A stretch of DNA of 64,000 nt. Origin: Mucilaginibacter sp. (GTDB lineage: Bacteria; Bacteroidota; Bacteroidia; Sphingobacteriales; Sphingobacteriaceae). The notes beneath the pieces were generated by a model that was not told the origin of the DNA, ran no database searches, and worked only from the letters and a program-made list of their open reading frames with translations. Positions 1 through 64,000 of this stretch are shown here, piece by piece. Positions within the stretch are counted from its first letter, which is position 1. The number at the start of each line of letters is the position of its first letter. Where the stretch lies: NCBI GenBank assembly GCA_025352225.1, contig JANXTT010000156.1:1-64000 (forward strand). The letters run 5' to 3'. The position numbers and the translations under genes were made by a program.

Positions 1-2136
1 GCTGAGGTGGCCCCTGGTAAGATTTAAAGGCACCTGCAAGCCTCCATGGTATTGCAGCTGATTATAAAATATCACGTTATTATGCGCATCAAAACCCTCC
101 CTGTTAGCAATATAATCAACCCCAGCTGATAGATAAGGAAATAACGCGCCATATGTGGCACTCGCGCCATACTCTGTATACCCTTCGTTTTGGTTATAGT
201 TAAATAACAACTCCGAGCGCAAGGTATTTAACACGTTTTCGCCTTGTAAGGCCAGGCTATAATTGGAGCCGCTAACGGTAGGTACCAAACTGTGGAAATT
301 AAATAAGTGGAAATCTTTATTGTACTTACTAACCTGAGGCTTATCATTACCCACCGAGGCCAGTAAATTTATTGCATCGCCTTTGTTTAGTGTGGTTATG
401 CCAAAATCAGGCAATTCGCCCGGAATTGCATTTGTGGGCAACTCCTGCCAATTTAGCTGGTTGGTATTGTTTTGGTATACCTGATAACCGGATGCCGTTA
501 GCCCTACCCAAGCCAATTTATTGGCTGATAGCGCGGGCTGATAATTACCAATACTACTTTTTAGGGAATCATTTTGGAGCTGGTACAGTTTTTTATCGGT
601 TAATGATAACGCAAACAACCCATCCGTTTTACCCGATGTTGCGCTAAAATAAACCTTATCCTTTAGTACTGTGGGGAAAGCTATAGGCTTAAAAGTAAAA
701 GGCAATAAATAATCGGCCTTCCCTGTTGCAATATCAATTAACGCGATAGACATTTTACCACCAGTGTTTCGTACGGGTGATATAATTTTATCACCGTAAA
801 ACTTAGGATAGGTATAAAACAAGTTATCATTATTAGCAATTACAGACAACACGCTGCCATTTAAATCCAGTATGCATAATTCACTTTTACCATCCGGGCC
901 AACCCTTACGGTGATAATTTTTTGGCCGTCCGCGCTAAAATCAGGGGTAAAGTATTTGGACGATTTGGTGATCCGGGTTTTATTGCCCGTATTTACATCA
1001 ATAATATTCAGTTCGCTATAGTTACGGTTTCCCCAGCGCACATCCGGGCGGTACGAAGCATATACAATTTTGCCATCATGGTAGGCAAAATAATTATCCA
1101 GCGAATAATCGCGCATACCTATCACTTGCTCCTTGCCATCTGTTAGCTTCACAAATGCCGGCGCATGGTTATACGTGCTTTTAGAATAGATAATAGTCTG
1201 ATTATCAACATACGCAGGATACTCCTGATCGGCAATAAAGTGGGTTGGCCGCCTGGGTAACTGCCGCCCGGGATGCTCTAATCCAAATTGTTGTTTGTAA
1301 TAATCAAAGGCATCCGTTCTAAATTGCTTAAAATCCTTACCCGAGTAATGTTTAATTGCTTTTTGTAATGGATAAAACAAGCCATCAAAAGCGGCGGCAT
1401 CATGCGTTACGTTTTTCCAGAACAAATCTCCATACCGCTCTCTTCCATATGATACGAGCATATAACCCATAGGGTACCAATCTGGTATAAAATCGCGATA
1501 AGAACCGTTGCGTAGTTTCATCCAGCTATATTTTTTATCAGCCTGCCATAAGGCACGGTAGCTATTAAAAAAATAAGGCAACCTGCCCCGCCCCTGTTCT
1601 GTAACATAAGTTTCATTATACACAGCGTCGCCCTCAAAAAACCAATTGGGTATAGTAAGTTCATTTCCAATAGCTTGCCCACCCTCCCCAAATAAAATAT
1701 GCAACCCCTTTGATAGTCCCACATTAAAATTATTGTACTGTTGCACATGCCTAAACTCGTGCACCGCCAGTTGATCGGCCCATTGCAAACTGCCCAGGTC
1801 AAAACTATTTTGTTCGGGCGTTAAATAAAACTCGCTCCTGAAGGGGGCTAACCCCACGTACCCGTTAGGCACCGTAGTTTGGTTTTGCAGTAGTATATTG
1901 ATCTGTTTTTGTTTTAAACCAATGGTGGGCAGTATCACCTTATTCATGCACGCAATAATATTAGCCACCCTTATGCCGGCCGAGTCCATCCCCAAAGGAA
2001 ATATAACCCTTGCCGCCGGCGTATTAACCTGCCGCCATGTAATAACCGGTGGATTACCCCCAAAAGTTTGCGCTTTTGTAATTGCAGCAGCAAATAAGGG
2101 CAATAGCAAAACAGACAGTTTTATGGTTAAGCGCAT
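1..2136 (-). CDS. Secreted HExxH metallopeptidase-like protein with C-terminal beta-propeller/TolB-like region (3' end truncated by window start)
   Basis: Minus-strand reading frame opens at ATG 2136..2134 (MRLTIKLSVLLLPLFAAAITKAQTFGGNPP..., signal peptide) and stays open to base 1. Contains QLAVHEFRHVQQYNN (HExxH) and later propeller-like repeats. Absent from the ORF track because it runs off the edge. Confidence 0.8.
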   Translation of the reverse strand, partial: MRLTIKLSVLLLPLFAAAITKAQTFGGNPPVITWRQVNTPAARVIFPLGMDSAGIRVANIIACMNKVILPTIGLKQKQINILLQNQTTVPNGYVGLAPFRSEFYLTPEQNSFDLGSLQWADQLAVHEFRHVQQYNNFNVGLSKGLHILFGEGGQAIGNELTIPNWFFEGDAVYNETYVTEQGRGRLPYFFNSYRALWQADKKYSWMKLRNGSYRDFIPDWYPMGYMLVSYGRERYGDLFWKNVTHDAAAFDGLFYPLQKAIKHYSGKDFKQFRTDAFDYYKQQFGLEHPGRQLPRRPTHFIADQEYPAYVDNQTIIYSKSTYNHAPAFVKLTDGKEQVIGMRDYSLDNYFAYHDGKIVYASYRPDVRWGNRNYSELNIIDVNTGNKTRITKSSKYFTPDFSADGQKIITVRVGPDGKSELCILDLNGSVLSVIANNDNLFYTYPKFYGDKIISPVRNTGGKMSIALIDIATGKADYLLPFTFKPIAFPTVLKDKVYFSATSGKTDGLFALSLTDKKLYQLQNDSLKSSIGNYQPALSANKLAWVGLTASGYQVYQNNTNQLNWQELPTNAIPGELPDFGITTLNKGDAINLLASVGNDKPQVSKYNKDFHLFNFHSLVPTVSGSNYSLALQGENVLNTLRSELLFNYNQNEGYTEYGASATYGALFPYLSAGVDYIANREGFDAHNNVIFYNQLQYHGGLQVPLNLTRGHLS

Positions 2137-2269
2137 TTTTATATTTTGAATGGTGAAAATAAGACAAAATAGATGAATTTGTAATTTGATAAAGGGTTTA
2201 ATTTACTATTTGTAATGCCAATAGCTGTGCATTCGTAATTAAAAATTATATTTATATCAACACACAACT

Positions 2270-2974
2270 ATGAAAAAAATACTGATACTAATATTTTGCC
2301 TCATAATTAAGGTTAGCCACGCGCAAGTAATTGTTGAGTCCAATGTATCCGAATCTTATTATAAGGCTTTTAAAAAACTATCCCTGGAGCACCAAAATAT
2401 CATCATTAACAATCCAGTAAAACACAATCTGGTTAATGTTGGGGGTTACGCAATTTTCACAGCTTATACCATTGATACTTTAAATAAAAAAGATAAAACA
2501 GATCATACTAATATCCATATCCTCTCAATAGATACAAACCTTGTAAACGGTAAAGAAACATTGCACGCAGATAATTTTAATGAGAAAATCACTTACATGC
2601 CCATACCTTATGATGTAAAATTAAAGGGACGCACGCTGATACTTAAACCCGATGGCCCCTTTCCTCCGTACCTTATTCATACAATATCAGGGAAAAATAT
2701 TGTAACTACATACGAGGAATACTATAAAAGAGACACGGTATTAAGGATGAGTTTAGAAAACTCCAAAACACAACAGTTAAGCATCCCTGTTAAAACAATT
2801 TATTTTAAAATTAACACTTCAGCATACCTACCTGGAAACATAGTTTTTGGGGAGGTTGAATTTATTACTAAACCTTATTATCTGGATGACGTGGGTTTTA
2901 AAAAAGGATTCATAAAAAAACAACTACATTGCAAATATGTGTTCAAAGCTGTTATTAAAAAGACTTATAAGTAA
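2270..2974 (+). CDS. Secreted hypothetical protein
   Basis: 234 aa ORF with N-terminal signal peptide (MKKILILIFCLIIKVSHAQ). Confidence 0.6.
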   Translation: MKKILILIFCLIIKVSHAQVIVESNVSESYYKAFKKLSLEHQNIIINNPVKHNLVNVGGYAIFTAYTIDTLNKKDKTDHTNIHILSIDTNLVNGKETLHADNFNEKITYMPIPYDVKLKGRTLILKPDGPFPPYLIHTISGKNIVTTYEEYYKRDTVLRMSLENSKTQQLSIPVKTIYFKINTSAYLPGNIVFGEVEFITKPYYLDDVGFKKGFIKKQLHCKYVFKAVIKKTYK

Positions 2975-3055
2975 GCATGGTTTCTAAAATCATACTTCCT
3001 TATGACTTGTCATCCCTAAAAACTCCATACCTTTGCGGCTTGTTAAATTTTTATC

Positions 3056-4912
3056 ATGGCTAAAATTTCTATCAACCTGGCAACAGGGTCATTACAAAAA
3101 GAAGAGATCATTGTTGGTATCGACTTAGGTACCACAAATTCTCTGGTGGCTTTTATTGACCCCGATAAACAGCCAAAAGTTATTAATGATGCCGGTAAAG
3201 GTGTATTGGTGCCCTCCATTGTTCATTTTGGTACAGCCGGAGAAATTACAGTTGGTAACGATGCTAAAAACTTTTTAATAACCGACCCACAAAATACCAT
3301 ATTCTCGGTGAAGCGTTTGCTGGGCCGCTCCTATCAGGATATTGCCAATTACAAAGACTTTTTTTCGTATAAGGTTATTGACGATAACAGCGAGAGCCTG
3401 GTCAAAATTAAAGTTGGCGACCAGTTTTACACGCCTATTGAGCTTTCGGGATTAATATTGAAAGAACTGAAAGAACGCGCAGAACATGCGCTTAAAACGC
3501 CCGTAAACCGCGCGGTAATAACTGTACCTGCTTATTTTAACGATTCGCAACGGCAGGCTACCCGTGATGCCGGCAAACTGGCCGGGCTGGATGTTTTACG
3601 CATAGTAAACGAACCTACCGCGGCAAGCTTAGCCTATGGCATAGGCCTCAACCCCGAAGAAACTAAAACCATTGCCGTATACGATTTGGGTGGCGGAACA
3701 TTTGATGTATCAATACTACAAATACAGAACGGCATTTTTGAGGTACTGGCCACCAATGGCGATACCTTTTTAGGCGGTGATGATTTTGACCGCGCCATAT
3801 TGGATTATTGGATAGATACAAACCAGTTAAAAAGGGATGTATTGCTCCAAAATTATGAACTGGCACAACAGCTGCGCCTAAAGGCCGAAGAAGCTAAAAT
3901 ATCATTTACCCACCAGAGTTTGTTTAATGAGCATATTGGTGACATTTGGTGCACCATAGACCGTAATACTTTTGAAACACTTATTTTACCTAAAGTTAAA
4001 CAAACCATTGAGTGCTGTAAAAATGCACTCCAAGACGCCAATATTGATATTAGCCAAATTGACGAGGTAGTTATGGTTGGCGGTTCAACACGAACCGGGC
4101 TGGTTAAGAAGATGGTTTCCGAGTTTTTTGGACGCCAGGTGCACGATGAAGTTAACCCGGATGAGGTAGTAGCCCTGGGTGCTGCCATTCAAGCCGATGT
4201 TTTGGCCGGTAACCGCTCTGATATTCTATTGCTTGATGTTACCCCATTATCATTAGGTATTGAAACCATGGGCGGCTTAATGGATGTGATCATCCCGCGT
4301 AATTCCAAAGTGCCAACAAAAGCAGGCAGGCAATACACAACGTCTATAGACGGGCAAGTGAATATGAAGATAGCCGTTTACCAGGGCGAACGTGACCTCA
4401 TCAAAGAAAATCGTAAACTGGCGGAGTTCGACCTGAAAGGCATACCATCAATGCCGGCGGGGTTTCCTAAAGTTGATATTAACTTTTTGCTTAACGCGGA
4501 TGGTATATTAAAGATTCAGGCTATGGAATTACGGTCGGGCGTTAAGCAAGAAGTAGAGGTAAAACCAACCTATGGCATTACCGACGACCAAGTTGAGCAA
4601 ATGCTTTTAGATAGCATTACCCATGCCAAAGACGATGTTGCACAACGCATGCTGATAGAAGCCCGTACAGAAGGCGAGCAAATGGTATATACGGTAGAAC
4701 GCTTTATTGAAAAAAACAACAATTGGTTAAGTGTATCAGAAATTGCCGAAACCGCAACCTATTTACAAACCCTTAAAGCGGCACTAACAACCGGCGATAA
4801 GGACCTGATCCATAAAAGCATTGAAGAAGTGAATGAATTTACCCGTCCGTTTGCCGAACGCCTGATGGACCATGCCATAGGCCACGCCATGAAGGGTAAA
4901 AGTGTGGAATAA
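3056..4912 (+). CDS. hscA: Hsp70 family chaperone, HscA-type
   Basis: N-terminus [50 protein letters not shown] motifs; 618 aa. Confidence 0.9.
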
Positions 4913-4920
4913 AACAATGA

Positions 4921-4940
4921 GGGCTCCCTTTCGGGAGCCC
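4921..4940. terminator. Bidirectional intrinsic terminator-like hairpin
   Basis: gggctccc-tttc-gggagccc: perfect 8-bp stem between convergent genes ending at 4912 (+) and 4946 (-). Confidence 0.75.
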
Positions 4941-4945
4941 TTAGC

Positions 4946-5233
4946 TTATAACTTTAAAGCTTCTTGCTCTTTTAACTGCTGAATATGGTTTTTGTCTTCA
5001 TAATCATCAGTCTTGCTGGCAAAATATTCTAATATTCCAGAAATGGTGTCCAGGTTATCAGCTACACGCTGGTGCATATCCGGCAGGTCTTTTTCCAATC
5101 TTTTATCCCCAAGTTCAATATTATCAACCTCTATCTTACCGAGCTTTTGCATCAGCGCCTGCTGGCTGTTTTTCAAATCATTCAACTCATGAACAATTTT
5201 CTCCATCAACTCAAATTTCTTTAACGTATTCAT
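4946..5233 (-). CDS. Small hypothetical protein, helical
   Basis: 95 aa ORF, charged/coiled-coil-like composition, convergent with hscA. Confidence 0.6.
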   Translation of the reverse strand: MNTLKKFELMEKIVHELNDLKNSQQALMQKLGKIEVDNIELGDKRLEKDLPDMHQRVADNLDTISGILEYFASKTDDYEDKNHIQQLKEQEALKL

Positions 5234-5318
5234 GGTATGTTGTTTTAATATAAATTTAATTACTATAGTTACTAAGCGTTCAACTACAAATAAGTTTCAA
5301 ATACTTTTTTATAAAACT

Positions 5319-5354
5319 AAACAAACCGTAAGGCAACAGCCTTACGGTTTGTTT
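5319..5354 (-). terminator. Intrinsic terminator hairpin
   Basis: aaacaaaccgtaaggc-aaca-gccttacggtttgttt: perfect 16-bp stem just downstream of the minus-strand ORF ending at 5371. Confidence 0.75.
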
Positions 5355-5370
5355 TATCAATTAAGATAAC

Positions 5371-5907
5371 CTATTGGCTATCTTCTGTTTTTGTTACAGT
5401 TGTTGATGTTTTAGTAGTGGTTGCAGCAGCCGGTTTTTTATGGTATACCTTTTTATGGTAAACAGTAGCATGCTGTACTGGATGGGCCACAGTGCTATGC
5501 ACCACATGCGAACTTGAAGTTTTGGTTGTACTTACCGTTGACTGTGAATGTGTAACTACTGGTGTTGATTTCGACTCGGTTGTGGTTTTACTAGCGGCAG
5601 CTGGCGTTGTGTTTATATTAGTTGTATTGGTAACTGCTGGTGTATTATCAACCACGGGTGTATGCTCTACCACAACTGTTTTTGTTGGTGTTGGCGCACT
5701 AACAACCGTGCCATTTGGAGTGCCTGCAGCTGTTACACCGCCTGTGCCTTTAATAATAGTTTTTTGAGTAGAATTACGCCCTTTACGCCTTGTTTTGGTT
5801 TTGTTTTTAACCTCTACATGTTTAGTTGTATCTGTCATCTGGGCCTTTAAATTTTGAATCGTTCCGACAAAGAATGCCAGAACAAGCATTAAACTGATCT
5901 TTTTCAT
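5371..5907 (-). CDS. Low-complexity Thr/Val/His-rich secreted protein
   Basis: Signal peptide MKKISLMLVLAFFVGTIQNLKA then Thr/Val-rich repeats and YHKKVYHKKP. Confidence 0.6.
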   Translation of the reverse strand: MKKISLMLVLAFFVGTIQNLKAQMTDTTKHVEVKNKTKTRRKGRNSTQKTIIKGTGGVTAAGTPNGTVVSAPTPTKTVVVEHTPVVDNTPAVTNTTNINTTPAAASKTTTESKSTPVVTHSQSTVSTTKTSSSHVVHSTVAHPVQHATVYHKKVYHKKPAAATTTKTSTTVTKTEDSQ

Positions 5908-6103
5908 AGTTAATTATATTAGTGTCTTTTTATATAATATGTAACATACATATGACATACTTGTTTTAATTAAAGTTAATTTCATTAATACAAAGGAAAG
6001 TGCAATTGATTTTTGTTGTGATTTTTTAGGTATGCTGTATTCAATTATTAAAATCTGCGTTATATAACTCATTATTCCACGAATAGTTTATTTTTGCGCC
6101 GCA

Positions 6104-6310
6104 ATGATTGAGTTTCAACTGACCGAAGATTATATCCCGATGATACAATTATTAAAGGCTACCAACCTGGTGCAAACCGGTGGCCAGGCCCAAATTGTAG
6201 TTTCGGAGGGTGAAGTGAAATACAATGGCACTGTTGATACCCGCAAACGCCTTAAAGTTAGAAAAGGTGACATCGTAGAATTTCGCAACAATAAAATTTT
6301 GGTAAAATAA
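6104..6310 (+). CDS. S4 domain RNA-binding protein (YbcJ/YaaA-like)
   Basis: 68 aa; LLKATNLVQTGGQAQIVVSEGEVKYNGTVDTRKRLKVRKGDIVEF is typical of the S4 family. Confidence 0.85.
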   Translation: MIEFQLTEDYIPMIQLLKATNLVQTGGQAQIVVSEGEVKYNGTVDTRKRLKVRKGDIVEFRNNKILVK

Positions 6311-6312
6311 AC

Positions 6313-7386
6313 ATGGATAAATTAGAAAGTATTAACTACCCTATATATTTTAATGGCATAACCGCTCAACTAAATAACTTTATTGAAAAAGGAAATTACT
6401 CGCGCTTTTTTATTTTAACAGACGAGCATACGGCTATCCATTGCCTACCTTATTTACAAGAGCAGCTAACAAACAAAGATGATTTTGACCTGATAGAAAT
6501 AAATGCCGGCGAAGAAAGCAAAAGCATTGATTTTTGTGTAGGCATCTGGAAAATGCTGATTGATTTTGGTGCCGACCGTAATAGCTTGCTTATTAATTTA
6601 GGTGGCGGCGTAGTAACTGATTTAGGTGGTTTTGCAGCGTCAACCTATAAGAGAGGGATTGATTTTATTCATATCCCCACTACCCTGCTTTCGCAGGTAG
6701 ACGCATCGGTAGGTGGTAAAACAGGTATTGATATTGATAACCTTAAAAATATAATAGGCACCTTTACACAGCCCAAAGCGGTTTTTATAGAGCATGCATT
6801 TTTAAAAACCCTGCCCGCCAGGCAAATTAAATCGGGGTTGGCAGAAATGCTTAAACATGGCCTCATTGCCGACGCTGATTACTGGGAGCTATTAAAAAAC
6901 AGTGACCTTAATAATCCCGACTCCAACTTGGTTTATAAATCGGTAGTTATTAAAAACAAAGTGGTTACCGAAGATCCAACCGAACGCGGGTTAAGAAAGA
7001 TACTAAATTTTGGGCATACCATTGGCCATGCCATAGAGAGCTATTCGTTAGAGCACGATACCGACCCCTTAACACATGGTGAAGCTATTGCTGCCGGAAT
7101 GATTTGCGAAGCCTATCTTTCTCATCAAAAAGCAGGTTTGCCCCTCGAAGCCATGCAGGAGATTATAGAAAGGTTATTGAGCATTTATGGTAAATATCCA
7201 CTTGATGAATCGTGCTATACCATGCTAAACGCCATCATGAAAAAGGATAAAAAGAACCAGGGTGGTAAAATTAACTGCTCGTTACTTGCCCAGATAGGTG
7301 TAGCTGTTGTTGATAATATCTGCACTGATGACGAACTTTGCGAGAGTTTAAAATACTATTCATCCTTAACTTATGCACCGGCTTGA
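6313..7386 (+). CDS. aroB: 3-dehydroquinate synthase
   Basis: INLGGGVVTDLGGFAASTYKRGIDFIHIPTTLLSQVDASVGGKTGID and LNFGHTIGHAIES motifs. Confidence 0.95.
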   Translation: MDKLESINYPIYFNGITAQLNNFIEKGNYSRFFILTDEHTAIHCLPYLQEQLTNKDDFDLIEINAGEESKSIDFCVGIWKMLIDFGADRNSLLINLGGGVVTDLGGFAASTYKRGIDFIHIPTTLLSQVDASVGGKTGIDIDNLKNIIGTFTQPKAVFIEHAFLKTLPARQIKSGLAEMLKHGLIADADYWELLKNSDLNNPDSNLVYKSVVIKNKVVTEDPTERGLRKILNFGHTIGHAIESYSLEHDTDPLTHGEAIAAGMICEAYLSHQKAGLPLEAMQEIIERLLSIYGKYPLDESCYTMLNAIMKKDKKNQGGKINCSLLAQIGVAVVDNICTDDELCESLKYYSSLTYAPA

Positions 7387-8251
7387 GCTTAGAGACAAAG
7401 CTGCCCTGTTATTACTGATGATGCTCGTTGTTTTGACATTAGTCGAAATGACCTTTAGCTATTTGGAAAATCGAAAATATTATCAAAAACGTGATACTTT
7501 AAATAACCTTTACCTTACAGGGTTGGCATTTTGCCTTAATTTACTGGTAAAAGGAGCCACCTTTTTTATATTGGATTATACCTATCGTTTCCGCTTTACC
7601 GGCATCAAAAACGCGGTTGTATATTGGTTCGTACTCATCATCCTCCAGGACTTTTTATATTGGGTGCTCCATTATGCCGGCCATTATTGCCGAGTTTTTT
7701 GGGCCATGCATGTCACCCATCATTCTTCCGAATATTTTAACTTCTCAACAGGGTTCCGGTCAACCGTGTTTGAGCCTTTATACCGGGTGTTTTTTTACCT
7801 GCCCCTTGCGCTGATAGGTTTTACCGCGCTCGACATCTTATACGCTTACCTTGTAACACAATTATATGGCAACCTGGTGCATACGCAATATAAAATCAAA
7901 CTTCCAAAATGGTACGGATGGCTATTTGTTACACCCGCCCATCACCGCGTGCATCATGCGTCAAATATCCCCTATCTGGATAAGAATATGGGCATGGTAC
8001 TTATTATCTGGGACAGGCTGTTTGGCACCTTTCATGGTGAAAACCTGACCCAAAAAACAGTATACGGCCTTACAAAACAACCCGCGAACCTGGGGCCAGT
8101 CAACATAATTTTCCACGAATGGAAAGCGCTTATCGCCGATGTAAAAAACGCTCCCGGCTTGGTTAATAAACTCAGGTACCTGTTTAATCCCCCAGGCTGG
8201 AGCCACGATGGCAGAACCAAAACCGCCCGCGATTTGCAAAAAGAAGTTTAG
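7373..8251 (+). CDS. Sterol desaturase / fatty acid hydroxylase superfamily membrane protein
   Basis: Histidine boxes HYAGH, HVTHHSSE, HRVHH; multiple TM segments; overlaps aroB by 14 bp. Confidence 0.85.
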   Translation: MHRLELRDKAALLLLMMLVVLTLVEMTFSYLENRKYYQKRDTLNNLYLTGLAFCLNLLVKGATFFILDYTYRFRFTGIKNAVVYWFVLIILQDFLYWVLHYAGHYCRVFWAMHVTHHSSEYFNFSTGFRSTVFEPLYRVFFYLPLALIGFTALDILYAYLVTQLYGNLVHTQYKIKLPKWYGWLFVTPAHHRVHHASNIPYLDKNMGMVLIIWDRLFGTFHGENLTQKTVYGLTKQPANLGPVNIIFHEWKALIADVKNAPGLVNKLRYLFNPPGWSHDGRTKTARDLQKEV

Positions 8252-8329
8252 AACTCCCCCCGGCAACTTTCCGGCTTGCCTATTACATCTTATATTTATA
8301 TTTACCTTTATCTAAATAACTACACTCCC

Positions 8330-8947
8330 ATGAAAAAGCTCATATTGGTAATATCTATCATAACAACTGTTGCAGTGTCACAAGCACAAACCATACCTAT
8401 GGCATTACAGGTTGCTAAAATGTTACCCACTTTTCAATTTGGCGTAAAAACGGGCACTAACCTAACCAGGCTATCAACAAGCGGCACACTTAACAGCGAT
8501 AACCAGGCAGGTTATTTAGGCGGCTTTTGGGCCAGGATAGGCGGATCGGGCATACAGCTACAACCTGAGATTTATATCACTGGCAAAAACGTTACACTTA
8601 AAGATGCAAGCGGGCAAGATAATACGGTAAAATTTACCAGCATAGATGTACCTATATTAGCGGGTAAAAGTTTTGGCGCATTAGGTTTTGGCGGCCACAT
8701 TAACACGGGCCCCGTGATATCATTTGTGGTAAACAAAAACCAAAGCTTAAGCACAGCTTATGATCATATTACCCATTTTGAATATAAAGACCAGGCATTG
8801 GCATGGCAAATTGGCGGTGGTATTGATGTACAAAAACTCACCGTTGACCTCCGTTACGAAATAGGGCTAAATAGCTTGAGCAAAGATGGCTATCCCGATA
8901 CCAAAATCAGCATGTTTAATTTGAGCTTCGGGTATCGTTTATTTTAA
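8330..8947 (+). CDS. Outer-membrane beta-barrel (porin family) protein
   Basis: MKKLILVISIITTVAVSQAQ signal peptide followed by alternating beta pattern and C-terminal FGYRLF. ATG at 8330 preferred over the track start at 8276. Confidence 0.7.
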   Translation: MKKLILVISIITTVAVSQAQTIPMALQVAKMLPTFQFGVKTGTNLTRLSTSGTLNSDNQAGYLGGFWARIGGSGIQLQPEIYITGKNVTLKDASGQDNTVKFTSIDVPILAGKSFGALGFGGHINTGPVISFVVNKNQSLSTAYDHITHFEYKDQALAWQIGGGIDVQKLTVDLRYEIGLNSLSKDGYPDTKISMFNLSFGYRLF

Positions 8948-8982
8948 ACTTTTAACCCGCCTTTAGTGCTTTACAGAAATAC

Positions 8983-9324
8983 TTATTTATAAGCTGAGAT
9001 ATGAGTGGTTTTTATACTCAGTACAAAAGATTTACCAACGCTTATTTTTATATTTTTATCCTGCAACATAGCCTTAATAGCTTCATCAGACTTTAATGCC
9101 TCATAAAGATCGCGCGCAACAGCCGAGCCGCTGATGTTGTTAGTTACCTTACCGTTTTCCATAGCGATATTAAAAGTATAACCAGATTTTCCCCTGTCAC
9201 CGGCAGATTCAAAATCGGTGATGTTCAGTTTGAAATTCTGTTCTTCAATAAGGCTTTTTTTTAGATGTAACCGAATTACGGGAATGTATTTTCTCCAGGT
9301 AGTTAAATATTTTCTTTCTTCCAT
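8983..9324 (-). CDS. Hypothetical protein
   Basis: 113 aa ORF in a region with no competing ORF. Confidence 0.5.
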   Translation of the reverse strand: MEERKYLTTWRKYIPVIRLHLKKSLIEEQNFKLNITDFESAGDRGKSGYTFNIAMENGKVTNNISGSAVARDLYEALKSDEAIKAMLQDKNIKISVGKSFVLSIKTTHISAYK

Positions 9325-9561
9325 GTGTTGTGTGTAAAGGTATCATTAATTGCCTATGAATTTACTAAACATTTTACTTTTTGATTTTTTAATCCCTGTG
9401 CTGCATAAAAGCCCAACCCAAATAGACTCAAGCAGACATTATTATCTATCTTTGAGCATTAACTGTTTAGTTCTCCGGACGGACATTCCACTATTAAAAG
9501 TCCGCCCATCACAAATCTGCTAACCGTTAGCGGCACTTATACCAGCAACAGACCAGAAAAA

Positions 9562-10170
9562 ATGAAAATAGTTAATCAAGATCAGATAAAATACCCTTGG
9601 AAAGTTCATAATTTATTAAAGGACTTTAGAATTGAAGATGTTTGGCTTTTACCAATTGTGCTGGACCAAGATGATACCCTAACGGATGTTTTGGAGCAAG
9701 TAATAGCAACCAAAAAGAAAACTGCTGAAGCAGGATTAGTTGGAGTGCTTTTTAAATTCCGTATGTATTTAGGAAATGTATTTAATTGGGATAATAAAGT
9801 TAGTACAACAAAAATTATTACGGGTGAAATTGGAGAACGCTATGCAAAAGCGGAAAGTTTAAATCTTGAAGATTTACCTCAAACTAAGGTAGATGATTTT
9901 GTGCCTGTTTATTTTTTGGAAAACGAGTTGCTCCTTGAATTGGAAAACAGCATTGTACAAGCTGCAATCCATCTTGGAAAAACAGAGGAGCCACAAAACA
10001 AATATCAGGTAAACATGACCGTTTATGTTAAGCCAAAAGGCGTTTTCGGGCGGCTGTATATGATGGCAATAAACCCGTTTAGATGGTTAATAATTTACCC
10101 CACCTTTATGAAAGCATTAAAAATTCAGTGGGATTATTTTATTCAAAACAGGAGCTCGGTCTATAAATGA
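9562..10170 (+). CDS. Hypothetical protein (DUF2867-like length and style; family not certain)
   Basis: 202 aa ORF with good coding character and no competing ORF. Confidence 0.55.
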   Translation: MKIVNQDQIKYPWKVHNLLKDFRIEDVWLLPIVLDQDDTLTDVLEQVIATKKKTAEAGLVGVLFKFRMYLGNVFNWDNKVSTTKIITGEIGERYAKAESLNLEDLPQTKVDDFVPVYFLENELLLELENSIVQAAIHLGKTEEPQNKYQVNMTVYVKPKGVFGRLYMMAINPFRWLIIYPTFMKALKIQWDYFIQNRSSVYK

Positions 10171-10328
10171 TATAAGCATATTTCTATAATTTTTAATGTT
10201 TATTAGCGGAGTTATGCTCCTGGCCATTTCGTTTGCATCTAATTAAATGTTAATAGTTGACAACAAAATCATAATCAATCCCCCAATCCCAACTTAACAA
10301 CAACTCCACCGATTTTTTCTAAAATACA

Positions 10329-10379
10329 TTTGCGTAACTCAAAAGTTACTTATATATTTGGGTAACTTAAAAGTTACCC
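10329..10379 (+). promoter_or_regulatory. Bacteroidota-type promoter with two dyad operators (predicted ArsR binding sites)
   Basis: TTTG 10329-10332, 20-nt gap, TATATTTG 10353-10360. Dyads gtaactcaaaagttac 10334-10349 and gggtaacttaaaagttaccc 10360-10379. Gene start at 10383. Confidence 0.75.
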
Positions 10380-10382
10380 ATT

Positions 10383-10835
10383 ATGACAGAAAGTATTAAA
10401 CACCAATTTTTCTTCCCCCACCCGGCCGAGGCCGTTTGGGCGTATTTAACCAACACAGAATTAATGGAATTATGGCTCATGAAAAATGACTTTCAGCCAG
10501 TTATAGGTCATAATTTCCAATTCAGGACAAACCCTGTACCGAGCCTCAATTTCAGCGGAATCTTCTATTGCAAGGTGTTAGATATCGTTCCTTTCAAAAA
10601 ACTCTCCTATTCATGGAAATGCGGGCCGGAGGATGGCAGCACGAGTATTGATTCGATCGTTTTCTGGACTTTGCAACCAAGGGACCAAGGTACTGACCTG
10701 TTTCTGGAGCATAGCGGTTTTACCGTAATGGAAAACTTTGCCCTGTACCATTCTATGATTGATGGTTGGCTTAAAAATATACATAAGATTGCTGACCGCT
10801 TAAACGCTTCAAAACATGGCGCAACCAACTCTTGA
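10383..10835 (+). CDS. SRPBCC (AHSA1-like) domain protein
   Basis: IKHQFFFPHPAEAVWAYLTNTELMELWLM... typical AHSA1 N-terminus. Confidence 0.85.
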   Translation: MTESIKHQFFFPHPAEAVWAYLTNTELMELWLMKNDFQPVIGHNFQFRTNPVPSLNFSGIFYCKVLDIVPFKKLSYSWKCGPEDGSTSIDSIVFWTLQPRDQGTDLFLEHSGFTVMENFALYHSMIDGWLKNIHKIADRLNASKHGATNS

Positions 10836-11139
10836 TACCTTCCAGGTAATTGCCGACCCAAGCCGGAGGCAGATGCTGATGCTGCTCTCAAAGGATAGTT
10901 TATCCATCAATAGCCTGGCAGAAAATTTTGATATGAGCCGGCCGGCCGTTTCAAAGCATATTAAAATATTGTATACCGCGGGGTTTATTTCCATCCAAAA
11001 CTTTGGCCGGGAAAGGCGTTGCACGCTGAAACAAGATGGATTTAATGAGTTGCACAAGTGGATTTCTTACTTTGATGAGTTCTGGACATCGAAACTAAAA
11101 ACGTTAGAAACGCTGTTAAATAACAAATTGCCTAACTAA
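10816..11139 (+). CDS. ArsR family winged-helix transcriptional regulator
   Basis: TFQVIADPSRRQMLMLLSKDSLSINSLAENFDMSRPAVSKHIKIL; overlaps the upstream ORF by 20 bp. Confidence 0.9.
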   Translation: MAQPTLDTFQVIADPSRRQMLMLLSKDSLSINSLAENFDMSRPAVSKHIKILYTAGFISIQNFGRERRCTLKQDGFNELHKWISYFDEFWTSKLKTLETLLNNKLPN

Positions 11140-11156
11140 AAACAAATCAAATTTTT

Positions 11157-11639
11157 ATGACAAAAAGCACTATGGCAGCTCCCGAAATTGCTGCAGATTT
11201 TACCACCGTCTTATTGGTAGATCAAACTCCTGAAGAGGTATTTGATGCCATTAATAATGTTCGTGGATGGTGGTCAGAAGAGATCGAAGGTGGTACAGAC
11301 AAACTTGGTAGTGAATTTACCTATCGGTACAAAGACGTTCATATTTGCAAAATGAAAATAATAGAATTAGTCCCTGATAAAAAAGTCGTTTGGCTTGTTA
11401 TGGACAACTATTTTGCTTTCACTAAAGATAAAACCGAATGGAAGGATACAAAGATCAGTTTTGAGATTTCTAAAAAAGATAATAAAACTAAAATCGAGTT
11501 CACGCACATTGGTTTAGTTCCGGAGTTTGAATGTTATAGCATCTGTTACGAGGGATGGAGCAAGTATATAAATAGCAGTTTGCACAGCCTGATCACTGGC
11601 GGTAAGGGCCAACCTAATCTCAAGGAAGACGTAAATTGA
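11157..11639 (+). CDS. SRPBCC domain protein
   Basis: DQTPEEVFDAINNVRGWWSEEIEGGTDKLGSEFTY; AHSA1-type. Confidence 0.8.
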   Translation: MTKSTMAAPEIAADFTTVLLVDQTPEEVFDAINNVRGWWSEEIEGGTDKLGSEFTYRYKDVHICKMKIIELVPDKKVVWLVMDNYFAFTKDKTEWKDTKISFEISKKDNKTKIEFTHIGLVPEFECYSICYEGWSKYINSSLHSLITGGKGQPNLKEDVN

Positions 11640-11662
11640 ATAGTTCCCAATTACTTACAAAA

Positions 11663-11700
11663 TATCAACCCGCTTTAAATTACTTTAAAGCGGGTTGATA
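11663..11700. terminator. Terminator-like hairpin
   Basis: tatcaacccgctttaaa-ttac-tttaaagcgggttgata: perfect 17-bp stem between convergent genes. Confidence 0.75.
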
Positions 11701-11728
11701 AATCTTAGATGCGAGGAAATCATTTATC

Positions 11729-12751
11729 CTACCAGTGTGTTAAATGATACCAAAATGAACGGTGTATACCATATACACCCATAATATCAGGCACTTTATC
11801 AAGCGTAATAACTTGATCGTGATGGTAAACATACTTGAGGTAGTCCTTATTCACTTTAGTAATATGACCGGTATGCCATACCATCCACCACGACCATTGC
11901 GCGCCTTGAGAAAGTGTTTCGTCGGGGTTGGGCGGCGTAGCGCATTCGTGATAAGCAATAGGCATCGCATCTCCCGCTATTTTACGAACATTGTTGTACA
12001 TGGCAAGGTGAGCGCTATTGTCGTCATAAGTATCGGCACCGGCAATATCTACATATTGGCGGCCGGGGTACCAGGCACTATCCGGTTTGCCGGTGTAGCA
12101 TAGTACCCAAACCAGGTTGTTCAATTTCTTTTTATTAACGTAATAGTTGTACATGGTTATCCATAGGCGTTTAAATTTTTCGGGGCCTTGCTTGCCCCAC
12201 CAAAACCAGTTGCCATTTAATTCGTGGAAAGGGCGCCATAATACAGGCACGTGCGCTCGTTGCAGTTTTTTAAGCAGCTTCGCCTTTTCGTCAAGCTGCG
12301 CCCAAAAGGCTGCGTATTCGCGCGTGCCCTTTTCAAAGCACTTATCAATATCTATTGGTTTTTGCGAATTAGGATAACCGTTCCCAATGCCTGGGGCACC
12401 CCAATGCCACATTATTGTTGGTATGCCTCCCTTTTTCCACCAACGCTTGGCAAACTTTACTTCATCTTTATTTTTAGCACTATCTATAAAATCCATCCCA
12501 CGGATAGCGGGCTGCTTACCGGTTACGTCGGCAATGTATTTTAACTCATCAACCCGGCCAAAGTTGGATACCATTTGCCCCGATAAAATCCCTTTACCGC
12601 GCATAGCCAGTAAATATTTGTACAACGCGCGGGCTTGGTCGGAGGCATTTTTATTGGAAAGTTCAATAGGTGCCTGGCTGTAACACCGTAAACTCACCAT
12701 CAAAACAAGTAGAAAAACAAAAAAGGGCATTTTTAGTAGCAAGGTTCTCAT
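11729..12751 (-). CDS. Glycoside hydrolase family 26 (beta-mannanase-like), secreted
   Basis: GKGILSGQMV, GGIPTIMWHWGAPGIG, VPVLWRPFHELNGNWFWWG (acid/base Glu), AYHECATPP near the C-terminus; signal peptide. Confidence 0.85.
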   Translation of the reverse strand: MRTLLLKMPFFVFLLVLMVSLRCYSQAPIELSNKNASDQARALYKYLLAMRGKGILSGQMVSNFGRVDELKYIADVTGKQPAIRGMDFIDSAKNKDEVKFAKRWWKKGGIPTIMWHWGAPGIGNGYPNSQKPIDIDKCFEKGTREYAAFWAQLDEKAKLLKKLQRAHVPVLWRPFHELNGNWFWWGKQGPEKFKRLWITMYNYYVNKKKLNNLVWVLCYTGKPDSAWYPGRQYVDIAGADTYDDNSAHLAMYNNVRKIAGDAMPIAYHECATPPNPDETLSQGAQWSWWMVWHTGHITKVNKDYLKYVYHHDQVITLDKVPDIMGVYGIHRSFWYHLTHW

Positions 12752-13212
12752 AATTCGTTAGTATCTTCAAAACAGATAATTAATCTAATATCAAAAATAA
12801 TGTTAAAGCTAAATCTATTGTAACACTATCTTGACAGTAATGGCTAAATCCTGTTTGTTTTTTGTGGGGATATGGGATTGCTTACCCTAAAATTTGGCTG
12901 ATTTACTTTATACAATTACAGATAGTTTACTGTGTATTTAAATATAAAAACACTGCGATAGTAGTAGTGGTTCAATTAGAACAGCTTGAAGGCATTTTAT
13001 TTGTAATCAAATCATTAAAAGAGACAGAAAAATAGTTGTTCAATTTATTTTATACCGTTCGAACCAATCCGGGAGCGCTATAGTAGTGGCTACTATACAA
13101 ATCGCGAACCATTTCCTGTCTGATTTGCACCAATAGCGAATTGCTGATAACGAATCTATCATTTCGAATTAGCAAATTGGTGAAGAAGGGTCAATGAGAT
13201 TAGTTTTTCCAG

Positions 13213-14355
13213 TTACTGCTTTACAATTAAATCTTCTTTAGCAGCCCATAAACCAATATCCTGTTTAGTAAGGGCAGCAGCCATCAGATCGGGAAACTTA
13301 TCGGGAGTGCAGGCAAAAACAGGCACACCCAAATCGGCCAGGAACTGGGCGTTACGATGATCGTAAGAAGGCGCCCCATCATCGTTCAATGCCAAAAGTA
13401 CAACAAGCTGTACTCCGGCGGCAACCAGCTCAACAGCACGACGGCGCATTTCGTTCACATTACCACCTTCATACAAATCGGTAATCAGCACCAGTACAGT
13501 ATCGGCAGGCTTGGTCACTATTTGCTGACAGTAAGTTAAGGCTGCATTAATGTCCGTACCTCCACCAAGCTGTACACCAAACAACAACTCAACGGGGTCG
13601 GTCAGCTCTTCCGTTAAATCGGCAACGGCAGTGTCAAAAACCACCATTTTTGTTTTAATAGCTGGTATAGAAGCCATTACACTACCAAATATACCCGAGT
13701 AAACTACGGATGAACCCATCGAACCGCTTTGATCAAGGCATAAGATTACATCTTTTAGTGACGACCGCTTGCGCCCATAACCCACCCGGCTTTCGGGAAT
13801 GATAGTTTTGTATTCGGGTTGATAATGCTTTAGATTTTTAAGAATGGTAGCACCCCAGTTAATTTCTTGGTGGCGGGGGCGCGTATTTCTAATACTTCTG
13901 TTTAAACTTCCGGTTATAGCCTGCCGGGTAGGTTCGGCCAGTTTTTTTACCAGTTCATCTACTACTTTGCGCACCACTTGCCGGGCTGTATCTTTGGTTT
14001 TATCAGGGATTACGCGGCTCAGGGTCATTAAAGTGGCTACCAAATGCACGTCGGGCTCAATGTTTTCCAACATTTCTTTTTCAAAAAGCATCTGGGTTAA
14101 ATTGAGGCGTTTTAATGCGTCTTGTTGCATTACCTGCACTACACTAGCCGGAAAGAATGTGCGGATATCACCCAGCCACCGGCTCACGTTTGGTGATGAC
14201 GCACCCAGGCCTCCGCTTTTATCACTATCATATAACGCTTCAAGCGTACGGTCAACTTTCAGGTCGGCTTCATCCAGATCAAACTGTGTTCCTTCCTGCT
14301 GATGGCCACCCAGGATCAACCGCCATTTACGCAGGTGTGGTGCTTCAATCTCCAT
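13213..14355 (-). CDS. vWA domain protein (MoxR-associated)
   Basis: MIDAS motifs DQSGSMGSS, GGGTD, TDLYEGG intact. Confidence 0.85.
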   Translation of the reverse strand: MEIEAPHLRKWRLILGGHQQEGTQFDLDEADLKVDRTLEALYDSDKSGGLGASSPNVSRWLGDIRTFFPASVVQVMQQDALKRLNLTQMLFEKEMLENIEPDVHLVATLMTLSRVIPDKTKDTARQVVRKVVDELVKKLAEPTRQAITGSLNRSIRNTRPRHQEINWGATILKNLKHYQPEYKTIIPESRVGYGRKRSSLKDVILCLDQSGSMGSSVVYSGIFGSVMASIPAIKTKMVVFDTAVADLTEELTDPVELLFGVQLGGGTDINAALTYCQQIVTKPADTVLVLITDLYEGGNVNEMRRRAVELVAAGVQLVVLLALNDDGAPSYDHRNAQFLADLGVPVFACTPDKFPDLMAAALTKQDIGLWAAKEDLIVKQ

Positions 14356-14356
14356 T

Positions 14357-16612
14357 CTATTCGCTGTTGTTAATGGTTAAACCTAATAGTTCCATAATTA
14401 CTGGCAGGCCTTGTTTGGCCCTTTCTGTATCAAAGTTTATAATAACGGTGGGGCGCTGTTGGCCGGCAGTTCCACCTGTACGCACCTTTTCCCCCAGCTT
14501 TCTACGTTCCGGACTTGAAAAATTGGCAAATGTGCGGCGCAGTAATGGCAACACCTGCATAAAAATATCATCGCTTAAACCAGATACCCAGTTATCAATT
14601 ACCTGCCATTGGTGCTCATCGAGCAGCAATAACGTGCCACTGCCTTTCAAAAAGCCTTCCAGCCAGGCCGCTGAAATCACAGGTGCGGTAGCTGCAGACA
14701 TCGTATAGCCAAAGTATTGCATCAATTGGTTGGCAGTTAACAGTTTACTATCGTTTAGCAAACGTATACTGTAACCGCAAACTACCGGCGATGTGTTTTT
14801 ATTACCTGCAATTATCTGCAAAGTTTGCTGCCAGCTTAAAGTTGTATCGGGCTCCTGCATCAGGTTAATACCATCATTTAATTTATAAAATAAACCAAGC
14901 AATTGCTGGGCGGCATCATCATCAATAGCCACACAGGCATTAGGCAAACTGATGCAGATACGGGTAATGATACTGCTAATGATACTTAATACTATTGTGG
15001 CATCCGTTTTACGTACGTTGCCATAACGGGCAACGGTAATTAACCCCGGCACAACTTCCATTAACTCAATCACATCAGCCGATGCAGCCGCTAAGTTGTT
15101 TAACCGATGAATTAACATCTGAATAGCTTCGGGCAGTTCGGCCGGGATACTTTTCTCCAACAAATCGCTAATCACTTTCAGGTCGGTAGCCTCTTTCGCC
15201 TGATTTAAAACACTATTTGCCGAAGCCTCTAAAACAGTATTGCCTAAATTGCCGCGCTCTATAATTTCAACAGAATACCCGGGATCCCATTGCAGGCGCC
15301 ATTGTTCTTTAAAAGTTCCCTTACCCGCAACGTGTTGCTGACGGCCCCATTGGATGCCCAATAAAGTAAGCCTATGCAGAAAAATGCTCCGTTCCAGATC
15401 AGTATCTTTACGAAGATCGAGTGTGTAATCTTTAAAATCGGCTGTAGCTGGCAGCCTTAATTTCTTTTGCTGTTTTTCAATATCCAGTTGCAGCGGTGGT
15501 TTAGGTATTTCAACTGGCACTTCGCCTATCTGATGGCCAACAATCAATTCATCATGTACAAGCTTCAATAAGATGCTTTCGCCGTTACAGAGCACGCTCA
15601 GTGTAGCTTCATTCAATTCCTCTAATCCCACCTTTGGCAGTCCGCGTAACGAAGCAAGTGATTCGGCTAAACGCACAGCCTCTATAACATGCGCGACTGA
15701 AGTATCCATTTGCTGCTTGCGGAACAATTGGGCAACATGGGCCATCCACAAAGTGCCATCATCGTGCTTATGATGCCAAACATGATTATACCATCCCGGT
15801 GAGTTAATGCCGGCGCCATAGCCACTGTAAAAACTTAAGCGGCTAAATGTCCAGGGTATCCAGGTACATTCGATTTTTACCTTAGGCAAACCTTTCAATA
15901 ATTCGTTATCATCTTTTTGTGATGCTTTATTTTGCAGGGCGGGCACATGCCATGCTCCGCAAATAACCGCGATGGTGTGGAACATTTCCTTTTCGGTTTG
16001 CCGGATAGAACGGCGCATATAAGCTTCGCGCAATTGTTCAAGTTTTTTATCTTTTTGGGGGATGCTTTCACGCAGGGCTTGCATCGCTTCGGCTACAGCA
16101 TCAAATACTTCATCGTTGTTTAAGCGATATTCAAAAGTATGTTCCCACCATTTTTCGTCGTCGGTAAAACCGGCCGCATCCGATAAATAGCTGATGGGGG
16201 CTTTATTTAAGTGTTCATAAGATTGTGCTTCCAGATTGATTTTATCGCGATTAACGGAAATATCTTCTTCCTTTTGTTCACGCTGTTCTTTCTCTATCAG
16301 CATTTGGTTACCCGCAGGCAGATCCATAAAACGCACATGAATGTTTTGCTTACGCGCATACAGGATAGCCTGCCACTCGGGCGAAAAATCTGCAAAGGGA
16401 TAAAACACCGAACACTGCGGATTATCCGGCTGATAACAAAGCAAAGCCACTGGCGGTTTCAGATCGGCATGCCCCACCCATTGTAGCATGGCATCAGCCT
16501 CCGGTGGCCCTTCCACCAGTACAATATCCGGCTTAACCGATTCCAGGAATGCTTTCACATTTCTTGCCGAACCGGGCCCGTGGTGACGTATGCCTAATAT
16601 ATTTATGGCCAT
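14357..16612 (-). CDS. DUF5682-like protein with TraB/ChaN-type motifs
   Basis: MAINILGIRHHGPGSARNVKAFLESVKPDIVLVEGPPEADAM and VICGAWHVPAL; 751 aa; 1-nt gap to vWA gene. Confidence 0.75.
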   Translation of the reverse strand: MAINILGIRHHGPGSARNVKAFLESVKPDIVLVEGPPEADAMLQWVGHADLKPPVALLCYQPDNPQCSVFYPFADFSPEWQAILYARKQNIHVRFMDLPAGNQMLIEKEQREQKEEDISVNRDKINLEAQSYEHLNKAPISYLSDAAGFTDDEKWWEHTFEYRLNNDEVFDAVAEAMQALRESIPQKDKKLEQLREAYMRRSIRQTEKEMFHTIAVICGAWHVPALQNKASQKDDNELLKGLPKVKIECTWIPWTFSRLSFYSGYGAGINSPGWYNHVWHHKHDDGTLWMAHVAQLFRKQQMDTSVAHVIEAVRLAESLASLRGLPKVGLEELNEATLSVLCNGESILLKLVHDELIVGHQIGEVPVEIPKPPLQLDIEKQQKKLRLPATADFKDYTLDLRKDTDLERSIFLHRLTLLGIQWGRQQHVAGKGTFKEQWRLQWDPGYSVEIIERGNLGNTVLEASANSVLNQAKEATDLKVISDLLEKSIPAELPEAIQMLIHRLNNLAAASADVIELMEVVPGLITVARYGNVRKTDATIVLSIISSIITRICISLPNACVAIDDDAAQQLLGLFYKLNDGINLMQEPDTTLSWQQTLQIIAGNKNTSPVVCGYSIRLLNDSKLLTANQLMQYFGYTMSAATAPVISAAWLEGFLKGSGTLLLLDEHQWQVIDNWVSGLSDDIFMQVLPLLRRTFANFSSPERRKLGEKVRTGGTAGQQRPTVIINFDTERAKQGLPVIMELLGLTINNSE

Positions 16613-16630
16613 CTATTGCTGTTATGTTAA

Positions 16631-17707
16631 TTATAAGTCGCGGCAGGCGCGGTAAATATCGCTCCAGTCACTGCGTGTTTTCACTACTGTTTCCAGGTAT
16701 TCCTGCCAAACCAGCTTATCCTGCACCGGATCTTTTATTACCGACCCAATAATGCTGGCCGCCACATCTGCCGCCTTTAAAGTCCCATCGCCAAAGTAGG
16801 CAGCCATTGATAAGCCACTATTCACTACCGAAATGGCTTCGGCGGTGCTTAGCGTACCTGTAGGCATTTTAATTTTGGTTTTGCCATCGAGTGTTACACC
16901 GCTGCGCAGTTCGCGGAAAATGGTTACAATCCGGCGGATCTCTTGTAGCGCGGGTGGTTCTACCGGGAGTTCCATCACCTTTTCAAAACTTTCTACCCGC
17001 CGGCGTACTATATCAATTTCTTCCTCAATAGAATCAGGCAAGGGCAATATCACGGTATTGAATCGTCGTTTTAAAGCGCTTGATAATTCATTAACACCTT
17101 TATCGCGGTTATTGGCGGTAGCAATAATATTGAAACCCTTTATAGCCTGAACTTCCATATTAAGTTCAGGGACAGGTAATGTTTTTTCGGACAGAATGGT
17201 GATCAGCGTATCCTGCACATCGGCACCTATCCGGGTTAACTCTTCCAACCTGACGATTTTACCATCTTTCATAGCTCGCATTACCGGGGTTTCTACCAAT
17301 GCACCCGCTGAAGGGCCTTCGGCTATCAGCCGGGCATAATTCCAGCCATAACGCACTGATTCCTCGCTGGTACCGGCGGTTCCCTGAATGATAAGTGTTG
17401 AATCGCCGCTTACGCCAGCCGCCAAATGTTCGCTTACCCAGCTTTTAGCTGTGCCCGGTAAGCCGTATAATAGTAAAGCACGGTCAGTAGTGAGCGTGGC
17501 CACAGCGATTTCCATCAGGCGGCGGTTGCCGATATATTTGGGTGATACCTGAAATCCGTTTTTGAGTTTACCACCTATCAGATAAGTAACTACCGATTGC
17601 GGCGAAAGCACCCAGTTGGCCGGGCGCTTATCATTGTCCTGTTTTTTAAGTTCTTCCAGTTCGTGAGCAAATAATTGCTCTGCATGCTGACGTAATAGCT
17701 GTGACAT
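16631..17707 (-). CDS. MoxR-type AAA+ ATPase
   Basis: Walker A LLYGLPGTAKSW; VRLEELTRIGADVQDTLITILSEKTLPVPE; NIIATANNRDKGVNELSSALKRRF. Confidence 0.9.
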   Translation of the reverse strand: MSQLLRQHAEQLFAHELEELKKQDNDKRPANWVLSPQSVVTYLIGGKLKNGFQVSPKYIGNRRLMEIAVATLTTDRALLLYGLPGTAKSWVSEHLAAGVSGDSTLIIQGTAGTSEESVRYGWNYARLIAEGPSAGALVETPVMRAMKDGKIVRLEELTRIGADVQDTLITILSEKTLPVPELNMEVQAIKGFNIIATANNRDKGVNELSSALKRRFNTVILPLPDSIEEEIDIVRRRVESFEKVMELPVEPPALQEIRRIVTIFRELRSGVTLDGKTKIKMPTGTLSTAEAISVVNSGLSMAAYFGDGTLKAADVAASIIGSVIKDPVQDKLVWQEYLETVVKTRSDWSDIYRACRDL

Positions 17708-17717
17708 ATTAAGGTAT

Positions 17718-19199
17718 TTATACGTTAAAAGCTTTAAGTATTTGTTGCTTTAAGCCCAGTAATTTAATTAAATGTTCTTTGCCTTTTTCCCAGGCATTTT
17801 GCAAATTAGCATCTTTCGGTTTCACTTTTTCAAGCTGATCTATAATGCCTGCCGGGATTAGTTTGGTATGTTTATTAAAGAAAGCGCGATTATATTCATA
17901 AGGATGATTAGCCATTTCACGAAGTACCAGTATTGCAAACTCAGTACCCCATTCGTGATTTAATCTCAAGGCATAATGGATCGTGTTTTTTGCCTCTATC
18001 TTTAAAAACCGTGCAAGATATTTCTCCTGCTCGTTAGTGGTCATCATATCCAAAAAGTCGGTATAAAAACCTGGCTGATGCAGAAAGTAAGAGATCCATT
18101 CTTTCTGCTTAAAGCGCGAAACAGCCAATCCTAAAGCGGGTACTTTATCATTAGCGTATTTTTCAAAATATTCAAACACCTGTGCCGGCGCAGATTCAAA
18201 CTGCTTTTCCCAAAACGATGGCGGCACGGCACTTATCAGTTGGTGTAAAATAAAACTTTCATCTGTAAATGAGGCTTTTTGACCAGCTAATTTTTCGATT
18301 CCTGATTTAAAAATGCTTTCATCTACATTTAACGGCAACTTTTGCTGGATGGATAGCTTGGTCATCATCCCAAATAAAGCTTTCTCTTTTTTAAGGATAA
18401 CAGATTCTTTCAATAAATCCTGATATTGATTTACGATAGATGAGCCCGGTATCAATTTAAGTAAGGCTAATGCCTCGTCCTTTACTTTTTGTCCTTTTTC
18501 GTACAACAAACCTTCCAGCCATTCAAAATCGTTCGCGCCTATATTTACACGCAGTGTTTTCAGTAAATCCACTTTGCTTGCCGCGGTTTCCTGCGCCCAG
18601 GTTTGCTGTAGCCATTCCCTTGCTTGTTCCGGATTAGAATGCCTTAACTTTTTAAGTACATTAACCCGTTCATCAGGCTTACCAGTCTCCCATGTTTCCT
18701 GATCGGATATTGCACCAAAATAATTCCAGACCGGATTTAACTTACTTAACCACAATCCGCGGTTACCGCTGCACGTAATAACCAATGGCTGTAACAATTT
18801 ATCTTTTAATGCAGCATCTAATACAGCGGGCAAAACATCGGGCAAAAGTAGCCTTTCACCATTATTACAACAACTCAACCATAGCATCAGCAGGGCTGTA
18901 TTATCTTCATTTAGGATATCATTTAAAATCGTCGCAGCCTCTTCGGAACAATAGGGTTTTGCTTCATCAGGTGCTATGGTTGTCGGCAACTCCTTTTGCT
19001 CAATTAGTGTAAATCCGCATTGACGATAGTTGTAAATTGCAGCCGCTTTTTGCAAAAACTTTGCTTCTTTATCTGACGATTCAACAGCATCGATCATTGC
19101 TACAATTTCTGCCACCTCATTGGGCAATTCTGCATTCCCCGGTATCGGTTTGTGAGTACCCAGCATAGCGGTATTAATTACATATTCCCAGGCTTTCAT
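17718..19199 (-). CDS. DUF5691-like protein, alpha-helical repeat
   Basis: 493 aa, N-terminus EYVINTAMLGTHK; position between SWIM and MoxR genes fits the conserved DUF5691 neighbourhood. Confidence 0.65.
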   Translation of the reverse strand: MKAWEYVINTAMLGTHKPIPGNAELPNEVAEIVAMIDAVESSDKEAKFLQKAAAIYNYRQCGFTLIEQKELPTTIAPDEAKPYCSEEAATILNDILNEDNTALLMLWLSCCNNGERLLLPDVLPAVLDAALKDKLLQPLVITCSGNRGLWLSKLNPVWNYFGAISDQETWETGKPDERVNVLKKLRHSNPEQAREWLQQTWAQETAASKVDLLKTLRVNIGANDFEWLEGLLYEKGQKVKDEALALLKLIPGSSIVNQYQDLLKESVILKKEKALFGMMTKLSIQQKLPLNVDESIFKSGIEKLAGQKASFTDESFILHQLISAVPPSFWEKQFESAPAQVFEYFEKYANDKVPALGLAVSRFKQKEWISYFLHQPGFYTDFLDMMTTNEQEKYLARFLKIEAKNTIHYALRLNHEWGTEFAILVLREMANHPYEYNRAFFNKHTKLIPAGIIDQLEKVKPKDANLQNAWEKGKEHLIKLLGLKQQILKAFNV

Positions 19200-20506
19200 C
19201 AGATGGCTTTATAATTGTTTTGATACCATACACCTAATGGGCGATACTCGTTCTCTTTACCGATTACAGCCATGGTTAAAGGGGCTCCACCACTTAGGGC
19301 CATCAGTTGCCATATGTTTTTAAAATCCAGAACTATGCGGCATAAAAAACCTTCCTGATCTTGCAGCCACCATTGCTTTTGATAATGCAGCGGTTTTAGT
19401 GCAGCAACTATAAATGGCATTTCGTTTCTGAAAGGTAGTTTGCTATTTAATCCGGTTTCTTGTTCGGCCACCTGGTTCCAGCCCGTAAAGCTCTGTATAC
19501 CAAAGGCAACCCCAGATTTGGCAATAGTGTAATTTTTAATTATAGCCCTGAAAGGTACAGCTGAAGGAAAATAGATTAACTCCGCATCCAGATACATGCC
19601 CGTGCTCAATGATAATTGACCCACTTGCCCGCGTGCTATAAACTGTAAAACAAGCGCGTACTGATTGCTTTTCAATCCGTATAACCAATTTTGCTCAACG
19701 GTGATCTGTTGCTCATCGCGAGTTTCTTTAGCAATAACCAACCATGTGTCGGTTAGGCCATTCTGCTTTTTAAGGTCATCCTGATTAAAGGTAAAACCAA
19801 TAGCCGAGCGTATATCCTGTTGTAATAATGGATTAATACCTGCCAAATGCTGATAACTTTCGGCAACGAGGTATAACTTCAATAACTTATCCATAAAATT
19901 GCTTTGCCAGCCTTCCTTCCAAAAATCGGCTGCTCCAAGCTCTCTAACCATTGCAGCTAATCCTGATGCCTGGGCATCAACCATACGGCGGGCCATATTA
20001 TCCCAATAAGCTACTTCCTTTTCGGGAACTGTTAAGATGCCATTACGAACAATATCTTTTATCCAGATCAACAACTCGTTTATCCCCGAATTTACTTTTT
20101 GCTCGCGCGATTGCTGGCGTTTGGCCTGAGCCGTTTCATCAACTGGCTTTTCGGCTTTTTCGGTTTTCTTTTCTTCTTTTTCAGATCGCTTGCTAATCCA
20201 ATCATTTACCCAGGCGGGCGTATCCGTATTAGAAAATAAACCTGGCTGGCGCGCGCGCAATAATAATAAACCAATACCATGTTTACACGGGAATTTACGG
20301 CTTGGGCACGAACATTTGAAAGCGATAGCAGTCAAATCAACCTGTGTTTGATACGGCTTGCTGCCGCTGCCCTGGCATTCGCCCCAAAGGGCCTGATGGT
20401 TAAATCCTTTAGTAACCCATTTGGCAGGTACAGCCAAATCTCTCCCGGCTTTTTTTGAAGCTTCATCGGGTGCGAGGGCATATATTTGGTCTTCTGTTAG
20501 TTGCAA
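19199..20506 (-). CDS. SWIM zinc finger family protein
   Basis: FKCSCPSRKFPCKHGIGLLLL (CxCxnCxH SWIM signature); overlaps the next gene by 1 nt. Confidence 0.9.
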   Translation of the reverse strand: MQLTEDQIYALAPDEASKKAGRDLAVPAKWVTKGFNHQALWGECQGSGSKPYQTQVDLTAIAFKCSCPSRKFPCKHGIGLLLLRARQPGLFSNTDTPAWVNDWISKRSEKEEKKTEKAEKPVDETAQAKRQQSREQKVNSGINELLIWIKDIVRNGILTVPEKEVAYWDNMARRMVDAQASGLAAMVRELGAADFWKEGWQSNFMDKLLKLYLVAESYQHLAGINPLLQQDIRSAIGFTFNQDDLKKQNGLTDTWLVIAKETRDEQQITVEQNWLYGLKSNQYALVLQFIARGQVGQLSLSTGMYLDAELIYFPSAVPFRAIIKNYTIAKSGVAFGIQSFTGWNQVAEQETGLNSKLPFRNEMPFIVAALKPLHYQKQWWLQDQEGFLCRIVLDFKNIWQLMALSGGAPLTMAVIGKENEYRPLGVWYQNNYKAI

Positions 20507-20590
20507 ATCGATCTGATTATTGATGAAAAAGGCTTGTATTGTTTTGCCCTAAAAATAGTATAAAAATTAAAAGATGAAGCAGGAATATCT

Positions 20591-20624
20591 ATAAAAAACC
20601 GCCTCATGAATTTCATAAGGCGGT
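20591..20624 (-). terminator. Intrinsic terminator of the RNA ligase/HD-Pnk unit
   Basis: accgcctcatgaa-t-ttcataaggcggt (one mismatch) with an A-run on the left (T-run in minus-strand transcript), 11 nt past the HD-Pnk stop. Confidence 0.65.
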
Positions 20625-20634
20625 CTATTTGTGC

Positions 20635-21741
20635 TCAACTCACATGGTAGCTTACTTCATGCGCTTCCCACAAAGTCGGCACTTCCAGTTTATGGGTTAG
20701 TTTATCTATAACCGATGTAGGTACCACGGCATCCCGATTTTTATTTTGCCCAGGCAAATGCTGATGCGATACTTCTATATAAACAATGTTCACCCTTGCC
20801 TTATAGGTGGTGAATAGATCGATGAGTTGCATTCGCATCTGGCTGGTGGTATTGGTAGCATTCCAGATAAAGGATTCTTGCCTGCGCAGATAAACCCTTG
20901 CCTGCTCTTTTGCTTCCTGTATTATTTTCCCGTTGCCTGTCTTATCGGTTGGTAAAATACCACGTTCCATACGCAAATTATCTAAAGAAATGACCTGCCA
21001 ATCCGGGTAATGCTCTTTAATAAATGTGTCTTTGCCTGCACCGGGCAAACCACTCATTAAAATCACTTCAAATGTAGGTTCTTCAAACGGAACATAATCA
21101 AGGTAAGCATCATCATGTTGCATATAATACATTTGTGCCTGCCCTGATGCAAACTCACGGGCTTTGCCCCAACAATCATTTTCCTGGCACAATGCTTCAA
21201 AGCAGTCGATGCGATAAAGCATCTCCTCCTGATCGTCACAAACACGGCCCAACATATCAGCACGAGCCAGCAAAGCCAACCACTGTGTATTTACTTCCAT
21301 GCTGGCTTTTACCAACGCTTTCAATGGATCTGGCTTTTCAAACAACCATATCGGCAAACCATGATGCCGCACCAAACCAACGATCTGTTCGCGAACAGCT
21401 AAAGGCGAAGGCTCATTTATGTAAAGTAATAGCCTTGCAAACTGGGAACCTTTACGTGCATGGCCGTTTGACGTAATGCTGCCATCAGCCTCGAAAACCG
21501 TAGTGCTATATTTTTCAACATCATGCAATAATGCGGCTGTCCATAGTATTTCTTGCTCTTCTACAGACAAGACCTGAAAAGCTGGTTCAATTTTCAAGGC
21601 AGCCAGTACCATTTGCGTATGTATAGCCACATTGCCTTCGGCATGATAGCGCGGATCTTGCTGAACATCGTTCATGCGTTTTACCCAATTAAATTGTTCT
21701 TCTAGATATGTCCAATCTTTGTTTTCACTAAAGGTCCACAT
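20635..21741 (-). CDS. HD-Pnk: N-terminal HD phosphoesterase and C-terminal polynucleotide 5'-kinase
   Basis: LLHDVEKYS and VRHHG HD residues; Walker A MSGLPGAGKDTF. The start at 21741 (MWTFSENK) has a strong SD (aaggaggtaagtATG); the track start is 21756. Confidence 0.85.
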   Translation of the reverse strand: MWTFSENKDWTYLEEQFNWVKRMNDVQQDPRYHAEGNVAIHTQMVLAALKIEPAFQVLSVEEQEILWTAALLHDVEKYSTTVFEADGSITSNGHARKGSQFARLLLYINEPSPLAVREQIVGLVRHHGLPIWLFEKPDPLKALVKASMEVNTQWLALLARADMLGRVCDDQEEMLYRIDCFEALCQENDCWGKAREFASGQAQMYYMQHDDAYLDYVPFEEPTFEVILMSGLPGAGKDTFIKEHYPDWQVISLDNLRMERGILPTDKTGNGKIIQEAKEQARVYLRRQESFIWNATNTTSQMRMQLIDLFTTYKARVNIVYIEVSHQHLPGQNKNRDAVVPTSVIDKLTHKLEVPTLWEAHEVSYHVS

Positions 21742-22435
21742 ACTTACCTCCTTCATTTGTTAATGGTGCCCGTTTCCAGTTCCTTGTCCAGTGTTCATCG
21801 GTTTTAACGTGCCCCTTTCGTACATATTTAAATACATTTTGCGCAAAAGCATCAACGGAATAGCTATCGGCATTACGACTAACGATACCTTCCATGGTTG
21901 TTGCTTTCTGATCATACACATCATAAGGATCAAACGCGCCCGGGCCATTTACCAGTATCAGCATTTCCGCTTCAAATATATCTCGTTCCTTCGGTATACT
22001 TTCTGTCTTAACTACCGGAACAGTAGGCAGATCAAGCATATTTGCATAAAATTGAGTTTCCTCCCAGCTAAGCCACCGGTCATGCTCACGTATCCCGAAC
22101 ACATAAAAATGGTATTCCAGTATGCCATATTCAATTGAGTGTATCGCATACAGATTCTCTCCGAAGATCTCCAAATCGCCCAGATCATTTTTAACCAGTT
22201 GCCAAAAACGCCGTAGACTTTCGGTCCAGGATGACGTAGTTGGTGCCGCGTGTGAGCGAGCAAAAACGCCGAGTTTGGAAAGGCAATTATTCTCACCATC
22301 CAGTTTCTCGGTGTGTATTAAGTTGGGGATACACTGTAATTGTTCCCAGTAGTCGTGCGCTATACGGTCGTCGCTGGTTGTGCCCGGCGAAAACGGATAA
22401 TGATAGGTACGACCATATTTTTGTGATATAGCCAT
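21728..22435 (-). CDS. ATP-dependent RNA ligase (Rnl family)
   Basis: Nucleotidyltransferase motif I HTEKLDGENNCL, motif IV MEGIVSR, motif V VFKYVRKGHVK. Confidence 0.88.
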   Translation of the reverse strand: MAISQKYGRTYHYPFSPGTTSDDRIAHDYWEQLQCIPNLIHTEKLDGENNCLSKLGVFARSHAAPTTSSWTESLRRFWQLVKNDLGDLEIFGENLYAIHSIEYGILEYHFYVFGIREHDRWLSWEETQFYANMLDLPTVPVVKTESIPKERDIFEAEMLILVNGPGAFDPYDVYDQKATTMEGIVSRNADSYSVDAFAQNVFKYVRKGHVKTDEHWTRNWKRAPLTNEGGKYVDL

Positions 22436-22685
22436 ATTTTTAAGATTAAAATAAGAAATAGAAATTCGCTCCCTTCCTTGAGATAGGAAAGATCATAAAT
22501 TGATTTTATGCGCGGGCGATTACATGGCTCAAGACTTATAGCGTTTTTGTTGACGCAAATGTAAGAAAATAATTTATAATCTGTTATTGAAAACAATTAC
22601 TTTATCGCAAACACAAAAGCATTCGCAATAGAGTAATTATCAAATTTAAATTGGCTTTGCTGTTATAGTTTTACGAATACAAATA

Positions 22686-23783
22686 TCAGTAGTCATACAC
22701 ATGCTCAATGGTAACTTTATCATCCAAAAGTGTTTTGATGGTAGTACTTAAATTACCAACCGTTGTTACCATCGCTATTCTGCTTAAACCAGGTTTAGTT
22801 ATGATGGGTTGAGTGAATAATACTTTATAATTGCTTGTTACCTTTATAGGCTTATTGGTTAAAATAGTGAGCATAATTGCCCCGTTATTACCAGCAATTT
22901 CTTTAAAAACAATTCCTTTTTTGGCCAATAGGGAAGCAGCCTGATTGAACTCGGCATACCGGGGCAAATTAAGCAGAATTGCACTATCCGACAGAACTTT
23001 AGTGCTTTTATCCCCATCAAATGCGTTAAGTTTACCCGGCGTTATTTTGATAATAACAGCGGTTTGCAACGAGGCGGTTTCATAAGCCGATTTAGTGCCG
23101 AGGCCTATTAACCAACCATAACCGCTTTTAACCATTAGCTCAGTGGTTAAATAATATCGGCGTTCCAGTTTACGTAGCAAGTGCGGGCCTGATAAGGGTG
23201 TATTGCTCCATAAGGTTTTAAGCTGGTGGGTAAAATCATATTCGTACCAGGGCAAAGCCTCAATAAATTTTACATAGCTGTGGGCATAGTCGGCGTTAAA
23301 TTTATCCTCGGCGGTTATTACCTCATTGGGACGGGTATCGGTTACCCGGCCTATAATGGTTTCGTAAAAGGATTTAATGCTGTATTCAACTGTTGTGCTT
23401 CCTGCAATAACCATATTCATTGCATGATAGCCGGTATTGAATGGAAAGTTATCTTTGATCTGATGGTATACTACTCCGTATCCACCCCATAGCTGATCAA
23501 CATGCTTCATGTAGGGAAAAGTGGTGGAGGTGTGGGTTTTAAAGTAATCTGCCTGTTCAGCCGGACTAAATACCAGGAACCATTCAGGATAGGTCAAAAA
23601 AGTTTGATCGGGAGGGCGCGCATCTTTTTGCGGCGTTAACGGATGCCGATTAATAGTCAGCCAGGCCTTATCAACCAACAAACCCTTCCCCGCAGGCACA
23701 GTAGACGGCTTCCTGTTTTTAATAGCAAACGTTATTATGGCCAGTAGCAGCGAAATGAATGTCAGTATCCTTAGCCTTCTCAT
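22686..23783 (-). CDS. Membrane-anchored hypothetical protein
   Basis: 365 aa, N-terminal TM segment, 2-nt gap to upstream methyltransferase ORF. Confidence 0.6.
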   Translation of the reverse strand: MRRLRILTFISLLLAIITFAIKNRKPSTVPAGKGLLVDKAWLTINRHPLTPQKDARPPDQTFLTYPEWFLVFSPAEQADYFKTHTSTTFPYMKHVDQLWGGYGVVYHQIKDNFPFNTGYHAMNMVIAGSTTVEYSIKSFYETIIGRVTDTRPNEVITAEDKFNADYAHSYVKFIEALPWYEYDFTHQLKTLWSNTPLSGPHLLRKLERRYYLTTELMVKSGYGWLIGLGTKSAYETASLQTAVIIKITPGKLNAFDGDKSTKVLSDSAILLNLPRYAEFNQAASLLAKKGIVFKEIAGNNGAIMLTILTNKPIKVTSNYKVLFTQPIITKPGLSRIAMVTTVGNLSTTIKTLLDDKVTIEHVYDY

Positions 23784-23785
23784 GC

Positions 23786-24646
23786 TTATATTTTGGTAAA
23801 CAACATTAAGGTATTGTCGGACGGGTCTTTATCCTGTAGTATCCGTTTACCCGCATCTTTAAACCCAGCTTTCTCAATAATTGCGGCCCATTCATCTACG
23901 GGTTTAAAATTCTTAAAGTCTTTCGCTTCAAATTCCCAGGTTTCATTCAAGCCTACATTAAATACTGTGTGCACTAATGAAACAAAAGTGGCCATCTCTG
24001 GTGTTTTAACATTATGATCGCGGATAACAAATGAGCCACCAGAACGAATAATACGATGAATAGATTTCACAAACCCATCCAGTTTAGCTACCGGGCAATG
24101 GTGCAAACCAATGTAGCAGGTAACCACATTCAGGCTTGCATCGGCAATAACCGAGCTATTGATAGGCTCGTACCCGTTAATATCTACAAAAGTGCCCAGC
24201 TTACCTAACTGCCCGCGTTCCATAATATCACCCGGTGAGTTGGTTGGGGCCATATCATTGATGAGATACAGCGGGCCGGTAACTTTGGTCTCCTTTTTAA
24301 GCTGACTAATATAGCGGCCAGTAGAACCGATCTCGGCATAACCGTCTATCTGTTTTATACCGCCCAATAATTCCAGCGTTTGCCTAACTATTTCCTTTTT
24401 TTGTTTTTTAAGTGCTGGTAATGCGTAAGTCAGTTCCGATAAAAATGGCTTAATGCTTTTCAGCTTGCTTTGCACCGATTTATAGATCTCTTCATCGGTT
24501 TTACCGGTAGCTGTTTCTTCTTTAATCAGCTGGTGAAATTTATCTTCGGGATATAAATGGAATATCACCTGCAAAAAGCGGTAAAAATCATCGCTCCACT
24601 TGGTATCGTTAAATACTGCTTTAAATTCGGATGTTGGATTAGCCAT
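23786..24646 (-). CDS. SAM-dependent class I methyltransferase
   Basis: YAEIGSTGRYISQLK, SLNVVTCYIGLHHCPVAKLDGFVKSIHRIIRSGGSFVIRDHN. Confidence 0.75.
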   Translation of the reverse strand: MANPTSEFKAVFNDTKWSDDFYRFLQVIFHLYPEDKFHQLIKEETATGKTDEEIYKSVQSKLKSIKPFLSELTYALPALKKQKKEIVRQTLELLGGIKQIDGYAEIGSTGRYISQLKKETKVTGPLYLINDMAPTNSPGDIMERGQLGKLGTFVDINGYEPINSSVIADASLNVVTCYIGLHHCPVAKLDGFVKSIHRIIRSGGSFVIRDHNVKTPEMATFVSLVHTVFNVGLNETWEFEAKDFKNFKPVDEWAAIIEKAGFKDAGKRILQDKDPSDNTLMLFTKI

Positions 24647-24650
24647 TGTT

Positions 24651-26411
24651 TTATGGTTTTAAAGGTTGATAGTAGGTATCCCAAAATATATTCCTGAATT
24701 TATAGTCAGGGTCAAGCCGTGCTTTCAGATCAAATAATTTTTGCGCGTTGGGATAGGCTCTATGGAATTGTTCTGTTGTTGGGTGTACCTGGTAAGGTAG
24801 ATAGTATGCGCCGTTTACAGTTGTCACTGCATCGGCCAGTTCACGTGTCCATACAGCTACCGCGTGTTTTGATGCGGCATCGGTACGCTGTTTATAATAA
24901 ACTACAAAAGCAAATACTTCTTCACGCGCCCATGCCAGATAAGTCCCCGGATCGGCTTTAGCATGACGGATGGAAACATTCAGCACATTCACATTAAACC
25001 GGATAAATATTTCGGCCATAGTCTGTTCAAATTCTTCAAAACTATTTACCGGCACAAAATACTCCAGCAAAACATAGGTGCTATCAGTGCGCGAGCGTGG
25101 TTCAAGTTCGGCTACATCATAGCCCGCCTCATAGTTGCGCCAATGGATCTTCGTCCCTTTAAACAATAATGGATCTATAAAAAACTCGCGCCGCCATTTA
25201 CCTAACGGTGTTTCGGTAAACGACCATAGGAAATATCTTTCCAAGGGATAAGATTCTTTCAAAGGCATTAACCGTGTTTTAACGGTTGGCTTTTCATCTG
25301 TTTCTATCCAGCTCACCGCACGTAAGCGCTTGTATTTTGGCGGATAAATATCGCCATTATGGAAAACAACTTTGTGGTTATCGCGGATGGTTTTAAAGAA
25401 GTAATCTTTGTATTCTTCCACCTTCATTTTTTTATCGATGCGTTTAATGGCGAGGTTATCGGCCAGTTCCAGCTCAGCCTGAACGATAATGCCGATGCCG
25501 TTATAACCACCTATTGCTCCAAAAAACACCTCCTGGTTTTCTTTACGTGTGGCATGTACTAATGCACCATCGGCCAATACCACATCTATGGAGCGTACCG
25601 ATAACACAACCGGCCCCATTCCCATGTACCGCCCATGTGCATTTACACTTAAAGCTCCACCGACAGTGAAGTTGGCATAGGTTTGCATGATCTTAATACT
25701 TAGATTATATTCATCAATATGATGCTGAATATCGCACCAGCGGATACCGGTTTGTACTTTGATGAGTTTATCTGCTGCCGAAAATTCTAATACTTTATTC
25801 ATCCCACGCATATCCACATGAACACTATACGGACTTGCGGTTTGCCCACCCATACTGAAACGCCCGCCGCCTACGGAGATGGCTCCGGTGGTGTTTTTAA
25901 CAATTTCGCAGACTTCTTCAATAGAAGCCGGACGCATTATTTTAGCTACCAATACCGGGTTTAGCCGAGTTACATCATCAATAATACGTTCATCGGTTTT
26001 AAGGTGCGGAATTTCCCGGCCTTCATCATTTTTAAGATAATCAGGTGCGGAACCGGGTACCGAGCCGTATTGGTTTGCCGTATAATTACCTTTGTTAAAT
26101 CCTAATCGCCATATCAGCCATAATGGCCCAAGCACTGGTATCAAAACAGCAAGCATCCAGTAACCCGAATAGTTCTGATCATGTAACCGCTTAATGGAAG
26201 TTGCAGTAATAATCCAAAATAATAAAGGATATAATATAAAGGTAGCTTGTTCGCCTATGCTGAATAGCAATAGGTTATAGAGCACATAAAAGGTACACCA
26301 ATAAAACAGGGAAGCCAGCCAAAAAGCACCTTTTGATAAACGACCGTTAAAAGTAAATAGCAGATAGGTTACGGGTAGTTTTTGTTTAAGGCGCATATAT
26401 GGCTTTGGCAA
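24651..26411 (-). CDS. DUF805 membrane domain fused to FAD-binding (PCMH-type) oxidoreductase
   Basis: N-term LFTFNGRLSKGAFWLASLFYW...SIKRLHDQNYSGYWML (DUF805); then VGGGRFSMGGQTASPYSVHVDMRGMNKVLEF...SVNAHGRYMGMGPVVLSVRS (FAD_binding_4). Confidence 0.8.
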   Translation of the reverse strand: MPKPYMRLKQKLPVTYLLFTFNGRLSKGAFWLASLFYWCTFYVLYNLLLFSIGEQATFILYPLLFWIITATSIKRLHDQNYSGYWMLAVLIPVLGPLWLIWRLGFNKGNYTANQYGSVPGSAPDYLKNDEGREIPHLKTDERIIDDVTRLNPVLVAKIMRPASIEEVCEIVKNTTGAISVGGGRFSMGGQTASPYSVHVDMRGMNKVLEFSAADKLIKVQTGIRWCDIQHHIDEYNLSIKIMQTYANFTVGGALSVNAHGRYMGMGPVVLSVRSIDVVLADGALVHATRKENQEVFFGAIGGYNGIGIIVQAELELADNLAIKRIDKKMKVEEYKDYFFKTIRDNHKVVFHNGDIYPPKYKRLRAVSWIETDEKPTVKTRLMPLKESYPLERYFLWSFTETPLGKWRREFFIDPLLFKGTKIHWRNYEAGYDVAELEPRSRTDSTYVLLEYFVPVNSFEEFEQTMAEIFIRFNVNVLNVSIRHAKADPGTYLAWAREEVFAFVVYYKQRTDAASKHAVAVWTRELADAVTTVNGAYYLPYQVHPTTEQFHRAYPNAQKLFDLKARLDPDYKFRNIFWDTYYQPLKP

Positions 26412-26469
26412 TACGCTAATATATCATTACTTTTCAATTATAATTATAGCATTTTACATAAATTGTAAC

Positions 26470-27636
26470 ATGATACCCAGAGGTAAATTATATATCAGCT
26501 ATACGGATCTAATTTCAGGCATGTATTATTGCCTGATTGATATATTTAAATTTCAAAAATCCGTTGTTATTCCACCTGCAAAAGAACTGATCTGCCTTTC
26601 GGTACGTACAGGTTTTGACCTTGTATTAAGCACCTTGAATTTTCCGGCTGGCTCCGAGGTTTTGGTGACAAACATCAATATACCTGATATGTTTAACATT
26701 ATTACTGGCCATAACTTGACGCCCGTTCCTATCCCGGTTAATAAGCATACCTTAAATATATCGCCGGCACAAATAGAGGATGCTATAACGCCTGCCACCA
26801 AAGCCATATTAATAACCCATCTATTTGGCGGTATTATGGAAACCGATGAGCTAATTGCTATAGCCCAAAGGCACAATTTAGTAATATTTGAGGATTGCGC
26901 CCAGGCTTATGCCGGAGATGTGTATAATGGCAACCCAGCATCGGATGTGGTGATGTTTAGTTTTGGCTTTATTAAAACCAATACAGCAATTAGTGGAGCG
27001 ATGATTAAAATAAATGATCGGGCTTTGTATACTGAGATAGCTAAGCGTAATGAGCATTATGATCAGCAAAATAGCGGAGTCTATTTTAAAAAGCTATTTA
27101 AAGTAGCCTTTGTAAAGCTACTCACCAACAAAACCATTTATACCGGCTTTTATAATTTAGTGATGGCTATTGGAAAAGATTTTGAAAAAGTATTGGATGG
27201 CTTTACGAAAGGATTCCCCGGCGGCGATATTTTTAAACAGATCCGCTATCGGCCTTCTACTTCAAATAAAAGACTACTGAACAAAAAGCTCAGCAACTTC
27301 AATCAGCATAGTATTACCGCAAGAATGCAATTAGCCAATGATATTTTACCGAATATTCCGGATAATTATAAAATTGGTTTTAAAAATAAAAAACACACCT
27401 ATTGGGTAATGCCTGTGGAAACCAATGATCCGGGCGTACTCATCAGTTACTTGCTGAGCAATGGCTTTGATGCCTCGCAAAAAGCATCCAGTTTAATAAT
27501 GCTCAATCAACCTGGTGCTATATCCAACCCCGAAGACTTAATGCTGGAAAATCTTGTTTATTTACCTGCTTATCCGGCAATGAGTAAAAAAGACCGCAAT
27601 AAGTTGACCCAACTGCTGATCAGTTTTCCAAACTAA
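26470..27636 (+). CDS. DegT/DnrJ/EryC1 family PLP aminotransferase
   Basis: FEDCAQAYAGDVYNGNPASDVVMFSFGFIKTNTAISG with candidate PLP lysine. Confidence 0.75.
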   Translation: MIPRGKLYISYTDLISGMYYCLIDIFKFQKSVVIPPAKELICLSVRTGFDLVLSTLNFPAGSEVLVTNINIPDMFNIITGHNLTPVPIPVNKHTLNISPAQIEDAITPATKAILITHLFGGIMETDELIAIAQRHNLVIFEDCAQAYAGDVYNGNPASDVVMFSFGFIKTNTAISGAMIKINDRALYTEIAKRNEHYDQQNSGVYFKKLFKVAFVKLLTNKTIYTGFYNLVMAIGKDFEKVLDGFTKGFPGGDIFKQIRYRPSTSNKRLLNKKLSNFNQHSITARMQLANDILPNIPDNYKIGFKNKKHTYWVMPVETNDPGVLISYLLSNGFDASQKASSLIMLNQPGAISNPEDLMLENLVYLPAYPAMSKKDRNKLTQLLISFPN

Positions 27637-27689
27637 TTTCTTTTTTTAAACTAAGTTTAAATTTGTGTCTACAATGTCCAGTAACAGAA

Positions 27690-27713
27690 AAAACAGTCCC
27701 TAGAGACTGTTTT
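27690..27713 (-). terminator. Terminator-like hairpin downstream of tRNA-Leu
   Basis: aaaacagtc-cctaga-gactgtttt with flanking A/T runs, 10 nt past the tRNA 3' end. Confidence 0.6.
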
Positions 27714-27722
27714 GATGCTTTG

Positions 27723-27804
27723 TGCGGAAGAAGGGACTCGAACCCCCACGCCTTGCGGCGCCAGATCCTAAGTCTGGTGCGGCTACCAATTACGCCACTT
27801 CCGC
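27723..27804 (-). tRNA. tRNA-Leu (anticodon UAG)
   Basis: Minus strand gcggaagtggcgtaattggtagccgcaccagactTAGgatctggcgccgcaaggcgtgggggttcgagtcccttcttccgc: acceptor gcggaag/cttccgc, anticodon stem ccaga/tctgg, long variable arm, T-arm ggttcgagtcc. CCA not encoded. Confidence 0.95.
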
Positions 27805-27911
27805 GTTTTATTTGGTTTTTTAAAGGACTGCAAATGTAGCGTAAAAACTGAAAACTAAAAACCTTAATTGAAAAAATATTGGTTTTATTTAAGCCGTTGA
27901 TGATGCAATTA

Positions 27912-28700
27912 TCAAACAACACTATCAATCAGCCGCTTAAAATAAGCCGGGGCTTTTAACAAACGGCTGCCATACCACGAAAACATTTCGCCATCTACAA
28001 GTATTACACGGGCTTTAGGCACCATCGCTTTAAAAAAGCCTATATGTTTATCTCTAAATGGATAAGGTTCGGACGATAACATAATTACATCGGGGTTTGC
28101 CTCCTGTATTTCAATTTCGGTAATTTGCGGGTACCGCTGCTGTTTAAATACGTTTATATAACCGCATCGTTGCAGCATATCATCAATAAAAGTTTGCTTA
28201 CCTGCTGCCATGTAAGGTTTTTGCCATATCAGGTAGGCAACGCTAAGCGTCGAGGTTTTTATTATCGAATTAAAGCTTTCCTCAATTGCGTTTACCATTA
28301 GAGTAGCCTCATCAGCTTTGTTAACCAGGGTGCCTATATTATTCATCATGGCCAACGCTGCCTGCAAATTGACTATATCACTCATCCATACCGGAAACTC
28401 CTCCATTAAGGCTTCAATCTGCGCGCGCTCGTTCTCCTCTTTATTCCCTATAATTAAATCAGGCTTTAAATTGCGTATCATGGCCATATCAAGCTGCTTG
28501 GTGCCGCCAACCTTAACCTTAGTTATAACCTGATGCCGGGGATGATTGCAGAACTTTGTTAAGCCTATGATTTCGGCATTGAGGCCCAAATCAAATAACA
28601 GTTCTGTTTGCGATGGTACAATAGAAATAATTCGCTGCGGCGGATAGTTAACAGCAACCTGCCGGCCTAATTGATCAATAAATACTTTGGGATCGGGCAC
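27912..28700 (-). CDS. Periplasmic-binding-like (BtuF/helical backbone metal receptor) protein
   Basis: PPQRIISIVPSQTELLFDLGLNAEIIGLTKFCNHP; NLKPDLIIGNKEEN. Confidence 0.8.
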   Translation of the reverse strand: MPDPKVFIDQLGRQVAVNYPPQRIISIVPSQTELLFDLGLNAEIIGLTKFCNHPRHQVITKVKVGGTKQLDMAMIRNLKPDLIIGNKEENERAQIEALMEEFPVWMSDIVNLQAALAMMNNIGTLVNKADEATLMVNAIEESFNSIIKTSTLSVAYLIWQKPYMAAGKQTFIDDMLQRCGYINVFKQQRYPQITEIEIQEANPDVIMLSSEPYPFRDKHIGFFKAMVPKARVILVDGEMFSWYGSRLLKAPAYFKRLIDSVV

Positions 28701-28715
28701 TCTAATTCAATACTT

Positions 28716-30119
28716 TTAAAAGGCGTTTTTGTCTCCTCGGATAGAATTCCAGAAAGTAAGGAAAATGATTTTTACATCTAGTATAAACGACCAATTTTCG
28801 AGATACCAAACGTCGGCTTCAACACGCTCAAGCATAGCTTCGGTAGTTTTTGTTTCGCCGCGCAAACCATTCACCTGTGCCCATCCGGTAATGCCCGGTT
28901 TTAAAAAATGCCGCACCATAAACCTGTCAATCAGTTGCGAGTATTGCTCTGTATGGCTTATCATATGTGGCCTTGGGCCAACGGTAGACATGTTCCCTAT
29001 CAGTACATTAAAAAATTGCGGCAGCTCATCCAAACTGGTTTTACGCATAAAAGAACCAACTTTGGTAATTCGCGAATCGCCGCGGGTGGCCTGCATTTTA
29101 TCAGATTCGTTATTGATGCGCATGCTCCTAAATTTATAGCAATTAAAAGGGCTATTATCTCTTCCGGAGCGTTTTTGCTTAAAGAAAATAGGGCCAGGAG
29201 TTTCCATTTTTATTATTATAGCCAATATGGGGAATAGCCAGCTAAAAATAAAAATGATTATAAATAAGGCAAATAAAATATCAAAACCTCGTTTTAAACC
29301 CCTGTTCAACATGTTTTCGAGCGGCTCTGCCCGTATGGATATGATAGGTATATTGCCAAAGCTTTGTAAAAACGTAGGCTTTTTTATGTATTCATGATAT
29401 TCGGGAACTATCTTAAATCGAATCAGATTTTTATCAGCATCCACCATTAACCGTTCTATAATAGCATGATCAGAATATGATAGTGCACAATAAATTTCGT
29501 CAACTTTATTGTTTAAAACATAGTCCATACAATGGGCTGTATTACCCAGATAAAGGTCTTTTTCAATTACTTTTGAGCGCTCATCGTCAAAAAAACCCAA
29601 AAAGTTATACCCTCTAAAAGGGTTATTTTTGAAATACTTACGAAGTTCATTCCCGGCTCGGCCTGCTCCTACTATCACCACTTTACGCGAGTCATTTAGC
29701 AATGCCCTATCACTTTTCCTGATCGCTAAAAAAATAACTTTCCAACTCCCTAAAAGAAACCCAAACAAAACTATAGCGTAAAATAAATATTGACGTGTAA
29801 TAAAATAGGCCTTGGTGCCAATAAGAATTAAAATAGTGAAGCAAATTAAACTTACAAATAATAAATATGTTTGAAACACACTTCCAAAGGTTTTTACTGA
29901 ATCCTTGTTTAAAACATGCTCATATAAACCGGTTATATTGGCAGCTAATAACCATATCAAATTAAACACTAAAACAACAGGAAGATATTGTTTGTTATTT
30001 ATCCATACGATAAAAGAATTATCTAAAATAACGTAAGCCGCTATCATGGATACGTTAAGCACGAAGTAATCAACAGTGAGGTTTATTGCCTTAAAAAACG
30101 TTGCGTACCTGTGAAGCAT
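28716..30119 (-). CDS. Undecaprenyl-phosphate hexose-1-phosphate transferase (polyprenyl glycosylphosphotransferase, WcaJ-like)
   Basis: ETPGPIFFKQKRSGRDNSPFNCYKFRSMR...TSLDELPQFFNVLIGNMSTVGPRPHM...KPGITGWAQVNGLRGET. Confidence 0.93.
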   Translation of the reverse strand: MLHRYATFFKAINLTVDYFVLNVSMIAAYVILDNSFIVWINNKQYLPVVLVFNLIWLLAANITGLYEHVLNKDSVKTFGSVFQTYLLFVSLICFTILILIGTKAYFITRQYLFYAIVLFGFLLGSWKVIFLAIRKSDRALLNDSRKVVIVGAGRAGNELRKYFKNNPFRGYNFLGFFDDERSKVIEKDLYLGNTAHCMDYVLNNKVDEIYCALSYSDHAIIERLMVDADKNLIRFKIVPEYHEYIKKPTFLQSFGNIPIISIRAEPLENMLNRGLKRGFDILFALFIIIFIFSWLFPILAIIIKMETPGPIFFKQKRSGRDNSPFNCYKFRSMRINNESDKMQATRGDSRITKVGSFMRKTSLDELPQFFNVLIGNMSTVGPRPHMISHTEQYSQLIDRFMVRHFLKPGITGWAQVNGLRGETKTTEAMLERVEADVWYLENWSFILDVKIIFLTFWNSIRGDKNAF

Positions 30120-30374
30120 ATATAGTAAACCCTACTTTTAAGAGAATACTAAATTACTACTAAATTACTATTCCACAAAGTCTATATATATAATTACAGA
30201 AAAAGTTTTTACATTCTTTTAATATATAAGATAAGTGGCTGATCATATTTGATTAAATACTCCTAAACTTTAAATTATTTTCAAAAAAAATAGGTTTGAT
30301 TATATTTAACCAAACCTATCGGATAAGATGTTTTTGTGCTTATTTAGGGATAACTAGTATACACAAATTATATA

Positions 30375-32321
30375 TTAAACTGCGGCTGCGCTGATCTCTT
30401 TATCAAGCTCTTCGAATATAGAGTTTTCACTTTTATATTCGGGAACTATTTCTTTCATTTTCCTAACTACAAGCGAGTCTTTAAACAATGCCGACATTTT
30501 TAGTAGCTCATTTATATTTTTGTTAATATAGCTATATGATACAGGAGCAATGCTTGCAATCATTATTTTCTCGTGGTGGGTTGGCATTGTAAGCTCCGAA
30601 TCGTTTAGCAGTTCCTCGTATAATTTCTCACCTGGCCTTAACCCGGTATAAACAATTTTTATGTCCTGATCAACTATAAAGCCTGAAAGTTTAATCATTT
30701 TTTTAGCCAGCTCAACAATTTTCACAGATTTACCCATGTCGAATATAAAAATCTCGCCACCATTACCCATTGAGCCAGCTTCCAAAACCAAACTACAAGC
30801 TTCGGGTATGGTCATAAAATACCGTGTAATGTCGGGGTGTGTAACAGTAATGGGCCCGCCTTTTTGTATCTGCGCTTTAAACCTCGGTATTACAGAACCG
30901 TTTGATCCTAGTACATTACCAAATCGGGTAGTAATGTATTTTGTTTTGCAGTTATCAGATTTTTCCGTTGCTTTTGTGCTACTTTTCAAGATAGATAGCT
31001 CATTAGAAAACGAGTTAAATAACGATTGAACATACATTTCGGCAATTCTTTTTGATGCCCCCATTACATTTGTTGGATTTACAGCTTTGTCTGTAGAAAT
31101 CATAACAAATTTATCTACCCCGTATTTCATTGATAGGTCGGCAAGAATTTTAGTGCCCAAAACATTGGTGTTTATCGCTTCGGATGGGTTGTTTTCCATC
31201 ATTGGTACATGTTTATACGCCGATGCATGGTAAACATAATCGGGTCTGTATGTATCAAACAGATAAGACATCCTTTCTATATTTCTTACATCACCAATAA
31301 ATGGAATAAAATTATTAGTAATTGTATTATCTTGTAATTCTAATTGTAAGTTATGCAGTGCTGTTTCGGCTATATCATTTAATATAATCAACCCTACTTC
31401 GTATTTAATTAATTGCCTTACAAGCTCAGATCCTATTGAACCTGCAGCACCGGTAACCAATATTGTTTTTCCGTATAGTTGGTTCTCAATTAATTTATTA
31501 TTAATCTGAATGGATTCCCGCTCCAACACGTCTTCAATTTTTATATTTTTAATCTGGCTGGGATGAAATTGCCCATTAACCCAATTAGTGATTGGTGGAA
31601 CATTTAATATATGAACATTGTTAGCTAAACAAATATCTATTAAAGTACTTTTTATCTCCGGGTTCAGAATTGCGTTCGCTATAATCAAATCATTTATTCT
31701 TTCTGATTTAATTAACCGTTCAAATTCTTTTATATGATATATTTTAACGTTCTCTACAACTTTGCCACACTTCCGCACGTCATCATCCAAAAAAGCCACA
31801 ATATTCATGTTTAGCTCAGACTCATGATCTAATATTCTTTTAGTAGTTATACCAATTTCTGTAGCCCCATAAATAATCACCCTCCTTTTATTCAACTTGA
31901 GGTTCTTTATATACATAAACATGTATTTTACAAGTACCCTGTAAGTCATCAACAATAAAAAACTTGATAAGCCGTTAATAATTAATATGATAACAGGAAT
32001 ATTGGAGTCTATATGGAATAGCAGCAATGACCAGTGCGCAAAGTATAGGATAATATTGCTCAGCACTACAGAAAACAATATTCTGAAAGAATCCTGAGCA
32101 CTTGTATACCTCACAATACCAGCATAGGTTTTTGCTATGGCAAACACTATACAATTAATAACTAAAAAGATGAGCAGAGTTTTTTCGAGCGAAGAAACAT
32201 CTATTTTTTCGATATGGAAATTGTACCGGGTGCAATAAGCAAATAGAAGTGAAATAGTGCAGGAGGCGAGATCAAGTAAGAATATTACCCATCTAGGTAC
32301 TACGTTGATTTGTTTAAACAT
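30375..32321 (-). CDS. Membrane-bound nucleotide-sugar 4,6-dehydratase (WbpM/CapD/FlaA1-like)
   Basis: Four TM segments, then ILVTGAAGSIGSELVRQL, STDKAVNPTNVMGASKRIAE. Confidence 0.92.
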   Translation of the reverse strand: MFKQINVVPRWVIFLLDLASCTISLLFAYCTRYNFHIEKIDVSSLEKTLLIFLVINCIVFAIAKTYAGIVRYTSAQDSFRILFSVVLSNIILYFAHWSLLLFHIDSNIPVIILIINGLSSFLLLMTYRVLVKYMFMYIKNLKLNKRRVIIYGATEIGITTKRILDHESELNMNIVAFLDDDVRKCGKVVENVKIYHIKEFERLIKSERINDLIIANAILNPEIKSTLIDICLANNVHILNVPPITNWVNGQFHPSQIKNIKIEDVLERESIQINNKLIENQLYGKTILVTGAAGSIGSELVRQLIKYEVGLIILNDIAETALHNLQLELQDNTITNNFIPFIGDVRNIERMSYLFDTYRPDYVYHASAYKHVPMMENNPSEAINTNVLGTKILADLSMKYGVDKFVMISTDKAVNPTNVMGASKRIAEMYVQSLFNSFSNELSILKSSTKATEKSDNCKTKYITTRFGNVLGSNGSVIPRFKAQIQKGGPITVTHPDITRYFMTIPEACSLVLEAGSMGNGGEIFIFDMGKSVKIVELAKKMIKLSGFIVDQDIKIVYTGLRPGEKLYEELLNDSELTMPTHHEKIMIASIAPVSYSYINKNINELLKMSALFKDSLVVRKMKEIVPEYKSENSIFEELDKEISAAAV

Positions 32322-32858
32322 GGTATAAATGTTTTTTTTGGTAGTTGTATTTGTTTTTACAAATTGTAAATGCTCAATAATAAGACCAGTTAAAACCTAC
32401 AATTTACATTAACTTAAAACAAGAATATTAATATTATAAGTTTATTAATAACCGCTTTACGAACTTTCCGATAATAAAGTTGCACTTTTTTTATCGATTT
32501 TTTTGAAGCTTTTATAAATAAGCTCTTTTATTACTTTACTTGTATATTAAACATAAAAAATATCACCATTGTAATTTCTTAAAAACCAAATGAATCAACA
32601 GATATTACTATTATAAATCAATTTAAGGAATGCAAAAAAAATAATTATTATCGTAATCTTGATTTTTTTTAAGTTTATTTATTCAATACTAACGTCTTAA
32701 AACTACTCCCGTAAAGGAGTGCGGCAAAAATACTAATTATTTTAATATAATTTATTTAAACCAGCTAACTTTTTACTTTAAATAAAGTTAAACCTTATTT
32801 AATTTTTATTCCGTTAGTAATAATAAAAAATAAGATTTCTTAACCATTAACACTAGAG

Positions 32859-33824
32859 TTAAGGTATTGTTTTTTGATTAAACAAATTAAATCTAACAAT
32901 TAAATAAAAAATGATCAGTAAAGCAAAAGCTATACTTACCATCAATGGTTGATTTACTTTTATTAAATATATAATGAGCACGTTAAAAAGCAATTGAATA
33001 GTGCCATATATTGTAGAAACTAATAAGTGGTTTAGTTTTTTTTCATTTACAAGCAGTTGATATAAATGCAATCTATGCGCTTTAAAAATATTTTCGCCCC
33101 TGCTTAACCTTAACATTATAGTAAATACTGCATCTATACCATATATACCCAATAATAAAATATAATAAAATTGATTTGTATGCATTATCAGTTTAAAAAG
33201 TAAAAAAACAATAATAAATGCCAAAGACACACTACCTACATCTCCGGCGAAACATTTTGCCTTTTTTCTGAAATTAAAGAATAGAAATACCAATACTCCC
33301 TCAGCTAGCATAATCAGCAGGTTTATATCTATAAACATAGCCTGGTATTGATTGATCCACATTAGTGTTGCAAACAACACCAAGCTATATAGCCCTGTTA
33401 TTCCGTTAATACCATCCATAAAGTTATAGGCATTAATTATCCCAACAAATACTATATAATATAGCACAATAACAATCCAGTTCAATTCAAATACCTGCAG
33501 CGACCATAAAGCAAGGGATACCGCTACCAGATGAAAGAGTAACCTAAGGCTTCTTGAAATATTTTTTAAATCGTCAATAAAGCTTATTGAAGTAATTAAC
33601 AATAAACCCAAAACCACTAAAGGGTATTCTGGATTAAAAAACAAGTACCAAATCATTACGGAAATGGGGAAAACAATGCCTCCTCCTCGTATCGTAATAT
33701 CTTTATGTGAACTTCGATGATTTGGTTTATCAATAATGTTATAATGGTTTGCAATGTAGAAATAAAGGATTACTGTAACATAAAGCAACAGTGCGAAAAT
33801 TAGGTAGGAATATAAATTATACAT
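32859..33824 (-). CDS. MraY/WecA/WbpL-like glycosyl-1-phosphate transferase
   Basis: SSHKDITIRGGGIVFP, SFIDDLKNIS, NAYNFMDGINGITG, CFAGDVGSVSLAF. Confidence 0.9.
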   Translation of the reverse strand: MYNLYSYLIFALLLYVTVILYFYIANHYNIIDKPNHRSSHKDITIRGGGIVFPISVMIWYLFFNPEYPLVVLGLLLITSISFIDDLKNISRSLRLLFHLVAVSLALWSLQVFELNWIVIVLYYIVFVGIINAYNFMDGINGITGLYSLVLFATLMWINQYQAMFIDINLLIMLAEGVLVFLFFNFRKKAKCFAGDVGSVSLAFIIVFLLFKLIMHTNQFYYILLLGIYGIDAVFTIMLRLSRGENIFKAHRLHLYQLLVNEKKLNHLLVSTIYGTIQLLFNVLIIYLIKVNQPLMVSIAFALLIIFYLIVRFNLFNQKTIP

Positions 33825-33886
33825 GCTTAATAGTCAAATACATTTAAATGTTCGGCACAACACAAAAAACGTTCATGTTATTTAAG

Positions 33887-34807
33887 TTACTTATTGTCTG
33901 AAATTTTAAATGCCGAAGCTGTTTTTAAAATCCCTTCACGTGCAGACAAAGGTAATTCCTTTTTCAGCACATGCTTTATTTTTTGATTGCTAACCACATA
34001 ATTTTCGGTAAGCTTACGTAAGCGTTCAGTATTAAGAGGTAGTTTAAGAAAGTCTCCGATCCTCGCCACCAATGAAATTAACTTTGCTGGTACATGCAGT
34101 AAACGGGGATCTTTATTCAGGCCCTCAGATAATAATGAAACGATCTGATTAGTTGATAGTGCTTCGTCATCAGCAACATGATATACTCCCGGCGGGATGC
34201 CATTTGGTTCTACCAATTCTTTAATAATAAAGCAAAGGTTTTCAACGCTCAAAAACGACCGTTTGTTCTCAAATGCAGCTAATGGATATGGCAGCCCCTT
34301 TGAAACGAACTTGTAGAGCAGGTTTAAATTTCCTTTATTTCCAGGGCCATGTATCATACAAGGGCGAAGGATAAAATAAGACTTTCCCTCAGGTAAACCT
34401 CGGCTCTGAATATACTCCTCGGCCATTAATTTTGATTTACCATAATGCGTTTGAGGATTGGGTAGGGCATCCTCATTTAAAACTCCCTCAACAGTATCCG
34501 CAGCAGCTTTTACCGAGCTCATAAAAATAAACTGCCTTGCATCTGATTTCAAAAAGGCGTCATAAAGTTGTTTTGTGAGCTCAAAATTAACCTTATAGTA
34601 ATTGGCCGGTACAGCAACCTTCTGGAGATCGTGGGCCTTACCTGCAAGGTGAATAATTGTCTGATAGCCATTTAACGAAATCGCCGGGATGTTATTCAGA
34701 TTATCGCGCGATAAGGAATCAATGTCAACGGTTCCCTTTAAATAACGGGTAAGATTTATACCCACAAAACCCGAGGCGCCGGTTATTAATAATTTACTTA
34801 ATGCCAT
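33887..34807 (-). CDS. NAD-dependent epimerase/reductase (WbpV-like, SDR)
   Basis: KLLITGASGFVGINLTRYLKG, YGKSKLMAEEYI, RPCMIHGPGNKGN. Confidence 0.82.
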   Translation of the reverse strand: MALSKLLITGASGFVGINLTRYLKGTVDIDSLSRDNLNNIPAISLNGYQTIIHLAGKAHDLQKVAVPANYYKVNFELTKQLYDAFLKSDARQFIFMSSVKAAADTVEGVLNEDALPNPQTHYGKSKLMAEEYIQSRGLPEGKSYFILRPCMIHGPGNKGNLNLLYKFVSKGLPYPLAAFENKRSFLSVENLCFIIKELVEPNGIPPGVYHVADDEALSTNQIVSLLSEGLNKDPRLLHVPAKLISLVARIGDFLKLPLNTERLRKLTENYVVSNQKIKHVLKKELPLSAREGILKTASAFKISDNK

Positions 34808-35135
34808 TGCTATTTATTAAAGTTAATGTATGGTATATTATTGGGGTTTATCAATGATATGTATTTCTCGGCTATCCGGAGGTGGATGAGTTGACATACA
34901 CAAAAAATAATGAAAAGGATATTTAGCATAAAAAGTAGATGGTACTCGCACAAAGATGAATAATGAAAATTTACCTCACAAGCAATAATGATTATTGTAC
35001 GTCGAATAAAAAATAAGTTTTAAAATACGGACACGAACTGAGACTAAAAATGACTTTTATCAATATGATTACCTTTTTTTATTTGCTCTATTAAAAAACG
35101 AAATATATAATTTATCTACTTTCATTTAAAAATTA

Positions 35136-35143
35136 TACTTTTG
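35136..35143 (+). promoter_or_regulatory. Candidate -7 element (TACTTTTG) for the plus-strand polysaccharide operon
   Basis: Matches TAnnTTTG; the -33 element is not clear. Confidence 0.3.
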
Positions 35144-35320
35144 CATCACATTTACAACCCTTGTTTTAGGATCCAATATGAAAAATTTAGCTGAAATTAG
35201 CACCAAGAATATAATCTTAACTGATATTCCATTAAATATTTGGTATTATGAAAACACTTAATGTGATTTGTATACAAATATAAATGCCGCTTTTTAACTT
35301 AATCATAAATATTATTACAC

Positions 35321-36412
35321 TTGGATAAATCTGTTAATAGTCAAAACACGATAGGCCTTAAAGAAGACGAATTTTCGATAAAGGAACTTATTTATAAAAT
35401 ACACGATTGGTGGGGCTATTTGTTGTCAAAATGGTTAGTAATTTTGATTTCAGGCATAATTGGCGGAGCATTGGGGCTTACATACGCCTATTTAAAAAAA
35501 CCGATTTACAAGGCTGAATTAAGTTTCGCATTAGAAGATGATAAATCAGGAGGCCTCGGGGCCGCTGCTGGATTAGCAAGCCAGTTTGGATTTGACGTTG
35601 GTGGCAGTAGCGGTGGAGCTTTTTCGGGCGATAATCTATTAGAACTGATGAAGTCCCGGTCAATGGTAGAAAAAACATTGCTTACCACCGTAAATGTTGA
35701 AGGGAAGAAACAAACATTAGCTGAATTATATATCTCCTTCAATAAATTCCGCGAGATATGGAAAAATAACGCCGAATTAAAAAACATACAATTCTTACCA
35801 GAGGCTAAGCGTTCACTCTTTTCTCTAAAGCAAGATAGTATTTTAGGGATATCTTACAAGGATATACTCAAAAACAATCTAACTGTGATCAAAGTAGATA
35901 AAAAATTAAGCATCGTAAACATAGTAGTAAATTCTGAAAATGAATTATTTTCTAAATATTTCGTCGAAGTACTGGCCAAAACAGTGTCTGACTTTTATGT
36001 AGATACTAAAACTAAAAAATCCGTACAAAACGTTGCTATATTACAGCATCAAACTGATTCTGTAAGGCGTGAATTAAATACATCTATTTATGGGGTGGCC
36101 TCATCAATAGATGCAATTCCTTATGCCAATCCCGGGCGGCAAATATTACGTGCATCATCCCAACATAAGCAAGTGGATGTTCAAGCTAATCAGGCAATTT
36201 TAACGGAGTTGGTTAAAAATCTGGAGGTGTCCAAAGTTTCTTTAAGAAAGGAAACACCATTGATACAAGTGATTGATAAACCAATATTGCCTTTAGAAAA
36301 AGATGCCGTTGGGAAATTGAAAGGTTTGATATTGGGTGGAATTATAGCCGGTTTTTTGACTGTATTCTATCTATTGTTTAAACGAATATTTCATAATTTA
36401 TTGAACAATTAA
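35321..36412 (+). CDS. Wzz/chain-length determinant family protein
   Basis: Two TM segments flanking a large domain; LSKWLVILISGIIGGALGLTYAYLKKPIYKAELSFALEDD; C-terminal GLILGGIIAGFLTVFYLLFKR. TTG start. Confidence 0.85.
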   Translation: MDKSVNSQNTIGLKEDEFSIKELIYKIHDWWGYLLSKWLVILISGIIGGALGLTYAYLKKPIYKAELSFALEDDKSGGLGAAAGLASQFGFDVGGSSGGAFSGDNLLELMKSRSMVEKTLLTTVNVEGKKQTLAELYISFNKFREIWKNNAELKNIQFLPEAKRSLFSLKQDSILGISYKDILKNNLTVIKVDKKLSIVNIVVNSENELFSKYFVEVLAKTVSDFYVDTKTKKSVQNVAILQHQTDSVRRELNTSIYGVASSIDAIPYANPGRQILRASSQHKQVDVQANQAILTELVKNLEVSKVSLRKETPLIQVIDKPILPLEKDAVGKLKGLILGGIIAGFLTVFYLLFKRIFHNLLNN

Positions 36413-37410
36413 TGAATTTAAAAGGGGAAAAAGTTTTAGTAACAGGTGCCGATGGCTTTATTGGAAGCCATTTAGTTGAAAAACTTCTGAATGAAGGCTG
36501 TAAGGTAAAAGCTTTTGTTTATTATAATTCTTTTAATAGTTGGGGGTGGTTAGATTCTCTTTCAAAAGAATTATTAAATGAAATAGAAATTTTTGCAGGT
36601 GACATACGCGACCCTAATGGTGTACGCACCGCAATTAAAGAAATTGATGTTGTATTCCATTTAGCAGCATTAATAGCTATACCCTTTAGCTATCACTCTC
36701 CAGATTCGTACATAGATACAAATGTTAAAGGGACTTTAAATATAGTTCAAGCTGCAAAGGATTTGGAAGTAAAACGCGTATTGGTTACTTCTACTTCCGA
36801 AGTTTATGGTACAGCGCAGTACATCCCCATTGATGAAAATCACCCTCGTCAGCCGCAATCTCCGTACTCCGCATCAAAAATAGGCGCAGATTGTATTGCT
36901 GACTCATTTTACCGAAGCTTTAACCTGCCTTTAACCATAGTAAGGCCGTTTAATACATATGGCCCACGCCAATCGGCACGGGCTGTAATACCAACTATAA
37001 TTACCCAATTATTAAATGGTAAAGAAGAAATTAAATTAGGTGATACGATTCCAACAAGAGATCTTCTTTTTGTGAAAGATACGGTTAATGGGTTTGTAGA
37101 AATTGCTAAATCTGACAATCTAATCGGGCATGATTGTAATATCGCTACGCAATCTGAAATTTCTGTAGGCAACCTCGCTCAAGAATTAATTAAACAAATT
37201 AATCCTAATGCAAAAATCATTACCGACCAGGAACGGTTACGGCCTGAAAAATCTGAAGTTTTCAGACTTTACGGATCAAATGAAAAAATCCTTAAGCATA
37301 CCAACTGGAAACCTTCGTATACTTTGGCACAAGGCTTATCAGAAACTATTGAGTGGTTTAAAAACCCGGATAATTTAAAGCAGTATAAAGCTGATATATA
37401 TAATATATAA
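36412..37410 (+). CDS. legB: NAD-dependent 4,6-dehydratase LegB-like
   Basis: KVLVTGADGFIGSHLVEKLLNEGCKVKAFVYYNSFNSWGWLD, followed by LegC-type aminotransferase. Confidence 0.85.
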   Translation: MNLKGEKVLVTGADGFIGSHLVEKLLNEGCKVKAFVYYNSFNSWGWLDSLSKELLNEIEIFAGDIRDPNGVRTAIKEIDVVFHLAALIAIPFSYHSPDSYIDTNVKGTLNIVQAAKDLEVKRVLVTSTSEVYGTAQYIPIDENHPRQPQSPYSASKIGADCIADSFYRSFNLPLTIVRPFNTYGPRQSARAVIPTIITQLLNGKEEIKLGDTIPTRDLLFVKDTVNGFVEIAKSDNLIGHDCNIATQSEISVGNLAQELIKQINPNAKIITDQERLRPEKSEVFRLYGSNEKILKHTNWKPSYTLAQGLSETIEWFKNPDNLKQYKADIYNI

Positions 37411-38561
37411 TGCAGGCTATCTTTAAAGACATATCGGAATTTATAAAAAAACAATTCCCTGAGCAAAAATTCATCCCCTTGCATGCACCTGTATTTATAG
37501 GGAATGAACGTAAGTACGTGATGGATACGTTAGATTCTACTTTTGTTTCTTCGGTAGGTGCATATGTTGATCGTTTTGAAGAAATGATGTGCGAAATAAC
37601 CGGCTCATCATATGCAGTTGCTATTGTAAATGGCACAAACGCACTTCATTTAGCATTATTGCTAGCAGATGTTAACCGCAATGACGAGGTATTATCCCAA
37701 AGCCTTACATTCATTGCAACCTGTAATGCTATAAGCTACATTGATGCTAAACCGGTTTTTATTGATGTTGATAAAGATACATTGGGCCTTTCGCCAGATG
37801 CACTAAGCAAATATTTGAATCAAAATGCAAAAATAGAAGCTGATGGATTTGCATATAATATTAAAACTGACCGACGGATAAAGGCATGCGTGCCGATGCA
37901 TACATTTGGATTCCCATGCCGAATTGAGGAAATTGCCCAAATATGCAACAACTGGAATATCACACTCGTTGAAGACGCTGCTGAATCATTAGGCAGTTAC
38001 TATGAAGGAAAACATACGGGTTTATTTGGCAATATTGGTGTATTCAGTTTTAATGGAAATAAAACCATAACAAGCGGTGGTGGTGGCGCATTAATTACCA
38101 ATAACGAAAGTTTGGCTAAAAAAGCCAAACATTTAACTACGCAAGCTAAAGTACCACACCCCTGGGCCTTTACACATGATAATATAGGCTATAATTACAG
38201 AATGCCTAACCTAAACGCGGCCTTAGCCTGTGCACAATTAGAGCAGTTAGCAAAATTTGTTGATAATAAACGCGAGTTAGCTACCCTTTATCACGATAAG
38301 TTTAAGTCACTAGGTATTAATTTTTGTGTGGAACTACCGGGCACAAGGGCAAATTATTGGCTGAATGCAATATTGCTAAATGATAAAACCGAAAGGGAAG
38401 ACTTTTTAACTTACATGAATAGCAATGGCGTAATGAGCCGACCGGTGTGGGAACTAATGCACAGGTTACCCATGTTCGAAAATTGTGAAAGAGCTGATTT
38501 ATCAAATAGTGAGTGGATTGCAGACCGATTAGTTAATATTCCGAGCAGTGTAAGATTATGA
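37410..38561 (+). CDS. legC: LegC family aminotransferase
   Basis: PLHAPVFIGNERKYVMDTLDSTFVSSVGAYVDRFE; SFNGNKTITSGGGGALITN. Confidence 0.88.
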   Translation: MQAIFKDISEFIKKQFPEQKFIPLHAPVFIGNERKYVMDTLDSTFVSSVGAYVDRFEEMMCEITGSSYAVAIVNGTNALHLALLLADVNRNDEVLSQSLTFIATCNAISYIDAKPVFIDVDKDTLGLSPDALSKYLNQNAKIEADGFAYNIKTDRRIKACVPMHTFGFPCRIEEIAQICNNWNITLVEDAAESLGSYYEGKHTGLFGNIGVFSFNGNKTITSGGGGALITNNESLAKKAKHLTTQAKVPHPWAFTHDNIGYNYRMPNLNAALACAQLEQLAKFVDNKRELATLYHDKFKSLGINFCVELPGTRANYWLNAILLNDKTEREDFLTYMNSNGVMSRPVWELMHRLPMFENCERADLSNSEWIADRLVNIPSSVRL

Positions 38562-39178
38562 AAAAAGAAGCAATAATAATTGGCTACTCCGGACATGCAT
38601 TTGTTTTAGCAGACATTTTATTAGCTAATGGATATCACATTTTAGGGTATTGCGACAAGGAAGAAAAATCAAAAAATCCTTACAATCTTAATTATTTAGG
38701 GAGCGAAAATGATATTTCCGTTCTCAACATGCTAAAAAAAAATAATGTATTTATTGGAATCGGTGATAATGATACCAGAGCTTCAATTTTTGAATATTTA
38801 AATAAAGAGCTGGTGGCCTGCCCTTCAATTATTTATAATACTTCTTTTATATCTTTACATGTACAAATCGGCTCAGGAACTGTAATTATGCCGGGGGTTG
38901 TAATTAACTCAAACAGTAAAATAGGGAATGCCGTAATTTGCAACTCTTCATGCGTAATTGAACATGAATGTTTTATAGGTGATTATAGCCACATTGCTCC
39001 CGGAGCGGTTTTGGCCGGAAATGTTACAGTTGGTAAAAAAACGTTTATTGGTGCTAATGCTGTTGTAAAACAAGGAATAAAAATTGGTGATAACGTAATT
39101 ATTGGTGCCGGAGCGGTAATTGTAAAAGATGTTTCAAATGGTTTAACAGTATATGGAAACCCAGCTAAACAAAAGTGA
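38558..39178 (+). CDS. neuD: NeuD-type sugar O/N-acyltransferase (left-handed beta-helix)
   Basis: IIGYSGHAFVLADIL; hexapeptide repeats to GNPAKQK. Confidence 0.85.
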   Translation: MKKEAIIIGYSGHAFVLADILLANGYHILGYCDKEEKSKNPYNLNYLGSENDISVLNMLKKNNVFIGIGDNDTRASIFEYLNKELVACPSIIYNTSFISLHVQIGSGTVIMPGVVINSNSKIGNAVICNSSCVIEHECFIGDYSHIAPGAVLAGNVTVGKKTFIGANAVVKQGIKIGDNVIIGAGAVIVKDVSNGLTVYGNPAKQK

Positions 39179-39179
39179 G

Positions 39180-40193
39180 ATGAATAAAACGCTGATCATT
39201 GCGGAAGCTGGTGTAAACCATAATGGCGATATTGAAACTGCCAAAAAATTAATTGATGCTGCTGCAGACGCGGGTGTTGATTATGTAAAATTCCAAACTT
39301 TCAAAGCATCAAAACTAGTTAGCAAACAAGCTAAAAAAGCCAGTTACCAAAATATTAACACTGGTAATACTACTGAAAGCCAGCTAGAAATGCTGCAAAA
39401 GTTAGAACTATCAGAAGCGGACCATTATCTATTACTCGATTACTGTAGGCAAAAACAAGTGAATTTTTTTTCGACCGCATTTGATTTGGATAGCCTGGAC
39501 TTTTTGAATAGCTTAGGTTTAACATTATTCAAAATACCATCGGGCGAGCTAACAAATTTACCTTACTTAGAAAAAGTTGCACATATCGCTCAAGAGATAA
39601 TCATCTCCACAGGCATGAGTACCATGAACGAAATTGCAGAAACGATAACAGCCTTAAAACAAATATCAAAGGCCAAAATTACTGTATTACATTGTAATAC
39701 AGAATATCCAACACCATACGCTGATGTGAATTTATTGGCTATGGATACCATAAGGCAGAAATTCGATGTTGAAGTTGGATACTCCGACCATACACTAGGT
39801 ATTGAGGTGCCAATAGCGGCGGTAGCTTTGGGTGCCACGGTTATAGAAAAACATTTCACCTTAGATAAAACATTGCCCGGCCCTGATCATGCAGCGTCGT
39901 TAGAGCCGGCAGAATTAAAGGCGATGGTCACCAGCATTCGCAATTTGGAAAAAGCCATAGGAAACAGTATTAAAGAACCCAGCCCATCCGAAATAAAGAA
40001 CATTGCAATTGCCAGAAAAAGCATACATTTAAAAACTAATAAAAGAAAAGGCGACAAATTACAAGAAGAAGATTTAGAAATGCTAAGGCCTGGTGATGGC
40101 ATTTCGCCAATGAAATTCCGCTCTCTAATAGGTAAAATACTATTACATGATTTACCTTTGGGCCATAAACTGTTACTTACCGATTTTGTATGA
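39180..40193 (+). CDS. neuB: N-acetylneuraminate/legionaminate synthase
   Basis: TLIIAEAGVNHNGDIETAKKLIDAAADAGVDYVKFQTF; GYSDHTLG; C-terminal SAF domain. Start at 39180 preferred; track start is 39153. Confidence 0.92.
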   Translation: MNKTLIIAEAGVNHNGDIETAKKLIDAAADAGVDYVKFQTFKASKLVSKQAKKASYQNINTGNTTESQLEMLQKLELSEADHYLLLDYCRQKQVNFFSTAFDLDSLDFLNSLGLTLFKIPSGELTNLPYLEKVAHIAQEIIISTGMSTMNEIAETITALKQISKAKITVLHCNTEYPTPYADVNLLAMDTIRQKFDVEVGYSDHTLGIEVPIAAVALGATVIEKHFTLDKTLPGPDHAASLEPAELKAMVTSIRNLEKAIGNSIKEPSPSEIKNIAIARKSIHLKTNKRKGDKLQEEDLEMLRPGDGISPMKFRSLIGKILLHDLPLGHKLLLTDFV

Positions 40194-41320
40194 TAAGAAT
40201 AGGTATACTAACAAGCTCCCGTGCTGATTTTGGAATATATCTTCCGCTGCTAAAAAAGCTGAAAAAGGATCAGGAGTTCCAGATAGAAATAATTGCCTTT
40301 GGAGCCCATCTGTCACATTTCCATGGCTGTACGGTTGAGCAAATAGAAACTGCTGGCTTTAATGTTAAATACAAGGTAGAAAGCATACTGCTGACAGATT
40401 CAGCCGCATCTGTTGCCACATCAATGGGATTAACCACTATCAAGTTTGCTGATTTTTGGAGAGAGAACGCTCAAAAATTCGATCTGGTTTTTTGCTTGGG
40501 AGACCGGTACGAAATGTTTTCGGCGGTAATGGCCGGAGTACCGTTTCAAATACCATTTGCACATTTACATGGTGGCGAAACAACACTTGGCGCCATTGAT
40601 AACATTTTCAGACATGGTATTACCTTAGCTGCCAAATATCATTTTGTATCAACCCAGCAATATGCAAACAAAATTGCACAACTTGTTGATGATAAGCAAC
40701 ATATTTATTACGTAGGCGCATTAGGTTTAGATAATATACTTGATTTAAAACTAATAAGTGTAGAAGAGTTTAAGCAAAAGTGGGTTATTGATCTTTCAAA
40801 AAAAACTATATTGGTTACTTTTCATCCCGAAACGGTTAATTACACAAAAAATCAACATTATGCCCGCCAATTGGTTAATGCTATTGACGATTTGAAAAAT
40901 TACCAAGTATTGGTTACAATGCCCAATGCCGATACTGCCGGAAATATCATCCGGAAAGAATTAACTGATAATTTCACAACATCTGATCGTGTTTTTTTAA
41001 TAGAGAACCTGGGGTCAATTAGTTACTTTACAGCAATGAAACATTGCGCTTTTTTGCTTGGTAATACCTCCAGCGGAATTATCGAGGCAGCCTCATTTGG
41101 CAAATATGTAATAAACCTGGGCGACAGACAAAAAGGTCGGGCTATCAGTAAAAATGTTATTAATATTTCAATTGAACACGATGCTATACTTAGAGCTGTT
41201 TCAGATATTGAAAAATCCAAAATATTGAATAATGAAAACATCTATTCCAACGGTGGCGCTACAGACAAAATAATTCAAATATTAAAATCGTTAACGTCAC
41301 ATGAGCATTCCAAACTATAG
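40190..41320 (+). CDS. neuC: UDP/GDP-GlcNAc-type 2-epimerase (hydrolysing), NeuC/LegG
   Basis: RIGILTSSRADFGIYLPLLKKL; CLGDRYEMFSAVMAG; HLHGGETTLGAIDN. Confidence 0.9.
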   Translation: MIRIGILTSSRADFGIYLPLLKKLKKDQEFQIEIIAFGAHLSHFHGCTVEQIETAGFNVKYKVESILLTDSAASVATSMGLTTIKFADFWRENAQKFDLVFCLGDRYEMFSAVMAGVPFQIPFAHLHGGETTLGAIDNIFRHGITLAAKYHFVSTQQYANKIAQLVDDKQHIYYVGALGLDNILDLKLISVEEFKQKWVIDLSKKTILVTFHPETVNYTKNQHYARQLVNAIDDLKNYQVLVTMPNADTAGNIIRKELTDNFTTSDRVFLIENLGSISYFTAMKHCAFLLGNTSSGIIEAASFGKYVINLGDRQKGRAISKNVINISIEHDAILRAVSDIEKSKILNNENIYSNGGATDKIIQILKSLTSHEHSKL

Positions 41321-42353
41321 AGGTCACCTAATACAGTCTAAAAGCAAAATTAAGATTGCATTGCAAATGCTGAATGAGCTTGGTTATGACGCAATTTTAT
41401 TTGTAATAAATTTAAAAGGGCAACTTATGGGCTCACTTACTGATGGAGATGTAAGAAGAGGGTTGTTAAATGAGTTGGCGTTGGATGACGATGTAGATAA
41501 ATTTATCCAACCTAATCCCAAATATATTCAGCGTAAAAACTATAATTTACCTCAGATTATAAATTATAGAGACAGCGGATATAAAATACTACCCGTTATA
41601 GATCAAAACAACGTTGTTGTAAATGTTATTAATTTTCGCTTTTTAAAATCGTATCTGCCAATTGATGCCGTAATTATGGCTGGAGGAAGGGGCATTCGCT
41701 TAAAACCGCTCACAGATGCCACCCCTAAGCCAATGCTTAAAGTTGGCGATAAACCTATTATTGAACATAATCTGGATAGGTTATCTTTATATGGAATTGA
41801 TGATTTTTGGATTTCTGTTAAATATTTAGGAGAGCAAATAGAGCAATATTTTGGTAATGGCAATAACCGAAATATGAATATTCAATATGTTTGGGAAGAC
41901 GAGCCACTTGGAACTATTGGTGCTATTTCTAAAATACACAATTTTGAACATGATTATATATTGGTAACAAATTCCGATTTATTAACCAACCTTGATTATG
42001 AGCACTTTTTTGTAGATTTCATAAGCAAAAATGCCGATTTTTCGATAGTAACAATTCCATACGAAGTTACTATTCCTTATGCGGTTTTAGAAACTAATAA
42101 AAGCAATGTAGTTAGTTTTAAAGAAAAGCCAACTTACACCTATTATTCCAACGGAGGCATATATTTAATGAAAAAAAACGTTTTAAAGTTTCTTCCCCAA
42201 AATGAACATTATCACGCAACAGATTTAATGGAAAGACTTATAGCAGAAGGTTTAAATGTAATTTCCTATCCTTTAATTGGTTATTGGTTAGACATTGGGA
42301 AACATGAAGATTTTCAAAAAGCGCAAAACGATATAAAACAAATTAAATTTTAA
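41301..42353 (+). CDS. ptmE: CBS domain + nucleotidyltransferase, PtmE-like (GlcN-1-P guanylyltransferase family)
   Basis: N-terminal CBS-like region GSLTDGDVRRGLL; VIMAGGRGIRLKPLTDATPKPMLKVGDKPIIEHNL. Confidence 0.85.
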   Translation: MSIPNYRGHLIQSKSKIKIALQMLNELGYDAILFVINLKGQLMGSLTDGDVRRGLLNELALDDDVDKFIQPNPKYIQRKNYNLPQIINYRDSGYKILPVIDQNNVVVNVINFRFLKSYLPIDAVIMAGGRGIRLKPLTDATPKPMLKVGDKPIIEHNLDRLSLYGIDDFWISVKYLGEQIEQYFGNGNNRNMNIQYVWEDEPLGTIGAISKIHNFEHDYILVTNSDLLTNLDYEHFFVDFISKNADFSIVTIPYEVTIPYAVLETNKSNVVSFKEKPTYTYYSNGGIYLMKKNVLKFLPQNEHYHATDLMERLIAEGLNVISYPLIGYWLDIGKHEDFQKAQNDIKQIKF

Positions 42354-42354
42354 A

Positions 42355-43077
42355 ATGAATATTTTAATCACGATCTGTGCAAGAGGGGGTTCAAAAGGTA
42401 TTCCCGGTAAAAATATTATAAGCCTTGCTGGTAAGGCCCTAATAAATTATACTATCCACATAGCGCAAAAATTCTCTGAAAAACACAATGCAAAAATAGC
42501 GTTCTCAACTGACAGCGAAGCAATACGTAAATTAGCAGAGGCAGAAGGCATGTTTACAACATACATTCGTCCACCTCATTTAGCAACAGATACAGCTGGC
42601 AAAATAGATACCATTGTTGACCTGATACTTTATGAAGAAACAACGAACGGATCAAAATTTGATTATATACTCGATTTGGATGTAACATCACCATTAAGAA
42701 CCCTCGATGATCTCGAAGAGTCATTTCAACATATCCTGAATAATGAAAACGCATTAACTTTATTTTCAGTTAATCCAGCTTCGCGCAATCCCTATTTTAA
42801 TATGGTTGAATTAAATAACGATGGCTTCTTTTCTCTGGTTAAAAAAAACAATGATGGAACAGTTATAACAAGGCAGTCGGCACCTGAAGTATTCGATTTA
42901 AACGCCTCCTTTTATTGGTATAAAAGAAATTTTTTTGATTTAAATCTTAAATCTCCTATTACGGATAAATCTTTAATTTATCTAATGCCACATATTTGCT
43001 TTGATTTAGACCATCGCATTGATTTTGAATTTCTAGAATTCTTAATATTAAATAATAAGGTTGATTTTTTTATATGA
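42355..43077 (+). CDS. CMP-nonulosonate cytidylyltransferase (NeuA/LegF/PtmB-like)
   Basis: ILITICARGGSKGIPGKNIISLAGKALINYTI; DLDVTSPLRTLDD. Confidence 0.88.
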   Translation: MNILITICARGGSKGIPGKNIISLAGKALINYTIHIAQKFSEKHNAKIAFSTDSEAIRKLAEAEGMFTTYIRPPHLATDTAGKIDTIVDLILYEETTNGSKFDYILDLDVTSPLRTLDDLEESFQHILNNENALTLFSVNPASRNPYFNMVELNNDGFFSLVKKNNDGTVITRQSAPEVFDLNASFYWYKRNFFDLNLKSPITDKSLIYLMPHICFDLDHRIDFEFLEFLILNNKVDFFI

Positions 43078-44000
43078 ATATATTAATTGTAGGGCTAGGT
43101 TCAATAGCACAAAAACATATAATTGCATTAAGCACCATTCAAATTCCTGTTAATATTTATGCACTGCGATCGAAGGAAGGTGCAACTCAGCAAAAAGGTA
43201 TAACAAATATTTATGCGCTAAATAATACATCTATTAAGTTTGATTTTGCGATTATATCTAACCCTACTTATTTACATTATTCAACAATAGATATTTTGAC
43301 GGATATGTCAATTCCTCAATTTATTGAAAAACCAGTTTTAAATTCGTTAAATAATGCGGAGAGCCTAATTAACAAAATAAATAATAAGAAACTAGAAACA
43401 TATGTCGCATGTAATTTGAGGTTCCACCCTTGTATTAACTTTCTTAAAGAAAATCTGGCTGGTATTTTAACCACAATAAATGAGGTAAATATTTACTGTG
43501 GTTCATATTTACCAGATTGGCGCCCTGAGGTCGACTACAAAAAAGCATATAGCGCACATGCAGAAATGGGCGGGGGCGTTCATCTTGATCTGTTTCACGA
43601 ATTAGATTATGCAGTGTGGCTATTAGGTTTACCTCAAAAGCATTCTGCCGTATTAAAAAATAATTCATCATTAAACCTTGAATCTGTCGATTATGCTAAT
43701 TATATACTTGAATACCCTAACTTTGCAGTCAGCGTAATATTAAATTATTACAGAAGAACGCCTAAAAGAACAATTGAGATTTTATTTGAGCATAGTACTT
43801 GGGTTGTAAATTTGATTACCGGAGAAATTATTGATGATAATAATAAACTTATATTTGCTGTAGGCAATTTTAAAATGGCCGATACCTATAAATTGCAGCT
43901 GCATTATTTTATAAATTGCTTAATAAACAGAGATCCACTTATGAATACTATTTCAGAATCAATAGACATACTTAAACTTTGCTTGGTGAATGATAAATAG
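43074..44000 (+). CDS. Gfo/Idh/MocA family oxidoreductase
   Basis: ILIVGLGSIAQKHIIAL; FIEKPVL; CNLRFHPCINFLKE. Confidence 0.82.
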   Translation: MNILIVGLGSIAQKHIIALSTIQIPVNIYALRSKEGATQQKGITNIYALNNTSIKFDFAIISNPTYLHYSTIDILTDMSIPQFIEKPVLNSLNNAESLINKINNKKLETYVACNLRFHPCINFLKENLAGILTTINEVNIYCGSYLPDWRPEVDYKKAYSAHAEMGGGVHLDLFHELDYAVWLLGLPQKHSAVLKNNSSLNLESVDYANYILEYPNFAVSVILNYYRRTPKRTIEILFEHSTWVVNLITGEIIDDNNKLIFAVGNFKMADTYKLQLHYFINCLINRDPLMNTISESIDILKLCLVNDK

Positions 44001-44733
44001 ATTAGAAGGAAAAATTATTTTAGTTACCGGCGGCAATGGATTATTGGGTAAAAGTATTATTACCAGACTAAAGGAAGAAGGGGCTTTTTGTATCAACTTT
44101 GAAATAAATCATGAAACAAATAGTAATTTGAGTAATTTATATTGTGACATTACCGATCAGGCCTCAGTAACAAGTGCGGTTTCTAAAGTTATTGATTTAT
44201 ATGGCAGAATTGATGGATTAGTTAATAATGCCTATCCAAGAACTAAAGATTGGGGTGCTAAATTTGAAAATATTGAATATGAATCGTGGAAAACAAATGT
44301 TGATTGGCAGCTCAATAGTTATTTTTGTATCTCTCAAATTGTCATTAAACAAATGATGAAGCAAAAATCCGGCGTAATAATAAATATGGCATCTATCTAT
44401 GGGGTTGTTGGGCCAGATTTTGGAGTATATGAAGGCACAGAGATGACTATGCCTGCCGCATACTCTGCAATTAAAGGTGGATTAATTAATTTAACCAAAT
44501 ACATGGCTTCATATTTTGGCGAATATCAAATAAGAGTAAATTCGGTTTCACCAGGTGGTATTTTTGATAATCAACCAGAATCATTTGTAACTAGGTATGC
44601 TAAAAAAAACCCTATGAAAAGAATGGGCACACCGTCTGATATTGCGCCTTCTGTGGCGTTTTTAATATCAGACGATGCTAAATATATAACGGGACAGAAT
44701 TTAATAATAGATGGTGGATGGACAGCAATATAA
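43990..44733 (+). CDS. SDR family oxidoreductase (PtmA-like)
   Basis: KIILVTGGNGLLGKSII; SIYGVVGPDFGVYEGTEMTMPAAYSAIKGGLINLTKYMA; ITGQNLIIDGGWT. Confidence 0.85.
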   Translation: MINRLEGKIILVTGGNGLLGKSIITRLKEEGAFCINFEINHETNSNLSNLYCDITDQASVTSAVSKVIDLYGRIDGLVNNAYPRTKDWGAKFENIEYESWKTNVDWQLNSYFCISQIVIKQMMKQKSGVIINMASIYGVVGPDFGVYEGTEMTMPAAYSAIKGGLINLTKYMASYFGEYQIRVNSVSPGGIFDNQPESFVTRYAKKNPMKRMGTPSDIAPSVAFLISDDAKYITGQNLIIDGGWTAI

Positions 44734-45707
44734 GAAGAAATATTTTATTAATTGGTGCTGGTCAATTGGGTAGCCGGCATCTACAAGGCTTACTTCGTTT
44801 AAACGGACAACATGCAATTTATGTCGTTGAGCCTGCTACCGAATCAATTATACTAGCAAAAAAAAGAGCTGAAGAAATAAAGCATAGCCACAAGTTAAAT
44901 TTCGTCACTGATTGGGCGACAGTCCCAAAAACATTAGATTTATCCATTATAGCAACAAGTGCTAATATCCGAAAAGACATTGTTTCAAAATTATTAATTA
45001 ATTATGAGGTTCGTTATCTCATCCTGGAGAAAATTTTATTTCAGGAAGTAGAAGCTTATAACGAAATCTCTCAATTAATCTCTACTAAAGGTGTACGAAC
45101 ATGGGTCAACCATCCGAGAAGAATGATGAAACTGTACCGGGTTTTAAAAAAAGAGCTTAAGAAAAATAATTCTACGATTATGTTTAATGTTGTTGGCGGA
45201 AATTGGGGATTAGCCTGTAATGCTTTGCATTTTTTGGACTTGTTCTCTTATCTCACTAATTCAGAAATTGAAACTATTGAGATGAATTGGGTAGATGATG
45301 TTATACATAAAAGTAAGCGTGCCAATTATGTTGAATTTACCGGAACACTTAAAGGAACCTTGAAAAATAATAGTCATTTTTCAATTACTTCATTTCAAGG
45401 AAATCCAGAGCCGGTTACGATCTATATCTCTACTCCAGTAGATCGTTGGACGGTGCAAGAAGCAAGTGATGCTGTAACGATCTGTATAAGTAAACAACAT
45501 AATTATAAAATGAAGATTGAAAATTATACTATGGATTTTCAAAGTACTCTAACTGCAAATTTGGTAAATGATATCTTTCAATCGGGAAACTGTGAACTTC
45601 CATCATATGAAGAGGCCTGCAAAGCTCACCTACCATTTATTGAAGCAGTTCTTGAAAAATACAACAAAATAACCGGTCAACAAACCAACGCTTGTCCTAT
45701 AACATGA
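44718..45707 (+). CDS. Gfo/Idh/MocA family oxidoreductase
   Basis: ILLIGAGQLGSRHLQGLLRL; WVNHPRRMM. Confidence 0.75.
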   Translation: MDSNIRRNILLIGAGQLGSRHLQGLLRLNGQHAIYVVEPATESIILAKKRAEEIKHSHKLNFVTDWATVPKTLDLSIIATSANIRKDIVSKLLINYEVRYLILEKILFQEVEAYNEISQLISTKGVRTWVNHPRRMMKLYRVLKKELKKNNSTIMFNVVGGNWGLACNALHFLDLFSYLTNSEIETIEMNWVDDVIHKSKRANYVEFTGTLKGTLKNNSHFSITSFQGNPEPVTIYISTPVDRWTVQEASDAVTICISKQHNYKMKIENYTMDFQSTLTANLVNDIFQSGNCELPSYEEACKAHLPFIEAVLEKYNKITGQQTNACPIT

Positions 45708-46660
45708 ACCAGATACTTTTAATCGGTACAGGCCCAATGGCGATAGATTATGTTAATATTCTTCAGGATATGAATAAATCTTTTATAGTAATTGGCAGGG
45801 GTTTTGCATCAGCCAAAACTTTTGAAAGTAAAACAGGAATAAAACCATTTGTAGGTGGGTTGGAAAAATATTTAGAAAATAATGAAGTAACAACTGATAC
45901 TGTTGGAATCATTGCAACAGGTGTTGAAATGTTAATTCCGATATTACTTGTATTAAAAGAAACGAGCATATCTCGTGTATTGGTTGAAAAACCTGCAGCT
46001 CTAAGCATAAATCAATTAGTAAACAATGAAAATATACTAACTGACTTTGCAAAAAATATTTTTGTTGCATTCAATCGCCGGTTTTATGCATCTGTTTTTA
46101 AAGTTCAAAAATTAATTGCCGAAGATGGCGGACTTAAATCTATGCATTTTGAATTTACAGAATGGGCTCACAAAATTGAACCTTTAGAAAAAGCAGAAGG
46201 GGTAAAACAAAATTGGTTTTTTGCCAATAGTACCCATGTTATTGATTTGGCATTTTTCATTGGCGGTTTACCCCAAAACTGGAGTGCTTATTCTAAAGAA
46301 GGCAGCTTAACCTGGCATAAAAAAACAAACTTTGCTGGGGCTGGAATTACAGTTGATGGTACTTTATTCTCTTACATATCTAATTGGGAAAGTGCCGGGC
46401 GATGGTCAATTGAGCTGTTAACAAACAAAAGAAGGATATATTTAAAGCCTCTGGAAGAAATTGCTATTCAAAATAAAGGTACTATTTCAATTGATTCGTA
46501 TGAATTTGATAAAGTGATAGATGAGAAATTTAAACCAGGCCTATTTAATCAAGTCGAAGCATTTTTAGCCAATGATAAAGCCAGATTATTGATATTAACT
46601 GATCATATTACAAACACAAAACTAGTTTATAATAAAATACTTAATGGATTCGAAATTTAA
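45692..46660 (+). CDS. Gfo/Idh/MocA family oxidoreductase
   Basis: QILLIGTGPMAIDYVNIL; VLVEKPAAL; FVAFNRRFYASV. Confidence 0.78.
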   Translation: MSYNMNQILLIGTGPMAIDYVNILQDMNKSFIVIGRGFASAKTFESKTGIKPFVGGLEKYLENNEVTTDTVGIIATGVEMLIPILLVLKETSISRVLVEKPAALSINQLVNNENILTDFAKNIFVAFNRRFYASVFKVQKLIAEDGGLKSMHFEFTEWAHKIEPLEKAEGVKQNWFFANSTHVIDLAFFIGGLPQNWSAYSKEGSLTWHKKTNFAGAGITVDGTLFSYISNWESAGRWSIELLTNKRRIYLKPLEEIAIQNKGTISIDSYEFDKVIDEKFKPGLFNQVEAFLANDKARLLILTDHITNTKLVYNKILNGFEI

Positions 46661-47312
46661 AATTCTATTTATAACGGATTCTTTAGGCTTCCCCAGAGAT
46701 GCGCCTGAAATGGTAATGTATGAAAACACCTACATTTCATTGTTAAAAGATCAATTTAAGGATTGTGATATAATCCACCAAGGAAGGGGCGGATCAACAG
46801 TGGTTGATTTATATAATCACACATCCTATTTTCATTTTACGTTACAGCCCGATATGGTGTTTATTCAATCCGGAATAGTTGACTGTGCTCCACGTGCGTT
46901 AACCTTGATCGAACAATATATTATCTCAAGAATACCCCTCGTTAATAAACTGTTGGAAAAAATCATCAAAAAAAACAGCGCATTCTTAAGAAGAACCAGA
47001 AAAATAACATACACTTCTCCAAACACTTTTCAAACTTATATAAACAAGTTCAATACGCTATTCCCCAATACTTACTGGATTGGTATTTTACCTGCAGTGG
47101 ATAACTATGAAAAAAAAATATCTGGAATTAAAATAAGAATTGAATCTTACAATTCAATTCTTATACAATCAAATTCTAATAGTAACTATATATGTGTAAA
47201 TGATTTTATCGAAACTGATATGATGTCTGACTTTCACCATTTAAATCAAAATGGACATAGAAAGCTATTTGAAAAACTCAGTGATATAATTAATAAAAAA
47301 TTATTGAAATAG
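46644..47312 (+). CDS. SGNH/GDSL-like hydrolase or acyl-modifying protein
   Basis: FITDSLGFPRD, HQGRGGSTV, QSGIVDCAP, C-terminal DFHHLNQNGHRKL (SGNH block order). Confidence 0.65.
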   Translation: MDSKFKILFITDSLGFPRDAPEMVMYENTYISLLKDQFKDCDIIHQGRGGSTVVDLYNHTSYFHFTLQPDMVFIQSGIVDCAPRALTLIEQYIISRIPLVNKLLEKIIKKNSAFLRRTRKITYTSPNTFQTYINKFNTLFPNTYWIGILPAVDNYEKKISGIKIRIESYNSILIQSNSNSNYICVNDFIETDMMSDFHHLNQNGHRKLFEKLSDIINKKLLK

Positions 47313-47351
47313 GTGTTTATTAAATATTAGATAAATTAACAAATCAGATAC

Positions 47352-48145
47352 ATGAAGCAACAATTTAAGACCCTTTTAGTATTGAATTTTCCGATCATTC
47401 CCCCCCCAAAGGGTATCTGCGTTAAATATTTAGCTGACCATAAGTGGTCTAGCGGATATAGTTTGAAGAATTGTGGCCATATGCATTACTGTGAAGAAAA
47501 TAATTTGGAAGGACGTCGATGTAACGATTGCTGTTATGTAGAATCAGCCTATGCGGAATCGCTTTTTCACTGCTATAAGTTCTCTATTTTAAAAGCGTGC
47601 AACAGTGATATCTATGTTTCAATCACTAAAAATGGCATCAGGAATACTGAACTCAGCAGAAAATTAGCGTTGAGGCTAAAAATCTTCTGTTTATTTAAAA
47701 GGAAGGTAATGAAGAAAAGGGAAAGTAGTACTAACTTCCCAATTGGTGGTAAATTAGAGACTGACGAGACGTATGTACAGGAACAGAATGATACAGCTAT
47801 AGGCCGCATCAGGGGTCGTAAGCAAATTGTGAGGGTGCCTATAGAGAAAAAAGGCAAAGGTATATATCGGACCTACGCGTGTGTGATCACCACTCTTAGT
47901 AAAAGGAACTTAAAAGGGTTTATGAAATATCCTATCAAGTCAGAAGAGAGTGTATTTGCATATAAATGGACAGCATGTCATAAGGGGTTGGAAGAGGTTT
48001 TTCCCAATATTGTTAGTGAGAAGTCTGAAAATTCAGTAAGAAAATTCCCGACCTCCACCGCTGCATCATAAATAAGAGCGTTGTTGAAAATCTAATTGCA
48101 AGAGTGGTAAGAAAGCCCATGTATGCTTATAAAATAAATATTAGT
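47352..48145 (+). pseudogene. Degenerate IS1595/ISXO2-type transposase remnant
   Basis: Zinc-ribbon-like KNCGHMHYC...CNDCCYVES and GKLETDETYVQEQND...IRGRKQIVRVPIEKKGKG. Frame is lost at RKFPTSTAAS*; the other frame continues LHRCIINKSVVENLIARVV. Confidence 0.75.
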
Positions 48146-48243
48146 TAATCAGCACTTTAAAAAAGTTAAATAAACCAAATTTACCCTCATAAAATGCAAA
48201 TTTAATAATTTTCATTTTATCCAGTACAAACATTACTTTACAA

Positions 48244-49641
48244 ATGGCTAGCAACACCTCTTTTATATTTCACCTTAAAAATCATTTGGGAATAGCTGTA
48301 CTTAGTAAACTAGTGCCTATACTATCTATATTTTTGTATACCCGGTTTATGACCACATCTGATTATGGTATATTAAATTTATATAGTTCGTATTTAGGTC
48401 TTTTAGCTATAGTTTTAACATTTAACTTACATACCGCTATCGGGAGATACATTTATTCACCAGAAATTGTTTATTCCAAATTACTCTCAACAACATTTAT
48501 TGCTGTTACCGTTATCTCGCTTTTAGTTTTTTTTATTATTTCGCTCAATATAACATATTTCCAAACTTACTTATCGCTCCCCAAAACTGTAATTATGTTG
48601 ATGCTTGTTGTTGCCTATGGATCAATTATAGAATCAATATTTACTCAAATAGCTATTTTCAATGAAATGAGTTCTCTGCTACTAAAAACCATTACAATCA
48701 AAGCCATGGGAGCTTTTTTAATAAGTTTATTTTTCTTAGTAGTCTTAAAGAAAGATAAATTTCTGGCTATTTTTTTTGCTGATATATTTGTAAACATTGT
48801 ATTGTGCATATATATAACAAAAAAAATTTGGGCCGATTTATACTTGATATTTGATAAAGAGTGCTTTAAACAAATGGGGTTATATTCTATTCCGTTGATA
48901 CCCTATATGTTAAGTTTGGCGTTACTATCACAATCCGATAGAATCATAATCAATCATTTCTTTGGAAAGTCTACAACAGGATTATATAGCTTAGCTTATA
49001 ATGTTGGAATTTTACTTGTTATGGTTATATCAGCCATCTTAAATACGCTTAACTTATCTTTCTATAAAAATCTTAACAATAAAAATTATACTAAAGTAGC
49101 TACGGATTCTGATGCTATATATTACATAGCTGTAATATCAACGCTCGGAACCGTTTTATTCGGGGCTGATGTTATATCCCTGATTATAACTCCGAAATAT
49201 AAGGATTCGTTTAATTTAATTCCAATTGTGGCTATTGGAGGACTATGTTCAGCACTTTTTCAAATATGGGTTAGGATTATTGCCTATGTAAAAAAAACCT
49301 ATCTGATTTCTATAATCTCAACTAGCGTAACTATTGTAAATATTACATTGAATATTCTACTAATTCCTGTTTATGGCTATAAAGTAGCTGCCGTAACAAC
49401 GTTATTAGCTTACTTATTAATGGCTCTAGCTTGCATGATTGTTGCAAACAAAATAGTAAACTTATTTCGGGTAAATATATTAAGATCCTATATGTATATT
49501 GTAATATTAGGAGCAATATTTATATTTTTTGAGGTTATAAAAATGAAACTTATACTTGTATATATTATAAAATTTGCCATGTTAACATCATTATTTTTTC
49601 ATTTAAAGCCCAAAATTTTACCTTTGTTCCAAAACGATTAA
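48244..49641 (+). CDS. wzx: Polysaccharide flippase (Wzx-like)
   Basis: About 12-14 TM segments; RFMTTSDYGILNLYSSYLGLLAI typical of the polysaccharide biosynthesis flippase family. Confidence 0.85.
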   Translation: MASNTSFIFHLKNHLGIAVLSKLVPILSIFLYTRFMTTSDYGILNLYSSYLGLLAIVLTFNLHTAIGRYIYSPEIVYSKLLSTTFIAVTVISLLVFFIISLNITYFQTYLSLPKTVIMLMLVVAYGSIIESIFTQIAIFNEMSSLLLKTITIKAMGAFLISLFFLVVLKKDKFLAIFFADIFVNIVLCIYITKKIWADLYLIFDKECFKQMGLYSIPLIPYMLSLALLSQSDRIIINHFFGKSTTGLYSLAYNVGILLVMVISAILNTLNLSFYKNLNNKNYTKVATDSDAIYYIAVISTLGTVLFGADVISLIITPKYKDSFNLIPIVAIGGLCSALFQIWVRIIAYVKKTYLISIISTSVTIVNITLNILLIPVYGYKVAAVTTLLAYLLMALACMIVANKIVNLFRVNILRSYMYIVILGAIFIFFEVIKMKLILVYIIKFAMLTSLFFHLKPKILPLFQND

Positions 49642-49661
49642 CAGCCTAAACACAAATTCTA

Positions 49662-50990
49662 ATGAGGTTAATATTTTATATATTTAGTTTGGTTGTTTTA
49701 AACCTTTTAATTGCTTTAGCTCCTTGGGGTAGTATTTACCTTTCGCTAATAATACTAATAACATATACTATCTATACTCCCAAATACATTTTTCATCCCA
49801 ATAATATGATATTTGCGTTTTATGGTTTGTATGTTGTATTATCAAGTTCACTAAATTTTTTTTTAGATGCCATTAACTGGGAATACGTTTTACCATGGGG
49901 ACAAGTAATTTTTTGGAACACTTTTTCCAAATACACCTTTTTTGAAGCTGAATTTACCTTCCTGGTTTTATTTTTCACATTTTTTTGGTTTTCAAAAGAT
50001 AATAAAGCTAGAAACTTAAAGAATTTTAAAGTGATACTTAATGAAAATTATTTAAAAGTTTTATATGCTTTAACTTTCTTTCTGATATTAGTTTTCATTC
50101 AAATTACTGCTGGTTTGCAAAGTTGGTTGAGCGACTATAGTATGACTTATTTAAGTAAAAGAGAAGGGCATGGGTTACTAAATGTAATTATAATAGTGCT
50201 AGGCAACATTGTTACATTTATGTTAGGCATTAAATTTTATTATTCTAAACAAAAAAAAGTATTACTTTTTACACTTTTATTAATTATGGCGTTATCATTT
50301 GTAAATGGTATAAAAAGTAGATTTATATTTCTGCTTATCGTTTTTCTTTCACCATACTTAATGATGGTGAAGTTTAAATTTAAGTGGTTTTTAATTTTGG
50401 CAATAGCCTTTATTGTTTTGCTTTATACAGGAACTTTAATACGAACCGAGGGGTTTTATTCCAGCGGACCCTTTTTTATAGAAATGCTAGTAGGTTATTT
50501 TAACTCTTTTCAATTACATGATTATGTTGTAAAAACAAGAGACCCTGCTCTGCTTCAAACAGTTTTCCAAATCTTCATTAAACCGATGCAAATGCTTGAC
50601 CTTGCGGGGCCAGATGCAAATTTTGACATAAGCGTAATGTTAACCAAAGAATTTTTTCCGGATCAGTGGTATAAAGAACATGCTACCCAACAATGGCCTT
50701 TGGATACAGAATTATACTTAAATTATTATGGTCCGTGGCTTTCATGGATAATGCTAACTATTTACACCTTTTTTGTTTCAAAACTTTACAGATCGGCAAT
50801 AGTTAAGAGAAACTTCCACATAATGCCAATATATATAATGGAGTTCCAAAGAATATTTAGCACAATGCGTGGAACATTAATACCATGGGAAGTATTTATC
50901 TATATTGCTCAATATTTAATAATTTATGTAATATGTAAATTATGTATCAAATTCGAATACGATAAACCGACAGAAAGCAGTCTACAGTAG
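49662..50990 (+). CDS. wzy: O-antigen polymerase-like membrane protein (Wzy candidate)
   Basis: Polytopic membrane protein of about 440 aa immediately after the flippase. Confidence 0.65.
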   Translation: MRLIFYIFSLVVLNLLIALAPWGSIYLSLIILITYTIYTPKYIFHPNNMIFAFYGLYVVLSSSLNFFLDAINWEYVLPWGQVIFWNTFSKYTFFEAEFTFLVLFFTFFWFSKDNKARNLKNFKVILNENYLKVLYALTFFLILVFIQITAGLQSWLSDYSMTYLSKREGHGLLNVIIIVLGNIVTFMLGIKFYYSKQKKVLLFTLLLIMALSFVNGIKSRFIFLLIVFLSPYLMMVKFKFKWFLILAIAFIVLLYTGTLIRTEGFYSSGPFFIEMLVGYFNSFQLHDYVVKTRDPALLQTVFQIFIKPMQMLDLAGPDANFDISVMLTKEFFPDQWYKEHATQQWPLDTELYLNYYGPWLSWIMLTIYTFFVSKLYRSAIVKRNFHIMPIYIMEFQRIFSTMRGTLIPWEVFIYIAQYLIIYVICKLCIKFEYDKPTESSLQ

Positions 50991-51030
50991 GACTAAACAT
51001 TGCATGATTAAATGAAATTCTATATTAATA

Positions 51031-52164
51031 ATGGCCAAATCATCACAAATAGCAAAACTTCTTATTACCGCCTTACAAAACGAAATAATATTAGATATAG
51101 ATATTAGAAATAGGATATATCACGACAATAAATTCTCGAACTTGCCGAACTACAAATTAATGAAGCAAGTATCCTTAAAATCAAAGCTGAAATTTTTATA
51201 TTGGCCTTTTATCTGGGCATCATTTTTTATAATTCCGTTTAGAACAGTATTATTGGCAATATGTTCTTTCCTCATACGTGTCGTTTATAAAAAAAAGATA
51301 ACTCAAAATGGATTACATGTAATAGCTACCACTGTTAATAACAAAAAAATAATTTGCGAAGCGTTAAATTTGAGCAACATAACTTATTGCGATATAGATT
51401 ATAACATTTTCAATTATAAAACACTTAGCAAGTCACTCAGTATTAAGGAACTTTATACAAGCTTTAAAGCTTGCTTGTGTTTATATTGGTTAATTATTTG
51501 GCACAATAAAAAACAAATGTTTGATTTGGTTTTGCATTCTTATGATGCGACTATACTTATTATGTTAATAAACTATATTCAAAATAACCCCGATCAAAGT
51601 TTTATTACCGACGATCACTATCAACGCTGGGCATATATACTTTCAAACACCTCTACAAAAGTTTATATTGTACAACATGGATTTATAGATGGCAACCTTA
51701 ATTTTAAAAATAAGTTCGGGAACGTTACATTGCTATTCGTAAAACATAAAAGCTTTATTCCAATTTTTGAAAAATATTTCAAAATAGAAAAATCTGAAAC
51801 ATATTTATCAACGACGAATTTAATAGAAACCCCGTTTAGCAAGAATGCTGTTTTATTAGCATCTTCTTATCCAACGATAGATATGGAAATAGCATTTTTA
51901 AAAGAGTTAAGAAAAACTTGTACATGCCCTGTTATCATTAAACTACATCCAAACCATGCATACGACGATAGGAAGGATGTTTTATTATCGTATGCAACCT
52001 ACATTAGCAAAAGCACCGAAAATTTGTATTGTAAGGTATTCATAAGTTATAATTCATTTTTAGAATATGATTACAAATCGCAGAATATAATAACTTATTC
52101 TCTTAAAGAAAATGGCTTGGAACAAGTTTTGATAGATGTTAGAACGGACATAATGTGCGATTAA
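51031..52164 (+). CDS. Putative glycosyltransferase, GT-B type, possibly nonulosonyl/sialyl transferase-like
   Basis: VYIVQHGFIDGNLNF and CPVIIKLHPNHAYDDR (KLHP motif); position between Wzy and the amidation genes. Confidence 0.45.
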   Translation: MAKSSQIAKLLITALQNEIILDIDIRNRIYHDNKFSNLPNYKLMKQVSLKSKLKFLYWPFIWASFFIIPFRTVLLAICSFLIRVVYKKKITQNGLHVIATTVNNKKIICEALNLSNITYCDIDYNIFNYKTLSKSLSIKELYTSFKACLCLYWLIIWHNKKQMFDLVLHSYDATILIMLINYIQNNPDQSFITDDHYQRWAYILSNTSTKVYIVQHGFIDGNLNFKNKFGNVTLLFVKHKSFIPIFEKYFKIEKSETYLSTTNLIETPFSKNAVLLASSYPTIDMEIAFLKELRKTCTCPVIIKLHPNHAYDDRKDVLLSYATYISKSTENLYCKVFISYNSFLEYDYKSQNIITYSLKENGLEQVLIDVRTDIMCD

Positions 52165-52248
52165 CTAAGATATAAGCAGGATATATATTGAATTATAGTA
52201 TCTTTATCGTTTCTTAAAGAAACTGTAAATAATTATTATTTCTTAACT

Positions 52249-53391
52249 ATGGACTACAAAGAATACCAAATATGTACAAAAACAATAATGGATACCTCAG
52301 ACCCCAATATCATATTTAATGATAAAGGAGAGAGCGACTATTACTTAAATTTTCGAAATAATATTCTGCCCAACTGGCATACTGGCGATGCAGGCAGACA
52401 GGAGTTAATGCGTATTGCCGACAAGATAAAAAAAGGAAGCAAAAATAGAGATTTTGATTGTATTATTGGATTAAGCGGCGGTTTAGATAGTTCATATTGC
52501 GCATTTGTGGCTAAAGAAATAATGGGTTTAAGGCCCCTTATATTTCACGTTGATGCCGGTTGGAATACCCAACAGGCTGTAGAAAATATAGAATGTTTGG
52601 TAGATGGTTTAGAACTGGATCTATATACCGAGGTAATAAACTGGGAAGAAATTAAAGATTTACAATTAGCGTTTTTTAAATCTCAAATCCCAGATCAAGA
52701 TTTGGTGCAAGATTATGCTTTCTTTTCAGCTTTATACCAATTTGCACATAAAAATAAAATTAAATATGTTTTAACAGGTGGTAATTTCAGTACCGAATGT
52801 TGCCGGGAGCCTGAAGAATGGGGTGGATATCCAGGTATTGATAAAACTTTGGTTATGGATATTCATAAAAAATTTGGGAGCCGTCCACTAAAAACCTTCC
52901 CGATAGTAGATATTTTGGTATATAAAATATATTATAAATATGTACTGGGCATGGAGATATTTAAACCGTTAAATCTAGTACCTTATATAAAAGAAGAAGC
53001 AGAGATGTTATTGAAAGAAAAATTTGGCTGGCAAAAATTCTTGCATAAACATCATGAATCGCGGTTTACAAGGTTTTATGAAGATTATTGGCTTCCAAAA
53101 AAGTTTGGATTTGAAAAACGAAGAGCCCATTTTTCTAGCCTGATATTAACCGGACAAATGACCAGGGAGGAAGCGTTAAAAAGGATTTCAAAGCCTGAAT
53201 TAGATGAGCAATTTCTGGAAAAAGAATTTGAATATGTGGCTCATAAATTGGACTTGACCATAGAAGAACTCACCTCAATTTTTAATGGGCCTAATAAAAC
53301 GTACAAAGATTATAAAAACAAAATAGGTATTATAAAGTTGGGCTCAAAAATGATGAGCTTATTAGGTTTGGAGAAAAGATTGTTTAGATGA
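52249..53391 (+). CDS. N-acetyl sugar amidotransferase (WbpG/WbuX family)
   Basis: YQICTKTIMDTSDPNIIFNDKGESDYY; IIGLSGGLDSSYCAFVAKE PP-loop. Confidence 0.92.
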   Translation: MDYKEYQICTKTIMDTSDPNIIFNDKGESDYYLNFRNNILPNWHTGDAGRQELMRIADKIKKGSKNRDFDCIIGLSGGLDSSYCAFVAKEIMGLRPLIFHVDAGWNTQQAVENIECLVDGLELDLYTEVINWEEIKDLQLAFFKSQIPDQDLVQDYAFFSALYQFAHKNKIKYVLTGGNFSTECCREPEEWGGYPGIDKTLVMDIHKKFGSRPLKTFPIVDILVYKIYYKYVLGMEIFKPLNLVPYIKEEAEMLLKEKFGWQKFLHKHHESRFTRFYEDYWLPKKFGFEKRRAHFSSLILTGQMTREEALKRISKPELDEQFLEKEFEYVAHKLDLTIEELTSIFNGPNKTYKDYKNKIGIIKLGSKMMSLLGLEKRLFR

Positions 53392-54002
53392 TAGTATTAA
53401 TTGATTACGGTTTAGGCAATATTAACGCCTTTGTGAATGTTTTTAAAAGGGTAAATATACCTGTAAAAACAGCTAAAAATGCAGATGAATTAAATGGAGC
53501 TATCAAACTTATTCTGCCTGGTGTTGGAGCATTTGATCATGCAATGTTTGAACTTGATCGATCAGGAATGAGAAACGAACTTGATCATTTGGTTTTACAA
53601 AAAAAAGTACCTGTAATTGGAATTTGTGTAGGCATGCAAATGTTAGGCAATTCAAGCGATGAGGGCAATTTACCAGGTCTTGGATGGATAGACGCCGAAA
53701 TTAAAAAATTTGATGAAAACACTATAAATCAAAAAACAAAACTTCCTCATATGGGATGGAACGATGTAAAGCCTATAAAGGACACTAAATTATTTGAAGA
53801 CTTAGAGAAAGATGCTTTGTTTTATTTTTTACATTCGTATTATTTCAAATGTAATAATGAGAACGATATTATTGCCACTTCTTTTTATGGTACTGAATTT
53901 ACGTGTGCTACCAAACATGATAATGTTTACGGGGTTCAATTTCATCCCGAAAAAAGCCATAATTATGGTGAAAAATTACTGCATAATTTTGCAAAACTGT
54001 AA
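53388..54002 (+). CDS. hisH: HisH-type glutamine amidotransferase of the sugar amidation system (WbuY-like)
   Basis: ILIDYGLGNINAFVNVFKR; LPGVGAFDHAM; GICVGMQMLG; VQFHPEKSH. Confidence 0.9.
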   Translation: MIVLIDYGLGNINAFVNVFKRVNIPVKTAKNADELNGAIKLILPGVGAFDHAMFELDRSGMRNELDHLVLQKKVPVIGICVGMQMLGNSSDEGNLPGLGWIDAEIKKFDENTINQKTKLPHMGWNDVKPIKDTKLFEDLEKDALFYFLHSYYFKCNNENDIIATSFYGTEFTCATKHDNVYGVQFHPEKSHNYGEKLLHNFAKL

Positions 54003-54005
54003 CTG

Positions 54006-54776
54006 ATGTTAAGACCCAGAATTATTCCCAGTCTTCTAATTCATGATAAAGGACTGGTAAAAACTGTACATTTTAAAAACCCCAAATACGTAGGCGACCC
54101 TATTAACGCCGTTAAAATATTTAATGAAAAAGAAGTAGATGAGTTGGCTGTTTTTGATATCGATGCCTCCGTACACAACCGGGAGCCGGATTACAATTTA
54201 ATAGAACGTTTAGCCAATCAAAGCCGTATGCCATTATGTTATGGTGGAGGGGTTAAAACCGTGCAACAGGCACATCGCATTTTTGGATTAGGTATTGAAA
54301 AGATCGCGTTGAGCTCGGCTATTATTAATCGTCCTGAAATAGTTACTGAAATAGCTAACCGTGTTGGTACACAAAGTGTAGTTGCCGTGCTTGACGTTAA
54401 AAAAAAAATATTAGGAGGCTACGAAATTTATACTCATAATGGAAAAAAAGCTTCCGGTTTAAACCCTTTTCAGTTTGCAATTAAATTACAGGAGCTAGGT
54501 ATCGGCGAAATTGTAATAAACTCCATCGATCAGGATGGTACCATGAAGGGCTTTGATATGACTTTGATAAACAGTATAAGAGACGTAGTATCTATTCCTT
54601 TAACCGTTTTAGGTGGTGCAGGCTCTTTGGATGATATTGGTAAAGTTATAAAAAAACACGGTGTTATAGGTGTTGCAGCAGGTAGTCTCTTTGTTTTTAA
54701 AGGCGTGTATAAGGCTGTCCTAATCAATTATCCCAATAGAAAAGAGAAGGACGAATTAATCTTTAAGAATTCATAA
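54006..54776 (+). CDS. HisF-like glycosyl amidation-associated protein (WbuZ type)
   Basis: LRPRIIPSLLIHDKGLVKTVHFKNPKYVGDPINAVKIFNEKEVDELAVFDIDAS. Confidence 0.9.
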   Translation: MLRPRIIPSLLIHDKGLVKTVHFKNPKYVGDPINAVKIFNEKEVDELAVFDIDASVHNREPDYNLIERLANQSRMPLCYGGGVKTVQQAHRIFGLGIEKIALSSAIINRPEIVTEIANRVGTQSVVAVLDVKKKILGGYEIYTHNGKKASGLNPFQFAIKLQELGIGEIVINSIDQDGTMKGFDMTLINSIRDVVSIPLTVLGGAGSLDDIGKVIKKHGVIGVAAGSLFVFKGVYKAVLINYPNRKEKDELIFKNS

Positions 54777-54810
54777 AAACCATCTATCCTTAATTTATAA
54801 AAAACAACTT

Positions 54811-55851
54811 ATGCTTAATGATAAAATACTCTTAATAACCGGCGGGACGGGATCTTTTGGAAACGCTGTTCTGAATAGATTTTTACATACTGATCATTTT
54901 AAAGAAATACGCATATTCAGTCGTGATGAAAAAAAACAAGATGACATGCGCAATCAGCTTAAAAATGAAAAGCTAAAATTTTATATTGGCGATGTTCGTG
55001 ACTATAATAGTATAGAAAGAGCTATGCACGGTGTTGACTATGTGTTTCATGCAGCAGCTTTAAAACAAGTACCTTCCTGCGAGTTTTTTCCTTTGGAAGC
55101 TACCAAAACCAATGTTTTTGGCACCCAAAATACTATTGATGCCGCCATTGCTAATAAAGTTACAAAAATAATTTGTTTAAGCACTGATAAAGCTGCCTAC
55201 CCTATTAACGCAATGGGCATATCAAAGGCACTTATGGAAAAAGTTGCTATTGCGGCTTCAAGAAACATTATTAACGATACAACCACAGTTTGTTTAACGC
55301 GTTATGGCAATGTAATGGCTTCAAGAGGCTCCGTAATACCTCTATTTTTAAAGCAAATCAAAGAAGGTAAAACACTTACCATAACGGATCCTCATATGAC
55401 ACGTTTTTTAATGTCGCTTGAAGAAGCTGTAGAACTGGTGCTATTCGCATTTGAACATGGTAACCAGGGAGACTTATTTGTAAATAAAGCCCCAGCCGGT
55501 ACAATTGGCGATTTGGCATTAGCCTTAAAACAATTATGTAATGCCAATAATGAAATTAAAATTATAGGTACACGACATGGTGAAAAACTATATGAAACCT
55601 TATGCACAAGGGAAGAAATGAAAAAAGCTGAAGATATGGGCGCTTTTTATAGAATTCCGGCTGATAACAGAAACTTAAATTATAATCAATATTTTTCTGA
55701 AGGAGAAGCTGATATTTCCAAAATTGAGGATTACCATTCGCACAACACTAAACAATTAGGGGTTGAGGGCATGAAAGTACTTTTATCACAACTTCCATTG
55801 ATTAAAAAAGAAGTTTTTGGCAACCAAGATGCCTTACAATATCCGGCATAA
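54811..55851 (+). CDS. UDP-GlcNAc 4,6-dehydratase/5-epimerase (WbjB/FnlA/CapE-like)
   Basis: ILLITGGTGSFGNAVLNRFL; STDKAAYPINAMGISKALMEK; position before FnlB/FnlC-like genes. Confidence 0.88.
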   Translation: MLNDKILLITGGTGSFGNAVLNRFLHTDHFKEIRIFSRDEKKQDDMRNQLKNEKLKFYIGDVRDYNSIERAMHGVDYVFHAAALKQVPSCEFFPLEATKTNVFGTQNTIDAAIANKVTKIICLSTDKAAYPINAMGISKALMEKVAIAASRNIINDTTTVCLTRYGNVMASRGSVIPLFLKQIKEGKTLTITDPHMTRFLMSLEEAVELVLFAFEHGNQGDLFVNKAPAGTIGDLALALKQLCNANNEIKIIGTRHGEKLYETLCTREEMKKAEDMGAFYRIPADNRNLNYNQYFSEGEADISKIEDYHSHNTKQLGVEGMKVLLSQLPLIKKEVFGNQDALQYPA

Positions 55852-55854
55852 CCA

Positions 55855-56289
55855 ATGATTAAACAACCACAATTTATAGCAGGGGGATCTCATAAAGATG
55901 AAAGAGGGACGGTTTCTTTTATAAACGATTTTAAAATGGATGAGGTTAAAAGGCTTTACTTCATTGAACATCCTGATATAAATATGGTTAGGGCATGGCA
56001 AGGTCATAAAAAAGAGCAAAAATGGTTCTATGTATCAAGTGGTAGTTTCAAAGTTATTGCTATAAAACCAAACGATTGGGAAAATCCTTCAAACTACCTC
56101 GATTTAAAACAATTTGTGTTGGCTGCCGGTAGCCCCGGTATTTTGTATATACCAGGCGGCTATGCAAATGGATTTAAAGCACTTGAACCTCATTCAATAA
56201 TTACTGTATTCTCTGATTTTACAGTTGAACAATCAGCACAAGATAATTATAGATTTGATCCGGATTTATGGTTTAATTGGGAAACATAA
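55855..56289 (+). CDS. RmlC/FdtA-like cupin sugar epimerase
   Basis: HKDERGTVSFINDFKMDEVKRLYFIEHPD; LYIPGGYANGFKALEP. Confidence 0.75.
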   Translation: MIKQPQFIAGGSHKDERGTVSFINDFKMDEVKRLYFIEHPDINMVRAWQGHKKEQKWFYVSSGSFKVIAIKPNDWENPSNYLDLKQFVLAAGSPGILYIPGGYANGFKALEPHSIITVFSDFTVEQSAQDNYRFDPDLWFNWET

Positions 56290-56322
56290 TTTGCATTATT
56301 TTTTTAAATTATAATTATACTA

Positions 56323-57441
56323 ATGATTAAAGTAGGAATAACAGGTCAGAAAGGATTTATTGGCCAGCATTTATATAATACACTAGGTCTTTTTCCTCAA
56401 GAATTTGAACGTATAGAATATCATCGCGACTGGTTCGATGATGAAACTAAACTAAATAATTTTGTTTCCAATTGTGATGTAATTGTACATTTAGCTGCAA
56501 TGAACAGGCATAACGATGCAAATGTAATTTATAAGAACAATGTAAGCCTAGTTCAAAAACTAGTAGGTGCGTTACAAAACGCACAAAGCAAGGCACATAT
56601 TTTATTTTCCTCTTCATCACAAGAAGAAAAAGGCAATCTTTATGGAAAAAGCAAAAAAGATGGACGAGAACATTTAGCCAACTGGGCCAAAAATGCGGGA
56701 GGCAAATTTACCGGGCTAGTTATTCCTAATGTATTCGGACCTTTTGGGCACCCTTATTACAACTCTTTCATTGCTACATTTTGTCATCAACTAACCCAAA
56801 ATGAACAACCCAAAATTGATGTAGATAGCACCGTAAAATTGATCTATGTTCAAGACTTGGTTGAACAAATAATTCATCACATCAGAAACCATACCGATGC
56901 TGATTTGGTTACTATACCGCATACTTCTGCGTACAAAGTTTCCGACATCCTAATATTATTAGATGGCTTCAAAAAACAATACATGGAAGGAGGAGTAATT
57001 CCTAATTTGTCCAATACATTTGAACTTAACCTATTTAACACCTTCAGATGCTATATGGATGTTAAACAACACTTTCCTGTTAAGTTTACCCAACACACTG
57101 ATGCAAGGGGAGCGTTTGTTGAGGTTATTAAACTAAATGACGGAGGCCAAGTTTCATTTTCAACCACAGTTAGCGGAATAACCCGGGGAAACCATTACCA
57201 TACTCGTAAAATTGAACGTTTTGCAGTAATCAAAGGCGAAGCATTGATTCAATTACGAAAAATAGCCACAGATGATGTTTTAGATTTTTATCTTTCAGGC
57301 ACGGAGCCGGCCTATGTAGATATGCCTATTTGGTATACACATAACATTAAAAATATCGGTTCGGATGATTTGTACACTATATTCTGGATCAATGAGTTTT
57401 TTAATCCAGCTGACCCTGATACCTATTTTGAAACTGTTTAA
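56323..57441 (+). CDS. WbjC/FnlB/CapF-like bifunctional SDR-cupin reductase/epimerase
   Basis: KVGITGQKGFIGQHLYNTL N-terminus; C-terminal cupin FTQHTDARGAFVEVIK...GNHYHTRKIERFAVI. Confidence 0.9.
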   Translation: MIKVGITGQKGFIGQHLYNTLGLFPQEFERIEYHRDWFDDETKLNNFVSNCDVIVHLAAMNRHNDANVIYKNNVSLVQKLVGALQNAQSKAHILFSSSSQEEKGNLYGKSKKDGREHLANWAKNAGGKFTGLVIPNVFGPFGHPYYNSFIATFCHQLTQNEQPKIDVDSTVKLIYVQDLVEQIIHHIRNHTDADLVTIPHTSAYKVSDILILLDGFKKQYMEGGVIPNLSNTFELNLFNTFRCYMDVKQHFPVKFTQHTDARGAFVEVIKLNDGGQVSFSTTVSGITRGNHYHTRKIERFAVIKGEALIQLRKIATDDVLDFYLSGTEPAYVDMPIWYTHNIKNIGSDDLYTIFWINEFFNPADPDTYFETV

Positions 57442-57455
57442 AACAAGCTTTATTT

Positions 57456-58601
57456 ATGAGCAGAACGATTAAAAAATTAAAAGTGATGACAGTGGTTGGT
57501 ACCCGGCCAGAAATCATACGCCTATCAAGAGTTTTGATTGCACTAGATCAATCAGAATCCATACAGCATATACTGGTACATACAGGTCAGAATTATGATT
57601 ATGAACTCAATCAAATATTTTTTGATGATTTGGGCCTGCGCAAACCGGATCACTTTTTAAATGCAGCAGGTAAAACAGCCACCGAAACAATAGGGCAAAT
57701 ATTAATTAATATAGATCCAATATTGGAAAGCGAAAAACCGGACGCCTTTTTGGTATTAGGAGATACCAATAGTTGTTTATGTGCCCTACCGGCAAAAAAA
57801 AGACATATTCCTATTTTTCATATGGAAGCTGGTAATCGTTGCTTTGATCAAAGAGTACCAGAAGAAACAAATCGTAAAATAGTCGATCATATCAGTGATA
57901 TTAATTTAACATACAGCGATATAGCCAGAGAATATTTATTACGTGAGGGGATATCTGCTGATCGTATTATTAAAACAGGCTCGCCAATATTCGAGGTTTT
58001 AAATTATTATTTGCCTCAAATTAAAGATTCTGATATATTAAATAAATTAGGATTAAAAGCAAATGAATTCTTTGTAGTTTCTTCCCATCGGGAAGAAAAC
58101 ATTAATAGTGAAAAGAACTTTAATGGCCTGATGAATAGTTTAAATATAATTGCTGAGCAATATAAGTACCCAATCATTGTAAGTACTCACCCTCGTACAC
58201 GTAAAATGATCGAAACTAAAAAAATTGCTATGTGTCCTGAAATACAATTTTTAAAGCCTATGGGGTTTAATGATTATAACGCTTTGCAGATGCATTCATT
58301 TGCTGTATTATCAGATAGTGGTACAATTTCTGAAGAATCATCTACATTAAACTTTAGAGCATTAAACATCAGAGAGGCCCATGAGCGACCTGAGGCGATG
58401 GAGGAAGCATCGGTAATGATGGTTGGATTAAACCCCGAACGTATTACGCAGGGATTGATACAATTACAATATCAGCACGTAGGCGAACAAAGAAATTTCA
58501 GGCCAGTGGCCGATTATTCCATGCCAAATGTATCAGATAAAGTAGTAAGAATTATAATTAGTTATGTTGATTATATTAAGAGAGTTGTTTGGAGCGAATA
58601 A
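57456..58601 (+). CDS. UDP-N-acetylglucosamine 2-epimerase family (WbjD/FnlC/CapG-like)
   Basis: VMTVVGTRPEIIRLSRVL; HTGQNYDYELNQIFFDDLGLRKPDHFL; HMEAGNRCFDQRVPEETNRKIVDH. Confidence 0.92.
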   Translation: MSRTIKKLKVMTVVGTRPEIIRLSRVLIALDQSESIQHILVHTGQNYDYELNQIFFDDLGLRKPDHFLNAAGKTATETIGQILINIDPILESEKPDAFLVLGDTNSCLCALPAKKRHIPIFHMEAGNRCFDQRVPEETNRKIVDHISDINLTYSDIAREYLLREGISADRIIKTGSPIFEVLNYYLPQIKDSDILNKLGLKANEFFVVSSHREENINSEKNFNGLMNSLNIIAEQYKYPIIVSTHPRTRKMIETKKIAMCPEIQFLKPMGFNDYNALQMHSFAVLSDSGTISEESSTLNFRALNIREAHERPEAMEEASVMMVGLNPERITQGLIQLQYQHVGEQRNFRPVADYSMPNVSDKVVRIIISYVDYIKRVVWSE

Positions 58602-58617
58602 CAAATTACTATAATTA

Positions 58618-59874
58618 ATGAAAAAAAAAATCCTCATACACAGTATTGTTTTTAGTCCGGATGGTGTTTCAACCGCGTACTTGTATAATGATATTGCTAT
58701 CAAGTTTAAGGAAAGCGGTTACGATGTAGTTGTATTAACAACCACCCCTCATTATAACCTCGTTGCAGAAGAATTAGTAAAACAACCATTACATGCTAAG
58801 CTTTGGGGAATATATTATGTAAGCGAATTTCATAATATACCCGTTATACATATACCACAAAAAAAATTTAAAAGTGCTTTATTAAGGATGTTAGGATTTA
58901 TTTATTGGCATTTTTTATCAATAATCATAGGTCTACTCCAAAAAAATATAAATATCATTTTATCTCCATCTCCTCCTTTAACAATAGGTTTTATTAATCT
59001 ATTAATTGGCAAAATTAAATCAGCAAAAGTAGTTTATAATGTTCAGGAAATTTATCCTGATTTTTTGATCAATCAAGGTAACCTTAAATTTAAACCAGTT
59101 ATAAACTTTTTAAAATGGCTGGAAAGATTTATTTATAATCGGTCCGATGCTGTTGTAACAATAGATAAAGTATTCTATAACACTATTGTTGAACGATTTA
59201 TAAACCCGGATAAATTACATGTAATTCCCAATTTTGTAGATACCGGATTATTCAAACCCGTATTCAATCATAATCTTGATGAAGTGTTATTTCCTCTCAA
59301 AGACGATGTTCTGAAGATAATGTACGCCGGCAACCTAGGGCATGCTCAAGATTGGGAACCTCTACTCTTTGTAGCAAAAGCGCTCTCATCCCATAATATT
59401 GAATTTTGGATTATTGGCGAAGGAGTTATGAAGGATTACCTCATTGATCAAATTATTAAAAACCAGCTTTCAAATGTGCATATTATTCCATATCAGCCAA
59501 GAGAACATATGCCAGCTTTAATCTCATATGCTGATCTCCAATTTATTTTTATGTCTCCAGAAATGGAAGGTCAGGGATTTCCCTCAAAAGTTTATACCAT
59601 TATGGCCTGTGCAAAACCATTACTTATAACATCCGGTATAAACACACCAATAAGTAAATTTTTAAGCAAGGTTGGCTGTGCCTGTATTATAAATCAACCA
59701 GAATTTACCGATAAATGCAATGACATAATAGCGTTTTTGATCAAAGTGAGAAACGATGCATCTCAATTAACAAGCATGGGTGAAAAAGGATTACATTTGA
59801 TTGAAAGGTCATATTCAAAAGAAATAGTTACTTCTCAATATGTGGATTTGGCGAACCATTTAATTCGAAAATAA
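58618..59874 (+). CDS. Glycosyltransferase family 4 (WbuB/FucNAc transferase-like)
   Basis: YNVQEIYPDFLINQG; LHVIPNFVDTGLFKP; IMYAGNLGHAQDWE; downstream of the FucNAc pathway. Confidence 0.82.
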   Translation: MKKKILIHSIVFSPDGVSTAYLYNDIAIKFKESGYDVVVLTTTPHYNLVAEELVKQPLHAKLWGIYYVSEFHNIPVIHIPQKKFKSALLRMLGFIYWHFLSIIIGLLQKNINIILSPSPPLTIGFINLLIGKIKSAKVVYNVQEIYPDFLINQGNLKFKPVINFLKWLERFIYNRSDAVVTIDKVFYNTIVERFINPDKLHVIPNFVDTGLFKPVFNHNLDEVLFPLKDDVLKIMYAGNLGHAQDWEPLLFVAKALSSHNIEFWIIGEGVMKDYLIDQIIKNQLSNVHIIPYQPREHMPALISYADLQFIFMSPEMEGQGFPSKVYTIMACAKPLLITSGINTPISKFLSKVGCACIINQPEFTDKCNDIIAFLIKVRNDASQLTSMGEKGLHLIERSYSKEIVTSQYVDLANHLIRK

Positions 59875-59980
59875 ACTAAAAATAGAATAACTGGTCTAAC
59901 AGGATTCATTGGGGTAAATTTGAAATATTAACTTAATAAAACTGTGAGGTTTACAGAGATCGTTTCACTTCCGCTTAGAA

Positions 59981-60190
59981 TCAAGCTAATAATTTTGCAC
60001 CTTGATTCTTTCTTTTAGTGGTCTTACGATATAGCACTGACTTCCTCCCATATACGGGCGTTTTATCAGCAAATTCGTTTACGACTTGTATAGGAGATCT
60101 GCCTTTTAGAGAATGCGTCGTATAGGGAAAGGCATTTGTTCCGTCACAGTCCCGAGGAATTTCCCGCAGGTTTTTCCATATATAAAGCAA
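59981..60190 (-). pseudogene. Possible integrase/transposase C-terminal remnant
   Basis: FPYTTHSLKGRSPIQVVNEF resembles the N/RPHSSLKGxSPxxV integrase-core C-terminus; short, no upstream catalytic part. Confidence 0.35.
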
Positions 60191-60426
60191 AACTTAATTT
60201 GGCTTTATATATGGAATTACAATAGGCGTATCTATCGCCTATTATATCTATAAAAAGAATTATCAATGTAGACAATATATTCTTTCAGACGAAGCTCCTT
60301 AGATTAAATTTCTTTTTATTGAAGATTTTTCGTTCAATGACTATTCGTAAATAGATACATTAGTATTTTCCAGTCTGCTTCTTAAAACGCTAAATAATAA
60401 CAATCTTGAAAAAATATTATTACATT

Positions 60427-62994
60427 TTATCGTCGGACAAGGCTAAGAACACCGATAAGCACTGCTGCGGCAGATGCCAAGGCACCACTTATCCCCGCAA
60501 TTTCTTGTACTGATAGCCTTTTACTCGGAGCCGACTTGGGTACAACCAATTCACTACCTGACTTTATTCGTGGGAAACTATTAAAAAAAAAGTAATTATG
60601 GGTACTTGCAACAGTACCATTAGAATATAATACATAAGAACGGCGCTTTAATGCATTAGGTGCAAAACCTCCGGAATTATTTATGTAGCTTCTAAATGAT
60701 TTTGAATTATCGAAAACAACTGAGCTAGGAAACAACACTTCACCCCTTACCTTCACGGTTTGTTGTTCTTTTGGAACGCGCAATACATCACCTTCTTGCA
60801 AAATTAAATCAATTTTAGAATTCGGTTTTTTTAAAATCTTTTTTAAATCTACCCCAATATACTCATTGTTTAATTGTTTTATTTCACTGTTGGTTGAATC
60901 TTTTAAGGTTTTTTGCAAATGCTCTAGGCGTTGGTACCGTTCGCTTTGTAATTCACCTACATTTAATTTACTCTTTTCTACATCAACTCCCATATTATCT
61001 ATTCTTTTTAACGACCCTGCTTCAACATCGGCTGAAATCGTTAAACCACCTGCACGTTTAACCAAACTTGATATTTTTTCGTCTTTGGTACTAAGTGTAT
61101 ATGTACCGGGATAGAGAACCTCGCCTTCAATTCTAACAGTTTTTTGCTTTTCATATCCTGGCAGATTATAAACCGACACTACGTCAAATGGTTCTAACTT
61201 GAATGGAATATTGTTCAATTTAAATTTATCATCAACATCTACGGTGAAAACCTCTGCTACAGGAGTGTTTTTCTGATTGGGATCACTATTTTTAATTCGT
61301 CGAGCAACTGCAATACGTTTTGGACTGGCACCCTCTGTAAATCCACCGGCTTGAACTATGATATCTTCAACTGTCATGTTTTCCGCATAGGAATAATCTC
61401 CCCCCGTCCTTACCTCGCCATTTACAGTCACTTTATATTGGTCTCGTAAATCAAATATTGATGGTATACTAACTACGTCCTCCTTTTTCAAAGTAATATC
61501 CGGATTAGTTTTATTAAGAACCGCTTTAACATCAAAAGAGATAAGTTCTGTGGTATTGTCAATTTTTAAACGGCTTATAAAGCCTCTCGATGTAAAAGCA
61601 TCTGGTAATAAGCCGGATGCTTTAGTTATCAATTGTGTTAATGTTAAGCCTTTAGAAAGTTCAAACTGACCGGGTCTGATAACGGCACCATAAATACTCA
61701 CCCTATTTTCATAAGTATCTAAAATGCGTTCAACTTCATATTGGTCACTACGCAGCGGTATATAATTATTAAAGTCCGCTGATTTTATATCAGTTACCCG
61801 TCGATCCTGATCCGTCACCTGAAGCACTTTAATAGTTGCAGTATAAGCCAGGTCGGAAAACCCGCCTCCAAAGTTAATTACATCTCGTAAACTTTCACCT
61901 GGAATAACTTCGTATATAGCCGGTCTTTTAACTTGCCCTGATAACGATACACGTACTTTATAGGTTGGCACTCTTATGATATCCCCATCCTCTAATTTGA
62001 TATTATCTTTTTGGCTCCCTTTTAACAGGAAATCATAAACATCAAGCTTTCTGATAACTGCATTATCTCTGATAATTTCGATTTGTCTGAATGAACCATT
62101 ACCACTTGGACCACCTGATGCATATAAAGCGTTAAATACTGTTGATAGTGAAGATAAAGTGTAGGTACCTGGCCTGTTTAGTTCGCCAACCAAAATAACT
62201 TTAATACTTCGTATATTGCCTAAACTTACTGCAACATTAGTTCCATGCCCTATGGCATAATGATTTTGTATTAATTTAGATTTTATTAAAGCCGTTGATT
62301 GTTCAATGGTTTTACCACTAACATTTACAAGTCCAATACCCGGTATTTGTATATTTCCTTCTGGCGTAACATTTAACCGCCAATCAACTTGCGAGTTACC
62401 GTACACATTTATAACTATCTGATCATCTGGCCCAAGTTTGTAATTTTGGGGAGTGGGAATACGTAAATTGGGTTCGAAAGTTAAATTATCGTTATTAAAT
62501 AATTCGGACCCAAATATTGTCGACGCGGATGATCTCGGCCCGTTGTTAGCTTTTTCGGTATCAGTTTTTTCTGGATTTGTTTTATCATCTCCATTTACCT
62601 GACGGCCATTTGTTTTTTTAGTTTTATCGGCAGCATTATCATCTTTTGAAGTTCTGATGATGTTAATTCTGGCTTGTAATTTATTAACCTCGGCTTCGGG
62701 CATTCCTTTAGCTAAAGCTGCCTGACGGATTTGTTCATCACTCATCCCGGATGCTTGCGCTTTTTGCATCAAATCTCTTACCTGGCCATCATTAAGATTG
62801 TCTGCCTTAACTTCACTCGGAGCTGTTGCTGCAGCAGGGGTTTGAGCTTTAATAATTCCTATATTTCCAAAGGTGATTGATAAAGAGATAGCTATAATTA
62901 CACAGGAAAGATATTTTATTTTACACGTTGGCTTAAAGACTAGGCTTAACATTTTTTTTATTAATTTAAATGACAAAAGCATTTTTTTTTGCAA
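60427..62994 (-). CDS. Polysaccharide export protein, Wza-like with multiple SLBB domains
   Basis: YKLGPDDQIVINVYGNSQVDWRLNVTPEGNIQIPGIGLVNVSGKT; repeated SLBB units (VILVGELNRPGTYTLSSLSTVFNAL, VTVNGEVRTGGDYSYAENMTVEDII, VRIEGEVLYPGTYTLSTKDEKISSL). Confidence 0.92.
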   Translation of the reverse strand: MQKKMLLSFKLIKKMLSLVFKPTCKIKYLSCVIIAISLSITFGNIGIIKAQTPAAATAPSEVKADNLNDGQVRDLMQKAQASGMSDEQIRQAALAKGMPEAEVNKLQARINIIRTSKDDNAADKTKKTNGRQVNGDDKTNPEKTDTEKANNGPRSSASTIFGSELFNNDNLTFEPNLRIPTPQNYKLGPDDQIVINVYGNSQVDWRLNVTPEGNIQIPGIGLVNVSGKTIEQSTALIKSKLIQNHYAIGHGTNVAVSLGNIRSIKVILVGELNRPGTYTLSSLSTVFNALYASGGPSGNGSFRQIEIIRDNAVIRKLDVYDFLLKGSQKDNIKLEDGDIIRVPTYKVRVSLSGQVKRPAIYEVIPGESLRDVINFGGGFSDLAYTATIKVLQVTDQDRRVTDIKSADFNNYIPLRSDQYEVERILDTYENRVSIYGAVIRPGQFELSKGLTLTQLITKASGLLPDAFTSRGFISRLKIDNTTELISFDVKAVLNKTNPDITLKKEDVVSIPSIFDLRDQYKVTVNGEVRTGGDYSYAENMTVEDIIVQAGGFTEGASPKRIAVARRIKNSDPNQKNTPVAEVFTVDVDDKFKLNNIPFKLEPFDVVSVYNLPGYEKQKTVRIEGEVLYPGTYTLSTKDEKISSLVKRAGGLTISADVEAGSLKRIDNMGVDVEKSKLNVGELQSERYQRLEHLQKTLKDSTNSEIKQLNNEYIGVDLKKILKKPNSKIDLILQEGDVLRVPKEQQTVKVRGEVLFPSSVVFDNSKSFRSYINNSGGFAPNALKRRSYVLYSNGTVASTHNYFFFNSFPRIKSGSELVVPKSAPSKRLSVQEIAGISGALASAAAVLIGVLSLVRR

Positions 62995-63030
62995 TGTTAC
63001 GAATTATCTGAGAAACAATATGAAAAAATA

Positions 63031-64000
63031 TCATAACCGTCCATCCGCTACATTTGTTTCTAAAACTCCTTTGATATCATATATTATTGACTTTTTTTCT
63101 TTTTTTAGCTTTTCAAAATTCAAAGATTTAAACTCATCGTGACAAACAGCTAATATAATAGCATCATAACTACCGCCTAGTTCAATAAAGTTTTTTCGTG
63201 TTGTTATGCCATATTCAAGCATAACTTCTTTTGGGTTAGCCCATGAGTCATATACCTCATACCCTGCTTCAAATTCGGTTAACACTTTGATGATATCAAT
63301 AACTCTTGTATTACGCACGTCAGTACAATTTTCCTTAAAAGTAAAGCCCAAAACCAATACACGAGCCCCCTTAACCTGAATATTGTTTTTTATCATCAAT
63401 TTTATTACCTCTAAAGCTACATATTTACCCATACCGTCATTTAAGCGCCGGCCAGCTAATATAATTTCAGGATGATAACCTAGTTCCTGAGCCTTTTGAG
63501 CTAAGTAATAAGGGTCAACTCCGGTACAATGTCCCCCCACCAAACCGGGTTTGAAATTTAAAAAATTCCATTTAGTGCCCGCAGCAGCCAATACATCATG
63601 ACTATCTATACCCATCAGGTTAAATATTTTCGACAATTCGTTAACAAATGCGATATTAATGTCCCGCTGCGAATTTTCTATCACTTTACATGCTTCGGCA
63701 ACTTTTATACTGGGGGCCTTATGTGTTCCTGCCTTAATTATTGATGAGTAAAGATCATCAATAAAACAAGCGGCTTCGGGAGTTGAGCCCGAAGTGACTT
63801 TTAAAATATTAGTAAGCTGATGTAATTTATCGCCAGGGTTTATACGCTCAGGAGAGTAACCGACAAAAAAATCGTGATTGAACTTTAAACCTGAAATTGT
63901 TTCTAAAATTGGAACACATATTTCTTCTGTAACTCCCGGATAAACCGTCGATTCCAATATCATAACGTCTCCGGGCCTTAACAAACGTGCTACGGTCTCC
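63031..64000 (-). CDS. Nucleotide-sugar 6-dehydrogenase (WbpA/TviB-like), 5' end truncated by window end
   Basis: ESTVYPGVTEEICVPILE, GYSPERINPGDK, WNFLNFKPGLVGGHCTGVDPYYL, LGFTFKENCTDVRNTR. Confidence 0.92.
   Translation of the reverse strand, partial: ETVARLLRPGDVMILESTVYPGVTEEICVPILETISGLKFNHDFFVGYSPERINPGDKLHQLTNILKVTSGSTPEAACFIDDLYSSIIKAGTHKAPSIKVAEACKVIENSQRDINIAFVNELSKIFNLMGIDSHDVLAAAGTKWNFLNFKPGLVGGHCTGVDPYYLAQKAQELGYHPEIILAGRRLNDGMGKYVALEVIKLMIKNNIQVKGARVLVLGFTFKENCTDVRNTRVIDIIKVLTEFEAGYEVYDSWANPKEVMLEYGITTRKNFIELGGSYDAIILAVCHDEFKSLNFEKLKKEKKSIIYDIKGVLETNVADGRL

Follow-up and report, generated by a model that had tools for sequence, protein, structure and literature searches.

Seven consecutive minus-strand genes of a Mucilaginibacter genome bring together a pair of putative RNA-repair enzymes and a tightly packed group of five genes around a MoxR AAA+ ATPase and a vWA protein, which raises the question whether they work as one system or are two modules that have become neighbours. 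They lie in the window, that is, the whole stretch of 64,000 nucleotides analysed here (contig JANXTT010000156.1, positions 1 to 64,000; assembly GCA_025352225.1). The preliminary description of this DNA proposed an RNA-damage response or conflict system in which the MoxR/vWA unit remodels a client. Our analysis suggests that the seven genes belong to two known kinds of module, whose association is loose and probably non-random.

Two predicted transcription units and a leader RNA in the window

All seven ORFs are open on the minus strand at the positions given in the preliminary description, and Pfam named all seven products in the same way, so that the gene identities and the division into two groups were correct. 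The first group consists of an ATP-dependent RNA ligase of 235 aa (21728–22435; RNA_ligase, PF09414, 1.6e-29) and an HD-Pnk of 373 aa (20635–21756), namely an HD phosphoesterase and a 5'-OH polynucleotide kinase in one chain (AAA_33 kinase plus HD in Pfam). The ligase has all of the nucleotidyltransferase motifs KxDG (here KLDGEN), E, E and K, and its catalytic residues K44, E93, E182 and K203 are invariant among 10 homologues. In the HD-Pnk, H78, D79, D167 and G241-K242 of the P-loop are invariant among 11 homologues, and H38 and H46 are nearly so. The two genes share 29 nt, an overlap absent from the earlier account. The HD domain would remove 2',3'-cyclic or 3'-phosphate ends, the kinase would phosphorylate the 5'-OH and the KxDG ligase would then seal, by which the pair may mend breaks in RNA or in another nucleic acid.

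The second group encodes, also on the minus strand, a SWIM zinc-finger protein of 435 aa (19199–20506; CxCx6CxH; Pfam 1e-4), a DUF5691 helical-repeat protein of 493 aa (17718–19199; 6.5e-90), a MoxR AAA+ ATPase (16631–17707; AAA_5/MoxR, 8e-35), a DUF5682 protein (14357–16612; 2.8e-267, spanning the entire Pfam model) and a CoxE-type vWA protein with the MIDAS motif DQSGS (13213–14355; VWA_CoxE, 4.6e-47). Their packing with a 1-nt overlap and gaps of 10, 18 and 1 nt is as previously described.

The gap of 128 nt between the HD-Pnk and SWIM genes contains an intrinsic terminator, which was also absent from the earlier account. This is a 14-bp hairpin followed by a T run (20596–20626, minus strand), and its folding energy from 20626 to 20596 is -20.6 kcal/mol with z -6.9, none of 200 shuffles being as good. 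The ligase/HD-Pnk unit is preceded by a Bacteroidota-type promoter element TACATTTG (TAnnTTTG; 22556–22563, minus strand), and the TAnnTTTG element stands at a comparable distance before the ligase in most of the Bacteroidota loci examined. The SWIM operon has a probable promoter element of its own, TATACTATTTTTA (20550–20562, minus strand), which is conserved before the SWIM gene across Mucilaginibacter. Because the terminator sits in the gap between HD-Pnk and SWIM, the sequence of the window reads as two transcription units. A single operon of all seven genes in the window is rejected on account of this terminator, and the separate promoter elements likewise point to two units. Elsewhere in the window there are a tRNA-Leu gene (27722–27804, minus strand), the sole tRNA gene within it, and a long run of more than 20 tightly packed plus-strand ORFs (35321–59874).

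A structured 5' leader (22436–22555, minus strand) lies between the promoter element and the start of the ligase gene. In most Bacteroidota loci the same interval contains the near-invariant motif TTGnGYCATGTAAT (from 22531 in the window) and, after it, hairpins, and the leader is present in the window, in two sister Mucilaginibacter species (L263 and L264) and in further loci (L199-L208 and L266-L282). In 2.6 Mb the motif was found almost exclusively upstream of this ligase, the two exceptions lying elsewhere. Of 33 leaders, 24 fold better than z -2 (mean z -2.6), and that of the window itself reaches only -0.9. Single-sequence folds and stems paired and checked by hand revealed compensatory changes in stems P1 and P3, with P1 occurring as ATCGC/GCGAT, ATTGCC/GGCAAT and TCACAGGC/GCCTGTGA. 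RNAalifold found zero pairs on the MAFFT alignment of all leaders because the stem sequences diverge, and Rfam gave no match to the leader. This leader RNA is a new by-product of the analysis, and the natural guess is that it controls ligase expression; it probably regulates the ligase/HD-Pnk unit. The motif was looked for upstream of the SWIM operon and was not found there, and shared regulation of both modules via this motif is rejected.

With regard to distribution, a ligase adjoins HD-Pnk in nearly all HD-Pnk loci examined, and the pair is found without the operon in Bacteroidota, on plasmids of Pseudomonas, Variovorax, Bosea and Deinococcus, in a Proteus record and in a large phage. Deinococcus, Runella and others share with the window the HD plus kinase architecture and the neighbouring KxDG ligase, and Deinococcus sp. 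QL22 also has an overlap of the two genes. Separately, ORFs of about 870 aa whose match to the HD-Pnk profile is confined to its kinase part were seen in seven genomes that also carry HD-Pnk (G400, G402, G404, G406, G410, G412 and G421), and these may be Pnkp-type repair enzymes.

Deinococcus also offers the grounds for supposing that the pair repairs DNA rather than RNA breaks and that the whole neighbourhood is a genotoxic-stress response. The gene for the HD-Pnk of D. radiodurans (DRB0098) shares a DNA-damage-induced operon with those for a ligase and PARG (PMC11833690), this HD-Pnk is reported to aid resistance to radiation and mitomycin C in a study cited in PMC9146567, and one Deinococcus pair (L136) lies near dinB and a photoproduct-lyase gene. 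However, the ligase of the window belongs to the RNA_ligase family PF09414, and no DNA-repair gene was seen beside it. The two systems also differ in that the DRB0098-0100 operon has PARG and another kind of ligase (PMC11833690) and the Bacteroidota pair bears the conserved leader RNA. We regard repair of DNA breaks as an unlikely role for the pair.

The five-gene operon as a relative of E. coli yehLMPQ

In a scan of species genomes, 80 DUF5682 loci were found in Bacteroidota, Cyanobacteriota, Chloroflexota, Pseudomonadota, Acidobacteriota, Verrucomicrobiota and others, and the order SWIM-DUF5691-MoxR-DUF5682-vWA is kept in most of them. The operon occurs in many phyla without the ligase/HD-Pnk pair. 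In Mucilaginibacter, nucleotide homology among copies of the operon ends at the SWIM and vWA ends, which indicates that the five genes travel as one cassette.

DUF5682 was also detected in E. coli, where yehL, yehM, yehP and yehQ encode MoxR, DUF5682, vWA and SWIM proteins, respectively. YehL, YehM and YehP match the MoxR, DUF5682 and vWA proteins of the window in identical order (phmmer 1e-68, 7e-38 and 6e-68), and the window operon, with these three homologues ordered on one strand together with a protein bearing the SWIM motif, is of the YehLMPQ type. Seven subfamilies of MoxR ATPases are recognised, and YehL is among them (PMC3893208). On the other hand, the SWIM gene is the last in E. coli (yehQ) and the first in the window, the SWIM protein as a whole showed no similarity to YehQ at the cut-off used, and DUF5691 was not found at E. 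coli yehLMPQ. Genes for DUF4132 proteins stand beside the E. coli operon, and one of them, yehI (L009), is a relative of a recurrent DUF4132 neighbour: a gene for a HEAT plus DUF4132 protein lies next to or inside the operon in nine loci (L050, L053-L056, L058, L060, L067 and L087). DUF4132 can be regarded as a sixth operon gene that recurs among loci, a new by-product of this work; it was not found in the genome of the window.

Some variants of the operon were also seen. One locus (L048/L269, genome G831) lacks SWIM and most of DUF5691 and keeps MoxR, DUF5682 and vWA intact; this genome is also without HD-Pnk. In the Chitinophagaceae genome G458 (contig C46, L196-L198) several stop codons interrupt a decaying DUF5682 gene, and in five Burkholderiaceae genomes (G702, G729, G751, G773 and G430) DUF5682 is present as two or three divergent paralogues (about 900, 350 and 310 bits).

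A fold search with the whole DUF5682 protein was swamped by its helical repeats and was repeated with the N-terminal domain alone, for which an alpha/beta model was predicted (pLDDT 91). The top Foldseek matches were one chain of Tetrahymena complex IV, whose identity is unconfirmed, and the erythromycin esterase EreC, both weak (E 3e-3 to 0.09, TM about 0.3). Tetrahymena complex IV contains a TraB-family subunit (PMC10060162), and conserved His and Glu residues are used in the TIKI superfamily (PMC6254334). In DUF5682 the motifs G7xxH10, E34 and G219xxH222 are kept, with G7, H10, E34, G219 and H222 invariant in 52 sequences. From conservation and the model, DUF5682 is probably a TIKI/TraB-like hydrolase fused to a helical-repeat C-terminal part, and this putative TIKI/TraB/EreA-like N-terminal domain is a further new by-product.

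The operon may thus be viewed as a YehLMPQ-type module extended by DUF5691, in which the MoxR AAA+ ring and the MIDAS-bearing vWA adaptor would remodel a client, most simply their operon partners, namely the predicted hydrolase DUF5682, DUF5691 and the SWIM protein. The working principle expected here is that of the RavA-ViaA and NorQ-NorD chaperone pairs, in which a vWA adaptor and an AAA+ ring remodel or mature a client (PMC3893208; PMC9976466), although their MoxR subfamily and partners differ from those of the window. In MoxR-vWA ternary conflict systems, too, the MoxR/vWA pair is encoded with further partners, but the hallmarks of these systems are a third component such as VMAP or iSTAND and effectors fused to vWA (PMC7159879). 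None of these occurs in the window set, in which a bpMoxR match also stays below the cut-off (23.2 of 27 bits), and a ternary conflict system is rejected since the diagnostic component is missing. PADLOC recognised no known anti-phage defence system, its sole hit being a weak match to IetA (6.7e-4 over 32 residues).

Adjacency and co-occurrence of the two modules

Outside Mucilaginibacter the two modules were never found side by side. We checked 87 DUF5682 loci (L010-L016 and L047-L126), two of them from Mucilaginibacter and several cut by contig ends, and found no ligase or HD-Pnk in the flanks of any, up to 10 kb on each side; the count outside the genus is thus 0/85. Within Mucilaginibacter, the two sister species mentioned above have the ligase/HD-Pnk pair immediately 3' of vWA and in the same orientation, making seven-gene clusters in the order SWIM-DUF5691-MoxR-DUF5682-vWA-Rnl-HDPnk, whereas in the window the pair is upstream of SWIM. 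About 12 kb separates the modules in a third genome of the genus. A tree of HD-Pnk places the window copy beside an unlinked one (85% identical), and those of the two sister species beside a copy whose genome has no DUF5682. Since these are separate HD-Pnk lineages, the upstream and downstream adjacencies arose separately; adjacency has arisen at least twice independently in Mucilaginibacter, on opposite sides of the operon. Both juxtapositions are of less than 150 nt and all occur in genomes under 6 Mb, and random placement would give about 0.005 adjacencies in nine genomes. The main alternative for these repeated adjacencies is a shared insertion hotspot.

The clusters of the sister species also speak for one integrated RNA-damage machine, in which the ligase and HD-Pnk, or a ribonucleoprotein that they act on, would be remodelled or recruited by MoxR/vWA together with DUF5682, DUF5691 and SWIM. 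The Ro/vWA protein of RtcB-type operons would be a rough analogue. The seven genes of the sister species are on one strand, a terminator-like site between vWA and the ligase was looked for and not found, a terminator follows HD-Pnk, and co-occurrence at the genome level also agrees with such a machine. Nevertheless, the pair retains its own promoter element and leader there even downstream of vWA, the window has a terminator and separate promoter elements, and either module is found alone in many genomes. An integrated machine appears quite improbable to us.

Co-occurrence was examined with full-length HD-Pnk (E < 1e-90) and DUF5682, the four counts below being genomes with both, HD-Pnk only, DUF5682 only and neither. 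Among 50 DUF5682-bearing genomes, a set biased to the closer relatives of the window, 26 carry full-length HD-Pnk. The excess is significant in Mucilaginibacter (9/11/5/124, one fragmented genome left out; odds ratio 20, p 3e-6), in Chitinophagaceae (9/3/9/129; 43, p 1e-7) and in Burkholderiaceae (15/6/11/164; 37, p 3e-11), odds ratios that treat related genomes as independent. No significant excess was seen among cyanobacteria (1/5/9/214, p 0.24), nor in a random sample of Bacteroidota (1/2/7/386, p 0.06), in which DUF5682 occurs in 8/396 genomes, full-length HD-Pnk in 3/396 and both only in the genome of the window. In most genomes with both modules they are far apart. The enrichment near the operon outside close relatives, on which the preliminary description had staked its proposal, is thus missing as adjacency (the 0/85 loci above) and is seen as genome-level co-occurrence in Chitinophagaceae and Burkholderiaceae.

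This pattern could come about by coincidence: accessory cassettes would pile up in large soil-bacterial genomes, their co-occurrence would follow from size, common descent and horizontal transfer, and chance or hotspot insertions would bring them side by side. Both modules are commonest in genomes of 5-9 Mb, and genome size is a confounder that explains part of the co-occurrence: in the genus Chitinophaga (53/10/6/10) it accounts for much of the odds ratio, which falls from 8.8 (p 4e-4) to 4.3 (p 0.03) with size in the model. The flanks of the operon differ in nearly every species compared, and adjacency is confined to Mucilaginibacter, both of which fit coincidence. Against it, the excess persists in three clades after stratification by size, with two-stratum Mantel-Haenszel odds ratios of 11.9 in Mucilaginibacter, 13.5 in Chitinophagaceae and 6.7 in Burkholderiaceae (bootstrap interval 0.5 to 12.8 for the last), from a rough stratification in which about 20 listed genomes per clade supplied the sizes for genomes with neither module; and two independent close juxtapositions in one genus with genomes under 6 Mb are not expected from it. 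Coincidence stays alive because of the clustering by clade and because the comparison had no neutral control gene, and we consider it a real possibility with a less than even chance.

A possible shared role of the two modules

The reading that we prefer, at about even chances, is that the pair and the operon are two independently transcribed and separately mobile modules, which co-occur and repeatedly become neighbours through usefulness under the same stress, and not as an obligatory complex. Such modules would be retained together in stressed bacteria with large genomes and would sometimes become neighbours. We infer that a shared stress may lie behind both, and a shared job of the pair and the operon is plausible. 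The functional link proposed in the preliminary description gains moderate support from the co-occurrence and the repeated juxtaposition, against which stand the separate units and the genomes with one module, and we keep it as a hypothesis. As a more specific and rather doubtful form of it, the YehLMPQ/DUF5691 operon and HD-Pnk/ligase might constitute one pathway, in which MoxR/vWA remodels damaged ribonucleoproteins for healing and sealing, with the ligase module under the new leader RNA.

Finally, the leader RNA of the ligase gene provides a handle on the induction of bacterial RNA repair. YehLMPQ-type operons are widespread, including in E. coli K-12, and the literature that we searched gives no job for them. 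If the operon truly tracks an RNA end-healing and sealing pair, this would be the first concrete hypothesis for this MoxR subfamily.
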